A stretch of 64,000 nucleotides of DNA from Enterovibrio coralii. GTDB lineage: Bacteria; Pseudomonadota; Gammaproteobacteria; Enterobacterales; Vibrionaceae. Positions 1-64,000 of the stretch are shown here, piece by piece; within the stretch, counting starts at the first letter, position 1, and each line of letters begins with the position of its first letter. The notes under the pieces were generated by a model. It searched no databases, was not told where the DNA came from, and worked only from the letters and a program-made list of their open reading frames with translations. The position numbers were made by a program, and so were the translations under genes. The stretch lies in NCBI RefSeq assembly GCF_001559595.1, contig NZ_LNTY01000025.1, forward strand, positions 238,471-302,470, read 5' to 3'.

Positions 1-98
1 GTAAGGGCAATCAAGGCTTCGGCGAAGGTAACTTCCAAGCTCTGTTTGAGTCGATAGAGCTGGATCAAATCCGTCGTGGCGTGCTCGATGCGGGCTAA
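1..98 (+). CDS. hppD: 4-hydroxyphenylpyruvate dioxygenase, C-terminal end only
   Basis: Only the last 31 codons are present, ending in TAA at 96-98. The residues [15 protein letters not shown] followed by QIRRGVL match the well-conserved C-terminal helix of 4-hydroxyphenylpyruvate dioxygenase, the Fe(II) enzyme that makes homogentisate in tyrosine breakdown. The glutamate in [10 protein letters not shown] corresponds to the C-terminal metal-ligand region of the family. The rest of the gene lies to the left of the window. The identification rests on a short tail and family knowledge. Confidence 0.8.
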
Positions 99-125
99 GG
101 CTTACTCGAAGAAAAGAGCAAAAAA

Positions 126-150
126 AGCAGGTCATACTGACCTGCTTTTT
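126..150. terminator. Bidirectional intrinsic terminator
   Basis: A perfect 9-bp stem (AGCAGGTCA / TGACCTGCT) with loop TAC is flanked by A-run on the left and T-run on the right. It sits between convergent hppD and the PilZ gene, so it can end transcription from both sides. It overlaps the stop codon of the PilZ gene. Confidence 0.85.
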
Positions 151-829
151 ATACGTCCAGAGAACGGTCATTGGTGCGCATGTCGAATAAGAACTGGTAG
201 AACAGCTCTTTTCGAAGCGTGCTGTGGGTTTCATCAAAACGAATCCCCACGGTAGGAGGCTCTCTGTCGTTGTTCACCGCGACAACTTCCCCTGGAATTT
301 GACCACGTAAATCGTCGCTGTGGTCCACCGTTAAAACCAGCTTTTCGCCTTCAAACATCAATCGGTCATTGCCGTTGACTTCGAGGCAGCAGCCAGACAC
401 GGAATAGTCGAGCATGAAGGCTTTGAATTTCTCGCCTTCACACTCGGCGTGAATCCAAAGATTGGTATCAATACGCGGCTCTTGGCGGATTTGTCGGTGC
501 GCGACATTTTCTGGAATAGAAACAATTAAAAGGCGAATAGGCTTTTGAATAACGCCCATCACGAGCGAGCGGAAGGCGATGACATCGCGGAACTCGCTGT
601 CGGTTACGGCTCGAATAATCAACTCGTTGTTGGGGATATAAAACCGTTCGATGATGGGGTCTTTTCCCGCAGGGCAATCAATGAGCAAGAACTGATCTTT
701 TCGAAAGCCGACCAGTCGAGAGCTCAACTGGGTTTTCTTTGGGTCGTCGGAAAGCTCAATACTCAATCGAGACCCGACAGAAAGCAGCCGGTAAAAATTG
801 TCTGACGAGTCGGTTTTAATGGTTTGCAT
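149..829 (-). CDS. PilZ-domain c-di-GMP-binding protein, YcgR-like
   Basis: A 226-residue cytoplasmic protein with no signal peptide or membrane segment. Residues about 10-105 resemble the YcgR-type N-terminal beta domain. The PilZ domain follows, with the RxxxR motif RQEPR at 115-119 and the (D/N)xSxxG motif DYSVSG at 141-146, so both c-di-GMP contact motifs are intact. In this family binding of c-di-GMP changes flagellar or surface behaviour. It is convergent with hppD and the next gene on its strand lies 20 bp upstream, so it may be co-transcribed with the solute-binding protein. The exact target cannot be read from the sequence. Confidence 0.85.
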   Translation of the reverse strand: MQTIKTDSSDNFYRLLSVGSRLSIELSDDPKKTQLSSRLVGFRKDQFLLIDCPAGKDPIIERFYIPNNELIIRAVTDSEFRDVIAFRSLVMGVIQKPIRLLIVSIPENVAHRQIRQEPRIDTNLWIHAECEGEKFKAFMLDYSVSGCCLEVNGNDRLMFEGEKLVLTVDHSDDLRGQIPGEVVAVNNDREPPTVGIRFDETHSTLRKELFYQFLFDMRTNDRSLDV

Positions 830-849
830 GGACTAATACACGCTCCGTA

Positions 850-1632
850 TTACAGGTAATTCGCGACAATTTCCTGTAGCTCGTTATTGTCTTTCATCTC
901 TTTAATGCGCTGATCAATGTACGCCTTGATTTCAGGGTCCATGCCCGGTGAATACGCCAAATGGATTTGATAGCTCGGGATCATGTTGCTGATTTTCTGT
1001 AGTTTGTAATCTTCTTGCGTGAACCCCAAACGCTTGAGGTGGTACTGAAGCCTCAAGTCCATTTCCACAAAACCGGCCGTGCCCTTCAATCTGTCGACGA
1101 CGCGAAACGCTGAATCGTAATTCTTCACACGAATTTCACTGACATCACCGCTTTTAATCTTTTTATCAAGGCCGGGGTAATCGAAACCGAACAGCAAGAT
1201 TGCCACCTTGTCTTGAAGATCATCGGTGTTTTTGTAGTCAAAGCTTGACTGAGCACCGCTCAAGATACTGTGCTCAACCTCCAGAATTGGATATTCAGAC
1301 AAGTTTGCTGCCTGCATGTCGCCCCACAAAGGACTGCCGTATGTGATCCAGTTTTCTTGTTGATGCTTGGCAAGTTCGGCAATCATGCGATTGAAAGGGT
1401 AGGTGTGAATAGCGAGTTCGTACTTTGACCCTTTTAGAGCTTTGTTGACGATATCGGTAACAATCCCGCGATGATTTTCGCCAGCATCTTGAATTTGAAG
1501 GGGTTCCGATTGATTTTGTACAACGTAATAATCGAGTGTGTCTGCTTGGCTCAATGCGCTAAAAGTGGTTGCAATAAAGAGCGTTAATAGATGTATGAAC
1601 TTATTTGCATTAATGGTTTTGATGCTGCACAT
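850..1632 (-). CDS. Periplasmic solute-binding protein, SBP_bac_3-like
   Basis: About 260 residues. I chose the ATG at 1630-1632 because it begins a clean Sec signal peptide (basic start, hydrophobic stretch LLTLFIATTF, cleavage after SQA) and has a GAGAG upstream; a TTG ten codons earlier is open but poorer. The mature part has the family-3 layout (YYVVQN start, then GIVTDIVNKAL, then a hinge and TAGFVEMDL). There is no ABC permease or ATPase nearby. It is divergent from a membrane hybrid kinase, so it may feed a signalling pathway rather than transport. The ligand is unknown; amino acids or related small molecules are typical of the family. Confidence 0.75.
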   Translation of the reverse strand: MCSIKTINANKFIHLLTLFIATTFSALSQADTLDYYVVQNQSEPLQIQDAGENHRGIVTDIVNKALKGSKYELAIHTYPFNRMIAELAKHQQENWITYGSPLWGDMQAANLSEYPILEVEHSILSGAQSSFDYKNTDDLQDKVAILLFGFDYPGLDKKIKSGDVSEIRVKNYDSAFRVVDRLKGTAGFVEMDLRLQYHLKRLGFTQEDYKLQKISNMIPSYQIHLAYSPGMDPEIKAYIDQRIKEMKDNNELQEIVANYL

Positions 1633-1714
1633 GTTATCGGCACTCTCAAGTTTGGGAATCAACGCTATTCTTAAAGAGGACTGTTCCTTTTTTAAGACAA
1701 TTTAAGCCTAGACT

Positions 1715-4035
1715 ATGTTGAATCAAAACGAGAATTCGCGTCCGCCTGTGAGCATGGCTGCCAGATTGGTTGGACGTATTTTGCTGGTATGTACCTTGCT
1801 CGCTTTTCTGGTTGCAGGTTTTGCACTGTACCTTGATTATCAGGCACGTTATGAGCAGACGCGCGAAAACGCGTTGCTGATTCAAAAGACAGATCTCCCT
1901 GCGGTGGCAGCCAGTGTTTGGCAGGAAGATGTCGAGCAGCTTCAAGTGGTCACTGAAGGTATATTCCGAAATCCGGACGTGGCGCATGTGGTGGTGTTTG
2001 AGAAAGACCGCATCCTTGCAGAAGCAGGTCAAACGCCCTCGGAGCCAAAACTGACGTATGAATGGCCAATTCAATATTCCCAATTTGGCGCAGAGTTTGA
2101 GCTAGGCTACATCCGCGTCGATATCACACTTCAGCATATTTATAACAGTCTGACCGAAAGGTTTATCACGCTCCTTTTGTTCCTGGGCGCAGCACCTTGG
2201 TACTGGGTGCTTTGGTGTTCCTCATTGTTTACGTAGATGTCGTTCGTCCTTTGATTTGGATATCTAAAGGCGTCACCAAATTTGATATCAACAATTTGCC
2301 TGAGCCTATTGAAAGGCCACAACAGTCGATGGGTGAAGAGTTGGTGAGGCTTTACACGCAGTACAACAACACCGTTGAGCGGATGCGAAATAACAGCGAG
2401 GAGCTGAAAGAATCCAAGCGGGTTGCAGAGCGGGCGAACAAGAAAAAGAGTGAGTTTCTTGCCAATATGAGCCATGAGATCCGCACGCCAATGAACGGCA
2501 TCATCGGCATGGCATCGCTCTTAAAGGGCACAAAGTTGGATGAAGAGCAGCGAGAGTTTATTGAGATGTTGGAAACATCGTCGCTGACCTTGCTCGACAT
2601 CATCAATGACATTCTCGACTTCTCCAAAATTGAAGCTGGCAAGCTTGAGCTGGATACTGTTGAGCTGAATGTGTTTGAGCTAAATAAAGACATCGAGCAG
2701 ATGTTTAAGCTTCGCACCAAAGAAAAAGGCATCGACTTTGACTGCCATGTTGACCCAGATATCTCGCCACTCTTGATGGGTGATGCGCCTCGCTTGCGTC
2801 AGGTTATGATTAACTTGGTGGGGAACGCAGTGAAATTCACGGAACGCGGCAGCGTGCGCGTGAACATTCAACAAACCAGCGAAAGCGGCGACTACTGTAC
2901 CTTGCTGTTTGAGGTCATCGATTCGGGTATTGGTATCCCGAGCGACAAACTTGAAAGTGTCTTCGAAAAGTTTGAGCAGGCAGATGGCAGTACAACGCGC
3001 AACTTTGGCGGCACAGGCTTAGGCCTTGCAATTTCAAAGCAAATTGTCGGACTGATGGGCGGCAAGTTGGCGGTCGAAAGCCAAGAGAAAGTCGGCAGCC
3101 GCTTCTTCTTTACCGCGACATTAGAGCGTGCTGATGAGCCTGAAGCGACGCCAATTGATGCGATGATGTTTGCTGATACCGAAATGCTGTTAGTAGATGA
3201 CAGCAGATTGAACATGCGCATTACCAGTATTCAATTGGGTAATTTGGGTAGCAACATCACTTGCTGCATGCGTCCTGAAGATGCGGAAGAGATGATCGCC
3301 GAGCGGATCGATTCACCGAAGCCGTTCAAGCTGGTTGTTTTAGATAAATTGATGCCGAGTGTCGATGGGTTCTCCGTCGCGTCGCAGTTGAAGAAACGCT
3401 TTGGTAATCGTTGTCCAAGCATGATCATGATAACGGCAGCCCCCGAAGTGCACGACAACATCAAGTTGGAGACATTGGGTATTCAAGGTTACCTGTCAAG
3501 GCCTTACAAGCTGGCGGATTTGAAAAGCACCATTTTGAAGGTACTTCGTAATCAGCAGCCCAAACTGGGTGTTGTGTCTGAGTTGAGTGCGACGCCTGAA
3601 AATGCCGAAGTGTACGAACACGCCCCAGACGCAACGGAATTTGCTGGCCGAATTTTGGTGGTGGAAGACACCAAAGTTAACCAACGTGTTACGCAGGCCA
3701 TGCTCAACAAAATGGGTGTGGAAGTGGTAATTGCCGAGAACGGAAAAATTGCCGTCGAATACTGTGAAAATGACGTGTTCGATTTGATTTTTATGGACTG
3801 TCAGATGCCAATCATGGATGGGTTTCAGGCATCTCGCCTCATTAGAGAGCACCATCTGGCGGATCATTCTCCGATTGTTGCTCTGACCGCCAACGCAACA
3901 GCGAAAGACAGAGAAGATTGCTTGAAGTCGGGAATGGATGACTATATTGCAAAACCTGTCAGTAAAGCAGATTTAGAGCGCATGCTTCGCATGCACCTGC
4001 GACCGCTTGAACATGGCAAAGCGCAGACGCAGTAG
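1715..4035 (+). CDS. Membrane hybrid sensor histidine kinase (frameshifted in this sequence)
   Basis: If one missing base near 2189-2196 is restored, this is a single 773-residue kinase. It has a first membrane helix at about 19-41, a periplasmic sensor of about 105 residues, a second helix at about 150-175, a HisKA domain with [10 protein letters not shown] at about residue 250, a HATPase domain with N box ([11 protein letters not shown]) and G boxes ([16 protein letters not shown]), and two receiver domains. The first receiver keeps LVVLDKLMP, the second [11 protein letters not shown] and a KP lysine. As written, the frame stops at 2236 and a new frame is open from about 2197. No strong ribosome site precedes the ATG at 1715. 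It is divergent from the solute-binding protein gene. Confidence 0.8.
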
Positions 4036-4050
4036 CATACCGACAATAAA

Positions 4051-4080
4051 AAAGGGCTAGCACATCGCTAGCCCTTTTCT
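4051..4080 (+). terminator. Intrinsic terminator after hybrid kinase
   Basis: AAAGGGCTAGC and GCTAGCCCTTTT pair around a 5-base loop and are followed by T-rich sequence. It ends the kinase transcript and, because of the A-run on the left, may also serve satP from the other strand. Confidence 0.85.
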
Positions 4081-4097
4081 TTTCAATGCGTTTTCGC

Positions 4098-4696
4098 TTA
4101 CGCAGCAACTTCAGCGGTTGCTACTGGTGCCGCTGCTTTTTTCTTCTCGCCGATTGGAGGATAGTGCGGCCGTATTCGTTGTTCAGCACTTGTGCCATTG
4201 CGAAGTAGATTGCGCTCGCACCACAGAAGATACCTTCAATACCTGCGATGGTACCGATCAGTGTGCTGCCTGTGAAATCACGTGCTGCTAGCAAGAAGAA
4301 CAGAACAGTCAGAGAACCGAATACGACTTGCTTCGCTACTGGGTAGCACAGTGAACCAATGAACATGAAGCCAGTGAAGATACCCCACAGTGCCAGGTAC
4401 CAACCCATGAATGATGCAGGGCTAGCTGGCAGACCCATGTAAGGCATAACAATCAAGCCAACCAGCGTCAGCCAGAACAGACCGTAAGAAGTGAATGCAG
4501 TGGTACCGAAAGTATCACCACGTTTGAAACACATCATGCCTACCAGCACTTGGCTCAAACCACCGTAGAAAATTCCCATGGCCAGGATCATGGAGTCAAT
4601 TGGGAAAAAGCCTGCGTTGTGAATGTTCAGCAGGATGGTGGTCATACCGAAGCCCATTAGACCTAATGGAGCTGGGTTAGCCAATTTTGTAGACAT
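4098..4696 (-). CDS. satP: Acetate/succinate transporter SatP (AceTr/YaaH family), C-terminal frameshift
   Basis: The protein begins with the family hallmark [14 protein letters not shown] and has six hydrophobic helices, as in E. coli SatP (188 residues), a proton-coupled carrier for acetate and succinate in the inner membrane. Near 4156 a short C-run (G-run on the + strand) appears one base too short. The frame as written ends at 4121 with an unrelated basic tail. With one base added it reads [19 protein letters not shown] and stops at 4098, giving 199 residues, the normal family ending. A strong CRP-like site lies about 120 bp upstream, which fits the known catabolite control of this gene in enterobacteria. 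Confidence 0.88.
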
Positions 4697-4816
4697 GCTC
4701 GCGTTTCCTTCAAAAAAGTTGGTAAAAAATGCGCGCGAATTTTAGTGGAATGTAAGCAAAAATGAAAAAGCCAATAGTGAAAACTAAGTTTTCGTTTTCT
4801 GTAAGTGATTGATATT

Positions 4817-4832
4817 TGTGATTTATATCACT
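4817..4832 (-). promoter_or_regulatory. Probable CRP binding site upstream of satP
   Basis: TGTGATTTATATCACT matches the CRP consensus TGTGA-N6-TCACA at nine of ten conserved positions. It lies in the intergenic region upstream of satP and is the only such match there. Its role as an activator site is inferred from position and from the E. coli gene. Confidence 0.7.
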
Positions 4833-4914
4833 GTTTTTGGCGAGGGTGTGTAAGTGGGCTGTTTACTTTTAGCGCAAGCGCTAACTGTCTATTTTGCTTA
4901 AATTAAATAAAGAA

Positions 4915-4940
4915 AAAGCACCTGACTATGCAGGTGCTTT
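4915..4940 (-). terminator. Intrinsic terminator of the glycerol ABC operon
   Basis: AAAGCACCTG / CAGGTGCTTT with a 6-base loop; on the minus strand the stem is followed by TTTTTCTTT. It lies 18 bp after the glpV stop codon. Confidence 0.85.
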
Positions 4941-4958
4941 GGGCGTGTTGTTAATCGA

Positions 4959-6691
4959 TTACAGTGCCGATTTCCATTCTTCGAGCAACTTATCGTAATT
5001 GATGGTTTGTCCTTGTGGTTTCTCGTTTGAAAGCTTGGCTTTTGGTGCGCCAGGCAGTTCCAACCAGTAAGACGCATCACGTGGTTTGTTAAGTTTCGGA
5101 CCACATTCGCCCTGTACGTTTGCACGTTCTAGACGCTGAAGTACGCGATCTTGTGCTTTCGCCAGACCGTCCAGTGCTTCTTGTGGGGTTTTCTCGCCGT
5201 TCGCTGCTTCAGCGATAAATTGCCACCACAATTGCGCCAGTTTCGGATAATCAGGCACGTTTGTACCCGTTGGTGTCCACTGAACACGCGCTGGGCTGCG
5301 GTAGAACTCGACCAGACCGCCAAGTTTTGGTGCGACATCTGTCATCGCTTGTGAGTTGATGTCAGATTCACGAATTGGCGTCAGACCTACAAGGGTTTTC
5401 TTAAGCGACACAGATTTCGCCACAGTGAACTGTGCGTAAAGCCAAGCGGCCATGCGACGCTTAGGTTCGGTAGACTTCATTAAGGTCCAAGAACCGGCAT
5501 CTTGATAGCCGAGTTTCATACCGTCTTCCCAGTAAGGCCCACGAGGTGACGGTGCCATACGCCACTTCGGCGTGCCATCTTCGTTAACCACTGCCAGTCC
5601 CGGTTTGGTCATGTCAGCGGTAAATGCGGTGTACCAGAAAATCTGCTGTGCAATAGACCCTTGTGCTGGCACAGGGCCCGCTTCAGAGAACGTCATGCCT
5701 TGTGCTTCTGGTGGTGCGAACTCGCGCAGCCAGTCAACGTACTTGGTTGTGGCAAATACTGCCGCGGGGCCGTTGGTGGCACCACCACGCTCGACACTGG
5801 AACCAACCGGCGAACAGCCTTCAACACGAATGCCCCATTCATCGACGGGAATACCGTTTGGAATGCCCTTGTCACCGGCACCTGCCATGGAGAACCATGC
5901 ATCGGTAAAACGCCAGCCGAGAGACGGGTCTTTCTTACCGTAATCCATGTGGCCGTAAACGCGTTCACCGTCGATTTCTTTCACATGTACAGAGAAGAAC
6001 TCGGCGATATCTTCATAGGCGGACCAGTTCACTGGCACACCGAGTTCATAGCCGTAGATGTCTTTGAACTTGGCTTTCAGATCATCGCGCGCAAACCAGT
6101 CAGCACGGAACCAGTAAAGGTTGGCAAACTGCTGATCAGGCAGTTGGTAGATTTTTCCGTCCGGGCCAGTGGTAAAACTGATGCCGATAAAGTCATCGAG
6201 ATCGAGAGTTGGCAGAGTCACGTCTTTTCCTTCGCTAGTGATGTAATCACTGATAGGGAAGACCTTGCCGTAACGCAGGTGCGTACCGATCAAGTCAGAA
6301 TCATTGATGTAGGCGTCATAGATACTGCGGTTGGATTGCATCTCCGTTTGCAGTTTTTCCACCACATCACCCTCTTGGATCAAGTCATGGGTGACTTTGA
6401 TACCCGTGATCTGTTCAAAGGCTTTGGCAAGCACTTTGGACTCATATTCATGGGTTGTGATGGTTTCGGATACGACTTTGATTTCCATGCCGCGGAACGG
6501 TTTCGAGCTTCAGTAAACCACGCCATTTCCTTTAGCTGTTCATCTTTGCTTAGCGTCGAAGGTGTAAATTCATCACTCACCCATTTTGCTGCAGCGTCGC
6601 TGTACTGGTCGGCGAGGGCTGCCGGTGCCAGTAATGTACCTATCAGACACCCCAAGGGCGTCCATTTGGATACAGCAGGCAGATGCTTCAT
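4959..6691 (-). CDS. glpV: Glycerol-type ABC transporter periplasmic binding protein GlpV (frameshifted)
   Basis: A 577-residue binding protein when one missing base near 6505 is restored; this equals the usual size of GlpV of the rhizobial-type glycerol ABC system. The start at 6691 has GGAG seven bases upstream and a signal peptide ending in AALA. The break falls where FTEA should continue as KPFRGMEIKVVSETITTHEY. The rest carries extracellular-binding-protein features (EQITGIKVTHDLIQEGDVVEKLQ, then WFRADWF). It is the last gene of the operon, downstream of two permeases and two ATPases, and should deliver the polyol to them. Glycerol as the substrate is inferred from gene order and family, not proved by the sequence. 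Confidence 0.82.
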
Positions 6692-6716
6692 AGTTTCGCT
6701 CCTTTGTCGTTTTTCC

Positions 6717-6989
6717 TTATCCCCAACGCAACACAGTGATCAGCCAAACGATGGAAATCCCAAAGGGATACCAAATCGGCAAATCTGTGGCTCCGATGAA
6801 GAACAGGTGGATATAGGCACTGCCCAGCAGCCCTATAAAGAGTCGATCACCCCGCGTTGTGCGGATGGGGAGAAATCCCTTTCGTTCCACACAAGGACGG
6901 AGTACTTCGAATATGGTCATCGCCAGCAACATGCAGGCAATGGTGATAAAAAACAGTGCGCTTGGGAGTGTCCATGCCATCCAGCCCAT
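6717..6989 (-). CDS. Small inner-membrane protein of the glycerol ABC operon (DUF2160-like)
   Basis: A 90-residue protein with two or three hydrophobic segments (about 7-28, 48-67 and 72-88). A small protein of this kind sits between the permease and binding-protein genes in glycerol ABC operons, where it is annotated as DUF2160 or GlpU. Its function is not established. It lies 10 bp after glpQ and 25 bp before glpV, so it belongs to the same transcript. Confidence 0.7.
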   Translation of the reverse strand: MGWMAWTLPSALFFITIACMLLAMTIFEVLRPCVERKGFLPIRTTRGDRLFIGLLGSAYIHLFFIGATDLPIWYPFGISIVWLITVLRWG

Positions 6990-6999
6990 CGTGATCTCC

Positions 7000-7797
7000 T
7001 TATACGCGTCCTAAAGCGAAGCCTTTTGCGACATGGTTTCGAACAAACCAAATCACAAGCAGCCCCGGTACAATGGTTAAAACACCCGCCGCGGCCAGCA
7101 CGCCCCAGTCAATGCCTGAGGCACTCACTGTTCGTGTCATGGTGGCCACAATGGGTTTGGCGTTTACCGATGTCAGCGTTCGGGCAAGTAAGAGCTCTAC
7201 CCAGCTGAACATGAAACAGAAGAAGGCCGTCACACCAATCCCTGAGCGGATCATAGGAATAAAGATCCGCACGAAGAATTTGGGAAAGCTGTAGCCATCG
7301 ATATATGCCGTCTCGTCGATCTCTTTCGGCACCCCTGACATAAAGCCTTCCAAAATCCAGACTGCGAGCGGCACGTTAAATAAACAGTGCGCCAACGCCA
7401 CCGCAATGTGGGTATCAAACAAACCTACAGAGCTGTAAAGCTGGAAGAAAGGCAGCAGGAATACGGCAGGCGGTGCCATGCGGTTGGTCAGCAGCCAAAA
7501 GAACAGGTGCTTATCGCCGACAAACTTATAGCGTGAGAAGGCATAAGCGGCAGGCAGTGCAACCGCCAAAGACAACAAGGTGTTGATGGTCACGTAGGTC
7601 AGCGAGTTCAAATAGCCCGTGTACCAGCTTGGGTCTGAAAAGATGACGATGTAGTTATCCAACGTGAAGGTCTGCGGCCAGAATGTAAGGCCACCCAAGA
7701 TCTCCTCATTGGTTTTGAACGACATCATCAACAGCCAATAAATCGGTGCCATCAAGAAGATAATGTAGGCAAGAAGGCCAACGGTTTTTCTAGTCAT
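7000..7797 (-). CDS. glpQ: Glycerol-type ABC transporter permease GlpQ
   Basis: A 265-residue MalG-type permease with six membrane helices. The EAA loop, which contacts the ATPase, is seen as EIDETAYIDGYSFPKFFVRI with the downstream IPMIRSG. It forms a pair with GlpP, only 2 bp upstream. The length and the order of genes match the glpSTPQ arrangement of glycerol importers in rhizobia and some vibrios. Confidence 0.83.
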   Translation of the reverse strand: MTRKTVGLLAYIIFLMAPIYWLLMMSFKTNEEILGGLTFWPQTFTLDNYIVIFSDPSWYTGYLNSLTYVTINTLLSLAVALPAAYAFSRYKFVGDKHLFFWLLTNRMAPPAVFLLPFFQLYSSVGLFDTHIAVALAHCLFNVPLAVWILEGFMSGVPKEIDETAYIDGYSFPKFFVRIFIPMIRSGIGVTAFFCFMFSWVELLLARTLTSVNAKPIVATMTRTVSASGIDWGVLAAAGVLTIVPGLLVIWFVRNHVAKGFALGRV

Positions 7798-7799
7798 GT

Positions 7800-8669
7800 T
7801 CAGCCCCTCTTATCCATGTTGGTCATCGCGGTGTAGAAGACCCAACACACCAGAAGAATGATCAAGAAGTAGATGATCGAAAATGCAGCCGCTGGACCGA
7901 TGTCAAACTGGCCGACTGCCATTTTGGTCAATGCCTGAGAGAGGAAGGTGGTGGCATTACCAGGGCCGCCACCGGTGAGTACAAACGGCTCGGTATAGAT
8001 CATAAAGCTGTCCATAAACCGCAGCAGAACACCAAGCAGCAGCACGCTTTTAAGTTTGGGTAACTGAATGTATCTGAACACTGCCCAGTTAGAGGCGCGG
8101 TCGATTTTGGCCGCTTGATAGTAAACATCAGGAATGGCGCGAAGGCCGGAATAACACAGTAAGGCAACCAGTGATGTCCAGTGCCACACATCCATCACCA
8201 ACACAGTGATCCATGCATCGACCGGATCGGCAGCATAGTTGTATTGCACCCCAATACTGTTTAGGAACCAGCCCAGCAGCCCAATGTCAGCACGTCCAAA
8301 GATCTGCCAAATGGTGCCAACCACGTTCCATGGAATGAGCAGCGGAATAGCGAGAATGATGAGCACTATTGACGCTTTGAAACCGCGTGCTGGCATGGTC
8401 AAGGCAACCGCAATCCCCAGCGGGATCTCTATGGCGAGCACGCTAAAGGAATAGATGAACTGACGTACCAGAGAGTCATGTAAGCGAGGGTCGTTAAGAA
8501 TTTCCCGATACCATTCCGTGCCCACAAAGTAGCGGGTGTTCTGATCGAAAATATCCTGAATCGAATAGTTCACCACCGTCATCAGCGGGATGATGGCAGA
8601 GAAGGCAACCAGCAAGAAGACGGGAAGTACCAGCAGCCATGCGCGATTGTTTTCGGTTTTAGCCTGCAT
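7800..8669 (-). CDS. glpP: Glycerol-type ABC transporter permease GlpP
   Basis: A 289-residue MalF-type permease. I chose the ATG at 8667-8669 since GAGGAG stands 7 bases before it; longer starts run deep into glpT. Six helices are visible, beginning LLVLPVFLLVAFSAIIP, and the EAA loop reads YYQAAKIDRASNWAVFRYI. The start overlaps the end of glpT by 11 bp, a sign of translational coupling. It should form the membrane channel with GlpQ. Confidence 0.83.
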   Translation of the reverse strand: MQAKTENNRAWLLVLPVFLLVAFSAIIPLMTVVNYSIQDIFDQNTRYFVGTEWYREILNDPRLHDSLVRQFIYSFSVLAIEIPLGIAVALTMPARGFKASIVLIILAIPLLIPWNVVGTIWQIFGRADIGLLGWFLNSIGVQYNYAADPVDAWITVLVMDVWHWTSLVALLCYSGLRAIPDVYYQAAKIDRASNWAVFRYIQLPKLKSVLLLGVLLRFMDSFMIYTEPFVLTGGGPGNATTFLSQALTKMAVGQFDIGPAAAFSIIYFLIILLVCWVFYTAMTNMDKRG

Positions 8670-9801
8670 CCTGCATCTCCTCGTCACTGTCTTTTGTCGT
8701 GTCTTCTGGCTCGCCAATCAAATACTCATCGATGTAGAGCTTGAGCCATTGGGCGGGGAAGCTAATGAAGGCGTGATCTTTCGGAACGGGGTCTTCCTCG
8801 GCGATACGAAGTTTGAGTACCTGACTGCCAAACTTCACTGAGATGATTTTGTATGTCCCCAAGTCTTCAACGTATTGCACGGGGACTTGCCACGCATCGT
8901 CACGGGCTTCTTGCCACACATGCACAAACTCAGGGCGAATGCCGACTTTGATGTTGTTGCTTTCTGTGGCTGCCAACGCGGCTTGCTGGTCTTCAGTGAG
9001 GGGTAAGTCGAATGATTCAAAGGTGACGTTGCCGGAGGCGTTTCGCTCAACTTCGAGCAGGTTCATCCCGGGACTGCCGATAAAGAAACCCACAAAGGTG
9101 TGATTAGGCGTTTCAAACAGCTCGCGTGGCGTACCGAATTGCACGATTGCACCGTCATACATCACGGCAATTTCTTGCGCGAAGGTTGCGGCTTCGAGCT
9201 GATCGTGGGTCACGTAGATCATGGTGATGTGGAACTGCTCGTGGATCTGACGCAGTTTGCGTCTCAGCTTCCATTTGAGATGCGGGTCGATAACTGTCAG
9301 TGGCTCATCGAACAGAATCGCGGATACATCCTCACGAACCAAACCGCGCCCCATGGAGACTTTTTGTTTTTCATCCGCGGTGAGGTTACTGGCGCGCTTA
9401 TCCAAAACCGATGAAAGCTCTAAGAGCTCTGCCACTTCACTCACGCGAGAACGCACTTTGGCTTCGGGCGTTTTCATGTTGCGCAGCGGGAAGGCGAGGT
9501 TGTCGTAAACCGTCATGGTGTCGTAGACGACTGGAAACTGAAAAACCTGCGCGATGTTTCGCTCTTGCGGGGCAAGATGGCTGACATCTTGTTTATCAAA
9601 GATGACTGAACCTTCTGACGGGGTTAAGAGCCCAGAAATGATATTCAACATGGTGCTTTTTCCGCACCCAGAGGGGCCAAGTAGCGCATAAGCGCCGCCG
9701 TTTCGCCAGACATGCGTCATTTTACGAATGGCATAGTCTGCGCGTTGTTGTGGCGTTTTGTGATAGGAGTGCGCAAGAGATTGAAGCGTAATTTCTGCCA
9801 T
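8659..9801 (-). CDS. glpT: Glycerol-type ABC transporter ATPase GlpT, degenerate signature
   Basis: A 380-residue MalK-like ATPase. Walker A is GPSGCGKST, Walker B ILFDEPLTVIDPH and the H-loop VTHDQ are all present. The signature motif that is normally LSGGQ reads LTADEKQ, so this subunit cannot form a normal composite ATP site with its partner. The C-terminal 130 residues form the TOBE-type regulatory domain. Its partner GlpS has the normal signature but an altered Walker A loop. Such asymmetry is typical of heterodimeric ABC ATPases. It lies 9 bp after glpS. Confidence 0.83.
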   Translation of the reverse strand: MAEITLQSLAHSYHKTPQQRADYAIRKMTHVWRNGGAYALLGPSGCGKSTMLNIISGLLTPSEGSVIFDKQDVSHLAPQERNIAQVFQFPVVYDTMTVYDNLAFPLRNMKTPEAKVRSRVSEVAELLELSSVLDKRASNLTADEKQKVSMGRGLVREDVSAILFDEPLTVIDPHLKWKLRRKLRQIHEQFHITMIYVTHDQLEAATFAQEIAVMYDGAIVQFGTPRELFETPNHTFVGFFIGSPGMNLLEVERNASGNVTFESFDLPLTEDQQAALAATESNNIKVGIRPEFVHVWQEARDDAWQVPVQYVEDLGTYKIISVKFGSQVLKLRIAEEDPVPKDHAFISFPAQWLKLYIDEYLIGEPEDTTKDSDEEMQDAG

Positions 9802-9810
9802 GATGCGCTC

Positions 9811-10890
9811 CTATAAACGACGGGCTGATTGGATCAGCTTCTGCTGGTGGTCGAAAACGTAAAGCTTATGTGTCGGTACATAGATGCTTATCTTGGCATC
9901 GACGTCGTAATCGTGAACACCGGGAAGGTGAAGCACCATATTGATGTCGCGGTTTCGGACATGCAGGAAGGTTTCACTGCCACTGATTTCTGCAAGCTCA
10001 ACGTCTACCACAAGCTCCAAGTCATCATCATTGCGAGGCACAAGGCTCAAGTGGTTTGGGCGAATACCGAACTGGTAATCACCTTCACTCAGCTCGCCCA
10101 AATCCGTATTGAGCGGGAAGTGAATATGTTCATCAAACGAGACATTGCCATCACCGACACTGCCTTTGATGAGGTTGATAGGTGGCTCGCCGAATAACTC
10201 CGCACACGTCACAGACGCAGGATGGTGATACACCTCGGCAGTAGGCCCGGTTTGAATCACCTTGCCTTCGTGCATCAGCACGATGTTGCCACCAAGAGCG
10301 AGTGCCTCGTTCGGCTCTGTGGTGGCGTAAACAGCGATGGTATTGCGCTGAGAAAAAAGCTCCCGCATTTCTTGGCGCAGTTCTTCGCGTAGTTTGTAAT
10401 CAAGGTTCACCAAAGGCTCATCGAACAAGATGATGTCTGCATTCTTCACGAGTGCACGTGCCATGGCGGTGCGTTGTTGTTGCCCGCCTGACAATTCCAA
10501 GGGATAGCGGTTTAGGAAGGATTCAATATGCAGCATTTCTGCAGTTTCCTGAACCCGCTCTTTAATGATGTGTTCAGATTGCTTTTCAAGGCGAAGGGGC
10601 GAGGCGATGTTTTCGAAGACAGTAAGATTGGGATAGTTAATAAACTGCTGATAGACCATGGACACATTGCGCTCTCGTACGGGCACACCCGTCACGTCCT
10701 GACCATTAAACAGCACGCGCCCCTCTGAGGGACGATCTAACCCCGCCATTAAACGCATCAGGCTGGTTTTCCCTGCCAGCGTCCTTCCGAGTAACACATT
10801 AAATGAACCGGGCTCTATCCGAATGTTTATGTCATCCAGCCATCGTTCGTTGTTGCTAATTCTTGTGACATTCTCTAGTTCAAGTGACAT
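9811..10890 (-). CDS. glpS: Glycerol-type ABC transporter ATPase GlpS
   Basis: A 359-residue MalK-like ATPase and first gene of the operon. Walker A is GRTLAGKTS, the signature LSGGQQQRTAMARAL is canonical, and Walker B is IILFDEPLVNLD. The H-loop position reads YATTEPNEA: the usual His is replaced by Thr or Glu. With GlpT, which keeps the His but lacks LSGGQ, it should form a heterodimer with one competent ATP site. The C-terminal region carries a TOBE-like domain. A sigma-54-type promoter lies about 90 bp upstream. Confidence 0.83.
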   Translation of the reverse strand: MSLELENVTRISNNERWLDDINIRIEPGSFNVLLGRTLAGKTSLMRLMAGLDRPSEGRVLFNGQDVTGVPVRERNVSMVYQQFINYPNLTVFENIASPLRLEKQSEHIIKERVQETAEMLHIESFLNRYPLELSGGQQQRTAMARALVKNADIILFDEPLVNLDYKLREELRQEMRELFSQRNTIAVYATTEPNEALALGGNIVLMHEGKVIQTGPTAEVYHHPASVTCAELFGEPPINLIKGSVGDGNVSFDEHIHFPLNTDLGELSEGDYQFGIRPNHLSLVPRNDDDLELVVDVELAEISGSETFLHVRNRDINMVLHLPGVHDYDVDAKISIYVPTHKLYVFDHQQKLIQSARRL

Positions 10891-10977
10891 GACATCTCCG
10901 TGTCAGTTGGGATCAAAGGCTGCGCAAGTTGAGTTGAAGGCCGTGCGCAGATGCTCATCACAATCCGAATGACATAC

Positions 10978-10992
10978 GCTAGAAGCGTGCCA
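10978..10992 (-). promoter_or_regulatory. Putative sigma-54 (-24/-12) promoter of the glycerol ABC operon
   Basis: On the minus strand TGGCACGCTTCTAGC matches the consensus TGGCACG-N4-TTGC except for one base in the -12 element, with exact GG/GC spacing. It is the right distance upstream of glpS, and a sigma-54 activator gene starts divergently on the other side. Confidence 0.68.
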
Positions 10993-11152
10993 AGGTTATA
11001 CAAACATTTAACATGTTGATTTTTAGTGATTTGCTAATTCCGCCAGTTTGTTAAGTGTTCACGGACTGTTCAGTGTTGTGTTGACGGTTAACAAAATGTG
11101 AACAATGCTTAACGCTCACCAATATGTTCGAATGAGCACAAGGAGAGTGGAA

Positions 11153-13012
11153 ATGAGCGATAAAGCTCACCAACACGACGAGATGATCCGCGCCTCTTGG
11201 CAGCGGTGTCAGTCATTTGGGCTTGACCCCAAACACTCTCCGGAAATTGTCACCTTGCATGGTGGTCAGTGGCGCGAAGCGAAAGAGCGTTCGAATGATT
11301 TAATCCAAACGACCCAAGAGCAGGTGCTGCCTTATTACGAAAACATATTGGTAAACAGTAATAGCTTGGTGCTGCTGGCGGATCAGGAAGGTAATCTGTT
11401 AAGCCGCTGGGGAAGGGCAGATTTTGTCGGTCAGATGGAAAAGCACTTGTTTGACCAAGGCACCAGTTGGCGTGAGCGATACAACGGCACCAATGCAATT
11501 GGCACAGCATTGCAAACCGGCGAGTCTGTGGTGGTTGGGCGAGATGAACACTACCTTGTCGCAAACCGATATATGACCGCCTCAGCGGCCCCAATCTATA
11601 ACAGTGAACGACATTTGGTTGGGGTACTGAATATTTCTTCTGACGCCTATTTGCCGACATCTCACGTTAACGGCATGGTGAAAGTCATGACGCAGGCGGT
11701 AGAGAACCAACTCATCATGGCGACATACCGAAGCCACAGCAATATGCTCATCTTCAATACCAGCTCTGACAATCTGGCCAGCCAATGGGCGGGGTTACTG
11801 GTTTTTAACGACGGCGGTGAAATTATCGCGGCAAATCGCCGAGCAGATTTACTGGTCGGACAGTCGTTGAGAGGCTTGTCGGTGGAAACTGTTACTGGGA
11901 TCCCCTTGCTACAACTCTCAGCGCATCCAGAAGATCACCCTCTGACTTTCGTTGGACTTTCACATTATCGGCTTTTCGGCTCCATTCGTCGTCCTGCTGG
12001 CAACCGCATTATTGCTGTTACACACAACGTGCATCGACAACCTGACGTTTCAACACCTCCATCGGCTAGCGAACGTAAGCTGCATCATTTGGACTTGGGT
12101 GATACCTGCATGCAAAAAGCCATTCGCCAAGCGATGAGCGTGGTGAACAGTGATATTCCTTTGGTGTTGCAGGGTGAAACAGGCGTGGGTAAAGAAGTGT
12201 TTGCCCAAGCGGTTCATGCTTCATCAGAGCGTGCAAATAAGAAAATGGTGGCGGTGAACTGTGCGGCGATTCCGGCTGACCTGGTGGAGTCTGAACTCTT
12301 TGGTTATGTGAAAGGGGCTTTTACTGGCGCAAACAACAAAGGCAGCATTGGCTATATTCGACAGGCCGACGGTGGCACATTGTTGCTCGATGAAATCGGC
12401 GACATGCCGCTTCATGTGCAGGCAAGGTTACTGCGTGTGCTGCAAGAAAAGAGCGTTACGCCTTTAGGGAGTACAGAAAGTTATCCTGTTGATTTTCGCG
12501 TGGTGTGTGCCACACACCAATCACTGCGCGATGCAGTCGCCGAAAAGCGGTTTCGGGAAGACTTGTATTATCGAGTCAATGGGCTGACGGTATTTCTCCC
12601 TGCACTTAGGCAAAGAACAGACATCATCCCTTTGGTAGATGTGTTGCTGACCCAACTCTCTGACGGTCGCAAAATTTACCTGGACGACGATGTCATTTCA
12701 GCGTTTTGCTGTCATCCTTGGCCGGGGAATATCCGTCAACTTATCAATGTGCTTAGGGTTGCTCTCGCGATATCAGGCAGCGACAAGATAAGCATTGGTC
12801 ATCTCCCCGATGACTTCTTTTTAGATCTTGAACAATCCGAACCGATGGATTCGCCCATCGAGCAGACATCCATTCCTTCTATTTCTTCATGGCAAGATAC
12901 GTTGCCTTCTATCTATGCCCAGACTGAAGGCAATATCTCAAGAATTGCAGCGATCACAGGTGTAAGCCGCAATACGGTTTATAAGCGATTGAAGCAATTG
13001 GGATTGAAATGA
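11153..13012 (+). CDS. Sigma-54-dependent activator, AcoR-like (GAF, AAA+, Fis HTH)
   Basis: About 619 residues. The ATG at 11153 is preceded by AAGGAG at 7-base spacing, so I prefer it to the ATG at 11105. Domains: an N-terminal GAF-type sensor at about 50-200; a central AAA+ domain with Walker A GETGVGKE, the sigma-54 contact loop GAFTGA and Walker B LLLDEIGDM; and a C-terminal Fis-type helix-turn-helix (ISRIAAITGVSRNTVYKRLK). The family (AcoR, GlpR-like) activates transport and catabolic operons in response to small molecules. It is divergent from the glycerol ABC operon with its -24/-12 promoter, so this operon is the obvious target. The region 11050-11120 holds repeated GTTCAC/GTGAAC half-sites that may be activator sites. 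Confidence 0.87.
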   Translation: MSDKAHQHDEMIRASWQRCQSFGLDPKHSPEIVTLHGGQWREAKERSNDLIQTTQEQVLPYYENILVNSNSLVLLADQEGNLLSRWGRADFVGQMEKHLFDQGTSWRERYNGTNAIGTALQTGESVVVGRDEHYLVANRYMTASAAPIYNSERHLVGVLNISSDAYLPTSHVNGMVKVMTQAVENQLIMATYRSHSNMLIFNTSSDNLASQWAGLLVFNDGGEIIAANRRADLLVGQSLRGLSVETVTGIPLLQLSAHPEDHPLTFVGLSHYRLFGSIRRPAGNRIIAVTHNVHRQPDVSTPPSASERKLHHLDLGDTCMQKAIRQAMSVVNSDIPLVLQGETGVGKEVFAQAVHASSERANKKMVAVNCAAIPADLVESELFGYVKGAFTGANNKGSIGYIRQADGGTLLLDEIGDMPLHVQARLLRVLQEKSVTPLGSTESYPVDFRVVCATHQSLRDAVAEKRFREDLYYRVNGLTVFLPALRQRTDIIPLVDVLLTQLSDGRKIYLDDDVISAFCCHPWPGNIRQLINVLRVALAISGSDKISIGHLPDDFFLDLEQSEPMDSPIEQTSIPSISSWQDTLPSIYAQTEGNISRIAAITGVSRNTVYKRLKQLGLK

Positions 13013-13441
13013 CGTGCTAGATAGTCATTAACACCCAACACCTATTGCCAGAAAACGATCAAAAAGCAGTCATTTATCGAAGTTTCTGATAATCACGTAA
13101 TCGCATATACGTGAAGTGGCTCGCAACAAATGTTTTGAGATGTATGTGTTTTTTTGGGTCAAAAGATAATCAACTTTGACGATCCGTAATCTGAATATTC
13201 ATCAAGCCTCACCTACATCGAATCCCTAAATTTAATGTGATTTACCTCATATGAATGAATGGCTATGCACCTTTACGGGGATGCTGTGAATATCTGTTTA
13301 TTGATTAATTAGTAATCATAATATGTTGAATACATTGAATTTGTTAGAAAATGTATCGTTGATCACTGTGTTTTGAATTTGTTAGCTTGGTTTTGCAACA
13401 TTTTTGCAAATGGACTGAAACAAAATACAGGATCGTATTTT
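13013..13441. other. Intergenic region before porin, no gene seen
   Basis: About 430 bp of AT-rich sequence between the activator and the porin. No coding frame is convincing. It contains a CRP-like site (listed separately) and probably the porin promoter with a long leader; no clear intrinsic terminator for the activator gene was found. Confidence 0.6.
13236..13251 (+). promoter_or_regulatory. Possible CRP site upstream of porin
   Basis: TGTGATTTACCTCATA has a perfect left half (TGTGA) and a right half TCATA that differs by one base from TCACA. It lies about 190 bp before the porin start. Confidence 0.45.
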
Positions 13442-14494
13442 ATGAATAAGAAGATTTTAGCCGTAGCAATTCCGGCAGTGATTTTGGCAGGCAATGTAAA
13501 CGCATTTGAAGCTTACAGCAGTGACGCAGGTTCAGTAGAGGTTTATGGTCAACTTCGAGCAGTTGTTCAGAAACTAGAGAACGCAGACGTAAAACTTGAT
13601 GATGGTGGCTCTCGAACAGGTGTCAACGCCTTCTACACTATCAATGAAAATCTAAACGCTTTCGGTACCGTTGAATACAGCCTTTCTTATTCCGACAGCG
13701 ATACAAACATGAAAAATCGCTTGGGATACCTGGGCGTATCCGGTGATTTTGGCAAAGTCTCTTTTGGTCGCCAATATCTGACCGCCGATGACTTGAGTGG
13801 TGTTGATAATTCTTACTTCTATGGTGGCAGCCACATCATTGAAGAGCAGGTATCAGGTGGCAAGCACGACAACGCAATTCGTTATGTCTTTGAAAACGAT
13901 GCAATCTACATTGATGCGAGCTATGCACTGCCAGAAGATGGTACCTCACCAGAAGTGCTGGAGCTATTTGTCAGCAAGAACCTAGCAGGTTTTGATGTAA
14001 CCGCAGGTGTCTCTACGTCTAATCAGGACCACGGCGCGTTTACGTTGAATAATGTGGCCGTCTCTGCCGGCTCAATCGATGATTTGTACTACACAGTTTG
14101 GGCGCAACGCACGTTCGGCGACCTGTCTGTAGGCGTTCAGTACACGGCAAGCAGCATCGAAAGTGATGCGACGTCACTGGAGCTGGACCGTTCTGGTTAC
14201 GCGCTGGCTCTGAGCTATGCGGTTACCGACAAATCAGCATTGTACAGCGGCTTTGAATTCTCAGACTACGATCTGAAAGGCCAAACTATCGGTACTGTTG
14301 ATAGCGATAACCTGACAAACATTTACGCGGGTGCGGTTCACAAGTTTAATTCTTTCTTCCGTGTTTACGGCGAAGTGGGCTACCGTGACGGTAAAACACC
14401 AGGCTTTAGCAACAGCAACTCAGAATGGTCAGTAGGTCCATCTGCATACGACGGCGAGTTGCGTTACGCACTGGGTGCACGTGTTTACTGGTAA
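13442..14494 (+). CDS. Outer-membrane general porin (Gram-negative porin, OmpU/OmpL-like)
   Basis: A 350-residue porin. The ATG at 13442 begins a classical signal peptide (MNKKILAVAIPAVILAGNVNA, cleaved before FEAY). The mature protein shows the 16-strand porin pattern: VEVYGQLRAVV at the start, NRLGYLGVSGDFGKVSFGRQ marking the strand before the constriction loop, and the C-terminal strand YALGARVYW ending in an aromatic residue as the BAM complex requires. It should allow passive entry of small solutes. A strong terminator follows. Which named porin it matches cannot be decided without a database. Confidence 0.88.
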   Translation: MNKKILAVAIPAVILAGNVNAFEAYSSDAGSVEVYGQLRAVVQKLENADVKLDDGGSRTGVNAFYTINENLNAFGTVEYSLSYSDSDTNMKNRLGYLGVSGDFGKVSFGRQYLTADDLSGVDNSYFYGGSHIIEEQVSGGKHDNAIRYVFENDAIYIDASYALPEDGTSPEVLELFVSKNLAGFDVTAGVSTSNQDHGAFTLNNVAVSAGSIDDLYYTVWAQRTFGDLSVGVQYTASSIESDATSLELDRSGYALALSYAVTDKSALYSGFEFSDYDLKGQTIGTVDSDNLTNIYAGAVHKFNSFFRVYGEVGYRDGKTPGFSNSNSEWSVGPSAYDGELRYALGARVYW

Positions 14495-14528
14495 TCAGTA
14501 AGTAAATACGCTTTAACTTCCCCCTGCC

Positions 14529-14557
14529 AAAAAAGCCCAGCGATTGCTGGGCTTTTT
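14529..14557 (+). terminator. Intrinsic terminator of porin gene
   Basis: AAAAAAGCCCAGC / GCTGGGCTTTTT with loop GATT, 34 bp after the porin stop codon. Confidence 0.9.
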
Positions 14558-14713
14558 ATCTTTCCGAATTCAGATGCCTGTGGCGGAGAAAATCGCAGGA
14601 AGCCAGCAGAAAGCCTTTTTCGATCACACAGAAAAAGGACATCGAGCCGCTAACAGAAAAGCGTATTTTCGATTCCTAAGTGGACGGCATTGACCACAAA
14701 TTGCAGCCAATAA

Positions 14714-14737
14714 AAAAGGAGGCTGACGCCTCCTTTT
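14714..14737 (-). terminator. Intrinsic terminator of the DUF496 gene
   Basis: AAAAGGAGGC / GCCTCCTTTT with loop TGAC; on the minus strand it is followed by a T-run. It lies just after the stop codon of the DUF496 gene. Confidence 0.88.
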
Positions 14738-14752
14738 AAAAGTCAGGAAAGC

Positions 14753-15061
14753 TTATTTTTTGCCTTCTTTGTCTAGACGAGTCAGCTCTTTGATTTGACG
14801 GCTGATTTCGCGGCGCTCTTTAGAGATTTCTGCACTCTTGATGATGTGATCGTCAACGCGGTCTTCATAGTCCGCTTTCATGTTCTTAACGATTTCTACG
14901 ATTTCATCGTGAGACATTTCTGGTTGAATGTAGTCAAGCAGGTTCTCAAGCAGGGTAACGCGCTTTTGGTTGTCGCGGATTTTTTTCTCGTTATCCTGAA
15001 TTTCCCGCTTCAGTTTGTTTTTGCGACGAGAGAACTTAACGATCTCGAATACATTGTTCAT
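14753..15061 (-). CDS. DUF496 family protein (YeeX-like)
   Basis: A 102-residue, highly charged, all-helical protein with long coiled-coil character. The stretches [19 protein letters not shown] and [15 protein letters not shown] match the DUF496 family, of which E. coli YeeX is the usual member. No enzymatic motif is visible and the role of the family is not established. It is a single gene with its own terminator. Confidence 0.85.
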
Positions 15062-15208
15062 AGGTCTTTAACCTTCTATGTGTGATCCTGATGAAATTAA
15101 ACCACATTGAGGCACTGGGAAACAGTCTTTTGATCAATGAAAAGTCACTTAAAACAAACTTCTGTTTTGACGCTAAGGCGGGAAAATTGGAACGGGAATG
15201 GTGTACGG

Positions 15209-15233
15209 TGAGGCATGCGTATTGCATGCCTCA
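15209..15233. repeat. Perfect inverted repeat downstream of cheV
   Basis: TGAGGCATGC / GCATGCCTCA pair perfectly around a 5-base loop, 21 bp after the cheV stop codon. There is no T-run on the exit side for cheV, so it may be a weak terminator or a 3' RNA-stabilising hairpin. Confidence 0.6.
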
Positions 15234-15253
15234 AAAGATCATATGAAAGTAAA

Positions 15254-16207
15254 TTACTCGATGGCACCTTCAAGGCGAACATGCTCGCCTGTGGTCTTGA
15301 GATTCGCACCACGGAGCATGGCATTCACCAATTCTGTCGCATCAAACTTAGTCAATGCTTCGTGTGCACCGACTTGATGCGCGCGATCAACACTGATTTC
15401 GCTTGAGAGCGAGGTGTGGAGAATCAAATAGGCTTCCGACAAGGCACTGTTGTTGCGGATTTCGAACGCCAACTCATAGCCGTCAATGCCCGGCATCTCG
15501 ATGTCACTGACCACGATATCGAACGGACGGCCTTCACTTGCCGCGTTCTTCATCTTCTCAAGCGCATCAAGCCCGTTGTTACTGACTTCGTAAGGGATAT
15601 TGATGCTGTCTAGTGCTTCAGAAAGCTGTCTTCGCGCCAAGCTACTGTCATCAATAAGAATGATGTGCATCGGCTTGAGTTTTTCGCGGTCGACGTCAGC
15701 GAGAACGGGATGCAGCTTGTCTTCCTCATACGGGAAGATTTTGTACATGATGAGTTCTACGTCGAGTAACTGAACCAGCTTGTTGTCAACGTCCATCACG
15801 CCAGTCAGAAACGCTTTCGTTCCTAAGGTGTCCGGTGGCGAGGTGATGTTTCGCCAATCACATTCGCTGATCTTTTCAATGGCGCGAACAAGAAAGCCCA
15901 CAACACGACGTTGACAGTCGGTAATGATAATAAAGCAGCGTTCGTATTCTTCCTTTGGAACAGGTTTATAGCCAATAGCCTTTGCCATGTCGATAACCGG
16001 TGTGGTGACACCGCGAATGTTGGCGGTTCCGATGACAGTATGGTGAGAACCTGGCAGCGCAGTTAGGGGACAAAATGGAACAATCTCACGCACTTTTAGC
16101 GTGCCTATAGCAAAGGATTGTGTTGCCGTTAGCCTAAAGAGCAACATTCCCTGTGATTCGTTGGCTTTACTTTTCATGTCAGCGCCTGTTTCGGACGTAT
16201 AAACCAT
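15254..16207 (-). CDS. cheV: Chemotaxis coupling protein CheV (first copy)
   Basis: About 317 residues from the ATG at 16205-16207, which has a GGGGGA upstream and gives the usual CheV length before the first beta strand; an ATG at 16177 is the alternative. Residues about 20-165 form a CheW-like domain (GSHHTVIGTANIRGVTTPVIDM). The C-terminal receiver has DDSSLARR at the acidic pocket, phosphorylation site DIEMPGIDGYE, the switch threonine (LHTSLSS) and the lysine KFDATE. CheV links chemoreceptors to CheA and its phosphorylation tunes adaptation. It is divergent from a second cheV with about 395 bp between. Confidence 0.9.
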   Translation of the reverse strand: MVYTSETGADMKSKANESQGMLLFRLTATQSFAIGTLKVREIVPFCPLTALPGSHHTVIGTANIRGVTTPVIDMAKAIGYKPVPKEEYERCFIIITDCQRRVVGFLVRAIEKISECDWRNITSPPDTLGTKAFLTGVMDVDNKLVQLLDVELIMYKIFPYEEDKLHPVLADVDREKLKPMHIILIDDSSLARRQLSEALDSINIPYEVSNNGLDALEKMKNAASEGRPFDIVVSDIEMPGIDGYELAFEIRNNSALSEAYLILHTSLSSEISVDRAHQVGAHEALTKFDATELVNAMLRGANLKTTGEHVRLEGAIE

Positions 16208-16602
16208 TCTTATTGTCCCCCAATTGTAGCGTGTCGCATTGACGATAACACCTAGGTTGTACCAATTTATTGGCACAGGTCGGCAAGATTTCCTTATCTC
16301 AGTTACTCAGTACGCACGGAATGAAACGGAAGTTCAGGACATTTGTGAGGAGGGCGTTTCGCTTTCTTCAAGGAGATTTTCTACTATTAATGTGGAAATG
16401 ATAGTTAACGCGCTAAAAATCGAATGCAAGATGAGCCCCGGTGAGAATTGTGGTTAACTTGAAAGAAATTGCTCGCTAGGCAGGAATGGATACAAGCACC
16501 TGTAATGTCTAGATAACATGGCTGACATGTCGAGCGACACAAGGAATGAAAGCAGCCAGTGCTGCTTTGCAATGAGAAAGTGTTCAATACGGCATAACGA
16601 TA
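16208..16602. other. Intergenic region between divergent cheV genes
   Basis: No credible coding frame or terminator is seen. It must hold the two divergent cheV promoters. I see no consensus sigma-28 or sigma-54 promoter that I would defend. Confidence 0.5.
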
Positions 16603-17559
16603 ATGACAAGTATTTTAGATTCTGTAGATTCTCGTACGAAGCTGGTTGGGGAGAACCGGTTAGAACTTCTCATTTTTCAGCTCGGTACTCGACAGCTCTT
16701 TGCTATCAACGTATTCAAAGTGCGTGAAGTATTAAAGGTTCCGCACCTCAATCAAATGCCAGGCTCTCACCCCAAAATATGTGGTGTCGCCACCATCCGC
16801 GGTCAATCTATCCCCGTTATCGATATGCGTCAGTCTGTCGGTATGCGTCCGCTTGAAAAAGACCAAGATACCAACCTCATTGTGACGGAATACAACCGCA
16901 CCGTTCAGGCATTCCTTGTCGGTAAAGTGGTGTACATCAAAAACATGGGGTGGGATGAAATCATGGAGCCGCCGTCAACTGGGCGCGGCAACTATCTGAC
17001 TGCTATCACCAAGCTAGAACATGACAACGAAAATAAGCTGGTAGAGATAATTGATGTCGAAAAAGTGTTGGCCGAGATCGTCTCTTACGATATCGGTATT
17101 TCTGAGGAAGTACTTGATGAAGACTTGTCTCACCACCTGATGAACACACGTGTGCTGGTGGTTGACGACTCTTCGACGGCAAGAAAACAGGTGACAGAAA
17201 CCCTCGGACAGCTCGGTATTGAGTGCATCGAGAAGAAAAACGGTGCACATGCTTTGCAGCTGTTGAAATCGTGGTGTGATGAAGGAAAGAACGTCACCGA
17301 CGAAATTTTGCTGATGATCACCGACGCAGAAATGCCCGAGATGGACGGCTATAAGCTGACCTCGGAAGTGCGTGCGGACAGCCGGATGAGTCACCTTTAT
17401 ATTGCGCTCAACACCTCATTAAGCGGCAGCTTTAATGAAGCGATGGTGGAGAAGGTGGGTTGTAACCGTTTCGTGTCTAAATTCCAGCCTGATCTTCTCG
17501 TGGACGTGGTACAAACACGTATGCGCGAGAAGCTAGAGGAAGAAATGGGCAAGAAATGA
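16603..17559 (+). CDS. cheV: Chemotaxis coupling protein CheV (second copy)
   Basis: A 318-residue CheV with the classic start ILDSVDSRTKLVGENRLELL. The CheW-like half has GSHPKICGVATIRGQSIPVIDM; the receiver has VVDDSSTARK, the site DAEMPEMDGYK, the switch residue in NTSLS and lysine in VSKFQ. It differs strongly from the first copy, so the two probably couple different receptors. The last codons overlap the next gene, a SixA-type phosphatase, by 4 bp (ATGA), so the two are translationally coupled. Confidence 0.92.
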   Translation: MTSILDSVDSRTKLVGENRLELLIFQLGTRQLFAINVFKVREVLKVPHLNQMPGSHPKICGVATIRGQSIPVIDMRQSVGMRPLEKDQDTNLIVTEYNRTVQAFLVGKVVYIKNMGWDEIMEPPSTGRGNYLTAITKLEHDNENKLVEIIDVEKVLAEIVSYDIGISEEVLDEDLSHHLMNTRVLVVDDSSTARKQVTETLGQLGIECIEKKNGAHALQLLKSWCDEGKNVTDEILLMITDAEMPEMDGYKLTSEVRADSRMSHLYIALNTSLSGSFNEAMVEKVGCNRFVSKFQPDLLVDVVQTRMREKLEEEMGKK

Positions 17560-18056
17560 AACTGCTGTTTCTCGTTCGCCATGCAAAATCGTGTTGGAAA
17601 GATGCTTCACTCGATGACCATGACCGGCCGCTAAATCCTCGTGGTTTAAAAAATGCGCCGGAAATGGGTTTGCGATTGGCCGCTTGGCAATGGTCGCCAG
17701 AGCTGATCGTTTCAAGCACTGCACTGCGAGCAAAGGAAACCGCGCGGCTTGTCTCCGAGCAGCTTTCCGGCACTGACTTATCTATCTTGCACAACAAAGA
17801 CGTGTATACCGAAAATTGGCATGATCTGGTGGCTATCATTGAAGGATTTGATGATGACGTTAATCGCATCATGCTTGTCGGTCACAACCCCGCTTTTAAC
17901 GACCTTATTAACGATGTTCCTTTCGAACTAGAAAACCTGCCAACCTGCGGTGTCGCAGCCATAGCAATGTTTGATACTTCCTGGTCAAACTGGTCCTCCG
18001 CAAAAAAAGAGCTCCTTTTCCTCGACTACCCCAAACGGCTTTCTTCTCCACGTTAG
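17556..18056 (+). CDS. sixA: SixA-type phosphohistidine phosphatase
   Basis: A 166-residue histidine phosphatase. The catalytic RHG motif is RHAKS near the N-terminus, a conserved arginine follows in DHDRPLNPRGL, and the second histidine is in VGHNPAFNDLI. E. coli SixA removes phosphate from the HPt domain of ArcB and from phosphotransferase-system proteins. Its start overlaps the end of cheV by 4 bp. The coupling to a chemotaxis gene suggests action on a phosphohistidine of the chemotaxis pathway, but that is inference. Confidence 0.85.
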   Translation: MKLLFLVRHAKSCWKDASLDDHDRPLNPRGLKNAPEMGLRLAAWQWSPELIVSSTALRAKETARLVSEQLSGTDLSILHNKDVYTENWHDLVAIIEGFDDDVNRIMLVGHNPAFNDLINDVPFELENLPTCGVAAIAMFDTSWSNWSSAKKELLFLDYPKRLSSPR

Positions 18057-18320
18057 AAACGTGCAAATTTTTCATCAACGTATGCATCAAGTTATGCACT
18101 TTTTCTGTGGATAACTCAGTTAGTCACCCTGAATATGTGTGTTTATCTCTCAGATATAAAAAGGATTATGGCGGGGATGTCATTGCGTGCTCATAATTTG
18201 AACACATCATCATCGTTTCTTTCTCCTCGCATTTTTAGCTCTGCTTTGAATTCCTAATTCGTTAAACTATGCATCACGAAGCGGAGAGGCCCGTGTGAAA
18301 GATAATGTTTGGAGTACGCA

Positions 18321-19679
18321 TTGATCTCTGTAGAAAAATATGAGGGATTAACAGCACGGATTGCGCTAATCAATGAAGAGATAAAACGACAGGATGTCGA
18401 GTTCTACCTTTTTGTCCCTGGTGAGCTGAATTTTTCTAAAAACGTCATTAGTGAAGATCAGTTCTACAATACGGTGTTGTCGAATACCCGTACCTATTTC
18501 ACGTCTCAGTACCACTTGCCGCTGGTGCACTCTCGCCTTGCGAGCCGGGACAAGCTGCCATCTGACAAATACCGCGTCAGTTTGAGTTTGTACGCCTATC
18601 AATATGCGCTCTCGCTAGAAAAAACCACCCACCGATTCTTCGATACGCTGGCGGATGTTGGCGAAGAAGAAGCGGTTGAGCAGCTCGAATTTATTACCGA
18701 CATGGCCGTTGAGATCCTTCGACGCCTGCGTCGTTACGTGCCAAAAGACGAAAGCCTCATTAAGTACTACAACAACATCGACAACTACTTGTCGTGGTTG
18801 ACCGAACAGCGCTTCCTGTCTTTGATTGCACACATGCCACGAAGTGCTGCGTTTAAGCCAATGCGTGAGCAGTTGATTGAGTTTTGCCAGTCAGAGTCGA
18901 ACTATCGCGTCGAGCAAAACTACAACTCGCAAAAAGCCCAAAGCGACCCTACACGTATGGTAAACAAGATGCGTCTTGCAAGACGTCTGATTGAATACCC
19001 AGTAACGATCCGACAAAACGATGTGGTGTTGGGGCAAACACTGAACAAGCTGGCAAAAGGTACCGCGACGGGTTTGGTGATGATCTTCGTGACTTTCGCC
19101 ATCATTCGCATGCGCAGTTATTTGGGTGAAATTACCATGTCCTTTGTACTCGCAATGGCAGGTTTGTACGCCCTTCGTGAGATCTTTAAAGATGACCTGC
19201 GAGACGTGCTGTGGCGATGGATTCGCAAAGGCCGTCCAAAGTGGCGCAAAATGTTTACCGATCCAACGTCAGGCCAGCGTATTGGTAGCCAGTTAGAATG
19301 GCTCGACTATATCTATTTCGACAAGCTGCCAGAAGATGTGCGCAAGCTGCGCAAAGGCAAGCTGCGTCAGCGCGAAGAGTCCGTTGTGCGCATGAAGATG
19401 GTGACCCAAATGTCCACCACCAAATTCCTCAGCGGTTACGACATGACCCGAGAAGTGTGGCGCGTCGACTTTCGTCCATTCTCGCGCTTAATGGCACGTG
19501 GTAAGCAACGTTACTACGCACTAAACGAAGGGAAGGTGAGCCACGAGTCCATCGATAAACGCCACCAGTTCAACCTGATCTCTAAGCAGAAAAACCCAGA
19601 TGGGAGCTTCACACTTCAACGCTGGAAGATAACGGTCAACAGATCGAAAGTGATTGATGTTGAAGAAGTAATTAGCTGA
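18321..19679 (+). CDS. Conserved membrane protein of unknown function
   Basis: About 452 residues from a TTG at 18321, which has GGAG at 7-base spacing; a TTG at 18309 is also open but contains that GGAG. I do not recognise a named family. The first 240 residues look helical and cytoplasmic. Two hydrophobic helices follow (about 250-268 GLVMIFVTFAIIRM, about 275-292 MSFVLAMAGLYALREIF). A basic, beta-rich C-terminal part of about 160 residues comes next (WRVDFRPFSRLMARG, then FTLQRWKITVNRSKVID). There is no signal peptide. It stands alone between two intergenic regions and ends at its own terminator. Confidence 0.75.
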   Translation: MISVEKYEGLTARIALINEEIKRQDVEFYLFVPGELNFSKNVISEDQFYNTVLSNTRTYFTSQYHLPLVHSRLASRDKLPSDKYRVSLSLYAYQYALSLEKTTHRFFDTLADVGEEEAVEQLEFITDMAVEILRRLRRYVPKDESLIKYYNNIDNYLSWLTEQRFLSLIAHMPRSAAFKPMREQLIEFCQSESNYRVEQNYNSQKAQSDPTRMVNKMRLARRLIEYPVTIRQNDVVLGQTLNKLAKGTATGLVMIFVTFAIIRMRSYLGEITMSFVLAMAGLYALREIFKDDLRDVLWRWIRKGRPKWRKMFTDPTSGQRIGSQLEWLDYIYFDKLPEDVRKLRKGKLRQREESVVRMKMVTQMSTTKFLSGYDMTREVWRVDFRPFSRLMARGKQRYYALNEGKVSHESIDKRHQFNLISKQKNPDGSFTLQRWKITVNRSKVIDVEEVIS

Positions 19680-19692
19680 AGTAAGAACATGA

Positions 19693-19724
19693 ACGGGGTG
19701 GCAGAAATGTCACCCCATTTTTTA
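19693..19724 (+). terminator. Intrinsic terminator of the membrane protein gene
   Basis: GGGGTG(G)CA / TG(T)CACCCC form a stem with one mismatch around a short loop, followed by ATTTTTTAC. It is placed between convergent genes. Confidence 0.75.
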
Positions 19725-19731
19725 CTCGTTA

Positions 19732-20492
19732 CTACAAGAGAACGTCGATTCCTTTCTCTTTAATCTCTCTCGCAATACTCTCTGGGAAATTTTTGTCCGT
19801 CACGATGGCATTGAACCTGTTCAGCCTAGGGCGTGAAATGTCCCTATTCTTCCGTACTTTGATGAATCTGAGACCAAGACAAGGTGCTGGGCTGCGTTTG
19901 CGACGGCTTGTTTCACTATGACTTTGGGTTCGCTTGGCGTGGAGATGCCTTTTAGGTTCCAAGAGGAGGTTGAGATGAAGGCGATATCGATGTTCATCCC
20001 TGACAGAAACTCTGCCACTTTGCTACCAACGGATGATTGGTTATCGCGGTCGATGCGGCCACCAGTATGATAGATCTCGCTTTGTCCGTGCTGCATCAGG
20101 TGGTTAGCAACCACAAAATCATTGGTAATGACCAATAAATCTGAGCGATGAGCAATAGCATGCGCAATTTCTAGCGTTGTTGTTCCCGCATCCAAGTACA
20201 CCGTACAGTTTTTGGGGATCAACGAGCTCGCAAGTTGGCCGATCCCTTGCTTTTCATCAGCATTCTGCGCCGCTTTTGCATCGTGGGTGGCCTCTCGGTG
20301 AATCAACTGTGTAAGTTGAACCCCTCCAGATACCGACAACACTTTTCCTTGTTCCTCTAGCTTGACGATATCGCGGCGTATGGTCATGTGAGATACGCCA
20401 ATGCGATCTACGAGATCGTTAATACTGATGACTTCTTGCTTCGAAAGCATCGTAAGAATGGTCTTTTGTCTTTCTGCGGGAATCATTGTCAT
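19732..20492 (-). CDS. DeoR-family repressor of the tetronate operon (YgbI-like), frameshifted
   Basis: A 253-residue DeoR-type regulator when one base near 19830 is restored. The N-terminal helix-turn-helix reads SINDLVDRIGVSHMTIRRDI, and the sugar-phosphate sensor domain has CTVYLDAGTTTLEIA and ITNDFVVAN. As written the frame stops after FHALG; the remaining LNRFNAIVTDKNFPESIA lies in the next frame. It is divergent from ltnD, as ygbI is in enterobacteria, and likely represses ltnD-otnKCI until a phosphorylated intermediate appears. Confidence 0.85.
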
Positions 20493-20751
20493 TCTCTGTT
20501 TTTACTTTCCTCAATACTAACAGCAGCAAATATTGTTTGTGAATATTTGATTTGTTTTGTGAAGCTCGCTGAGCCTGATTTTTGTTGAATAGTGCTCACA
20601 TCTTCGATGCTAATCAATAAATTGATGATTTTTACTCGTTTCAAATTGCAATGAATGTCACAGACATACGTTGATGAATTCACAGATAATCACACCAAAG
20701 AACATATATTAACAAATCGCGCTGCGCGCTTCACAACTGTGAGTATGATTA

Positions 20752-21657
20752 ATGAACAAGAGTACGGTGAAATCAGTAGGGGTTATTGGTCTGGGTTCGA
20801 TGGGCATGGGTGCCGCGAAATCATGCATTCGCGCAGGTCTCGATGTTTACGGTGTTGATTTAAATCCTGCTGCTTTAGAAGCATTGGGAAATGCTGGTGC
20901 TAAAGCGGTTGCCACAGACGCTAACCAATTCGCAAAAGAGCTGGATGCGGTGTTACTGCTTGTTATCAACGCTAAACAGGTTAAGTCCGTCCTATTCGAC
21001 TCGGGGTTAGCAGCAAACTTGAAACCACAAACTGCGGTTATGGTTTCAGCGACTATTTCAGCTCAAGATGCGAAGGAAATTGAAGCGGGTCTGAAAGCTC
21101 ACGACTTGATCATGCTTGATGCACCAGTCTCTGGCGGAGCTGTAAAAGCGGAAGCGGGTGAGATGACTATCATGGCGTCAGGCTCTTTGCTGGCGTTCGA
21201 CCTGTTGAAGCCAGTTCTCGATGCCACCGCAGCCAAGGTTTATAACATTGGTGAAGAGATTGGTCTCGGTGCAACCGTAAAAATTATCCACCAATTGCTG
21301 GCAGGTGTTCATATTGCTGCGGGTGCAGAAGCGATGGCGCTCGCAGCGCGTGCCAACATTCCATTGGATCTGATGTATGACGTTGTTACCAATGCAGCGG
21401 GGAACTCTTGGATGTTTGAGAACCGTATGAAGCATGTGGTTGATGGCGACTACTCGCCGAAATCTATGGTCGACATCTTTGTTAAAGACCTCAATTTGGT
21501 CGCAGACACCGCACAAGATCTGCGTTTCCCTCTGCCACTTGCAAGCACTGCCCTCAATATGTTCACCTCAGCAAGCAACGCCGGTTACGGTAAGGAAGAT
21601 GACAGTGCTGTCATCAAAGTCTTTGACGGCATTGAACTGCCAGGCGTGGAGAAATAG
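20752..21657 (+). CDS. ltnD: L-threonate dehydrogenase LtnD
   Basis: A 301-residue member of the beta-hydroxyacid dehydrogenase family. The NAD-binding motif is GVIGLGSMGMGAA, the substrate motif DAPVSGGAVKAEAGEMTIM, and the catalytic lysine is in GLGATVKIIHQLL. LtnD oxidises L-threonate to 2-oxo-tetronate. It is the first gene of an operon with otnK, otnC, otnI and a GntP-type carrier, which is the full known C4 acid-sugar pathway. The next gene starts 2 bp after its stop codon. Confidence 0.92.
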   Translation: MNKSTVKSVGVIGLGSMGMGAAKSCIRAGLDVYGVDLNPAALEALGNAGAKAVATDANQFAKELDAVLLLVINAKQVKSVLFDSGLAANLKPQTAVMVSATISAQDAKEIEAGLKAHDLIMLDAPVSGGAVKAEAGEMTIMASGSLLAFDLLKPVLDATAAKVYNIGEEIGLGATVKIIHQLLAGVHIAAGAEAMALAARANIPLDLMYDVVTNAAGNSWMFENRMKHVVDGDYSPKSMVDIFVKDLNLVADTAQDLRFPLPLASTALNMFTSASNAGYGKEDDSAVIKVFDGIELPGVEK

Positions 21658-21659
21658 TC

Positions 21660-22916
21660 ATGCTGTTAGGTGTTATTGCTGATGATTTTACGGGCGCCAG
21701 TGATATTGCAGGCTTTCTGGTTGAAAACGGGATGCGAACCGTTCAATTGAATGGTGTTCCTACTTTAGATACTGACATTGATGCTGATGCAGTGGTGATC
21801 AGCCTCAAATCACGCTCATGTCCTGTCAATGAAGCTGTTTCAGATTCCCTTGCTGCGCTGACTTGGCTGCAACAAAAGGGCTGTCAGCAGTTCTACTTCA
21901 AATACTGTTCGACCTTTGACAGCACAGCGAAGGGCAACATAGGTCCGGTTACAGATGCATTGCTGGATGCCCTAGGGGAAACATTCACCATCGTTTGTCC
22001 TGCTCTACCAGTCAATGGACGCACTGTTTTCAACGGCCACCTGTTTGTCCTTGGTGAGCCGCTCAATGAATCCGGTATGCGACATCACCCGGTGACGCCG
22101 ATGACAGATTCGAGCGTAGTACGACTGATGAAGGCGCAATCGAGAGGTGAAGTGGGGTTAGTCAACTACCAAACCATCTCGTCTGGATGCGCACAAACCC
22201 GTAGCAAATTTGAAGAGCTTCAGTCTCAAGGTATTCGCTACGCCGTCGTGGATGCGATCAATGCAGAGCATTTGCACACATTAGGCGAAGCAGCCAAGCA
22301 CCTCAAGCTTGTGACAGGCGGGTCAGGGTTAGCTTCGGGTATTGCGAAAAACTGGGCGGGTCATTTGGCCGACCAAAGTGAAGCCAAAGCAGCGGGTTAT
22401 CCGAAAAAGGGGAAAACCGTGATTTTGTCGGGGTCTTGCTCGGTGATGACCAATAAGCAGGTGGCGGTTTATCAAGCCAAAGCCCCTCACTACGCCATTG
22501 AAGTTGAAGCCTGTTTGAGTGATGAAGCTTACGGTCAAGAAGTGTGCGAGTGGGTGTTAGCAAACCTTGATGATGAATATGCGCCGATGGTGTTTGCAAC
22601 GGCAGAAGCCGAAAAATTAAAAGCCATTCAAGAGAAGCATGGTGCAGAGGCCTCAAGCTTGGCGGTGGAGAGACTTTTCAGTCAACTGGCACATCAACTT
22701 AAAGAACAAGGTGTGAAGAACTTTATTGTCGCTGGCGGCGAAACCTCTGGCACGGTGACACAAAGCTTGGCGGTATCTGGATTCCATATTGGGCCGCAGA
22801 TTGCTCCTGGCGTGCCTTGGGTAAGAGCGTTGGACGGTGATTTGTCACTGGCATTGAAGTCGGGAAATTTTGGTGATGAAGCGTTCTTCGAGAAAGCACA
22901 GGAGTTCTTTCTATGA
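21660..22916 (+). CDS. otnK: 3-oxo-tetronate 4-kinase OtnK
   Basis: A 418-residue DUF1537-type kinase. The N-terminal GVIADDFTGASDIAGFL is the family hallmark; KYCSTFDSTAKGNIGP and the C-terminal GGETSGTVTQSL complete the active site. It phosphorylates 3-oxo-tetronate at C4 with ATP. It overlaps otnC by 4 bp (ATGA), so translation is coupled. Confidence 0.92.
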   Translation: MLLGVIADDFTGASDIAGFLVENGMRTVQLNGVPTLDTDIDADAVVISLKSRSCPVNEAVSDSLAALTWLQQKGCQQFYFKYCSTFDSTAKGNIGPVTDALLDALGETFTIVCPALPVNGRTVFNGHLFVLGEPLNESGMRHHPVTPMTDSSVVRLMKAQSRGEVGLVNYQTISSGCAQTRSKFEELQSQGIRYAVVDAINAEHLHTLGEAAKHLKLVTGGSGLASGIAKNWAGHLADQSEAKAAGYPKKGKTVILSGSCSVMTNKQVAVYQAKAPHYAIEVEACLSDEAYGQEVCEWVLANLDDEYAPMVFATAEAEKLKAIQEKHGAEASSLAVERLFSQLAHQLKEQGVKNFIVAGGETSGTVTQSLAVSGFHIGPQIAPGVPWVRALDGDLSLALKSGNFGDEAFFEKAQEFFL

Positions 22917-23545
22917 ATGAAAACGAACTTCGTGAGCAAATGGTCGCACTTGCTCGTTCAATGTTCGAGCGTGGTTACGCGACAGGTGGGGCTGGAAACC
23001 TTTCCGTCAAATTGCCAGATGGACACTTTTTGGCAACGCCGACAGGTTCATCTTTTGGCCGACTGATTGCGGAAGATCTTTCTGTCGTGGATATCGAGGG
23101 CAACCCAATCTCTGGCAAAAAAGCGTCGAAGGAGATCGCTTTCCATTTGGCGATTTACCGAAACAATCCGACGTGTAATGCCATTGTGCACCTTCATTCC
23201 ACGTATCTCACAGCACTGTCATGTTTGGAAAACCTCGACCATGACAATGCGATCAAGCCGTTTACCCCGTATTTCGTCATGCGTGTGGGTAAGTTACCCG
23301 TGATCCCATACCTCAGACCTGGCGACCCGCAGATTGCAGAGGAGTTGGCCAAGCGAGCGGCGGACTACCGTGCATTCTTGCTTGCCAATCACGGACCTGT
23401 GGTGACTGGCACAGATTTGATTGATGCCGTTGATAACGCGGAAGAGCTAGAGGAAACCGCAAAACTTGTTTTTCTGTTGAACGATAAACCGATTCGTTAT
23501 CTGACCAATGCTGAAGTGGCTGACCTTGAAGGGAGAGGAAAATAA
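22913..23545 (+). CDS. otnC: 3-oxo-tetronate 4-phosphate decarboxylase OtnC
   Basis: A 210-residue class II aldolase-fold protein. GGAGNLSVKLPDG is the phosphate-binding start, IVHLHSTYLTALS carries the metal-binding HxH, and FLLANHGPVV the third histidine. It decarboxylates 3-oxo-tetronate 4-phosphate to dihydroxyacetone phosphate. Its stop codon and the otnI start share bases (TAATG). Confidence 0.92.
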   Translation: MNENELREQMVALARSMFERGYATGGAGNLSVKLPDGHFLATPTGSSFGRLIAEDLSVVDIEGNPISGKKASKEIAFHLAIYRNNPTCNAIVHLHSTYLTALSCLENLDHDNAIKPFTPYFVMRVGKLPVIPYLRPGDPQIAEELAKRAADYRAFLLANHGPVVTGTDLIDAVDNAEELEETAKLVFLLNDKPIRYLTNAEVADLEGRGK

Positions 23546-24321
23546 TGGCCCGATTTGCTGCAAACCTAACCATGTTGTTTAACGAGGTCGATTTCCTCAC
23601 GCGTTTTGAAAAGGCCCATGACGCTGGATTTAAGGCTGTGGAATTCTTATTCCCGTATGCCTACGAGCCGCAGGTGTTAGCAGACAAACTGAGTCAGTTT
23701 GGCTTCGAACAAGCACTCTTCAACATGCCGCCGGGCGATTGGGATGCAGGTGAACGCGGTTTTGCTGCGATTCCGGGACGCGAAGCAGAATTCAGACAAA
23801 GTGTAGATACCGCGTTGATGTATGCGCAGGCCCTGAAGTGTAAAAAAGTGCACGCGATGTCGGGACTACTGGATAGCCAGTTTAGTTACCAAGAACACGT
23901 GGACACCTTCATCGAGAACATTCGCTATGCCGCAGACAAATTTGCAGAGCAAGGGGTGGAGTTGATGATTGAGCCCCTTAATTCGCGTGACGTGCCGGGT
24001 TATTTCGTCGCCCATCAAAGAGAGGCTGTTGAGCTTATCAAACAGGTTGACCGTCCGAACGTAAAACTGCAATTCGACGTGTATCACGCCCAAATCATGG
24101 ATGGTGATTTAACTGTGATGATCCGCGATCTCGCCGACTACATCGGTCACGTACAAATCGCCTCTGTACCAGAAAGACATGAACCTTCGGAAGGTGAAGT
24201 GAACTACCCACATGTGTTCAACATGCTCGATAACGCGGGTTACGTTGGATGGATTGGGTGTGAGTACAAACCAAGAAAATCGACAGAAGAGGGATTGGAC
24301 TGGGTAAAACCGCACCTCTAA
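23545..24321 (+). CDS. otnI: 2-oxo-tetronate isomerase OtnI
   Basis: A 258-residue hydroxypyruvate-isomerase-like TIM barrel. MARFAANLTMLFNEVDFL is the typical start; LMIEPLNSRDVPGYF carries the first catalytic glutamate, LQFDVYHAQIMDG and HVQIASVPERHEP the metal ligands, and WIGCEYKP the second glutamate. It interconverts 2-oxo- and 3-oxo-tetronate, linking LtnD to OtnK. Confidence 0.92.
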   Translation: MARFAANLTMLFNEVDFLTRFEKAHDAGFKAVEFLFPYAYEPQVLADKLSQFGFEQALFNMPPGDWDAGERGFAAIPGREAEFRQSVDTALMYAQALKCKKVHAMSGLLDSQFSYQEHVDTFIENIRYAADKFAEQGVELMIEPLNSRDVPGYFVAHQREAVELIKQVDRPNVKLQFDVYHAQIMDGDLTVMIRDLADYIGHVQIASVPERHEPSEGEVNYPHVFNMLDNAGYVGWIGCEYKPRKSTEEGLDWVKPHL

Positions 24322-24353
24322 CGACAACACATAAAACAATAAAAAACCGACGT

Positions 24354-24378
24354 CATTGCCTTCGTGTTGAAGGCAATG
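24354..24378 (+). repeat. Intra-operon hairpin between otnI and the carrier gene
   Basis: CATTGCCTTC / GAAGGCAATG is a perfect 10-bp stem with a 5-base loop. There is no T-run, so it is more likely an mRNA-stabilising or processing hairpin that sets carrier expression than a full terminator. Confidence 0.65.
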
Positions 24379-24413
24379 CTTTCAAAGAAACAGAATCTGA
24401 AAGGTAGAAAAAA

Positions 24414-25864
24414 ATGGACGCTGCGCTAATTGGTATTATCGTGGGGATAGTCGCCATGATGGGGATGATCATAAAAACTCGCATCCCTGTTGCTTTGGCG
24501 ATGGTTCTGGCAAGTATCATCATGGGCTTGTTTGCTGGTATGGCACCGACGGCTCTGATTGATGCAATCAAATCAGGCTTCGGTGGGGTACTCGGTGGTA
24601 TTGGTCTTATCATCGCATTTGGCGTGATAATGGGCGCATGTTTTGAGCGCTCTGGCGCAGCCGTTCGTATGGCGAAAACCTTCGTCAAACTTTGTGGTAA
24701 AGGACGTGAAGACATCGCACTGGGCTTTACTGGTGTGCTGGTGGCGATTCCGGTTTTTTGTGACTCTGCGTACATCATTCTTCATTCTCTTGTCCGCGCA
24801 ATTTCACGCAATACGGGTAAGTCTGCCGTTGGTCTTGGCGTGACACTTGCGCTGGGTTTGCTGATCACTCACGCACTGGTGCCGCCAACGCCTGGTCCTG
24901 TCGCCGTGGCGGGCATTTTGGAAGTTGACCTTGGTGTATACATGCTGTGGGGGCTGATCGTTTCTGTTCCTATGATGCTGCTCTCTCTCTTCTACATTCG
25001 TAAAGTGGGCAATGAATACTACCGTGTGCCAGAGGGACAGGAATGGATTACGTCTCAGGCTGATTGGGCGAATCTAGAGAAAGTACAAGAAGCGGATGAG
25101 AAGAATCTGCCAAGTAACTTCCTGTCTTTTGGTCCTATTCTGATCCCGATTGCACTGATTCTTGCAAACACACTTGTCGGCGAAGGCGATTCCTCACTTC
25201 AAACCCTGCTGTCGCTGATTGGTAACCCTGTTGTTGCTGTTGGTATCGGTGTCTTGATGGCACTGTATGGTTTGACGCGCCATATCGACCGCAAGGACAT
25301 GGTTGGCTCGATGGATGATTCTCTTGCGACAACGGGTCTGATCCTTGTGGTCACGGGTTGTGGTGGTGCGATGGGCGCGGTGTTAAAGGCATCAGGGGCA
25401 GGTCCTCAAGTGGCTGAAGCAATTGCTAGCAGTGGTATTCCACCTTTGCTCGTCCCATTGGCAATTGCCTCTTTGCTACGCCTTATTCAAGCTCTGCAAC
25501 CGCCGCAATGATGGTGGCCGCAACCATGACGTTACCGCTGGTCGACACCCTGAATTTAGACCCGGTATTCGTTGCATTGGCATGTGCCGTAGGTCCTGTT
25601 GGGTTCTCTCACCTGAATGACTCTTACTTCCACATTATCAGCCGAACTTTGGGTATTACTGAGCTTGGCGATCAACTGAAAATATGGACAGTGACGTCAA
25701 CAATCGCTTGGGCAATCGGCGCAAGCATTGTGATGGCTCTAAACCTCGTGTTTGGTCAAGGCGGTACGCTGATTGATCCAATCGTGCCGTTTGCTGTTCT
25801 CGCAGCGATTATGGTTTGGGTGAAATCGCGTGAGAAAAATATCGCGTTAATGCAGACAAACTAG
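24414..25864 (+). CDS. GntP-family organic acid carrier of the tetronate operon (frameshifted)
   Basis: With one base restored near 25491 this is a 483-residue GntP-type membrane carrier, likely bringing in threonate or a related C4 acid sugar. Hydrophobic helices run through the whole length; ALVPPTPGPVAVAGIL is the conserved family motif. As written the frame stops at 25511 (LLRLIQALQPPQ), while the continuing frame reads SATAAMMVAATMTLPLVDTL, the expected next helix. It corresponds to ygbN in the enterobacterial operon. Confidence 0.87.
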
Positions 25865-25888
25865 CTTTTCACCAAAAACAAGAGAAAG

Positions 25889-25914
25889 AGTGCCAGCCAA
25901 GTGCTGGCACTTTT
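25889..25914. terminator. Intrinsic terminator between convergent operons
   Basis: AGTGCCAGC / GCTGGCACTTTT with a 5-base loop between the carrier gene and dnaE2. Confidence 0.85.
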
Positions 25915-25923
25915 CGTTCTGGC

Positions 25924-28900
25924 TCAATGGAAATCCCTTGATTGAACGAGAAGCTGATCGAGTGTGTTTGTCATGTCGATCAGCCTGCCTGCCACGATAT
26001 GCACCACATCACCTTCACGCTCTAATATCCCTTTGACCTTTAAGATTTTGGCGGACACGAAGGGCGTGTTTTGCGCGCGTGCAGTGGCGAGCCAAACGAC
26101 CACGTTGATGTTGCCTGTCTGATCTTCCAAGGTCACAAAGGTCACGCCACTGGCGGTTCCGGGGCGTTGTCGGCCTGTGACGACACCAGCGACAGTCACT
26201 GGTGTACCTGTTTGAATGTGCCGTAATTCACTGGCAAGACGGTGTTTACCGAGTTTGCCGCTTTCATCGAGCAGGGCAATAGGGTGCTTGCCAAGCGACA
26301 AGCCAGTTGATGCGTAATCCTCAATTAAGTCCTCGACGGCAGACGGGGCGATAATGGCTTGTCTGTCGCGAGTGTCAGGCTCTGTGTTGCTGAGCAGAGG
26401 CAGTGTATGGCTGTCATCCATCATCTGCCATCTTGCAGCATAACGGTTATTCGACAGCACTTGGGTGGCATTGGCACTGGCTAATGCTTCAAGATCGCCT
26501 TTGCTCAAGCCGCATTGTCTTAAGGCGTTCAGATGCGTGAAGCCGTTGTCGGGTCGCTGATTTAACAGTTTTTGCACGCCTTGCTCTGACAGCCCTTTGA
26601 CGAGACGAAAACCAAGACGTAGAGCAGGGCGGGCATTTACGATCACTTGCTGGTGGTCCCATTGGCTGTGGTTTACGCAGACAGGCAAAATCGTCACGCC
26701 ATGGAGCGCGGCATCTTGTAATAGTTGAGATGGGCTATAAAACCCCATCGGCTGGCTGTTAAGCAATGAACAGTAAAACGCCACTGGATAGTAGTGTTTA
26801 AGCCACGAAGAGGTATAAGCAAGCACCGCAAAAGAGGCACTGTGAGACTCAGGGAAACCGTACTCGCCGAATCCTTGGATCTGCCGAAAGATTTGCTCTG
26901 CAAATTCCACCTTGTAGCCACGCTCTTGCATACCATTGATGAGCTTTTCGCGGAATGGCGCAAGCTTACCACTGCGCTTCCATGCCGCCATTGCACGGCG
27001 AAGTTGGTCGGCTTCACCGCCTGTGAAGCCTGCGGCCACCATGGCTAACTGAATGACCTGTTCCTGAAAAATAGGCACACCCATGGTGCGAGAAAGTACG
27101 GATTCCACCTCTTTTGAGGGATAACTGACAGGCTCTTCACCCCAACGTCGTTTGAGGTAAGGATGCACCATGTCGCCTTGAATGGGACCAGGGCGAACAA
27201 TGGCGATTTGAATGACCAAGTCGTAGTAACAGGCTGGTCGAAGCTTGGCAGCATGCTCATTTGGGCGCGAGACTCAACCTGAAACACGCCGACAGAATCG
27301 GCTTTCTGAAGCTGATGGTAAACCTTAGGATCGTCACCTAATGCCGTGATGTGCGCGATGGAATATCTGCGACCATGCTGCGATTCAATAATGGCAAACG
27401 CTTTTCTGATGGCACTTAACATACCCAGAGCCAGAATATCGACTTTCAGCAGCCCCAAAGACTCCAAATCGTCTTTGTCCCATTGAATGACACTACGTTC
27501 TGGCATTGCGGCGTTTTCGACAGGCACCAACTCATACAAGGGCCCCGCAGAAATGATAAAGCCGCCGACATGTTGGCTCAGGTGGCGTGGAAACCCGCGA
27601 ATTTCCTCAACCAGCTCTAATAACCAGCGACCAAGGTGCGAGTGAATATCTAGTCCAAGCGTTTGCAACTGCTCTGCTTTATCCAGCCCTTTGTCTCTGT
27701 GGTTCAGATTTTTGATGTAGTAATCAAGCTGGGTTTCATTGATCCCCAAGGCTTTGCCAACATCTCTGAACGCACTTTTAAAGCGATAAGTGATGACAGT
27801 TGCTGCAATTGCAGCACGCTGACGGCCGTATTTTTGGTAGATGTAGCGGAACACTTCCTCGCGGCGTTCGTGCTCGAAATCCACATCAATGTCTGGTGGT
27901 TCATCACGCTCTTTCGAGATAAAGCGCTCAAAGAGCACGTTGATTTTTTCTGGGTTAACCGCCGTGATTTCAAGGCAATAGCACACAACGGAGTTCGCTG
28001 CAGAACCTCGCCCTTGATAAAGAATGCCTTGAGATTTGGCGAACTGCACAATGTCGTAGATCGTGAGAAAGAAATACTCATAACCTTGCTCGGCGATAAG
28101 GGACAGTTCTTTGTCGATGGTGGCTTTGATTTCTGGTTTTAGTCCTTCTGGGAAGCGCAAAGCGATCCCTTTGTCGACAAGGTGCTTGAGATAGGCACTG
28201 GCCGTGAAACCGTCAGGCACTAATTCTGCTGGGTATTCATAACGAAGCTCGCTGAGGCTAAACGTACACTTGTCTGAAATACGGCGAGTCTCCTTTAGCC
28301 ACGCATCAGGGTAGAGCTTTTGTAGCTTATCGAGCGATTTTAATGCCTGTTCGCCATTGCGGGGCAGTGCTTGACCGCACGATTGCAGTGGTTTTCCCAG
28401 ACGAATAGCGGTTACCACATCGAGAAGCGGTTGACGTCTTGAGTGGTGCATCAATACATCGTTGGCACAGACCACGGGGGTATCCAGCACTTCTGATAAG
28501 GCATCAATCATGGCAAGGTATTCGGCTTCATTAGGGAGTAAAAGCCTTTCCGCGCCAATCCAAAAGCGTCCTTCAAACAGGCTTTTTAGGCTGTGTTGAA
28601 CGGGCGTAAGTTGGTCGATATCAAGATTGCCGTAGCTTGGAAACCAAATGCACAGACAGTGTTTGATATGGGCAAAGTCATCACTGAAAACTTGATAATG
28701 GCCTTTTTCGCTGCGCATACGAGCCTGGGTGATGAGCCGAGAAAGCTCACCATATGCGGTGCGATTTGGGCAAAGCAGCACCAGTTTTTCGCCTTGAAAG
28801 GTAATTTCAGACCCAACAATTTGTTTGATCTTGAGGTTTTGTTCACGAATCGCGGTGTAAGCACGCACTACACCTGCAAGTGAGCATTCATCAGTGATGG

Positions 28901-29030
28901 CGATGGCTTGGTAACCCAATGTGGCGGCGCGAACCACTAACTCTTCAGGATGCGAAGCGCCAGTGAGAAAGCTGTAATTACTTTTACAGTGCAGTTCTCC
29001 GAACCATAGGGTGTTGTCGTCTTTTTGCAT
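25924..29030 (-). CDS. dnaE2: Error-prone DNA polymerase DnaE2 (ImuC), frameshifted
   Basis: A 1035-residue alpha-type polymerase when one base near 27243 is restored. I chose the ATG at 29028-29030, which gives the normal start WFGELHCKSNYSFLTGASHP of the PHP domain. The palm has PDIDVDFEHERREEV with the catalytic aspartates and LYQGRGSAANSVVCYCL. The break replaces the expected [27 protein letters not shown] by an out-of-frame stretch. The C-terminal part has the helix-hairpin-helix and an OB fold. With ImuA and ImuB it forms the SOS mutasome that copies damaged DNA and causes induced mutation. It starts 22 bp after imuB. Confidence 0.92.
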
Positions 29031-29052
29031 GGAGAATGTCTCTGTAAAGCGG

Positions 29053-30462
29053 TCAGCAGAACAAGCCGTGTTCGAACCACTCGCCTGTCGCGGTGCGGAA
29101 CACCCAGCAAAGTTGGCCACGTTTATTGCGAGCAACGAAGTAGTCTCGTTGGATAGGTGCTTGATCCCACCATCCGCTGCAGATGCGTTCAGGGCCAGTC
29201 AATGTGTCGGGCTTTGCTAAAAGTGGTCGTGGCGATTTGTGCAGCAGCGACGGGCGCATGGGTAAAGGCAACGGTACAACTTGCAGACACGTTTGAAGCG
29301 GTGCTTGGTGTTTGAATGCATGCTCAGGGCGATGATCATCCACCAAGGTGAGGCTATAGACCCCTTGTTTGCCAGCTTTGGCCTGAAGCAAGCTGATGAG
29401 TTCTCCCGGTGTGATTTGCCCACGTTTACCTGCAAACAAGTCCTGTGTTGGTGCTTGCCTTGGTAACAAGGTGTTGGCTTCCAAATGAATATGAATGACA
29501 GGGGCATCCAGTGTCAGTTTCTCCAAATGAAGCTGTAGCAAGGGCATCCATCGACTTGCCGTGGATTCAGGTTTGGCGGCAAACAGGGTCAGTATTTTCG
29601 GTTCATGGTCGTCACGCTGTGTTAGTGTCAGGGTGATTTCCGGTACAACAGATTCACGCGCATCGAGGTACTTTTCCATCTCTTTGAGCATGCGTTGAAT
29701 GGGAAAGCATAAGGTCTGGCTGGCAGCAATCTCATGCAGTAATTCCAACGATTGGTGAAAATAAGCGGGTGGCGCGAACATGGCGGGCAAGGCGGCTTTG
29801 GTTTGGGTCAATGCACGAATATGTGCAGTGAGTGATTTGCCAAAACGCTGCCCTAGTGCGTCGATAGGAAGAGCAAACAATTGCTTAGCGTGGCGAACGC
29901 CCATGCGCTCAAGCTGGGTGACATGTTTTTCAGTTAAGCCGAGTTGGCGAATCGACAGTGTCGCCAAGGCTTGTTCTGTTGCTTCTAAGGTCAAAAAGCC
30001 TCGATCCAAGCCTGAACGGGCGAGGCGTTTCGCCGCTTCAGGACAGGGACTGAGTGCGTAATGAAATTGAACATTTTCATCGTTAAGTACCGGTAGCAAG
30101 GCATGCCAATAGGCGTCTAACGAGCCGTAAAGCTTGAGCATGGGCGTGACTTTCATCAGCAGGCCGTTTGGAGCATCGAGGATGATGTCAGCATTGATTT
30201 GGTACAGCAGAGCCGCCAGTTGGTGTAGACGCGCGCTTTCTTGCTGCTCGTCGTAATCCACCACATCTAAGGCATGACAAAGTGCACTGGCTGTGCCCAA
30301 GTCGTTACCAATACGAATGCCACTGTCGATTGCCGCTTGATTGGCTTGCCAGACATGCCCAGTCGCACGAGACAGTACGATCAGCGGGGAGTCTGTGCTG
30401 TTGTCCCTGATCAAGGTATCCAGCAGCAGCGTCGGAAAATGCAGGTAGAGCCAAAGTGTCAT
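29053..30462 (-). CDS. imuB: Y-family polymerase-like mutasome protein ImuB
   Basis: A 469-residue Y-family homologue starting LWLYLHFPTLLLDTLI. In true Y-family polymerases acidic residues hold the metal; here the equivalent positions look replaced, as is known for ImuB, which acts as a hub that binds the sliding clamp, ImuA and DnaE2 instead of polymerising. A clamp-binding-like segment (QATLSIRQLGL region reads LATLSIRQLGL) is in the middle. Gene order is imuA, imuB, dnaE2 with short gaps. Confidence 0.88.
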   Translation of the reverse strand: MTLWLYLHFPTLLLDTLIRDNSTDSPLIVLSRATGHVWQANQAAIDSGIRIGNDLGTASALCHALDVVDYDEQQESARLHQLAALLYQINADIILDAPNGLLMKVTPMLKLYGSLDAYWHALLPVLNDENVQFHYALSPCPEAAKRLARSGLDRGFLTLEATEQALATLSIRQLGLTEKHVTQLERMGVRHAKQLFALPIDALGQRFGKSLTAHIRALTQTKAALPAMFAPPAYFHQSLELLHEIAASQTLCFPIQRMLKEMEKYLDARESVVPEITLTLTQRDDHEPKILTLFAAKPESTASRWMPLLQLHLEKLTLDAPVIHIHLEANTLLPRQAPTQDLFAGKRGQITPGELISLLQAKAGKQGVYSLTLVDDHRPEHAFKHQAPLQTCLQVVPLPLPMRPSLLHKSPRPLLAKPDTLTGPERICSGWWDQAPIQRDYFVARNKRGQLCWVFRTATGEWFEHGLFC

Positions 30463-30505
30463 CGGAACAATGGCACCACGTTGGATGGCAAAGGCTCTGC
30501 ATCAT

Positions 30506-31147
30506 TCATGGCAGAGAACTTCGCATGAGAGAGAAGCTACTGCAGACTTCCGGCAATGGCAGCGTGAAGGGCAGTACTGGCAAGCCACGACGTTTTACGA
30601 CGTGGATATTTAACCCTTCTTCGACGGGTGTAATAGACAAACGGCAACTGACAGGCAGCCCCTGAACACTTTGTTGATGGGTGATCATAAAGAGCAGGCA
30701 ATCATTTTCTGTCGCCGCCAGTTGCAGGCGTCGAGCCTGCGTCACAGACAAGGCTTCGCCCCACAGGACGGCTGTTCGGCAACAGCCACTTTTCAAGGCC
30801 TGTTCGACGCACCACAGGCTCGAATTGGTCGTGGTGTCTAAGATCACCACTTTTTCCAGATCGAGTCCTGCCTGACACAATGCCACAGGATTCACTTCGC
30901 CCGGTGGGGTGGCAAACACAGTAAGCTCACTGTCGTCTAACGCGCTCGCAATGGCAGGCAGGATGAGTCTGAGTTCCCCAATACCGAAACAAGGAAGTTG
31001 TAACTCGACAACACCGGATTCAGGCCAGCCGCCCTCGAGCTTTTCATCAAGCAATACGTGGCCGCTTGCGCGGAAGTGTGTCTGGGGTTGGTACAGGCGA
31101 TTCGCTGTCCAAATCCCCGAATGGAGAGCAAGGATATTGTCGATCAT
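30506..31147 (-). CDS. imuA: SOS mutasome protein ImuA
   Basis: A 213-residue RecA/SulA-like protein. LDEKLEGGWPESGVVELQLP resembles the RecA-fold start although the Walker A motif is not intact; the middle reads LEKVVILDTTTNSSLWCVEQAL. It is the first gene of the damage-inducible operon, with a LexA box 14 bp upstream of the start codon. In other species ImuA is needed for DnaE2-dependent mutagenesis. Confidence 0.85.
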   Translation of the reverse strand: MIDNILALHSGIWTANRLYQPQTHFRASGHVLLDEKLEGGWPESGVVELQLPCFGIGELRLILPAIASALDDSELTVFATPPGEVNPVALCQAGLDLEKVVILDTTTNSSLWCVEQALKSGCCRTAVLWGEALSVTQARRLQLAATENDCLLFMITHQQSVQGLPVSCRLSITPVEEGLNIHVVKRRGLPVLPFTLPLPEVCSSFSLMRSSLP

Positions 31148-31160
31148 AAGAATAATAATA

Positions 31161-31176
31161 CTGTATATGTATACAG
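31161..31176 (-). promoter_or_regulatory. LexA (SOS) box
   Basis: CTGTATATGTATACAG is an exact match to the gammaproteobacterial LexA operator CTGT-N8-ACAG with an AT-rich centre and near-perfect dyad. It lies directly before imuA. Confidence 0.93.
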
Positions 31177-31308
31177 TATTATATTAGGGCGAGTTAGCCA
31201 CAAGAGCAAGCAGGTTTTCATCGTGACGTGCAATGAAAAGGTGGCGTAACTCTTTGTTTATGATCGCTAAATTGGTGATATCACTGAATAAAAAGTGCGC
31301 AAAAAGCG

Positions 31309-32826
31309 TCAGGCTTCAGCCCCGTATAGCCACATCACAAAAATGAGCAGACAACTGAACGCGGCGGTGGTTTGTAAGTGAGGCATCCAGCGCTTAATTT
31401 GCTGAGAAACAGAGTGATCTTGAACCTGTCCACTGATGTCTTGACGTGTCCATTTTTGCAGGTTGGGGTGGAAGAAGAGATACACCTTCACCAAGGAACC
31501 AACCAACTGCTCGTACCAAAGCAGAGGCACAAAAATCGGGTGGAACTGACCGGATTGCACCGAGATCAGCAGCACGTTAACACTTCGTGTCGCGATCACC
31601 CAGAACAAGTAGGCGATCACCACTTTGGCACCCATGTATGTTGCCACAACAATTGCTAGCGTCGGGCCAATCAAGGTCGTCCACATACTGATGCGTTGGT
31701 CCAGAAGACAAATCCATAGGAAGATGCCGGCTTTCTTAGGACCCAGATCGATGGCGCGCATGTTACTTCTTAGCATGTTGCCGTACCAACGGGTCATGAG
31801 CGATACGCTGGTTTTGAGGAAGCTGCCTGACGGCGCATCTTCCAAACAGGTCACAGACACGTCGGGGAGATACATCATCTTCCATTGCTCTTTGAGCACG
31901 AAGTACCATGTACTCTTGTCATCCCCTGTGAGCATGCGAATGCGTCCGTATCGCCAGTGACTGACATGGTCATAACGCAGGCTGTCGATGAAATCTGGCG
32001 ACAAGGCCATGGTCGCGCGGTAGACAGAAAACCGTCCCGTGAGCACTAACACGCGATAGGTGAGGCTTAGAGAGCTCATGTAGAAATGGCGTTGTGCCAT
32101 ACGCTGGCGGTACCACTGACGCGTCAGAGAATTGCCTTTCACAATCGGTGCATTGTGTGTGGTGAGGGCACCTAAATCGTGATAACGCATAAGAAAGCCA
32201 GACGCTTTCGCCAGGATGCCTTCGGGCAGCACAGTATCACCGTCCATTAAGACGAGGATGCTGTCTTTTGATACCGGGCGGTCTTCTGCCAGTAAGGTCA
32301 GAGCGTCGGCCATGGTGTTGCGTTTACCGCTGCCGTCTTGGTCGATGATGTAAAGGCTAACTGGCACGCGTTCTTGCAGCTTGTTGAACTGGGTTTCGAT
32401 GATGTCGAGGTCAGCCTCATCCGTCACGCAAGCCACAGCGCGACAGGCTACGCCAAAGTTACCAATTTCATCGATAAGTGCTTTGAAAACGGGCGCACTG
32501 ATCTCCGGTGTTGTGCGATAGCATGGGATGACCAAGAGTATTTCGCTCGGCTTGTGAGTCAGCTCTGCAAGGCTAGAAAGCACAGGGTAGCGAACGTATT
32601 GATAGTACAAGCCACGGAATAGATGGATTGTTTTCCAGCCGTAGCGCCATGCACCAATGATACCGAGCGTATATAAAACTTCTGGGTTGACGTGATCATC
32701 GGGCAGAATGCTGTAAATCGCCCAAAGTCCCAGCAATAGACCCGCGAAGAACAACCACCACAGCACGGTGATGTGCGTTGGGTCTTCGCGGTAGAAGTTT
32801 TTAACGACAAGGTTCTTTACGTTCAT
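31309..32826 (-). CDS. Alg8-like membrane glycosyltransferase (GT2)
   Basis: A 505-residue processive GT2 enzyme. Two N-terminal helices (about 20-42 and 48-66) precede the GT-A domain. DGD at 195-197 is the DxD motif, TGDD at 300-303 the base aspartates, and TRW at 345-347 the acceptor motif. The region after it, RWYGNMLRS to LDQRISMWT, is typical of alginate polymerase Alg8. Three or four C-terminal helices follow. Its ATG overlaps the stop codon of the Alg44-like gene (ATGA), so both subunits are coupled. No epimerase, lyase, AlgK, AlgX or AlgE gene is near, so the polymer need not be alginate. Confidence 0.82.
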   Translation of the reverse strand: MNVKNLVVKNFYREDPTHITVLWWLFFAGLLLGLWAIYSILPDDHVNPEVLYTLGIIGAWRYGWKTIHLFRGLYYQYVRYPVLSSLAELTHKPSEILLVIPCYRTTPEISAPVFKALIDEIGNFGVACRAVACVTDEADLDIIETQFNKLQERVPVSLYIIDQDGSGKRNTMADALTLLAEDRPVSKDSILVLMDGDTVLPEGILAKASGFLMRYHDLGALTTHNAPIVKGNSLTRQWYRQRMAQRHFYMSSLSLTYRVLVLTGRFSVYRATMALSPDFIDSLRYDHVSHWRYGRIRMLTGDDKSTWYFVLKEQWKMMYLPDVSVTCLEDAPSGSFLKTSVSLMTRWYGNMLRSNMRAIDLGPKKAGIFLWICLLDQRISMWTTLIGPTLAIVVATYMGAKVVIAYLFWVIATRSVNVLLISVQSGQFHPIFVPLLWYEQLVGSLVKVYLFFHPNLQKWTRQDISGQVQDHSVSQQIKRWMPHLQTTAAFSCLLIFVMWLYGAEA

Positions 32827-34407
32827 AGATTGAACCAGCGTTTGAAGACATCAGACCAACCAACCGTCGCAACAACGGCTACTGGTTCGTTAACGATGGA
32901 ATCGGTATCTTTTGGATCAGGTTGAATCTTGATCAAGGTGTACTGTTGCAGTCTTGGCAGCACTTTGGGCAGACACTTAAGGACTCACCTTCATCGTTGT
33001 AGATGTCGCTGTTAGACGCACTGTAGAACTGAATGTGGTCGATAGTCCCTGTCATCTTCTCTTCAGTACTCGCGAGACGGTACTCAACAGGCATACCAAT
33101 TTTCAGCAACTCAGCACGCTCCAATGGCATCAGCGCGAGAATGGAACGTTCCGTTCGATCTTCTTGGGAGATGGGAGAAAGTTCGAAAATCGACGTGCCG
33201 GTTTGAACAACCTGCCCGTCTGTGGCGTTGATGGCGACGACATAACAATCACACGGCGCGTAAGCTAAACCACGGGTTTTCAAACGTTCGATCTCTTCGA
33301 GGATCTTGTCTTTCTCTTTCACCAATATGTCGAGTTGGCTTCTTACTTCAAACGGCGACTTGGAATCTACCAGAGCTTCTCTTGGGGGGACGCCAATAAG
33401 GATTTGATCGAGTTGGTTCTCGATATACTCTATTTCAGCATCAATAGAGAGTATTTCGCGCTTGATTTCATAGATAGCCACACGCTCAAGCTCACGAGAG
33501 ACGTTGTCGACGGACCCGCTTCGCACGCCGTCGTTATACAGTGCCAAAATGGTGCCGCGTGTTTTGAGCTCGTCCTCTAGCAGGCTTCTTTTTTCGGTAA
33601 TAAGCTTTAATTCTTTGAACAAGCGCGAGTTATATCGAGCGACCGACTCTTTACTTTGGCGAAGCAAGGTTTGCAGATAGAGGATTTCGCTGTTGATGTT
33701 ACCTAAATCTTGTTTGCTCTTTGCCAAGAGATCCGTGCCTTCTTCCGTAAAGACGGAGAAGAGGAGTTCGCCCCGTTTGACAAGTTGCCCGGTTTATACT
33801 CACCCAATCGAAGCACACCGTTGTTATAGCTTCGTTGTGTCAGCACGGGTTGGCTTACCGCAGCATGTTCGGAATTGATGGAAAGCAGCCTTGTTTGGAT
33901 CATCAACGCGGCGGTAGAAATCAGAGCTACAGAAACCAAAGCGACAACCGCGAATCGCCACCAGTTTTGACGCATGCGCTTCACCTCTTCTTCGTGAAGT
34001 TGCGCTTTAACGCCGTAAGAGGTCACGCTCTCAAGTGAAATGGTTTCACCGGTCAGGTAGGTATCTACAATCGATTGAAGCGTTTTCTGGTGACCAGAAT
34101 TCAGAGAGTAAAACTGACAACCCAATACATAGCCGTCATCACTGACTCGCATGACTTCAAAGTGGACTGGGGTAGAAAAGCGTCCGACGGGTAATTCAAA
34201 GCAAAGATGACCACCAGATTTGTCGCCTTTCTTTCCTTTAATTTTTCCGTCAGGAATGGAACACCCACCAACACTCCATTCGTTGGTAGGATATAAAATA
34301 CCATCTACCTCGATCTGAGCAGGAAACTCAATACGAGGAAATTTCCTAGCTCCCGAACGGGAACGGAATGTATGGATCGAACCGGAACTAATGGCTGCTA
34401 CTCCCAT
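32823..34407 (-). CDS. Alg44-like PilZ-membrane fusion protein (two frameshifts)
   Basis: A 528-residue protein once two single missing bases (near 33787 and 32971) are restored; the restored length is an exact multiple of three and the stop overlaps the next start. Residues 15-115 form a PilZ domain with a basic RKFPR start and EWSVGG, where the usual D or N of (D/N)xSxxG is Glu. A membrane helix follows at about 142-165. The periplasmic part is HlyD-like: a lipoyl-type half (LGEYKPGQLVKRGELLFSV), a long coiled coil, then the second half (CDCYVVAINATDGQVVQTG). In alginate synthesis Alg44 binds c-di-GMP and activates Alg8; the same partnership is inferred here. Confidence 0.82.
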
Positions 34408-34739
34408 CTGCCCCTCCCTATAATCTTAAATGGCGTGATGTCTAATAAGTTGTTCAGCAAGTTTCACGCCAAAGTTACATAAGTATAAATAGTGAGACAT
34501 AGTTCAAAAATTGAGCTTATTGATAAGTATATAAGCTAATGTGATTTTTTCAGGAAAAATGGGCGTTGCGAGCAGGTTCAAAAAAATAAATCAGGGAAGA
34601 GGAGTTTAAGACCTTGTTTGCGAGATTTTCAAAATAGGAGAGAATTGGGCTGAAAAGTTGCAATATGCGAATAAAATAAGAGGGTTAAGAAGCGAGAGAG
34701 GCAACAACTTTTCCCTCGCTCCAAAGTTGGCTAAACACA
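34408..34739. other. AT-rich intergenic region, no gene seen
   Basis: About 330 bp between the Alg44-like gene and a small hypothetical gene. It is visibly AT-rich. A GGGAGGGG ribosome site lies just before the Alg44-like start; the region should contain that gene's promoter. I found no RNA gene. Confidence 0.5.
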
Positions 34740-35078
34740 CTACATTTTCGTCGCGCGTTCAATATGGAAGAGATGAATCTCATGAAGGATGCGTTCTGAG
34801 ATGAGGTCTGAAATGATGCCATCAAAACGCGTCTGCAGTTTCTGAACAGCAGGGATCAATTCCATCATCGCTTCTTCATTTTTATCATTCAGCTCAACAT
34901 CAAAGCTGAGGTCGTAGTCGATGGATGCAATGAAAGGCTTCATGCGCTCTAGAATGCAGTTGATCATGTATTCGTTGGAGCTAAGGTGCATCAGCTCCTC
35001 TTTGATCAGCTCAGTCAACGCACAGGTGTCCTCTGTTCGCTGAGCATTCTCTTTAGGAAATGGGATAACGGTCGGCAT
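34740..35078 (-). CDS. Small hypothetical helical protein
   Basis: A 112-residue acidic protein with mostly helical pattern (LTELIKEELMHLSSNEYMINCILERM). No signal peptide, membrane helix or known motif is visible. It lies about 180 bp after the hybrid kinase on the same strand and might be part of the same signalling locus. I do not recognise a family. Confidence 0.6.
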   Translation of the reverse strand: MPTVIPFPKENAQRTEDTCALTELIKEELMHLSSNEYMINCILERMKPFIASIDYDLSFDVELNDKNEEAMMELIPAVQKLQTRFDGIISDLISERILHEIHLFHIERATKM

Positions 35079-35257
35079 AGCGGATTCTCGTTAAAAAAAA
35101 AAGATATAAGTTATGTTTATTAGTATTTGGTATCAAAATTAGTTAAAAATCGTACGCTTGCATAGAGACACCTGACATTAGTGCAGCTCGGTTATCAATC
35201 TTAGTAAAAGGGATTGGATTGCAACTAAATGAGGCTTGCGCAATTTCCTAAGATCGT

Positions 35258-38200
35258 CTAGCACATTTTGATGGTATCTACCGCTGCGAGCATGCTCTCG
35301 CAGAGCGCGTCACTGCTCGTTCTGATGCTATTGAATAGCTCTTCAGGCAAGCCTTGCGAGAAGTCATGATGCTCAAGGTTTTTACATGCCTCAGAAAACG
35401 CCACAGCCCCCACCATTAACGCTGCCCCTTTCATTTTATGCGCTGATTTTTTAACGTCTGCGTACTTCTCTGCCGACCATGCAGTTTCCATTTCTTTAAT
35501 GTCAGAGGCTTGGGTGGAGACATAACGGTCCACCAACATAGAAAGCAGATCTGGATCATCACCTGTCGTTTCTTTCAACGTTGAAAGATCGAAGGGGGCA
35601 TTATCCAATACGTCTACTGAACCTGTGCTGTCTGATTGAGATGGTTTCAAGTCCGTCTCAGTTGGCGAGAGTAGTGAGGTGGCGGTGTCTTCCGCGCCCT
35701 CCGTTGGCGCGGTTCCCATGGTCGGGTTGAGGGCAATAAGCTTATTCATGACAACGAGAAGGTCTTGCTGCTTAAAGGGTTTGGCAATGTAATCCGTCAT
35801 ACCTACGTCCAAGCATCGCTCTCTATCGCTAGCCAAGGCGTTGGCCGTCATGGCCAATATTGGAATGGCTGGCAGGTTGTTTTTCGCTTCAATTTCACGA
35901 ATGCGTTGTGTGGTTTCGTACCCATCCATCACGGGCATTTGACAGTCCATAAAGACAATGTCGAAGCGATCGGACATATAGCGTTCAAACGCAATGGCAC
36001 CGTTATCTGCAATGGTTGGATGACAGCCAAGGTTTTTAATAACCGTAGTGATGAGATCCTGATTGACCGGATGATCTTCGGCAACGAGTATTGATAGTCC
36101 TTCGCGAGTCAAAGACGTTTCCTGTCGTTTCGAGATATTTTCGCGATCAGTCAATTGGGTGAATATCTCATTACGCGTACAGCCTTTGCCATCCATGTGC
36201 GAGATGACTTCGAGAGCGTGCGTGAGATTAAGGATGGTAAACGGCGCGGTAAGTGAAGCCGATATTGAGTAAGGTCTGTGCGTTAGCACGCCTTTAATGT
36301 CGGCGAGGTACAGCACATGCTTGGTATAGTGCTCAGGCTCAAGTCGTGGGCGTAGTTCTTCGAGAGAAACCGTATGGTCGACCAGCGTGTACATAAAGCC
36401 AGGAGCGTTTTCCAAGGTGACCAATGCCGCGTGTTCGTTTCTTGCTACCACACACTGCATATTGTGGTATTCAAGGTATTTCACGATGTTGGATACTTGG
36501 CTGACGCTGCGTGAAATCACCAACGCGCGTTTTCTATCGAGCGTGGTAGACGGTGCGGAAAGACCGTCAATGTTGTCTTTGTCGATTTCAACATCGAGTT
36601 TAATGGTGAAGGTTGAGCCTTTACCCAAATCGCTGTCAGCTTCAATGGTACCCTCTAACAACTCCACAAACTTGTAGCAGATTGGCAGGCCAAGCCCGGT
36701 GCTTGGTAGCGACGTTTGCTGGAGTTGTCTATCTGAGAGAATTTTTCGAAGACTTTGTTTAAATCCTCTTTCGCTATACCGATCCCCGTATCAGTGATCT
36801 TCATTTCAATCGAGCAACGTTCATCTGAAAGGTCAACCATGGTGAACGCGACGTCAACGTATCCTGTTTCAGTAAACTTGGCGGCATTCCCCGCAATGTT
36901 GACCAATGTCTGGCGAAGTTTGGAGAAGTCAGACACGATACGTGTCGGCAATCGAGGGTCGAGATATGATGAGAAGCTGACCGTCTCTTTTACGCGCGGT
37001 GCAACAATGTTTGTGACGTTTTCCAACAGTTCGTTAAGACACATGGATTCATGCCGCACGGACATTTTCCCCGCCTCAATTTTCGACAAGTCGAGAACAT
37101 CGTTGATGATGTCTAACAAGGCGTTGGCTGACGTGGAAATCGTTTCGTTGTAGTGCCGTTGCTCATAGGCTAACTGGGTGTTCCCTAATACTTCTGACAT
37201 GCCGATAATGCCATTGATTGGGGTGCGAATCTCGTGGCTCATCATAGCTAGGAACGTCGATTTCGCTTCATTGGCTTGCTCTGCTTCATCTTTCGCGTGG
37301 CGAAGTGCCTCTGTCACTTCTTGGTTCAGCTGCGCCTGCTTGTCTGAATACATCATGCTGCAAATGCTTTTTACGACAGGTGCAATCCAATTGATGGTTT
37401 CACCGTCGTACTCATAGCTTCTGCCAGCGATGAAAATCACACCCACTGCTTCGCCTTTGGTGATTAACGGAATAAGGACGTACTGAGAGAAAAGTGGGTC
37501 ATCGTTTTGTATGAATTCGGCATCTTGCGCGAAGCCGTTTCGCTTTAGCGCAATACAGTGCTGCGCGTATTCAAGTAAGTCGGCGGGTAACTGCATGAAC
37601 ATATTTGCAGTGTTATTTTGAGCGTGTTTATAGAGCAAGGTTTGTTGATCACCTTGAATGCCAATCATGGCAGCGAGTTCACTGTCAGTAAATGTTGAGA
37701 GCACAGCGAGTGCCTTTTTAAAGCTGCGCTCGGAATCGCCCGTCGTCATGTACAGGTCTTGCACTGTGTTAAATACAGAATACAAGGCGTTTCCTCGGCT
37801 CAATTTCGCCTCGACATCGAGTTGTTTTGATATATCCCTGATCACGATAACGACGTGGAAGATCCCGCCAATTTTTTGTTTGTTGGCTTTGAAACTGAGA
37901 TAGCGAATATCGCGGCCTTCTCCAAGCGTTTGTACTGACTCCATTTCTGACAAAGACATCGCGCCTAGATAAGACTTTTCCACCGCCCCAATCAGGTCGG
38001 TGTTCGCCTCCGTTTCCAATGCCTTTAGTTGATTGACGTCCCCGTCCATGCAGTTTTCAGGAGCTTCTAACAAGGTAATCGCGGCTTGGTTGCTTGATGT
38101 AACATGCCCTGTTTCATCTAAAACCAGCACGCCATCGCGGTAGTTTCGAAGTATCGATTCGAGATAGCTCTTACCAAAACCGATCTTCAGTAAGGTGTTG

Positions 38201-39168
38201 GCATGTCGAATAAAAAAGAGTGAAAGCGTGACGATAACGGCGAGAAATACGGCCAATAAATACTTCTGGGTAAATTCAATCGTATTGAGTGCGCGGTCTG
38301 CTTTGAATTCTATGACCACGCCCAAATTAAGGTAGGGGAGCCATTGCCACGCGCCTATCACGGAATTGTCACTGATGTCTGGGTAGCCGTGTGTGTTTAT
38401 AAACCTGTCTGTTGACCCCGCAAAATACTCGCCATACTCATTACTCAAATACGGGAGTTCGCTGGTTTCTTTTTGCATGGTAGAGGGGGCGAGTATGTTG
38501 CCGTTTTTGTCGGTGATAAAAAACAGGCGGTTGTCAGTTTGGTCATGGGTGACGAACAGATCGTCGAAGGATTGGCTCGATTTAATGGCGATGACGACGG
38601 GTGGAGATTCAAATTCTACGCGTCGACTTTCAACGACAAACCCGTAAACCACGGAGGAAGAATTATCGTCCGGGTTCAGCTTAAGCGGTGTGCCAACATA
38701 GTGTTGATGTTGTCGGATAGATTCGACGGTTTGGCTCATCACCGAAGTGGACATGACGTTTTTATTGCCCACGCTAATCGCGACGTCGTTTTCCGGTGAG
38801 ACCAAAATGAGACTATTTAGAGAGAAGCTGTTGAGGTACTGGTTGAGCGCACGTTGAGCCAACACGATGTCGCGAAACTGTGGTCGCTCGCTGGTGATTA
38901 GTGTCTCGAGATCGCGAATGAGCGCGGCATCATTTTGCATGATGGTGAGTTCACGGTCTTTGTGCTCAAACCAGTCCTCTAACAGGACGGTTGCTGTATC
39001 CAATTCCGAGTTGAGGAAATATTCCAGCTTGAAATGCGTTTCTTGATAAACCGAGCGGAAAAACCACAAAAACGACAGCAAGATGATAAGCACCACCGCA
39101 CCGCCGCTAACAAATAATTGGATGAGCGTTTTTTTCGATTCCTGAGAAAAATAGGCGTGGTTTAGCAT
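35258..39168 (-). CDS. Large hybrid histidine kinase with PAS/GAF, receivers and HPt (frameshifted)
   Basis: A 1303-residue BarA/ArcB-style kinase when one base near 36702 is restored. Order: membrane helix at about 16-38, a large periplasmic sensor (likely dCache) to about 300, second helix at about 303-322, PAS-like and GAF-like domains, HisKA with [14 protein letters not shown] near 640, HATPase with [11 protein letters not shown], a receiver-like domain that lacks its phosphorylation motif, a true receiver ([30 protein letters not shown]) and a C-terminal HPt domain with [13 protein letters not shown]. The break falls in the G box, where [19 protein letters not shown] is expected. It lies 9 bp after the receiver-hemerythrin gene. 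Confidence 0.85.
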
Positions 39169-39177
39169 CTAGAAACC

Positions 39178-40179
39178 TCAGGCATGTTCAAGAAAGACGT
39201 TTTTATATTTGGTGTCTTCCTGTACTACATGTTTCACCCACCAGAATCGGAGCAGTTTGAAAAAGTCAGTCTTGTAAAAGCTGGGGTCTGCTTGGCATTT
39301 CAGAATGACGAAGTCGGCTTGTTTGACCAATCGCACATGCATTTCTTTGTGTACTTTCAGTCGTTGGTATTCCCGTTGTTCCAGTAGCTGTTCTTCCAGC
39401 AAAATGTGCCCTTTTATGTAGGCATCAAACCTTGCGGCGATTTCATCAAAGGCTTTCTCATCTTTGTGATTGATGATGATGTCGTAGGTGTCGTTGATGA
39501 TATCGAGCAACGCCATATTGCTGTTGTCCAAATCGCTTTGCCCTACCGAAAAACGATCTTGCCATTTGATGAAGAGTTTTTTAGGTGGCGCAATTTCAAC
39601 GTCTTGTTTGGTATCGGTCGTGGCAACTGGTTCCGAAACGGTGGGTATGTCAGAGAGTGGAGCACTCTCGTGAACCAAAGACTCAAACTCTTCCATCGCT
39701 TCGTCTGCAAACGCGATGGTGCCGTTTGTTTGAAACGCAGTCGTTTTGGCTGGGTCTTGCTGATAAATTTCGAAGTAATGCTCGATGGTCTTTTTGGGCT
39801 TTGCTTGCTGGGCAAGCTGGTTAACACGCTCTTGCAAAGATTGACGGTTGACGGGCTTTACCAAAAAGGCATCAACATCAAAAGCGATACATTGTGCGAT
39901 AACACTCTCTGAGGCATTTGCCGTCAGAATGATGATGGGAATATCGTGCGGAAGACCAAATCGACCGCTACGCACTAACCTCAGCATTTCCAGACCATCG
40001 ATAGGATCCATCTGAAGATCAGTGATAATCAGAGAAGGGCGCTCATGGTAGAGTTTAGAAATGGCATCCGCACCGTCGATGGCAGTGATGGCCTCTTCAA
40101 AGCCGAGAGACTTCGCCATGATCGCGATGGTCTCCCGAATCATTTCATGATCGTCAACAATCAGACACTTATCCAGCAT
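39178..40179 (-). CDS. Receiver-bacteriohemerythrin response regulator
   Basis: About 333 residues from the ATG at 40177-40179, which has GGGGGA upstream. Residues 1-125 form a receiver domain (LIVDDHEMIRE, site LIITDLQMDPIDGLE, FLVKPV). After a linker rich in acidic residues, the last 130 residues resemble bacteriohemerythrin: WQDRFSVGQSDLD start, HILLEEQLL, HKEMH and HVVQED. The first iron-ligand histidine expected in the DxQH motif is replaced (DLDNSNMALL), so diiron binding may be altered or lost. It is the first gene of an operon with the hybrid kinase, which probably phosphorylates it. The output is unknown. Confidence 0.8.
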   Translation of the reverse strand: MLDKCLIVDDHEMIRETIAIMAKSLGFEEAITAIDGADAISKLYHERPSLIITDLQMDPIDGLEMLRLVRSGRFGLPHDIPIIILTANASESVIAQCIAFDVDAFLVKPVNRQSLQERVNQLAQQAKPKKTIEHYFEIYQQDPAKTTAFQTNGTIAFADEAMEEFESLVHESAPLSDIPTVSEPVATTDTKQDVEIAPPKKLFIKWQDRFSVGQSDLDNSNMALLDIINDTYDIIINHKDEKAFDEIAARFDAYIKGHILLEEQLLEQREYQRLKVHKEMHVRLVKQADFVILKCQADPSFYKTDFFKLLRFWWVKHVVQEDTKYKNVFLEHA

Positions 40180-40292
40180 AAACGGTCCCCCATCTCGCAA
40201 CACTTCCCCTAACTAATTTATAGTTTATTTAACTGATTTTTCAATAAATTGGACAGGTGTAAACAACACGAGATTCGGGACTTTGAAGCCAG

Positions 40293-40598
40293 TTATCGGA
40301 TAAGTAAGAAAAAGCCCATTGATATGACGACAGTCGGCAAGGTACCGAGCCGCATTAAACTGAGCACACAGACGAAAACACCGGAAAGTAAAAAGGCATT
40401 GTCGAATGAAACGTCTAACTCGCCTTCCGGGAAAACGAGAATAGGAACAGCCAGTGCAGTGAGTACAGCAGGCGCACTGAATTTCAAGAATCGTTGCATG
40501 ACTGGCGTGACCCGAAAGGGAATGCTTTTGGCCAAGAAAAAGTAACGAACGCTGAATGTAATGGCAGCCATACCAAAAATCATCAACCAAGTATTCAT
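40293..40598 (-). CDS. azlD: AzlD-family branched-chain amino acid exporter subunit
   Basis: A 101-residue protein with three hydrophobic segments (about 4-22, 38-58, 66-98), beginning WLMIFGMAAITFSVRYFFL. This is the AzlD family, the small partner of AzlC in export of branched-chain amino acids and analogues. The start overlaps the repaired end of azlC by 4 bp. Confidence 0.85.
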   Translation of the reverse strand: MNTWLMIFGMAAITFSVRYFFLAKSIPFRVTPVMQRFLKFSAPAVLTALAVPILVFPEGELDVSFDNAFLLSGVFVCVLSLMRLGTLPTVVISMGFFLLIR

Positions 40599-41331
40599 TG
40601 TTCATCCTCCTTTTCATGGGTTTTTGGTGACATGCCACTTTCACAAATAAATCCTGCCAACATGCCAACTAACGCGCCAGCATGAGAGCATTGCCAATGC
40701 CTGCCAACGTGAAAAAGACCACAGAAATGGCGGAGACAATCACGCTGCAAAGTACGGGGAAATCTTTAATGGTTGGGATGACAAGAGCAATAAAGGTTGC
40801 AGCGATGGCGAACTCCAGTCCCAGCTCTTCGATGTTGTCGAAATGAGTGCCGCCAAGTACACCCACCAATGTCGCGAGATTCCAGCAGAGATAGAAAAAT
40901 GCGCCACTGAAAAGGGCATAGTGCCGGCAAAAGATGCCGTGTTTTTCAGTATGCGCGGCACTGAGCGCATACATTTCATCGGTCAGCAGAAAGCCGAGTG
41001 CCAAGCGCCACTTAAGCGGGAGCACTTGGATGTGTTGGCGCATGTTGACCGAGTAAAGAAGGTGGCGAGCACTAATCACAAACGTGGTACCAAATAATGT
41101 GCCTGTCGGCGCGCCAATGCCCATCATGGTTACGCCTGAGAGCTGCGCAGCACCGGCGAAGACTAACAATGACATGGCTTGTGCTTGGAGTGGTGTCAGC
41201 CCTGCTTGAATACCCAATGAGCCACATAAAATGCCCCAAGGCACCACGGCAACACTGAGTGGGATCATATCTGAAAACGCCGTAAGCCAAATGCGCTTCG
41301 AAGACGGCGTGAGAGTCGAGTGTCCATTCAT
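40595..41331 (-). CDS. azlC: AzlC-family branched-chain amino acid exporter subunit (C-terminal frameshift)
   Basis: A 245-residue membrane protein when one base near 40675 is restored. PLSVAVVPWGILCGSLG and LVFAGAAQLSGVTMMG are family hallmarks. As written the frame stops at 40669 after LMLAR. The next frame continues with ALVGMLAGFICESGM and ends in a TGA that overlaps the azlD start as ATGA, the usual arrangement. It is 34 bp after an AraC-type regulator gene on the same strand. Confidence 0.85.
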
Positions 41332-41365
41332 TGAAAGCGAGTCCTTCTTTCGCTTGAAACCTGAT

Positions 41366-42211
41366 TTAAGTTCTAACAGACCGTTTTGGGGAAGAATTGC
41401 ACAAAATTGCTTTTTGATATTGCTTGGGTGTCACACCCATGGCGCGACGAAAGTGCCTGTGGAGATGGCTTTGATCGTGAAAGCCACAGGCGTGCGCGCA
41501 CTCTGCCACGGGCATGCCAGACTTCAGCAGCAGTTTGGCTCGCCGTACTTTCAATTGGATCTGATAGGCATGCGGAGGCAATCCAAAACGTGCTTTAAAT
41601 TGTCTTACCAGATGGTAAGGGCTGACTCCGGTAAGCTGACTGAGATCATCGAGCTGAATACCGTCTGCAAAATGTTGATGCAGATACTCACGAACCATGT
41701 CCAACTGTGGCCCAAGTGAGGGGGCAGGCAAGATAGACTGCGTTTGTCTTTGGAATCGACATGTCAGCGACAGCAGGACATGATGGGTGAAAGTCTCAGT
41801 CAACAGCGGTTCTTCGTTGTCACGCAGCAAGTCAAAGAGCATCACTAATTGATTGGCGAGCTTTTGGTCATTTTCTACGGCAGCAGGGAAGTAAGGCGTG
41901 GCTGAAGCTAAGCCCAAGTCTGCATTTACTGCCTCGAATTGCGCTTCGGTAGGATACATGGCTTCATATGACCAACCGCCTTCGCTGGCGGAATGGCCGT
42001 CATGAATTTGATCGGCATTGACCAGAATGATGCTGTTGGTTGGGGCGATGTGATAGCTGCCATTTCGCCAAAAACGCTGCGCGCCTTCGCGGATCACGCC
42101 TACTGTGTATCCTTCGTGCGTATGACGACTAAAAGCTTGTTTTTCATACGTTGCTTGCAGGATTTCCAGACCGCCAAGCAACGGAGAAGCATCAAATTTG
42201 GCAAATTCCAT
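41366..42211 (-). CDS. AraC-family transcriptional regulator
   Basis: A 281-residue AraC-type regulator. The N-terminal cupin domain shows FSRHTHEGYTVGVI, a common ligand-domain start in this subfamily. The C-terminal double helix-turn-helix has LDDLSQLTGVSPYHLVRQFK and AECAHACGFHDQSHLHRHFR. Such proteins often sit beside AzlCD or LysE-type exporters and control them; the ligand cannot be read here. Confidence 0.87.
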   Translation of the reverse strand: MEFAKFDASPLLGGLEILQATYEKQAFSRHTHEGYTVGVIREGAQRFWRNGSYHIAPTNSIILVNADQIHDGHSASEGGWSYEAMYPTEAQFEAVNADLGLASATPYFPAAVENDQKLANQLVMLFDLLRDNEEPLLTETFTHHVLLSLTCRFQRQTQSILPAPSLGPQLDMVREYLHQHFADGIQLDDLSQLTGVSPYHLVRQFKARFGLPPHAYQIQLKVRRAKLLLKSGMPVAECAHACGFHDQSHLHRHFRRAMGVTPKQYQKAILCNSSPKRSVRT

Positions 42212-42282
42212 TGCACACCTATTCGTTCAGTTACTGAGCAGTATAACCAAATAGGTAGCAAAAAATTTGTACAAAATTGCGA

Positions 42283-42329
42283 TATACCTAAACAACCTGA
42301 AGATGCAGGATTCAGCGAGTTTGGGTATA
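42283..42329. repeat. Vibrionaceae-type palindromic intergenic repeat
   Basis: TATACCTAAAC at the left and GTTTGGGTATA at the right form imperfect inverted ends about 47 bp apart. The interior AAACAACCTGAAGATGC recurs in opposite orientation at 44917-44933. Elements of this look are common between genes in vibrios, to my recollection. Confidence 0.6.
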
Positions 42330-42427
42330 CAAGATAGCGATGAGAAAGAAAGTGCTTGGGATTTGAGAATCAAAGTGACCAAAGAAGATGTTTCGCTGTC
42401 TTTAGTAGAGTGGGGAAGTACAAAATA

Positions 42428-42454
42428 AAAAGGATGCCATGAAGGCACCCTTTT
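42428..42454 (-). terminator. Intrinsic terminator of the cold-shock gene
   Basis: AAAAGG-A-TGCC / GGCA-C-CCTTTT with one mismatch and a 5-base loop; on the minus strand it is followed by TTTTTATTTT. Confidence 0.8.
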
Positions 42455-42476
42455 CAGAACTCTGCGAGGAGAAAAA

Positions 42477-42683
42477 TTAGATTTTTTCTACGTTTGCAGC
42501 TTGTGGACCTTTTTGGCCTTGTTCGATTTCAAATGCTACTTGTTGGCCTTCAGCCAGAGTTTTGAAACCTTCGCCAGTGATAGCGCGGAAGTGAACGAAT
42601 ACGTCTGGACCATTCTCTTGTTGAATGAAACCAAAACCTTTCTCTTCGTTAAACCACTTCACGGTACCGGTAGATTTAGACAT
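42477..42683 (-). CDS. CspA-family cold-shock protein
   Basis: A 68-residue single OB-fold protein. The ATG at 42681-42683 has AGGAG at 5-6 bases and yields the usual start [22 protein letters not shown]1 (KGFGFI) and RNP2 (DVFVHF) RNA-binding motifs are intact. It binds single-stranded RNA and DNA as a chaperone. A long upstream region of about 600 bp could hold the structured leader typical of cold-induced members. Which paralogue it is cannot be settled from this sequence. Confidence 0.92.
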
Positions 42684-43287
42684 GTTGTCTCCTGAATATA
42701 TTTCCATTTGTAACATTGCGCATGCGCACATAGACCTATTAATGAATCAACTTATGGTGGCAAATGTAGCGAATAGCTTCAGGACAACTTACTTTTGCGA
42801 AGGTAGGGTGTAACGAAGTTTTCAATTGCAGCATAAAGAGCTCTATTAACCAGGCCGAACGATAGTAACACAGCATCTCCAATTGTATAGGTATTTTGGG
42901 TTGCTGCTGTCTCAATGTGTGCTCTGTGTCGGCAGAAATCTCAAAATCACCGAAAATTTCAGCCGAAGTTGAACACAAAGTAAACATAGTCGTTAATTCC
43001 GGAAAAGAAAGTGAGACATATCCCGATTTTCAAAACAGAAAGTGTATTCTTTCTAAGAATCATGAGTTTAGAAGTATAACTGCGTGGAAAATTGTCACTT
43101 AATTGTAAAGAAAATCTTCAGTTGCTCACCGCAAAAAAGCATATAAAAATCCAGAGTCTCATAGCTGATTGTTTCGCGAGACACCTTTAGAATTAGCCTA
43201 TAAGCAAACCACAAGAATCCTGCATATTCATGTGGTTTGGGTCTATTACTTTTATAAAAATGCGCTGAAGAGATTTGGAGGTCGTGA
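42684..43287. other. Intergenic region between divergent cold-shock and fructokinase genes
   Basis: About 600 bp, AT-rich, without a convincing gene. It should contain the cold-shock leader and two divergent promoters. A pair GGCAGAAATC / GAAAATTTCAGCC near 42930-42965 may form a hairpin in the cold-shock leader. Confidence 0.5.
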
Positions 43288-44187
43288 GTGAGAATCGGGA
43301 TTGATCTGGGTGGTACAAAAATCGAGGCAGTGGTGCTTACAGAGGGTGGCGAGCAAGTTTTTTGTGAACGCGTTCCGACACCTCAGCATGACTATCAAGG
43401 CACACTAGAAGCCATTAAAGGCTTGGTTGAGCGTGCAGAAGCGGCGGTGGGTGAAACCTGTACAGTTGGCATGGGCATTCCAGGGACCTTGTCGCCAGTG
43501 ACGGGGCTGGTGAAAAACGCCAACTCGGTATGGTTGAACGGGAAGCCATTGGACAAAGATTTGGCCTCGGTATTAGGTAGAGACGTGCGTATCGCCAATG
43601 ACGCAAACTGCTTGGCAGTATCTGAGGCCGTTGACGGTGCGGGCGCAGGCGAGCATTTCGTCTTTGCCGTTATCATCGGTACGGGTTGTGGCGGCGGTGT
43701 GGCTATTGATGGAAAAGTGCATGCTGGTGGAAATGGCGTTGCAGGTGAGTGGGGACATAACCCGCTACCATGGCAAAATGATGAGGATCGCCACCACGAA
43801 TCAAACACGCCTTGCTACTGCGGCAAACCGGGTTGTTTGGAAGTATTTATTTCAGGGACGGGTTTCTGGAAAGATTTTGAACTGACCACAGGCAAAACGT
43901 TGCGTGGGCCTGAAATCGTTGCGATGGCAGAAAACGGTGACGCAGAGGCTGAGGCATGTTTGCAGCGCTATGAAGACCGTCTGGCGCGTGCATTGGCATC
44001 CGTTGTGAACACAGTTGACCCAGATGTTATTGTCTTGGGTGGTGGTATGTCTAATGTTGATCGCGTGTACAAGAACGTCCCGGGTTTAATGGCCAAATGG
44101 GTTCTCGGTGGTGAGTGTGATACGCCGGTTCGAAAAGCGAAATACGGCGATTCAAGTGGCGTACGTGGCGCAGCTTGGCTTTGGTAA
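43288..44187 (+). CDS. mak: Fructokinase Mak (ROK family)
   Basis: A 299-residue ROK sugar kinase starting with GTG (GGAGG 9 bases upstream). [17 protein letters not shown] is the phosphate-binding motif, [19 protein letters not shown] the catalytic aspartate region, and [15 protein letters not shown] the zinc-binding CxCGxxGCxE. The C-terminal [19 protein letters not shown] is almost identical to E. coli Mak, which phosphorylates fructose to fructose 6-phosphate. It is a single gene with a terminator. Confidence 0.92.
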
Positions 44188-44207
44188 AACAGCCTTACTC
44201 TTCAATC

Positions 44208-44236
44208 AAAAGCACGGTATTGCCGTGCTTTTTCTT
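44208..44236 (+). terminator. Intrinsic terminator of mak
   Basis: AAAAGCACGG / CCGTGCTTTTT with a 5-base loop, 20 bp after the mak stop codon. Confidence 0.9.
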
Positions 44237-44357
44237 TATCTCCTCTCTGCTCTACTCACTATCTGCTGAAGCAACGTCAACCCTTGTGAACAGATCTATA
44301 TTTATTGGAGGTGTTTCATTTTTGAAACTTCCAATGGGCTTTCTGAAAAGGGTATCT

Positions 44358-44912
44358 ATGAAAATCATTTTTGCAGACGACATGGCAGATATGCGTGAAA
44401 ACATCCTCTCTTCACTCAAAGCGGTTGAGGAGGAGTTTGGCCCTTTTGAAATTTTGGGTGAGGCTACCAATGGCAGAGAGCTTATCTCTTTGGTGGAAAG
44501 ACACCCGCATGTCGACCTCGTGTTAACTGACCTTAGAATGCCGACCATGGACGGGTTATCTGCGCTGGTTTACCTCAAAGCGAACAACAAAATTAAAAAC
44601 ATCTTCATGATTTCCAGTGAAAGTATTGTGTCGATTAATCAGGCTGAGAAATTGAAGATGGACGCAGATTTGGACGAAAAAATGGGGTTGTTGGATAAAA
44701 TTGCCCACCGCGTGATCGACGATGAAATCGTGGAAGGAAAGATCAATTCAATTTTGACGGGCTGTGAAAAGCTGCGCCTCGATCCCATCAAAGTGGCGGA
44801 ATATTACGGCGCGACGGGTTACATGAGAAAACCGATTTCCCGTCGAAAAATGGGAAACCTGTTTGAAGCCCTCTCGACCCAAAACGGCTTTATCAATATC
44901 GGCCTCGTTTAG
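44358..44912 (+). CDS. Single-domain response regulator with an internal insert
   Basis: About 184 residues from the ATG at 44358 (MKIIFADDMADMRENIL). It has the acidic pair DD at 7-8, phosphorylation site LVLTDLRMPTMDG (Asp58), the switch serine in FMISSES, and the conserved lysine in GYMRKPIS. A CheY-like domain needs about 20 residues between the switch and the lysine; here about 65 are present, a helical, charged insert (roughly residues 90-140, including LDEKMGLLDKIAHRVIDDE). It is the first gene before cheW and the rest of the chemosensory operon and is likely the target of that CheA. Confidence 0.8.
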   Translation: MKIIFADDMADMRENILSSLKAVEEEFGPFEILGEATNGRELISLVERHPHVDLVLTDLRMPTMDGLSALVYLKANNKIKNIFMISSESIVSINQAEKLKMDADLDEKMGLLDKIAHRVIDDEIVEGKINSILTGCEKLRLDPIKVAEYYGATGYMRKPISRRKMGNLFEALSTQNGFINIGLV

Positions 44913-44916
44913 GCGA

Positions 44917-44933
44917 GCATCTTCAGGTTGTTT
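44917..44933. repeat. Second copy of the intergenic repeat core
   Basis: This 17-bp segment is the exact reverse complement of AAACAACCTGAAGATGC at 42290-42306. The flanks TAGGCGAGC (44909-44918) and GCTCGCCTA (about 44967-44975) form a longer inverted repeat around it, which may act as a terminator or mRNA end. Confidence 0.55.
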
Positions 44934-45111
44934 GGGATTATTGATTGTTTTGACAATGAGACACGCTCGCCTAGTGTTTAAGCGAGGCGACCAAAACACG
45001 ACAAAAAATACATTTTGGTTAGCGAGATTTTTTTTGCGCTTATATATCAATATCTAACGGTTTTTGATTGCAGTTTAAGTGCTTACTGATTACCCGAAAA
45101 AGGTGTAGCAG

Positions 45112-45684
45112 ATGAGTATGGCAGCAGGACACCAACCCAAATTTCACACGCCAGTGAGTACATCAGCCACGCACGGCGACACCAAGAAAAGACGCAATCA
45201 GAAAAACCTTATCTTTTCACTCGATAATGAACAGTACGGCATTCCCTTATCATCGGTAAAAGAAGTGATTGGTATGGTGAATGTCACGCCGATCCCTCAC
45301 GTCCCATCTTTCTTTAAAGGCCTGTTAAACCTGCGTGGGCGGATCATTTCTGTGATTGATTTGAGGTTGAAGTTGGGGCTGGAAGAAAAGCCTTATGAAC
45401 CGAAGAAAACCTCGATCATCATCAGCGACGTTAACGCACTGACCATTGGCACCATCGTCGATGATGTCAATGAGGTGGTGGGCTTTGACGAAGAGCAGAT
45501 TGAACAAAACCTCGACATTGCAAACAGCATCAAACGCGATTACATCTCTGGCGTTGCCAAAGCATCGAACAACCTTGTGCTCTTGCTCGATATCCAGAAA
45601 GTGCTCGACCCCGATGAACTAGAAATCGTTCATCAACACGCCCAGTCATCGCTAAAAAACAACAACGATAGCCAAGAGGGATAA
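45112..45684 (+). CDS. cheW: Chemotaxis adaptor CheW
   Basis: A 190-residue CheW. After a basic 28-residue lead, LIFSLDNEQYGIPLSSVKEVI begins the first SH3-like subdomain; FKGLLNLRGRIISVIDLR is the receptor-contact signature, and the second subdomain ends NNLVLLLDIQKVL. It links the MCP to CheA. It lies between the receiver gene and the MCP gene with only 3 bp before the latter. Confidence 0.92.
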   Translation: MSMAAGHQPKFHTPVSTSATHGDTKKRRNQKNLIFSLDNEQYGIPLSSVKEVIGMVNVTPIPHVPSFFKGLLNLRGRIISVIDLRLKLGLEEKPYEPKKTSIIISDVNALTIGTIVDDVNEVVGFDEEQIEQNLDIANSIKRDYISGVAKASNNLVLLLDIQKVLDPDELEIVHQHAQSSLKNNNDSQEG

Positions 45685-45687
45685 ACC

Positions 45688-47844
45688 ATGTTTGAGACTC
45701 TCTCCTTACGCGCAAAAATCATTTTGGGTAATGCCGTTAGCTTACTGTTTCTCATCGTGCTTGGGGCGGTCAGCTTAAACAGCCTAAGCAAACTAGAAGA
45801 GACAGATCAGTGGGTTGACCATACCCACAGAGTGATCAACAAGGCACTGCAAATTGAGAGCTCTGCGGTGGATATGGAAACGGGTATGCGAGGTTATCTG
45901 CTCGCTGGGCGCGAACAATTTTTGGAACCCTACAACAGCGGTAAGAAACACTTTGAAGAGTTGGTGACGGAGTTAAAGAAAACGGTCAGTGACAATCCCG
46001 CGCAGGTTGCGCTGTTGGGCGAAATCGAATCCAACATTCAGGAATGGCAGAACACAGTCACCGAAGATGCCATTTCGTTGCGTCGGGAAATCGGTGATTC
46101 GAAAACCATGAACGACATGGCCATGGTTATTGCTGAAGCCAGAGGCAAAACCTATTTTGATCGCTTTCGTGGATTGATAGATACCTTTGTTTCTCGCGAG
46201 CGTGGGCTCTTGGCACAACGTGAACAGACGTTTGAGAATGCGGTCAGCGTTGAAGAGATACGTGATTCTGTCGATTGGGTCGCTCACACTTATCAGGTTA
46301 TTGAACAGGCTTTTTTGATTGAAGCGGCGGCACTCGACATGGAAACCGGCATGCGTGGCTTTCTGCTCGCGGGGCGCGAAGAGTTTCTTGAACCCTACAA
46401 TGAGGGACGAAGCCGCATCAATACGCTGATCAACGACCTGAAAAATAAGGTCAATGACAACCCGGCGCAAGTGGCGTTGCTCGGCGACATTGACGCAGTA
46501 ATATCGGAATGGCGTACACAGATTGCGGAGCAGCAAATTTTGCTTCGTCGTGAAATTGGTGATGCCAAAACAATGGATGATGTTTCCGATTTGGTTGCGG
46601 AAGCTCGCGGGAAGCGTTATTTCGACAAGTTTCGCGGTCAAATCGCGACCTTTATTGAACGCGAAGACGTGTTGATGACGCAACGATTAGCTGCGGCAGA
46701 GGCAACGGTTTCAAGCACAAATTACACCTTAATATTTGGCGTTATCATTGCCGTGATTGTCGCCATTCCCACGGCGTATCTGCTGAGTAACTCCATCATG
46801 CGCCCCTTCCAGAATATATTCCGTGGGTTGCGCAAATTCAGCACCAAAGAGTTGCGAGAGTTGAGCGTGGCATTTAATGGCGTCGTACAGCGAATGAGCC
46901 AAAGTGCAGGTCGCGTGGCCACAGTGGCGAACAGCATCGACAATGTATCGCAGAACCTTTCCCAAATCTCTAATCGTCAAGCGAGTTCGGTCGAAGAAAC
47001 GTCTGCGAGCACTGAAGAGATATCTGGCATGGTGCGCATCAATGTGCAGGCGGCAGAAGAATCGCGCGATCTGTCAAAACAGGTCGGAGAAAAAATGTCC
47101 GAGCTTGATGAGGCAATGAACAAGATCTCCGACTCCAACCAGAAAATCGCTGAATTGGTGAAAATCATCGGGGAAATTGGCGCGAAAACAGAAATCATCG
47201 ACGAGATTGTTTTCCAAACCAAACTCTTGTCCTTCAACGCTTCTGTGGAAGCGGAGCGGGCAGGGGAGCATGGACGTGGTTTTGCCGTGGTCGCGCAAGA
47301 AGTGGGTAACCTCGCCCAAATGAGTGGTAAGGCCGCGACGGATATTGCGTCTATTGTGAAGCAAAGTATTGGCGAAGCAGAAACCATCGCCAAAGAGAAC
47401 ACACAACGTGTAGATAATGGGTCAGCGATTGTTGCCGACACACGCAGACAGTCGAATCAAGTGCTTGAAGGCACGACCAAGATCTCAGAGGCCTCGAATG
47501 AACAGGCGAGAGGTATTCAGGAAATCAGCAATGCTGTTGAGTCCATCAATAAAGCCACACAGCACGCTGCGTCTATTGCCGATCAGGCATCGAGTTCAAG
47601 TTCAGAGCTGAGCCGACAAGCGGAAGATCTCAATCGTATGGTGAGAAACCTCAATAGCTTCTTGAGAGGGCATGAAACATCGTCTGTGGACGATGCGCCC
47701 ATGAGTGTGAACAGCCAGATTCAAGAGGACTATGAAAGACAATCTTACTCGAGCATTCGCGATCATGTAGACAACGCATTGGGTACGGAAGAGGTGGGGT
47801 CTTCCGTCGACAGAGACAACAAAGTTGCCTGGAACCGTCTGTAA
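45688..47844 (+). CDS. Methyl-accepting chemotaxis protein with two CHASE3-like domains
   Basis: A 718-residue receptor. A membrane helix at about 9-30 is followed by two copies of a CHASE3-like domain (about 38-185 and 195-335); both contain MDMETGMRG or LDMETGMRG-type cores, LLAGRE and FLEPYN, so they arose by internal duplication. The second membrane helix lies at about 345-367, then HAMP-like sequence and the signalling region, whose hairpin tip is EIVFQTKLLSFNASVEAERAG plus GRGFAVVAQEV (about 505-540). A charged C-terminal tail of about 70 residues ends without the CheR-binding pentapeptide NWETF, though it ends KVAWNRL. SD is GAGGG. The ligand is unknown. Confidence 0.9.
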   Translation: MFETLSLRAKIILGNAVSLLFLIVLGAVSLNSLSKLEETDQWVDHTHRVINKALQIESSAVDMETGMRGYLLAGREQFLEPYNSGKKHFEELVTELKKTVSDNPAQVALLGEIESNIQEWQNTVTEDAISLRREIGDSKTMNDMAMVIAEARGKTYFDRFRGLIDTFVSRERGLLAQREQTFENAVSVEEIRDSVDWVAHTYQVIEQAFLIEAAALDMETGMRGFLLAGREEFLEPYNEGRSRINTLINDLKNKVNDNPAQVALLGDIDAVISEWRTQIAEQQILLRREIGDAKTMDDVSDLVAEARGKRYFDKFRGQIATFIEREDVLMTQRLAAAEATVSSTNYTLIFGVIIAVIVAIPTAYLLSNSIMRPFQNIFRGLRKFSTKELRELSVAFNGVVQRMSQSAGRVATVANSIDNVSQNLSQISNRQASSVEETSASTEEISGMVRINVQAAEESRDLSKQVGEKMSELDEAMNKISDSNQKIAELVKIIGEIGAKTEIIDEIVFQTKLLSFNASVEAERAGEHGRGFAVVAQEVGNLAQMSGKAATDIASIVKQSIGEAETIAKENTQRVDNGSAIVADTRRQSNQVLEGTTKISEASNEQARGIQEISNAVESINKATQHAASIADQASSSSSELSRQAEDLNRMVRNLNSFLRGHETSSVDDAPMSVNSQIQEDYERQSYSSIRDHVDNALGTEEVGSSVDRDNKVAWNRL

Positions 47845-47862
47845 CGATCAGGAGCTGAAACG

Positions 47863-48741
47863 ATGGATGAATACATTAGTTCGGCTAACGCACAGGAAAA
47901 GGTACACACTGATTGGCAAGCGAGTTCAGCGAACCTGACAGTTCAGGAGTTCAACTATTTTGCAGAGCTTATTTTCCAGCACGCAGGGATAAAGCTCGGG
48001 ATCGAAAAGCGCAAGATGTTGGAAATCCGTCTGAGTAAGCGGTTGCGAGCGTTAAACCTAACCAGTTTCAGCGATTACTTGTGCGCGCTGAAGCGAGACA
48101 TGGGTGGACGCGAGTTGATTGAGTTCACCAATGCCGTCACGACAAACAAAACCGAGTTTTTCCGCGAAGAATACCATTTCGATTTTCTTCACGAAGATAT
48201 TCTCGCCAAGCGTCATCCTGAGTCTGTGTTTATTTGGTCTGCAGCCTGTGCCAGTGGTGAAGAGCCTTACTCCATCGCGATGTTGTGCGAAGAAATAAAG
48301 CGTGAGCGTGCCAACTTTGATTATCGTGTTCTGGCCACCGATGTCGACACGCAAAGATTGGCCATGAGCGAGAGCGGTGTTTACGCCAAAGATAAGCTTG
48401 AAGAAATTCCTCAGAAATACATCGACAGATATGTCTCCCGACATCGTTTTGATGCTGCTGGCGACATTCAGGTATCAGAAGCCATTCGACACTATGTGAA
48501 GTTTCGACAACATAATCTAATTCATTATCCTGAAAAATTTGGCATTCAGTTTCACTATATTTTCCTAAGAAATGTCCTGTTCTATTTCGACCGACAAACC
48601 AGTGAGAAAGTTGTTCGCGCTTTGCTATCCCAGCTTCAAATGGGCGGCCTGTTTTTTGTTGGCTTAACAGAAACACTGCAATACATGGATGTGGGACTGA
48701 AGCAAGTCGGCTCCTCTGTGTATCAGAAAGTGCGTGGCTAG
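47863..48741 (+). CDS. cheR: Chemoreceptor methyltransferase CheR
   Basis: A 292-residue CheR. The N-terminal helical domain precedes the SAM domain, which has TEFFREEYHF, the glycine-loop region WSAACASGEEPYSIAM at about 125-140, YRVLATDVDTQRL and the conserved FLRNVLFYF. It methylates glutamates of the adjacent receptor. SD AGGAG lies 8 bases upstream. The stop codon overlaps the next start by one base. Confidence 0.92.
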   Translation: MDEYISSANAQEKVHTDWQASSANLTVQEFNYFAELIFQHAGIKLGIEKRKMLEIRLSKRLRALNLTSFSDYLCALKRDMGGRELIEFTNAVTTNKTEFFREEYHFDFLHEDILAKRHPESVFIWSAACASGEEPYSIAMLCEEIKRERANFDYRVLATDVDTQRLAMSESGVYAKDKLEEIPQKYIDRYVSRHRFDAAGDIQVSEAIRHYVKFRQHNLIHYPEKFGIQFHYIFLRNVLFYFDRQTSEKVVRALLSQLQMGGLFFVGLTETLQYMDVGLKQVGSSVYQKVRG

Positions 48742-50258
48742 TGACGATGATGAGAGAAATTCAGGTGCGCTCAGGCGAGTTTCAATTCGCATACCGAAAA
48801 CCGATGTGGATGCAAACCGTGGTTGGTACGTGCGTGACGGTGTGTATTTGGGATCAAGAAAAAAACAGCGGCGGAATGTGCCATTTTCGTCTGCCAATAT
48901 CTCCTGATGCCATCGCATTGGATGACAACGCCAATGACTACGGTTCTTGTGCGATTCCGAACCTTCTAAGAAAGTTTAAACAGACGGCTTCTCGACCAGA
49001 AAATCTCCGCGCATGGGTGCTGGGTGGTGGTCAGATCAATGACGGCGAATTCATCCAATCTCAGCAAATTGGAGAAAGAAATGTCGCGGTTTCGTTAGAA
49101 CTGTTGGCGCATTATGGCATACCAGTGGTTGGTCTCTCAGTAGGCGAGAAGTCGGGAAGACAAGTTCGTTTTGAGCCTTTTTCTGGCCGTGTGGATTTTC
49201 GTTTGGTTGATAACGGCAGTGAGCACAATGAATGCTCCAAACCCGTTTCCAAAAATGCGTTTGTTGCAGCCATCCCCGATCATACTGCCAGCAAAAACTG
49301 GATTGATAATGCGGTCGATTGCTCTTTTTCGGGCTTTGTTGAATCGTTCAAAGATCTTGAATCCGTTTCCGAATATGCCGATGCCAGAAAACCACGCGCA
49401 CTCATCATCGATGCCATGCACCTGCCTAAAAAATTCAAAGAGCCTGTCACTCCTCTGGGTATCCCCGCGATTGTCGTGTCAGATACTTTGCAGCCGATCC
49501 CGATTTCAACCTACAAAAACTTGGCGCGCATGGTCGGAAACCACATTTTCACCTCAACGGCAGATAGCTTAACGAAAGTGCTGGAGTCTGCGGTGTCATT
49601 GACCGCTGCGCACAATTCGGTCAAACAAAGTCAGAGCACCGCGGCGTCAGAGCAAGCCGGTTTGATTTTACTGGGGTCGTCGACAGGTGGTGTAGATGCC
49701 CTTGAAACCGTGCTCTCTGCATTACCTCAATCCATGCCACCGATTTGCATTGTTCAACATATCCCCAAAGGGTATTCGGCCGCCTTGGTTCGGCGGCTCA
49801 ACCACGTCAGCAAACTGACCGTCGTTGAAGCCACCGACGGTGAAGAGGTAAAGGCGGGCACGGTCTATTTTGCGCCAGGTGGCAGGCATTTAAAGCTTGT
49901 TCAGTTGGGCAATGACACAACCATTTTGCGAGTGACCGATGAACCGCCAGTTAACGGCTTTCGTCCATCGGTTGAGTATCTATTTAATTCAGCACTTAAG
50001 CTTTCCCCAAAAAACATCGTTGCTGTATTGATGACGGGAATGGGCAGTGACGGAGCCAGTTCTCTGAAAACCTTAAAAGAAAAGGGAGCATTAACGCTTA
50101 TTCAAGACGAAGCCAGCAGCACCGTCTATGGCATGGCGCGCGTGGCCAAAGAGATAGACGCGGTATGTCGCACGGTGCCCTTAATTGGCATTGCGCCGAC
50201 ATTGATTGATGCCACCGAACAAGCTTCAACGCCTCTACTGAATGAGGAAGAACATTGA
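48741..50258 (+). CDS. CheD-CheB fusion (receptor deamidase and methylesterase)
   Basis: A 505-residue fusion, starting at a GTG at 48741 or an ATG at 48747-48752. Residues 10-160 are CheD: VVGTCVTVCIWD holds the catalytic Cys31 and GGMCHFRLP His48. Residues about 190-290 are a degenerate receiver-like segment (PRALIIDAMHLPK); the N-terminal acidic pair is not visible. Residues 300-490 are the CheB methylesterase with the serine in LLGSSTGGVDAL, the histidine in IVQHIPKGYSAALV and the aspartate in LMTGMGSDGA. Both halves modify the same receptor glutamine/glutamate sites, so joining them is functional. It overlaps cheA by 4 bp. Confidence 0.88.
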   Translation: MTMMREIQVRSGEFQFAYRKPMWMQTVVGTCVTVCIWDQEKNSGGMCHFRLPISPDAIALDDNANDYGSCAIPNLLRKFKQTASRPENLRAWVLGGGQINDGEFIQSQQIGERNVAVSLELLAHYGIPVVGLSVGEKSGRQVRFEPFSGRVDFRLVDNGSEHNECSKPVSKNAFVAAIPDHTASKNWIDNAVDCSFSGFVESFKDLESVSEYADARKPRALIIDAMHLPKKFKEPVTPLGIPAIVVSDTLQPIPISTYKNLARMVGNHIFTSTADSLTKVLESAVSLTAAHNSVKQSQSTAASEQAGLILLGSSTGGVDALETVLSALPQSMPPICIVQHIPKGYSAALVRRLNHVSKLTVVEATDGEEVKAGTVYFAPGGRHLKLVQLGNDTTILRVTDEPPVNGFRPSVEYLFNSALKLSPKNIVAVLMTGMGSDGASSLKTLKEKGALTLIQDEASSTVYGMARVAKEIDAVCRTVPLIGIAPTLIDATEQASTPLLNEEEH

Positions 50259-51988
50259 CGACGCAGAGTGGAAAAGCAGCCATTGAGGCAGCCATCACTG
50301 ATGCAATGCAAAACCTGCGCGAAAAAGGCGAGGCACACTCTCTGTGCGAATTGATTGAGATGCTGCGGTGTCTTTCTGAGGGTGTGTCGAATAGCAATCA
50401 AGCCAAGCCTCACAATGCTTTGTCTTCACGCATGATAGCGATGATGGTAGATGCGTTATCTGTCATGGAAGAGGAAGGACTTTCTGCTGATTCAGAAATC
50501 GTCTCACTCGCACTGGATCTACTTTATCTTCTTGATGACGAAGAAAGGGCCACGCAAGATGCTGAAGCATCGTTTCGGAAAAAAGTTGCCATCATTACGC
50601 TAAACAAGATGGGTATGGATACGGTGTTTTGTGAAGATGCCTCTATCTTCGATGACAACGTTCAAAAGGAACTGGATTACCTTATTTCTCTGGTTGGAAC
50701 GGCCGAGGACGCCTGTTCGAATCAGCCTAAACGCAAAGCCTTGTCTCGCACCAAACAAACCGTTGAACGCGGGGGTGAAGTTAAGAGCAAGTTTGAACCC
50801 ACCACTCGCGTGAAATCTCACCTCCTTGAGCAGTTAATGAGCTACTCCGAAGAGCTTGTACAAATCAGAAACACCCTGTTCGATATCGCCGAAAAACAAG
50901 AAAGCCAAAGTCTGACAGAGCTCTCCAATAAATTGGTGTCGGTGTCGGACAACATTCTCAATGATTTGCTCAAAACACAGATGCGCCCAGTGGGGAACTT
51001 GCTGAACAAGTATCGACGCATCGTGAGGGACCTCTCTGTAGAGTTAAACAAGAAGGTGGATGTTGAGATCGTCGGTGAGAATATCGAGCTTGATAGTAAC
51101 GTGATTGATGCGATTAACGAGCCTTTGACGCATCTCGTGCGTAATTCGCTGGATCATGGGTTTGAAACGCAGGAGGTTCGCGCCTCGCTCGGAAAATCGA
51201 TGGTGGGACGATTGCTGATCCATGCCTACAACGAGTCAGGAAAAGTCGTCATTAGCGTCAGTGATGATGGTAAAGGAATTGATGTTGAAAAAGTAAAAGA
51301 AAAAGCAGTCTCAAACGGGGTGGTTTCAACGGATGTCGTTAGAACGATGAGCGATAAGCAAGCTCTGGAGCTTATCTTTCATGCGGGGTTGTCGACATCT
51401 GACAAGGTAAATGCCGTATCAGGACGCGGTGTTGGTATGGATGCCGTTAAACGTAAAGTGGAGGAGATAAAAGGCTCGATCGATGTCTTCTCAGAAAAAG
51501 GAGTTGGTACAGAGATCTCGTTGGTTTTTCCTCTCACCATGGCGACGTTGAAAGTGGCGTTATTCGACATTCGGGGCATTACCTATGCCATTCCCTCAGC
51601 GGATATCGCCAGCATCATGGGGTTACACAAAGACGATGCTGAGACCAGTGTTCGATTTGATAGTGACCATGTGCTGCTCTATCGAAACCAAGACGTTATC
51701 CCGTTAATAGACCCTTCTGAATACCTGGGTGAGTTGGCAAAAGACGGAACGTTTGAACAAGCCTATCGCAGTGGTGCACGGGTTAGCATCGTTATCTTTC
51801 GCCATCGCGGGCAAGAGTGGGGATTACCTGTCGATGAGGTTCGTGCGTTTATCGACATAGTGATTAAGCCACTGGATAGAAGCATGAACGGCAATGAGGT
51901 GTTTTCTGGGGCGGCAGTGTTAGGCAATGGCGAGTTGGCCTTGGTTATCAACTTGAAAAAGGTCATTCAGCTATCACATACGCACTGA
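50255..51988 (+). CDS. cheA: Chemotaxis kinase CheA lacking its HPt (P1) domain
   Basis: A 577-residue CheA starting with TTG that overlaps the CheB stop (TTGA), SD GAGG. The first 180 residues are helical but have no HxxKG phosphotransfer motif. P3 dimerisation runs about 185-260, P4 kinase has the N box HLVRNSLDHG near 292 and G boxes DDGKGID and GRGVGMDAVKRKV, and P5 is CheW-like at the end. Without P1 it cannot phosphorylate itself in the usual way. The next gene encodes an HPt domain, which could be phosphorylated in trans. Confidence 0.9.
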   Translation: MTTQSGKAAIEAAITDAMQNLREKGEAHSLCELIEMLRCLSEGVSNSNQAKPHNALSSRMIAMMVDALSVMEEEGLSADSEIVSLALDLLYLLDDEERATQDAEASFRKKVAIITLNKMGMDTVFCEDASIFDDNVQKELDYLISLVGTAEDACSNQPKRKALSRTKQTVERGGEVKSKFEPTTRVKSHLLEQLMSYSEELVQIRNTLFDIAEKQESQSLTELSNKLVSVSDNILNDLLKTQMRPVGNLLNKYRRIVRDLSVELNKKVDVEIVGENIELDSNVIDAINEPLTHLVRNSLDHGFETQEVRASLGKSMVGRLLIHAYNESGKVVISVSDDGKGIDVEKVKEKAVSNGVVSTDVVRTMSDKQALELIFHAGLSTSDKVNAVSGRGVGMDAVKRKVEEIKGSIDVFSEKGVGTEISLVFPLTMATLKVALFDIRGITYAIPSADIASIMGLHKDDAETSVRFDSDHVLLYRNQDVIPLIDPSEYLGELAKDGTFEQAYRSGARVSIVIFRHRGQEWGLPVDEVRAFIDIVIKPLDRSMNGNEVFSGAAVLGNGELALVINLKKVIQLSHTH

Positions 51989-52026
51989 GTTCTATGAATG
52001 CGTTTTAGAAAAGGCAGATCTGAGCG

Positions 52027-52980
52027 ATGAAACTATTTGGTCGATTTATATTGGATGAAGGCTTGGTGTCGGCAAAGGATCTTGCTGATGCAATGGTAGA
52101 GCAGGTCAGTCAAACGCCCCATAGCCTTGAGATCATTTATCAAAAAGGGCTGATTTCACCTGAGCAGCTACTTGATATTATTTCGCTGCAAAATGATGAA
52201 CATTTGGATTTCAGAACAGCTTGCATCCGGCTGGATATTTGGCGCACGGAATTTATCGATATCATCAACGACGAGGTGGCGAAACGACGGATTACGCTCG
52301 GGCAATTACTGGTCGATAAGGAGCTGGTAGAGCCAAACAAATTGCTTTCTGTACTGAAGCAATATCATGTGTACCGTGCTGAAAATAATAACGATTTTGC
52401 CCTTTTTTCTGAGAACACCTTGTTGGATTTGAATGAAGGGGAGAATGACAAATCGGCGCAAGAAATTGTGTTTGAACCCGACTTTTCACAGGTGCAGCTA
52501 AGTAACCTCCCTGACTACCTCGATTTGTTTTCTGAGGAGAAAGAGATTGAGCTTGAAATGCAAATCCTCGCGATTGAGTCGTTGGGGAATGCGGAACAGG
52601 ACGTTGACCCAGAGGAGTTACTCGATCAGTTCTTTACCGAGTATCACTCCTTGAAAGGTACCGCGAGGGGTATTGGAGCCATCTTAACGGAGAACATTAT
52701 CCACGAGTCTGAAGACTTACTGACCTTCTACAAACGATTCCTCCACAAAGTCGAGAGCTCAGACTTCGCCGCGCTGGCTGCAACGAATCTTAAGGTCATT
52801 GACGTTTTGGGTCATCTACGCAATGAAATGATTGATACGGGTACCGAAGAGAGCTTTTGGCGAAAACCTGAACTTAAAGCGCGTTACCTAAAAGCGTTGA
52901 ATGACACAAAACGCTTGTTTGTTGAGCTAGAAAGCCGAGGTTATCAGGTCGACCTTGATGACGTGAGGGATATGTTCTGA
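52027..52980 (+). CDS. MshEN-like repeats joined to an HPt domain
   Basis: A 317-residue protein not matching a named family I know. The first 125 residues hold three repeats that look like the MshEN motif: FGRFILDEGLVSAKDLADAM, then QKGLISPEQLLDIISLQ, then LGQLLVDKELVEPNKLLSVL. MshEN domains in MshE-type ATPases bind c-di-GMP. Residues about 163-290 form a helical HPt domain with the phosphorylatable histidine at 207 in HSLKGTARGIGA. It directly follows a CheA without HPt (38 bp), so it is very likely the missing phospho-acceptor. The MshEN link is inferred from motif pattern only. Confidence 0.8.
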   Translation: MKLFGRFILDEGLVSAKDLADAMVEQVSQTPHSLEIIYQKGLISPEQLLDIISLQNDEHLDFRTACIRLDIWRTEFIDIINDEVAKRRITLGQLLVDKELVEPNKLLSVLKQYHVYRAENNNDFALFSENTLLDLNEGENDKSAQEIVFEPDFSQVQLSNLPDYLDLFSEEKEIELEMQILAIESLGNAEQDVDPEELLDQFFTEYHSLKGTARGIGAILTENIIHESEDLLTFYKRFLHKVESSDFAALAATNLKVIDVLGHLRNEMIDTGTEESFWRKPELKARYLKALNDTKRLFVELESRGYQVDLDDVRDMF

Positions 52981-53162
52981 CTGTACTTGCGGTCTACGCC
53001 AGAAGCTCACGAAATAGATGCTGTTTGGAACTTTGTCTCTAATCTTGCGAATTGCTTTATTTTTCATCAATTTTGTGGGATCGACCCCGTGTTTCCTGCC
53101 GCTGTCCGCTGACTGTTTCATCAAATTGGTTATGCTGGATTTTTTAGATCGGGGGGTAAAAA

Positions 53163-53390
53163 ATGGAAGTGTTAGATCTGCTCGCAAACGTTTTGAATGC
53201 GTGGATTATTCTCGCAATTTTGGTCGTTGTTTTTCTTCGTGGTGCAGTCAAATTTGTACCGCAGAATACCGCGTTCGTTATTGAACGTTTTGGTAAATAT
53301 AACAAGACGATGGAAGCGGGCTTGAATTTCCTCGTGCCGTTCATCGATCGCGTGGCGTATGTTCATACGCCAAAACGCTACAACATTTAA
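53163..53390 (+). pseudogene. SPFH/stomatin-like protein, 5' fragment cut by insertion
   Basis: The first 70 residues of a QmcA/stomatin-type protein: a membrane helix (IILAILVVVFL), then VPQNTAFVIERFGKYN and AGLNFLVPFIDRVAYVHT. After ACG at 53369-53371 the frame runs into foreign sequence and stops at 53390. The 3' part resumes at 55692. Ribosome site GGGGG precedes the ATG. Intact relatives form membrane scaffolds and pair with an NfeD protein. Confidence 0.9.
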
Positions 53391-53679
53391 TATGCCCGGC
53401 CTGTCAGCATTTTGGGCTTTTGAATCCGTTTTTGTCCTCTCGATTGTTTAGTATTTGGTAACTGATACTTGTAAGGTTACTCGGTCTCTAATGTGATAAC
53501 TTGTTATAGTTAGGCCGTCGGCCTCCTTTGTATGCTTGTTTATGTCTGTTTTTTCGTCACACTCTGCTTGGTAATAGCTAAAAGGCAATATGTTGCTACC
53601 ATTTCTGGTAATGCATTGATAATATGTCGGTTAATGCGATTAAATTGGCAATTTAGATAGACGAAAACGTACTTAAACT

Positions 53680-54708
53680 ATGAAAGTAATTATTTTATCA
53701 GGTGCTGGCCTCTCTGTACCTTCAGGTTTGCCTGCATATGATGACATTAAAGACACACCTGAGTATCAAGCTTTCCTGAATGCCCATTACAATGAAGCAC
53801 AGGCACTTGCAGATAATATCTGTCATAGATATGAGTCGTTCAAGCCGAATCAAGCTCACTATGAGTGTGTGTACCTTGAGACATACTGTCAGTCATTGGG
53901 AGTTGAGTTTTATCACTACACCCTAAATGTTGATAATTTGGTCGAAAAAGCAGGAGGTCAAGCCGTGCATCTTCATGGGTGCATAGATGACCCTCACAGC
54001 ATTGTAAAGCATAAAGATGTTTCTAGTGTTGACCTGTTCGATCTCGAATGGGGACACAACGATTTGCTAATTGTCTTGGGCGTCAGCAATAGTGGTTTTC
54101 CATTAGCAGCGATTGAGGCCAATGCTCTGGCAGCAGGAGCCAAATTTGTAAACTACAACATTGAACCAAACAACGAAACATGCACCCCAACTGTAATCGG
54201 GGACTTGATAGATACGTTCAAGTTTTTAGATCATAGAAACTTGCCTCCGATTGAGTTGACGGAGGTTGATTTAGGGTTCATCGTCTACCAGATTGAGTGC
54301 AATATCTTGGGGAATGACTACACTGTGTACCTCACTCCTTCAACAGAGAGTGATTTCAGTGAAAGTAGACTAGTAGATACTCAAGAAAGGTTAGGCATGA
54401 CTCTTACAAACAATTGTTTTGAGATCAAATTTGATTTAAAATCAAACATTGATGACGGAACTTTGTTTGAACCACCAACACAATCGATTACTAGACGACA
54501 GCTGAATCTTCTAGGACGTGTCATAGCAGCCCTTTTGTTTTCACACTCGAAAAGTAAAAATGTGATCGCTTACACAGCATCTGCTGTGGATGTAAGGCTC
54601 GTACCGTTCTATAATTTACTTGCAAGGAAGTATGCAGATCATATAGGATATGATTCTTGGTGTAGTTTTGGCACTGAAGGAATAAATTATGCGTTTAAAA
54701 AGAAATGA
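53680..54708 (+). CDS. Sir2-domain protein with an uncharacterised C-terminal domain
   Basis: A 342-residue protein. The first 185 residues are a compact sirtuin: LSGAGLSVPSGLPAY binds NAD, TLNVDNLVEKAG is the NxD motif, VHLHGC carries the catalytic histidine, and LIVLGVSNSGFPLAAI with KFVNYNIEPN closes the site. The four zinc cysteines of deacetylases are not visible as CxxC pairs. Residues 190-342 form a separate domain that I do not recognise. Many bacterial Sir2 fusions act in phage defence by destroying NAD; that role is possible here because the gene rides on an insertion, but it is not shown. Ribosome site is weak. Confidence 0.82.
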   Translation: MKVIILSGAGLSVPSGLPAYDDIKDTPEYQAFLNAHYNEAQALADNICHRYESFKPNQAHYECVYLETYCQSLGVEFYHYTLNVDNLVEKAGGQAVHLHGCIDDPHSIVKHKDVSSVDLFDLEWGHNDLLIVLGVSNSGFPLAAIEANALAAGAKFVNYNIEPNNETCTPTVIGDLIDTFKFLDHRNLPPIELTEVDLGFIVYQIECNILGNDYTVYLTPSTESDFSESRLVDTQERLGMTLTNNCFEIKFDLKSNIDDGTLFEPPTQSITRRQLNLLGRVIAALLFSHSKSKNVIAYTASAVDVRLVPFYNLLARKYADHIGYDSWCSFGTEGINYAFKKK

Positions 54709-54814
54709 AGTAACGAACAAGCGTAAGCTTGAAGCGATGCGCAAATTGTCTCAGGCTTGTAACGCTGCTATCAAAGCAGGTAAGGCTAAGAAGGCTGTTC
54801 TAGACCCACAGTAA
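54689..54814 (+). CDS. 41-residue basic protein overlapping the Sir2 gene
   Basis: The ATG overlaps the last 20 bp of the Sir2 gene. The product is very basic and alanine-rich (KRNEVTNKRKLEAMRKLSQ, then CNAAIKAGKAKKAVLDPQ) and is followed 22 bp later by an intrinsic terminator, so both genes probably share one mRNA. I do not recognise it. It could be a partner or control peptide of the Sir2 protein. Short length makes the call uncertain. Confidence 0.55.
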   Translation: MRLKRNEVTNKRKLEAMRKLSQACNAAIKAGKAKKAVLDPQ

Positions 54815-54836
54815 GTGCTACTCCTGCCTCAACCAT

Positions 54837-54863
54837 AAAAGTCGACTATTAAGTCGACTTTTT
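54837..54863 (+). terminator. Intrinsic terminator after the Sir2 gene pair
   Basis: AAAAGTCGACT / AGTCGACTTTT, a perfect stem with a 4-base loop and a following T-run. Confidence 0.88.
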
Positions 54864-55265
54864 CGTATGAATGCGAAGTGAAATACTTAGGTATTGCCCT
54901 ACTAGTTGTTCAATCCTTATGCGATTGCTCTCACTTTAATTCGTAAAAACAAAGAAATAGCCCGAGATATAGGTTCTGCAACTTAGAGAGCTGGAGACTA
55001 TATGTCATTCTTTAGTCAGGCTTTTTAAAAAGAGGCTAAAGTAGATTACTTGAATTCTTTTAGTTTCTTACCGCGACAATAAAAAAGAGCTCCACCCGAA
55101 GCAAGTGTCGCGATGACTGAACAACAAATCAAACATCGAAATTCAGATGCTTGATTTATCCTTTGTTACAGAAGGCATTTAGTATAACCCTTAAGCACTA
55201 ATCATGGACATTCAAGTGAGGATGGCTGATGACTCTGTCTGTCGATAGTTGGGGGGCAAAGAAGT

Positions 55266-55297
55266 AAAAGCGTCACCCTACAGGTGATGCTTTTTGT
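55266..55297 (+). terminator. Intrinsic terminator within the insertion
   Basis: AAAAGCGTCACC / GGTGATGCTTTTT with one G-T pair and a 5-base loop. No gene is visible just before it, so it may end an unannotated RNA or the 54.9-55.2 kb region. Confidence 0.75.
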
Positions 55298-55352
55298 TTC
55301 TTCTGAAATGTTCGTTAGAAAAGAATCCGAAAGTTTCATTTCCCAGATTGTT

Positions 55353-55463
55353 AGCCCCTTAACGGCTTGCAAAGCTTCGGTGACCAAACAACAACTTAGC
55401 ACCACATCCAGTAACGTAATTTATCCTGTATTACTACAGCGAAGCTGTTTGCTGTTAAGGGGC
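55353..55463. repeat. Large imperfect inverted repeat in the insertion
   Basis: The left arm begins AGCCCCTTAACGGC and ends AGCTTCG (55353-55379); the right arm CGAAGCTG to CTGTTAAGGGGC (55440-55463) is its near complement. About 17 bases pair in two blocks around a 60-base centre. The CCTTAAC / GTTAAGG cores resemble, but do not match, the RYYYAAC / GTTRRRY boxes of integron attC sites. It could also be a structured RNA or transposon remnant. Confidence 0.6.
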
Positions 55464-55691
55464 GTACTGGATAGTAATTAAAGACCTAATTTCTAGCAAA
55501 AAAAGCTTCTCGCAAAGTTCCTCTTTTAACAATCGACCTTTTGTATATTTGTAAAAGTTTCATGAGAAAACTCAGCCTAGACACTCATAACACTTTGGGT
55601 TTAGTTACGTGTGAAATCAACTGTTGACCGCAGTTTCAGAAAATTTCTTTTCTTCTCTTAAATAGAAATGTTTAGTATTTCCCAACTAGGG

Positions 55692-56433
55692 CACGTTAAA
55701 AGAACAAGCGTTTGATGTTCCCTCCCAGTCTGCGATTACTCGAGACAACATCTCACTGGTAGTTGACGGCGTTCTCTATATCAAAGTACTCGACCCAGTG
55801 AAGGCGAGTTACGGTGTCGATGCGTACATTTTCTCTGTGACTCAGCTTGCTCAAACATCAATGCGTTCTGAAATTGGCCGCATGGAACTGGATAAAACCT
55901 TCGAAGAGAGTGAAAAACTGAACACTGCCATCGTAACCGCAATCAACGAAGCGGCTGCGCCATGGGGTGTGCAGGTAATGCGGTACGAAATCAAAGACAT
56001 CGATCCACCACGCTCCGTGCTGGATGCGATGGAGCGCCAAATGAAAGCTGAACGTGAAAAGCGTGCAGTGATCTTAGAATCAGAAGGTGCTCGCCAGTCT
56101 GAAATCAACGTTGCGGAAGGTCAGAAGCAAGCAAGGGTTCTGGCAGCAGAAGCAGAAAAAGCCGAGCAAATTCTCAAAGCGGAAGGTGAGGCGCAAGCTA
56201 TCCTTGCCGTAGCACAGGCACAAGCGGAAGCACTGGAAGTGGTTGGTCGCACGGCAGCAACCGATGAAGGCCAAAAGGCAATTCAGTTGGATCTAGCTGA
56301 CAAAGCGATTGAGGCGAAAAAAGCGATCGCGAAGGAGTCTTCCGTCGTTCTACTTCCTGATAGCCAATCAAATGCCGCGAACCTCGTTGCTGAGTCTATG
56401 AGTATCATCAATGCGTTGAACGCAAGGAAGTAA
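55692..56433 (+). pseudogene. SPFH/stomatin-like protein, 3' fragment
   Basis: The remainder of the SPFH protein: LKEQAFDVPSQSAITRDNIS, VDGVLYIKVLDPVKASYG, the MRSEIGRMELDKTFEE helix, and the long coiled coil rich in AEAEKAEQ typical of the family. It might be translated from an internal GTG at 55798, giving 211 residues without membrane anchor. Intact relatives oligomerise in the inner membrane and work with NfeD, which follows. Confidence 0.9.
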
Positions 56434-56434
56434 G

Positions 56435-56943
56435 ATGAACGTGTTGGATTACTTTCAAACAAATTTAGCGGAAGCACCATAGTGGTGGGCATGATTCTGC
56501 TGATTATTGAGATTTGGCTTTTCGGGCTATCGACCATTATTTTACTTGCGCTTGGCCTGTCCGCCGTTTTTACAGGCGGATTAGTTTGGGTTGGTGTGCT
56601 GTCAGAAACTGTCACCACAGTGGTGGCGGGCTCAGGTATCGGTGCGGGGATTCTAACTCTGTTGCTGTGGGGCCCAATGAAGCGTTCACAAGTCGTCACT
56701 AAGCGCGACTACAACATTCACAGTGATTTTATCGGTCTCGAATTCACGTTGGATTCGATGTTAGACATTCAAAATCCAGTGCCCGTGAAATATTCAGGGG
56801 TTGGCTGGAAGTTGGTACTTTCGAACAAACATCGAGATGCTGTTCTTGAACCCGGAGACACAGTTAAAGTTGTTGGTGTGGATGTCGGTAAGTTTTTCGT
56901 AGAGCCAAAGCCTCAGGATTCCGCGGCAGAAACAGCAAAGTAA
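56435..56943 (+). CDS. NfeD-family membrane protein (frameshifted)
   Basis: A 169-residue short NfeD protein when one base near 56473 is restored. The start MNVLDYFQTNLAE runs into a stop; the next frame continues STIVVGMILLIIEIWLFGL, the first membrane helix. Three or four helices precede a C-terminal OB-fold domain (LEPGDTVKVVGVDVGKFFVEP). NfeD and SPFH proteins are encoded together and act as a membrane quality-control pair. The gene lies one base after the SPFH fragment. Confidence 0.85.
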
Positions 56944-56963
56944 TTCAATGCACACTTGAACAC

Positions 56964-56998
56964 AAAAAAAGCCTGAATTTGATTCAGGCGTTTTTTTT
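56964..56998 (+). terminator. Intrinsic terminator after nfeD
   Basis: GCCTGAA / TTCAGGC stem with flanking A-run and an eight-T tail, 20 bp after the stop codon. Confidence 0.9.
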
Positions 56999-57098
56999 GT
57001 TGGCTAACCCTAGTCTTTTTATCGCCTCTTGCCACACGAATGAGTTCACTTTCTTCCAGCTTATTGCTAGCGATAGATAATCAAATTAAAGAGTTCAT

Positions 57099-58186
57099 TT
57101 AAGCGATTTCACGCGGGCGATATGGATATCTCATCCTGATATCACCCACATCAAAAATGGTGAGTCCCTTGTTGTAATCAATGCGGTCGAGGATTTCGTT
57201 GTAGTGATTCAACTCGTCACTGGGTGTAGCCCATTGCGATTCAGGTATTGGTTTACTCCATTCGACGACTTCCGGAAACGTTTCGGCATTTTGTCTCATC
57301 TTTTTGGTTTCATGGTTGATGCGCCAAATCCCAAGCCAAGTGCCGTTGATAGCCCACCAGAAGTGTCGCCAAAAACCGAACTCTTTTTCTTCGATCTCAT
57401 ACGCTTCGCAATGTTGTTGCTTGAGTCCTTGGTAGGTTAAGGGGGAAGGTTCACCAATGTATTCTGGGCCATCTTCCATATAGGTGCGGATCATCTCCCA
57501 CAAACTGGCGGCGTGTACTTTGGTGATGGCGCCGGTTTGCAGGGTGCCCCAGAAATAGCCGTGCTTTTCATCACTGTTGATGCCAATGATCAAAGACGCG
57601 GTGGTGAATACCCCACCAGTTGTCATGGCACTGCTCTGGCCGACCATGGCACAGACGGTTTCCCAAGGAAAAAAGCGGTACTCGGTGCATTTTTTCTCTT
57701 TGTTCCAGCGGGAAAACATAATTTCCCGACGCTGACGGTGGAAACGTACGGGCAGGGTTTGAGTCAGCATTTTTCGGGCGTGGCTATGGACTTTGTAAAG
57801 AATGAACCACCCACCCAGCATAGGTAGAAAAAAACCGCAATCCCAGCAAATGTCAGCATAGGGTCTAATACATCAATCCATACCCCATCGATTTTCTGCT
57901 CTCGATAAATGGCATCGATAAACCCCATTACGCCTCCATTTCCCCAGAGAAGGTAGAGCGGGAGCCAGAGAGTCATCAAGAACATGACCCACATTTGCTG
58001 GGTTTGGAAAATCATGCCGCCGGCACCGCCGACTTCAATGTAGCTGTCGGTCTTTTTAACCAAAATATCGTGGGTATCTAATGGGGGAATATTGGTGTGC
58101 ACCGGGACAGGGCTTATTACCAAACTACTGCCAAAGGTTTTGTCAGTCACTTGACCAGCAAAAAAGGGAAAGTCGTGTAGAGTCAT
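57099..58186 (-). CDS. Type VI module membrane protein, DUF6708-like, copy 2 (frameshifted)
   Basis: A 362-residue protein when the T-run at 57828-57834 (A-run on the + strand) is given one more base: the membrane helix then reads AVFFLPMLGGWFILYKV, the same as in copy 1. Two membrane segments (about 65-85 and 120-140) are followed by a soluble domain of about 220 residues. It is nearly identical to the upstream copy over the last 220 residues. Its start overlaps the stop of copy 1 (ATGA). The family name DUF6708 is from memory and uncertain. Position after a toxin gene suggests immunity. Confidence 0.7.
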
Positions 58187-59288
58187 GGCGTCATACTTTC
58201 CCTTTTGAGCGACGGTTGTCGATAAGGATACTTCACCCTAATATCACCCACATCAAAAATGGTGAGTCCCTTGTTGTAATCAATGCGATCGAGGATTTCG
58301 TTATAGTGATTCAATTCGTTACTGGGTGTAGCCCATTGCGATTCCGGTATCGGCTTACTCCATTCGACGATTTCCTGAAACGTTTCTGCATTTTGTTTCA
58401 TCTTTTTGGTTTCATGGTTGATGCGCCAAATCCCAAGCCAAGTGCCGTTGATAGCCCACCAGAAGTGTCGCCAAAAACCGAACTCTTTTTCTTCGATCTC
58501 ATACGCTTCGCAATGTTGTTGCTTGAGTCCTTGGTAGGTTAAGGGGGAAGGTTTACCGATATACTCTGGACCATCTTCCATGTAGGTGCGGATCATCTCC
58601 CACAAACTGGCGGCGTGAAACTTGGTGATGGCTCCGGTTTGCAGGGTTCCCCAGAAGTAGCCGTGTTTTTCATCACTGTTGATACCAATGATCAAAGACG
58701 CGGTGGTGAATACCCCGCCAGTTGTTATGGCACTGCTCTGGCCGACCATGGCACAGGCTGTTTCCCAAGGAAAAAAGCGGTACTCAGTGCATTTTTTCTC
58801 TTTGTTCCAGCGGGAAAACATAATTTCCCGACGCTGACGGTGGAAACGTACAGGAAGAGTTTGGGTAAGCGTTTTCCGAGCGTGGCTATGGACTTTGAAT
58901 AGAATGAACACCCTGCAAGCATGGGGATAAAAAATAACCCTATTCCCCCAAATACCTGCATTGGGTCTAATATATCTACCCAAACGCCATCGATTTTCTG
59001 CTCTCTATAAAAGGCATTGATAAATCCCATTATGCCCCCATCACTCCATAGCAGCCAGATTGGAATACCAAGACTCATCAAGAAGATAACCCACATTTGC
59101 TGGGTTTGGAAAATCATGCCGCCTGCACCGCCCATCTCAATGTAACTATCTGTTTTATTGACCAAAATATCATGGGTGTCTAAAGGAGGAAGATTGGTGT
59201 ACACCGGGACAGGGCTGAGCACCAAACTGCTGCCAAAGGTTTTGTTAGTCAGTTGGCCGGCAAAAAAGGGAAAGTCGTGTGTAGTCAT
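58183..59288 (-). CDS. Type VI module membrane protein, DUF6708-like, copy 1 (frameshifted)
   Basis: A 368-residue protein when one base near 58909 is restored, giving IPMLAGWFILFKV at the second helix. It has the same layout as copy 2: N-terminal HDFPFFAGQLTNKTFGSSL, two membrane segments, then a C-terminal domain starting ARKTLTQTLPVRFHRQRREI. It starts with an ATGA overlap at the end of the effector gene, as immunity genes often do. The high similarity of the two copies marks a recent tandem duplication. Confidence 0.7.
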
Positions 59289-62200
59289 AACGATTCCTCT
59301 ATGTTTCTGATGGGGAGTAAAGCGGACTCCAAGGATTTTCTTCGGGTCAATTGACCGTCTTCTTTTTCCAACTGCTCCACGAGATAGAGGTTTTGTTGAC
59401 CTTCGACTTGTTCGAGATTCTCTGGGTGTTGTAGATTGATGGTAAATCTGGCACCAGACTGGTCATCAAACAATACCGTGCCAAACTTTGAGGTGACTGC
59501 GACCAGTAGATCGAGATACTCAAGATTATGGTGGCGTTGGCTGTCCTGCGGAAAATCAAATTCATAGACGGTATTCATGCCATCGTCACTGACTCTTGGT
59601 TTAGCAAGTAACTCGGACTGGGTAATATCAATGGTCTTGTCTGAGCCTTTATGTTTTATAAAACCGGCCAGTTTTACTTGATGTGGTTTCGCCTGCGGGA
59701 TAAATATGCTTAGAACGGAGACATAGTGATAGGTTTCATAGCTTGAAGTAAGATCCCGCGGCGATGTATATACAATGCGTCTGCTTTGCTTTGCTTCAAT
59801 CAATACTTGAGGTGCTTGTGTCACTTCAATCCATTTTGTTAATTGGGTGAGGCTGTCCCAGTTTCTGTTGCCATCAAACCACCACGTTTTGTCTTTACCC
59901 CAATTAGAGTGGCTTACCCATAGCATCAGAGGGGTCGACTGGGTGGAGTTATATATCAGTTCTCCTACAAAGATGAGTGCACTGGCTGCAAGTAACCCAA
60001 GGTTAGAAGCCAATGCTACACCAAAAGTACGAACCCCAGCGACAGCCCAGGTGATTTCACTTGCTATAGCCGCCATTGACGCTCTGGTGCCCGCATATAC
60101 TATGCGCCCTGAATACCAGCCTTGAACACCGTTGCCCATCAAGGCAAAGCTGGCCCCAGCCACCGCGGCCATATCGCCTTTTTGCCAACTCTTTTCAATG
60201 CGCTCTCCCTGCACCATACCATTAGCTGCCGACGACAAAAGTAGAGGAATCGACGCTGCTGTAGTGCCTAGGGCAACCACTTTACCGACCAGATTCTGAC
60301 TGACGTCGGTGCCAGTTTTAAAGTGCTGGATCAATGCTGTGGAGCGAAGGATCTCTGTAGATAGTGAAAGGGCAGATGACGTCACACTGAGAAAGTTGGA
60401 CGCGTGGGTGGCTTTATCAAAACGATCCCAATCTGACTTTCTCCCCAGCTCTTTCGCTGTCTCGCCCCAGTTCCACGCTTCGACCATAAACGTGATGAAT
60501 GCGAGAGAACCTGCGCCGATATTTCCTTTGATGCTGAACTTGGAGCTGTCCGGTGTTCCATAAAGAAGCTCATTGGCCAAGATTTCTTGCTTCAATGTTT
60601 TTATTTTATTGACGTCATCTATTGCGTTGTCTTTTACAGTGATGGAAATTTGTGTCGGTAGGTGAGAGCCTGAACCGCCGATTGGGGAGGCGTGAGCTTG
60701 AAGTTGCTTGAGTTTACGCTCCGTCATTTCACGAACGTCATGCAATGCCTGTCTGTAGCGGGCGCGTTGGGCGTCTTTTTCTGCGGCTGTTAAGCCTTTC
60801 AACTGTTCGACCTGATTGAGTTGCTTTTGTGTGATTTCAAGGTTTTCTTTCAGGGTAATCAGGTCGTCCAGTAGCCTATCAAGCTGCTTCGCCCCTTCCG
60901 CACCTCCCATGTTGAGTGAGATATCGGCATTTTTACGATGCCCCAATAATAACAAGGCAAAACCCGGTGAGAGGCGTTGTGTTATTTGGTCCGCTTTTAG
61001 CTGAAGATCCAGTGCTTGTTCAATCAAGCTATTGACTTCCAGTAGAGATAAGTTGGCCAATTGAAGGCCAAACAAACTGAACTCATTTCTGATGTTACCA
61101 GGCAGATCGTCGATAAGTGTAAAGTTCTGGCCTTCCATATAGACGCGTAAATCTTCCAGTGGTTTCAAGCCTTCGCTGGTTGCCAGCGCTGCGTCAGAGG
61201 TGCTCAGTAAGTTGACAATATCGGTTCGGCCCGTATTGTCTTGAAATGTGGCGACGTTCTCTGCGTTACTGCGGAATAACTGGGTATTTTGTTCACCAAT
61301 TTCCTCAAAGAAAAACCGACGATACGCAGGGAGGTTTTTCTCTTGGAAGGCGAGGTTGTATGCCCAGTGATTCTCTATTCTAAGTCGGGCAAGAAGCCCA
61401 TCTTTATTTTCTTTGTCAAACACGGGCATGGCTTGATATGCAGGGGTAAGCATGTTCAAACGGTCATCATCAAGGCTTTCTAATTGTTTTTGCCAATTGA
61501 CGACTTTCTCGTGGGACGGTCTGAACCAGGTTTCCATTTCCTCCTCTTCAATTCGATCCAGTATCCCGCGATGACCCATACCGCCTTCAAGTAACGTGTG
61601 GTGCTGCGCGCGGACTTGTCGGAAAACCCTATCGAGATGTTTCCTTGGAACGCCGATTTTATCTGCAAGCTCTTGGTTTAGCCGAATTTGTCGCCCATAT
61701 TCATCGGCAGTTTCATAGTTAAGTGCTGCAGATCGGAAGTGGTAACCGTAAACCGTACTATCTTCTTGTGCGGTCAGCCTTTGTAGGGCATCACGAGAGC
61801 TTGTATAAGCGTCATAGCGTTCTTGTACTTCTTGGAAGTTGTTGTTGATATACGTGTTTAATTTGTCGTCCTTGCTGTGCTGAAGGAAATGGTCCTCTTG
61901 CAGTACCATCAGCATTTTTATCTGTGATGCAGCAAAGTACTTTGCACTGTTTTCATCAGAGGCAAACCAAACTTGTTTTTGATTGGCGATGGATATAAAT
62001 GCGCCGGAAAGTTCATTCATCAATCCTATTGGGTCTTCCAACAATAAAATTGCCCTGTCTTTTTGATATTGGCTTAGCGTGTTGCTTAATATGTTCTCGA
62101 CGTTGTAAATCTCAGGCTTTTCAGTTTCCCAGCACCATTGTTGTTCTTTTATATTGGTACTCTTTTCCGGTGTGCAATCAGCGAGATATTGATGCAAGTG

Positions 62201-62734
62201 CTCAGGTGGTAATAAGTGACGTGAACCATTATCGGCTTTGTATGAACTCAGGTTACATCGTTGCATGATCTGTCGTCTGAGAGACGTATCGTTAAGGAGC
62301 TGACCTTGAAGTTTTGGGGAGATAGGAAGCCGACTAAAGAGAACGTCGATACTGCCACTTCTTTTTACCAGCAAGCCAGTCTCTGACTCGGTGTACACAA
62401 ACTCTTGCCCGTCCTGAGTTTCTTGAAACGATTTTTGTTCAAGCTTGGTCACTTTGCTATCGGTGGTGACCGAAAATGCGTAAATGATGTCTTGTCGTTC
62501 GCTGTGAATTACGTAAATAAATCCATCACTGAATAGAGGCCTGATACCAACGGGTCTGAATTTTATTTTGGCAGAATGAGCACTTGCTATTGCACTGTGT
62601 TCTTGCTCTGACTCGACTAAAGCATAACGTATTGGTAGTAACTGAATGCTCCCTTGCTTTAACGAACACACTCCCGTCGGGCTTTGCGCATCTTTAGTAT
62701 CACCACATTGGGCATCTTGTACTGGGGAGGTCAA
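59285..62734 (-). CDS. VasX-like type VI secretion effector
   Basis: A 1149-residue protein with no signal peptide. The N-terminal 200 residues (IQLLPIRYALVE, then FSDGFIYVIHS) match the VasX N-terminal domain found on type VI effectors loaded onto VgrG. A long helical middle region follows. Residues about 810-930 contain hydrophobic helices (LVGKVVALGTTAASIPLLL, LGLLAASALIFVGELIY), as in the pore-forming VasX of V. cholerae, which permeabilises the membrane of target cells. It overlaps the DUF4123 gene before and the membrane protein gene after by 4 bp each. Confidence 0.85.
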   Translation of the reverse strand: MTSPVQDAQCGDTKDAQSPTGVCSLKQGSIQLLPIRYALVESEQEHSAIASAHSAKIKFRPVGIRPLFSDGFIYVIHSERQDIIYAFSVTTDSKVTKLEQKSFQETQDGQEFVYTESETGLLVKRSGSIDVLFSRLPISPKLQGQLLNDTSLRRQIMQRCNLSSYKADNGSRHLLPPEHLHQYLADCTPEKSTNIKEQQWCWETEKPEIYNVENILSNTLSQYQKDRAILLLEDPIGLMNELSGAFISIANQKQVWFASDENSAKYFAASQIKMLMVLQEDHFLQHSKDDKLNTYINNNFQEVQERYDAYTSSRDALQRLTAQEDSTVYGYHFRSAALNYETADEYGRQIRLNQELADKIGVPRKHLDRVFRQVRAQHHTLLEGGMGHRGILDRIEEEEMETWFRPSHEKVVNWQKQLESLDDDRLNMLTPAYQAMPVFDKENKDGLLARLRIENHWAYNLAFQEKNLPAYRRFFFEEIGEQNTQLFRSNAENVATFQDNTGRTDIVNLLSTSDAALATSEGLKPLEDLRVYMEGQNFTLIDDLPGNIRNEFSLFGLQLANLSLLEVNSLIEQALDLQLKADQITQRLSPGFALLLLGHRKNADISLNMGGAEGAKQLDRLLDDLITLKENLEITQKQLNQVEQLKGLTAAEKDAQRARYRQALHDVREMTERKLKQLQAHASPIGGSGSHLPTQISITVKDNAIDDVNKIKTLKQEILANELLYGTPDSSKFSIKGNIGAGSLAFITFMVEAWNWGETAKELGRKSDWDRFDKATHASNFLSVTSSALSLSTEILRSTALIQHFKTGTDVSQNLVGKVVALGTTAASIPLLLSSAANGMVQGERIEKSWQKGDMAAVAGASFALMGNGVQGWYSGRIVYAGTRASMAAIASEITWAVAGVRTFGVALASNLGLLAASALIFVGELIYNSTQSTPLMLWVSHSNWGKDKTWWFDGNRNWDSLTQLTKWIEVTQAPQVLIEAKQSRRIVYTSPRDLTSSYETYHYVSVLSIFIPQAKPHQVKLAGFIKHKGSDKTIDITQSELLAKPRVSDDGMNTVYEFDFPQDSQRHHNLEYLDLLVAVTSKFGTVLFDDQSGARFTINLQHPENLEQVEGQQNLYLVEQLEKEDGQLTRRKSLESALLPIRNIEESL

Positions 62735-63591
62735 AGTGTGTGCTCCTGAGTCGAGTTTATGTAACGTTCAGCCAGCAAAGCGGCTCTTTCTATGCGTTGA
62801 GAGGGTGTTTGGGCTGAAGGGACATTTATCAGTTGGTACAGGTCGGGGTAAGCGTCTTCTGTAAGTGCATTTTCACCAAGAAACCCCAATACCGTGAAAT
62901 ACTGCAAAAGGTCCCGTTCTGAAGAAAACCCTTTTTGGTATGCGCGAGAAGCTTGCTCTCTTACCCAGTGATTATCTGCTTGAGGGAGAGAGTCGTTGAA
63001 CCATTTTGTGATGTGTTTTTCTATCTTCTCTAGAGAGTTTCGCCAACTGATTTGGCCAAGCAGTGCCCACTGTTTTTCTGTGAACGTTATTGGTTGCGGC
63101 GCCAGGGAAAAGAGAGTGTTGGGTTTGTTTTTGGATTTCCAACCATCGCGGGTAGGTAGCCAAACTTGCTCAATGTTATGCCAGAGTACGGAACACTCGT
63201 CATCAAACAGTACCCAGGCAGCTTCGGCATGTGCCATTTTGTAGAATACCGAACTGCCGTAGGGTGTTTTCACTTGAATGACTCTACGCATTGTTTCTGC
63301 TACTTCCTCTAAGTTTGCAAAGGAAGAAAAAAAGTATCCTTGGTTCGCGTTGGCATTTTTCCTAAACCAATCAATGATATTCCTTGTTGCGACAACGACG
63401 CAGGGTGAAACTTCTTTAAGTTCGTTCCACGGAGAATTGAGGTAAACGGGCTCGTACTGTGGGTTCCCTTCAACTTGATACAGGAACGTTTCCACTTTCT
63501 GTATTTGAGTAGCGTCAAGTATGAGGTAAAGGTGCTTGCCGCCGTGCAGATCCATCTCTGGAAATGGCTTAGGTAAGTCTGTTCCTAACAT
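62731..63591 (-). CDS. DUF4123 type VI effector adaptor (Tap/TEC-like)
   Basis: About 286 residues from the ATG at 63589-63591; an earlier ATG at 63624 overlaps vgrG. LYLILDATQIQKVETFLY is the typical DUF4123 start and the region around WVLFDDECSVLW is also characteristic. Such adaptors bind a VasX-type effector and load it on the C-terminal end of the neighbouring VgrG; in V. cholerae VasW plays this role for VasX. It lies 7 bp after vgrG and overlaps the effector gene by 4 bp. Confidence 0.85.
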   Translation of the reverse strand: MLGTDLPKPFPEMDLHGGKHLYLILDATQIQKVETFLYQVEGNPQYEPVYLNSPWNELKEVSPCVVVATRNIIDWFRKNANANQGYFFSSFANLEEVAETMRRVIQVKTPYGSSVFYKMAHAEAAWVLFDDECSVLWHNIEQVWLPTRDGWKSKNKPNTLFSLAPQPITFTEKQWALLGQISWRNSLEKIEKHITKWFNDSLPQADNHWVREQASRAYQKGFSSERDLLQYFTVLGFLGENALTEDAYPDLYQLINVPSAQTPSQRIERAALLAERYINSTQEHTL

Positions 63592-63598
63592 GTCAAAT

Positions 63599-64000
63599 TT
63601 ACCTCGATTCTTCACACTGTTCACACACAGGATCAGACGTTTTTAGTGCTGCAATCTGACGGGATCTAAGAAGTGGCGACATTGATGCCTTTGTTGCTAA
63701 AGACCGATTTAGTAGACAATCATCCGGTGCCACTTCGGAACTTAATCCTAATGGCAAATTCGGTATTTCTCCGTCAAATCCTGAGCCAGAACCTGCACTG
63801 CCTCCGGAATTAATATTGATCACTGAGCCGACAATATGCACCCCAGCAGGTCTATTTTCACAAAGTTACCACCGACTTTGAGAGTGACTTCGGTATAGGC
63901 TTCTAATACGGATTTATGACCACTTTTTAGGTGAATTTCACCGCCAGCGTTATTGAGTAAACTAACACCTGCTTTCATGGAAAAATTAGGGTCTACAGTC
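63599..64000 (-). CDS. vgrG: Type VI spike protein VgrG, C-terminal part (frameshifted)
   Basis: The last 134 codons of a VgrG that begins beyond the window. The repeats KAGVSLLNNAGGEIHLKSG and GGNFVKID with GVHIVGSVININSGGSAGSGSG are the typical beta-helix of the VgrG spike and DUF2345 end. One base is missing near 63849: as written a stop occurs after FVKIDLLGC, and with one base the sequence reads KIDPAGVHIVG. The tail PNLPLGLSS to CEQCEESR likely contacts the adaptor. Confidence 0.85.

Follow-up and report, generated by a model that had tools for sequence, protein, structure and literature searches.

The 64,000-nucleotide stretch of Enterovibrio coralii DNA analysed here (the window) contains a two-gene unit of ∼1.3 kb encoding a Sir2-domain protein, with a tentatively GNAT-like domain at its C terminus, and an overlapping basic microprotein. 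What recurs in other genomes is this gene pair, not the ends of the element that carries it, and the finding of interest is the two-gene family and not its landing in a qmcA-type gene. Judging from sequence comparisons, we tentatively propose, with a probability of about 40%, that the unit serves anti-phage defence (or is a toxin-antitoxin system), and that its NAD+-using Sir2 domain would be controlled by the C-terminal domain and the microprotein. No family in the libraries searched matched this combination of a zinc-less Sir2 domain, a GNAT-like domain and an overlapping basic microprotein. The features discussed below are as follows.

53163–53369, + strand: left part of the split qmcA-type SPFH gene, codons 1–69 (Band_7, PF01145, E = 2.4e-6; matched by the uninterrupted gene of relatives)
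53367–53369, + strand: ACG, left copy of the 2–3 bp joint repeat and codon of Thr69
53370–55692, no strand: foreign insert, 2,323 bp (site empty in 15 of the 17 congeneric genomes compared, with no match in two; one copy in the host)
53574–53679, + strand: upstream region common to other copies of the pair (DNA similarity begins at 53574 in L052 and 53615 in L031)
53680–54708, + strand: Sir2-domain protein, 342 residues, with the putative GNAT-like C-terminal domain at about residues 194–342
54689–54814, + strand: microprotein ORF, 41 residues, pI 10.8, sharing 20 nt with the Sir2 gene (all 12 intact loci that were read have a small ORF here)
54838–54864, + strand: terminator-like hairpin after the pair (found by eye, unlisted in the hairpin scan; different stems occupy the same place at other loci)
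54866–55692, no strand: tail of 827 bp with no recognised genes
55354–55463, no strand: long hairpin in the tail (inverted repeat I3; DNA fold z = −2.71, with 3 of 200 shuffles as good)
55693–55695, + strand: ACG, right copy of the joint repeat
55696–56433, + strand: right part of the SPFH gene (Band_7, E = 1.8e-22; Band_7_C, E = 1.6e-14)
56482–56943, + strand: downstream NfeD-like gene with an open frame (PF01957, E = 8e-4, under the cut-off)

The Sir2 domain matches Pfam PF02146 above the cut-off (E = 3e-5; 24.5 bits versus 24) and the fold agrees, which upholds the Sir2 identity originally predicted for the cargo; three relatives (P0016, P0021 and P0024) fall under the same cut-off. The catalytic residues in the window protein are N83 and H99. 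The asparagine is present in all 22 members of the aligned family and the histidine in 16, with tyrosine at the catalytic histidine position in six of the 22. An HxYG motif is seen at this position in P0010, P0020–P0024 and L128, where the histidine two residues earlier is invariant; this tyrosine branch may have a rearranged active site. By both sequence and fold the Sir2 core is nearest to the deacylase CobB, and the NCBIfam and PDB matches are protein deacylases. The zinc-ribbon module is absent or reduced, with 18 residues between the aligned pieces compared with 50 in CobB, and a single cysteine there in the window protein. Six phage records match the Sir2 protein, over its first ∼100 residues only; they are annotated Sir2 proteins from phages of more than 330 kb.

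The C-terminal domain is unclassified. It also occurs alone, without Sir2 and with a small ORF of its own, and sequences of the domain and microprotein are found in Vibrio, Aliivibrio, Alteromonas and Yersinia DNA. Its predicted elements follow a GNAT-like order, but the fold match, among the families that the fold searches listed, is near noise level, with KacT, AtaT and TacT2 among the weak Foldseek matches. The acetyl-CoA motif of GNAT proteins, Q/R-x-x-G-x-G/A, is not conserved in the domain, in which the first glycine is kept and the second is not, and a profile search with the domain retrieved no acetyltransferase of known structure. Neither the domain nor the microprotein has a usable match in Pfam, NCBIfam or PHROGs.

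The small ORF overlaps the 3′ end of its partner gene at every one of the 12 intact loci (six fused to Sir2, six with the C-terminal domain alone), and one sequence pattern is common to the small ORFs of 11 of them. The tiny ORF reported earlier is present, but as half of a conserved unit and not the aside as which it had been treated. The microprotein is lysine-rich and basic, its partner is acidic, and no known antitoxin domain was recognised in the microprotein with Pfam, NCBIfam or PHROGs. Matches of any kind occur in 20 of 329 genomes of the family, only four of which, the host included, have a close or full-length Sir2 relative. No literature on a Sir2–microprotein pair was found among the listed matches of a search that covered few subscription papers or preprints.

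Seven Sir2-fused loci were found, including that in the window and a broken copy in genome G119. DNA similarity of the insert to the loci in Vibrio tasmaniensis (L031) and on a 46-kb IMG/VR viral contig (L052) extends from 53574 or 53615 to ∼54866 or ∼54792, a stretch that comprises the upstream region and both genes and, in L052, the terminator. The V. tasmaniensis pair lies beside a trxB-like gene, and that on the viral contig adjoins an amidase gene and has NsnAB, a cytosine methylase and a KAP NTPase within a few kb. In genome G024 (L131) the pair is ∼0.45 kb upstream of a gene for a 1,190-residue protein that matches HamB (E = 4e-211) and LmuA (E = 3e-62); this protein (L131, 10035–13607) joins an MBL/LmuA-like N-terminal part to a HamB-like helicase part, an unusual Lamassu/Hachiman combination. 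Another pair is carried by an Alteromonas plasmid with transfer genes, and in genome G483 (L130) 28-bp repeats with 60-bp spacing form an array ∼150 bp away from the pair, with Phd/ParE and Bro-N genes nearby. This CRISPR-type array, which we take to be I-F-like, corresponds to L128:310–1238. In the G119 copy (L035/L132), a 75%-identical Sir2 gene is broken after residue 168 and is followed by a DDE transposase gene.

The free-standing loci are similarly scattered. One (L039/L137) is beside genes for a D-Ala-D-Ala carboxypeptidase and a Fic protein in phage-like surroundings, one (L036) beside a RelE-family gene and an HTH gene, and one on a Yersinia plasmid; L037 and L038 have metabolic neighbours as judged by eye, and a further locus is in genome G524 (L129). 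The original prediction was of a possible mobile defence unit, as Sir2 proteins on mobile DNA are often anti-phage NADases. The mobile setting is borne out by the prophage and plasmid copies and the defence setting in part, as a defence neighbour is seen at three of the seven fused loci and none is visible at four, a raw count from neighbours that were picked by eye and some of which were scanned, with PADLOC used at the three loci. Given its copies in prophage DNA, on plasmid DNA and next to a CRISPR array and other defence genes, the pair is likely to be a compact mobile antiviral unit.

Bacterial immunity commonly uses SIR2 domains as effectors, and the SIR2-based NADase defence systems include Nezha/SIR2-HerA, ThsA and DSR. 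The present unit has in common with these systems a Sir2 core with asparagine and histidine, small size, a patchy distribution and a location partly beside defence genes, and from its sequence NAD+ depletion, described for Nezha/SIR2-HerA in PMC11559045, would be possible. It differs from them in its GNAT-like C-terminal domain, its basic microprotein, the tyrosine for histidine in part of the family, and its partners: no HerA, SLOG, Ago or other known SIR2-defence partner or domain was recognised on the two genes with Pfam or PADLOC, the latter giving one weak family match only. A further likeness is to the prophage defence hotspots, which, as described in PMC9122126, hold ∼1–5 kb of cargo, occur also in Vibrionaceae and in some cases encode SIR2 domains; the pair would likewise be small defence cargo in prophages. 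Unlike the hotspot cargo, which lies between cI and integrase, the L052 and L039 copies adjoin lysis genes, and the window copy is in a conserved gene.

We therefore favour, at the strength given above, the following scheme. The insert brings in a Sir2 protein, whose C-terminal domain is probably GNAT-like, together with the overlapping microprotein; the C-terminal domain and microprotein would hold the Sir2 domain in check; and phage infection would act as the trigger that frees the Sir2 domain, which would then consume NAD+. We infer here the cleavage of NAD+, the phage trigger and the role of the microprotein as a restraint on, or adaptor for, its acidic partner. An NAD+-consuming effector was chosen because of the Sir2 core with a reduced zinc module, the strict pairing of oppositely charged proteins and part of the neighbourhood; against it count the tyrosine-for-histidine replacement, the deacylase-like sequence and the loci that lack defence neighbours.

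The pair could instead be a plain toxin-antitoxin system, in which an acidic toxin is silenced by the basic microprotein and which serves the upkeep of mobile DNA, not defence. We consider this possible but doubtful. A small unit of two overlapping genes, with copies on prophages and plasmids, is consistent with such a system, and the RelE-family and HTH genes beside L036, the Phd/ParE genes near L130 and the Fic gene near L137 are in keeping with it. However, the known neighbours include defence genes that are not of toxin-antitoxin type, and the window copy is chromosomal and disrupts a host gene.

A regulatory or metabolic deacylase with no particular role in defence, which drifted in with foreign DNA, appears unlikely. 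Its closeness to CobB-type deacylases in sequence and fold, its NCBIfam and PDB matches and the four fused loci with no visible defence neighbour are consistent with such an enzyme, whereas the reduced zinc module, the extra C-terminal domain, the obligate small ORF and the scattered mobile sites set it apart from CobB-type proteins. The C-terminal domain and small ORF also occur independently of Sir2, and the distribution is patchy (20 of 329 genomes, four with close or full-length Sir2 relatives), which argues further against this reading.

Similarly improbable is an acylation switch, in which the GNAT-like domain or a host enzyme would acylate lysines of the microprotein and the Sir2 domain would remove the mark with NAD+, so that the NAD+ level or infection sets the activity. 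There is a precedent in separate proteins, as TacT acetylates TacA and CobB erases the mark (PMC5449658), and that circuit likewise unites an acyltransferase fold (tentative in the present case), a small partner and a sirtuin. The CobB-like core, the GNAT-like order of elements in the C-terminal domain and the lysine-rich partner would fit; the lost acetyl-CoA motif, the near-noise fold match and the replacement of the catalytic histidine in part of the family speak against it. Unlike TacAT and CobB, the Sir2 and GNAT-like domains here form one chain, and the microprotein has no known antitoxin domain. A self-contained version, in which eraser and writer-like domains in one chain act on the microprotein, NAD+ arms or disarms an anti-phage response, and the free-standing pairs are the older core to which Sir2 was fused later as an NAD+-sensing arm, is more speculative still and has a slim chance of being correct.

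The SPFH frame that received the unit opens at the ATG at 53163, reads to Thr69, restarts in frame at 55693 (TLKEQAFDV...) and ends with the stop codon at 56433. Of 18 genomes searched within the genus, the host included, 16 matched; apart from the host, these 15 read through the site without interruption, and two (G001 and G011) gave no match. The insert is also set off by its composition, with a GC content of 0.395 versus 0.469 and 0.473 in the 5-kb flanks. The original prediction of an SPFH frame cut by foreign DNA with ACG at both joints is confirmed by this comparison of the empty locus, and the insert lies at 53370–55692; the predicted size (2,320 bp) and ends (53372 and 55691) were off by a few bases. 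Since codon 69 is ACA in the nearest relative (G015) and ACG in L007, L011 and L015, the joints share a repeat of 2–3 bp, and a duplication of 3 bp is not proven. A perfect palindrome, GGCGTATG-TT-CATACGCC, crosses the left joint (53352–53369 with 53370–53371), in which CGTATGTTCATACG comes from the target and is extended by the first two bases of the insert.

Relatives with the same arrangement, an intact second SPFH gene and a degraded Sir2 had been named as evidence that would count against the prediction. In the host genome itself an SPFH search found no second gene of qmcA type, as the remaining matches, a pair located together on another contig, are only 24% and 27% identical. The function of qmcA is presumably lost through the insertion, which represents a natural qmcA disruption. 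An SPFH match at E ≤ 1e-20 is present in 324 of the 329 family genomes. As to qmcA as an integration hotspot, no other split like that in the window occurs among the matches listed, many of which are distant (about 40–43% identical), and no literature on qmcA as an insertion site was found among the listed matches, which covered few subscription papers or preprints. An assembly join in place of a genuine insertion is highly improbable, since the insert lies on a 302-kb contig between two halves of a single gene that remain in frame with no base lost, and one relative gene matches both halves end to end, although the estimated contamination of the assembly is 5.45%.

Outside the gene pair, searches of the family's 328 other genomes with the left 272 bp and the right 827 bp of the insert gave no match at E ≤ 0.001 (each genome had two candidates scored in the results shown), and the plasmid and phage collections yielded nothing for the insert as a whole. 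Two ORFs in the tail have no usable PHROG match. No recombinase was recognised, in the two genes with Pfam, PADLOC, NCBIfam and PHROGs or in the two tail ORFs with PHROGs, in agreement with the earlier description of a cargo without a recombinase of its own. The non-coding tail has strong hairpins at 55266–55294 and 55354–55463, and its fold as RNA is better than that of any of 20 shuffles (z = −3.3). The hairpin at 55354–55463 resembles attC, but an integron cassette was rejected because by eye it does not agree with the R-box consensus and the joints are not at the hairpin ends. A group I or II intron was set aside as no Rfam family reaches the gathering score within the window, and an IS-type element as no terminal inverted repeats were seen by eye.

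A direct repeat, TGTTTAGTATTTNNNAACT, lies near both ends of the insert (53445–53463 and 55669–55687), and these are its only two occurrences in the host genome when up to one mismatch is allowed. As a terminal repeat it is matched by 3 of 1,000 shuffles, with the 100-bp window chosen post hoc, and over the whole insert a repeat of this grade is matched by 17 of 60; its significance as a pair of recombinase arm sites is thus doubtful. The motif occurs once in each of 63 viral stretches. Neither this subterminal repeat nor the palindrome at the left joint names a mechanism.

The evidence does not support the suggestion that the insert is a copy of a new class of mobile element. The ends of the window insert were not found at other copies, and the only other readable empty site (L131) has different joints. 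There, 1,484 bp containing the unit (counting one repeat) are absent from G023 and G022, and the joints carry a direct repeat matching at 14 of 15 bp (8328–8342 and 9812–9826); a second direct repeat matches at 21 of 23 bp (8238–8260 and 9787–9809). The left side is not a simple insertion, as the relatives carry ∼0.5 kb extra just upstream. The insert in the window and that in L131 differ in ends, lengths and repeats, and no element boundary common to them was found. In V. tasmaniensis, the match to the DNA of relatives ends ∼365–425 bp before the Sir2 gene and the other end is beyond or near the contig end; part of the L031 tail matches G181 twice, around a transposase gene adjoining IS66-like genes, and by eye is probably an IS66 remnant. 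The unit seems to travel by several different routes. The narrower observation, foreign DNA with no recognised recombinase in a conserved gene, is well founded, and entry of the 2.3 kb into qmcA would fit either the capture of a DNA fragment or recombination through an enzyme provided in trans.

Elsewhere in the window, the minus strand encodes a VasX_N-domain protein (59285–62734; PF20249, E = 1.4e-21). After this gene are what appear to be two copies of a gene pair (57099–57821/57764–58186 and 58183–58983/58725–59288), one with DUF6708, which perhaps represent duplicated genes for immunity to a type VI secretion toxin.
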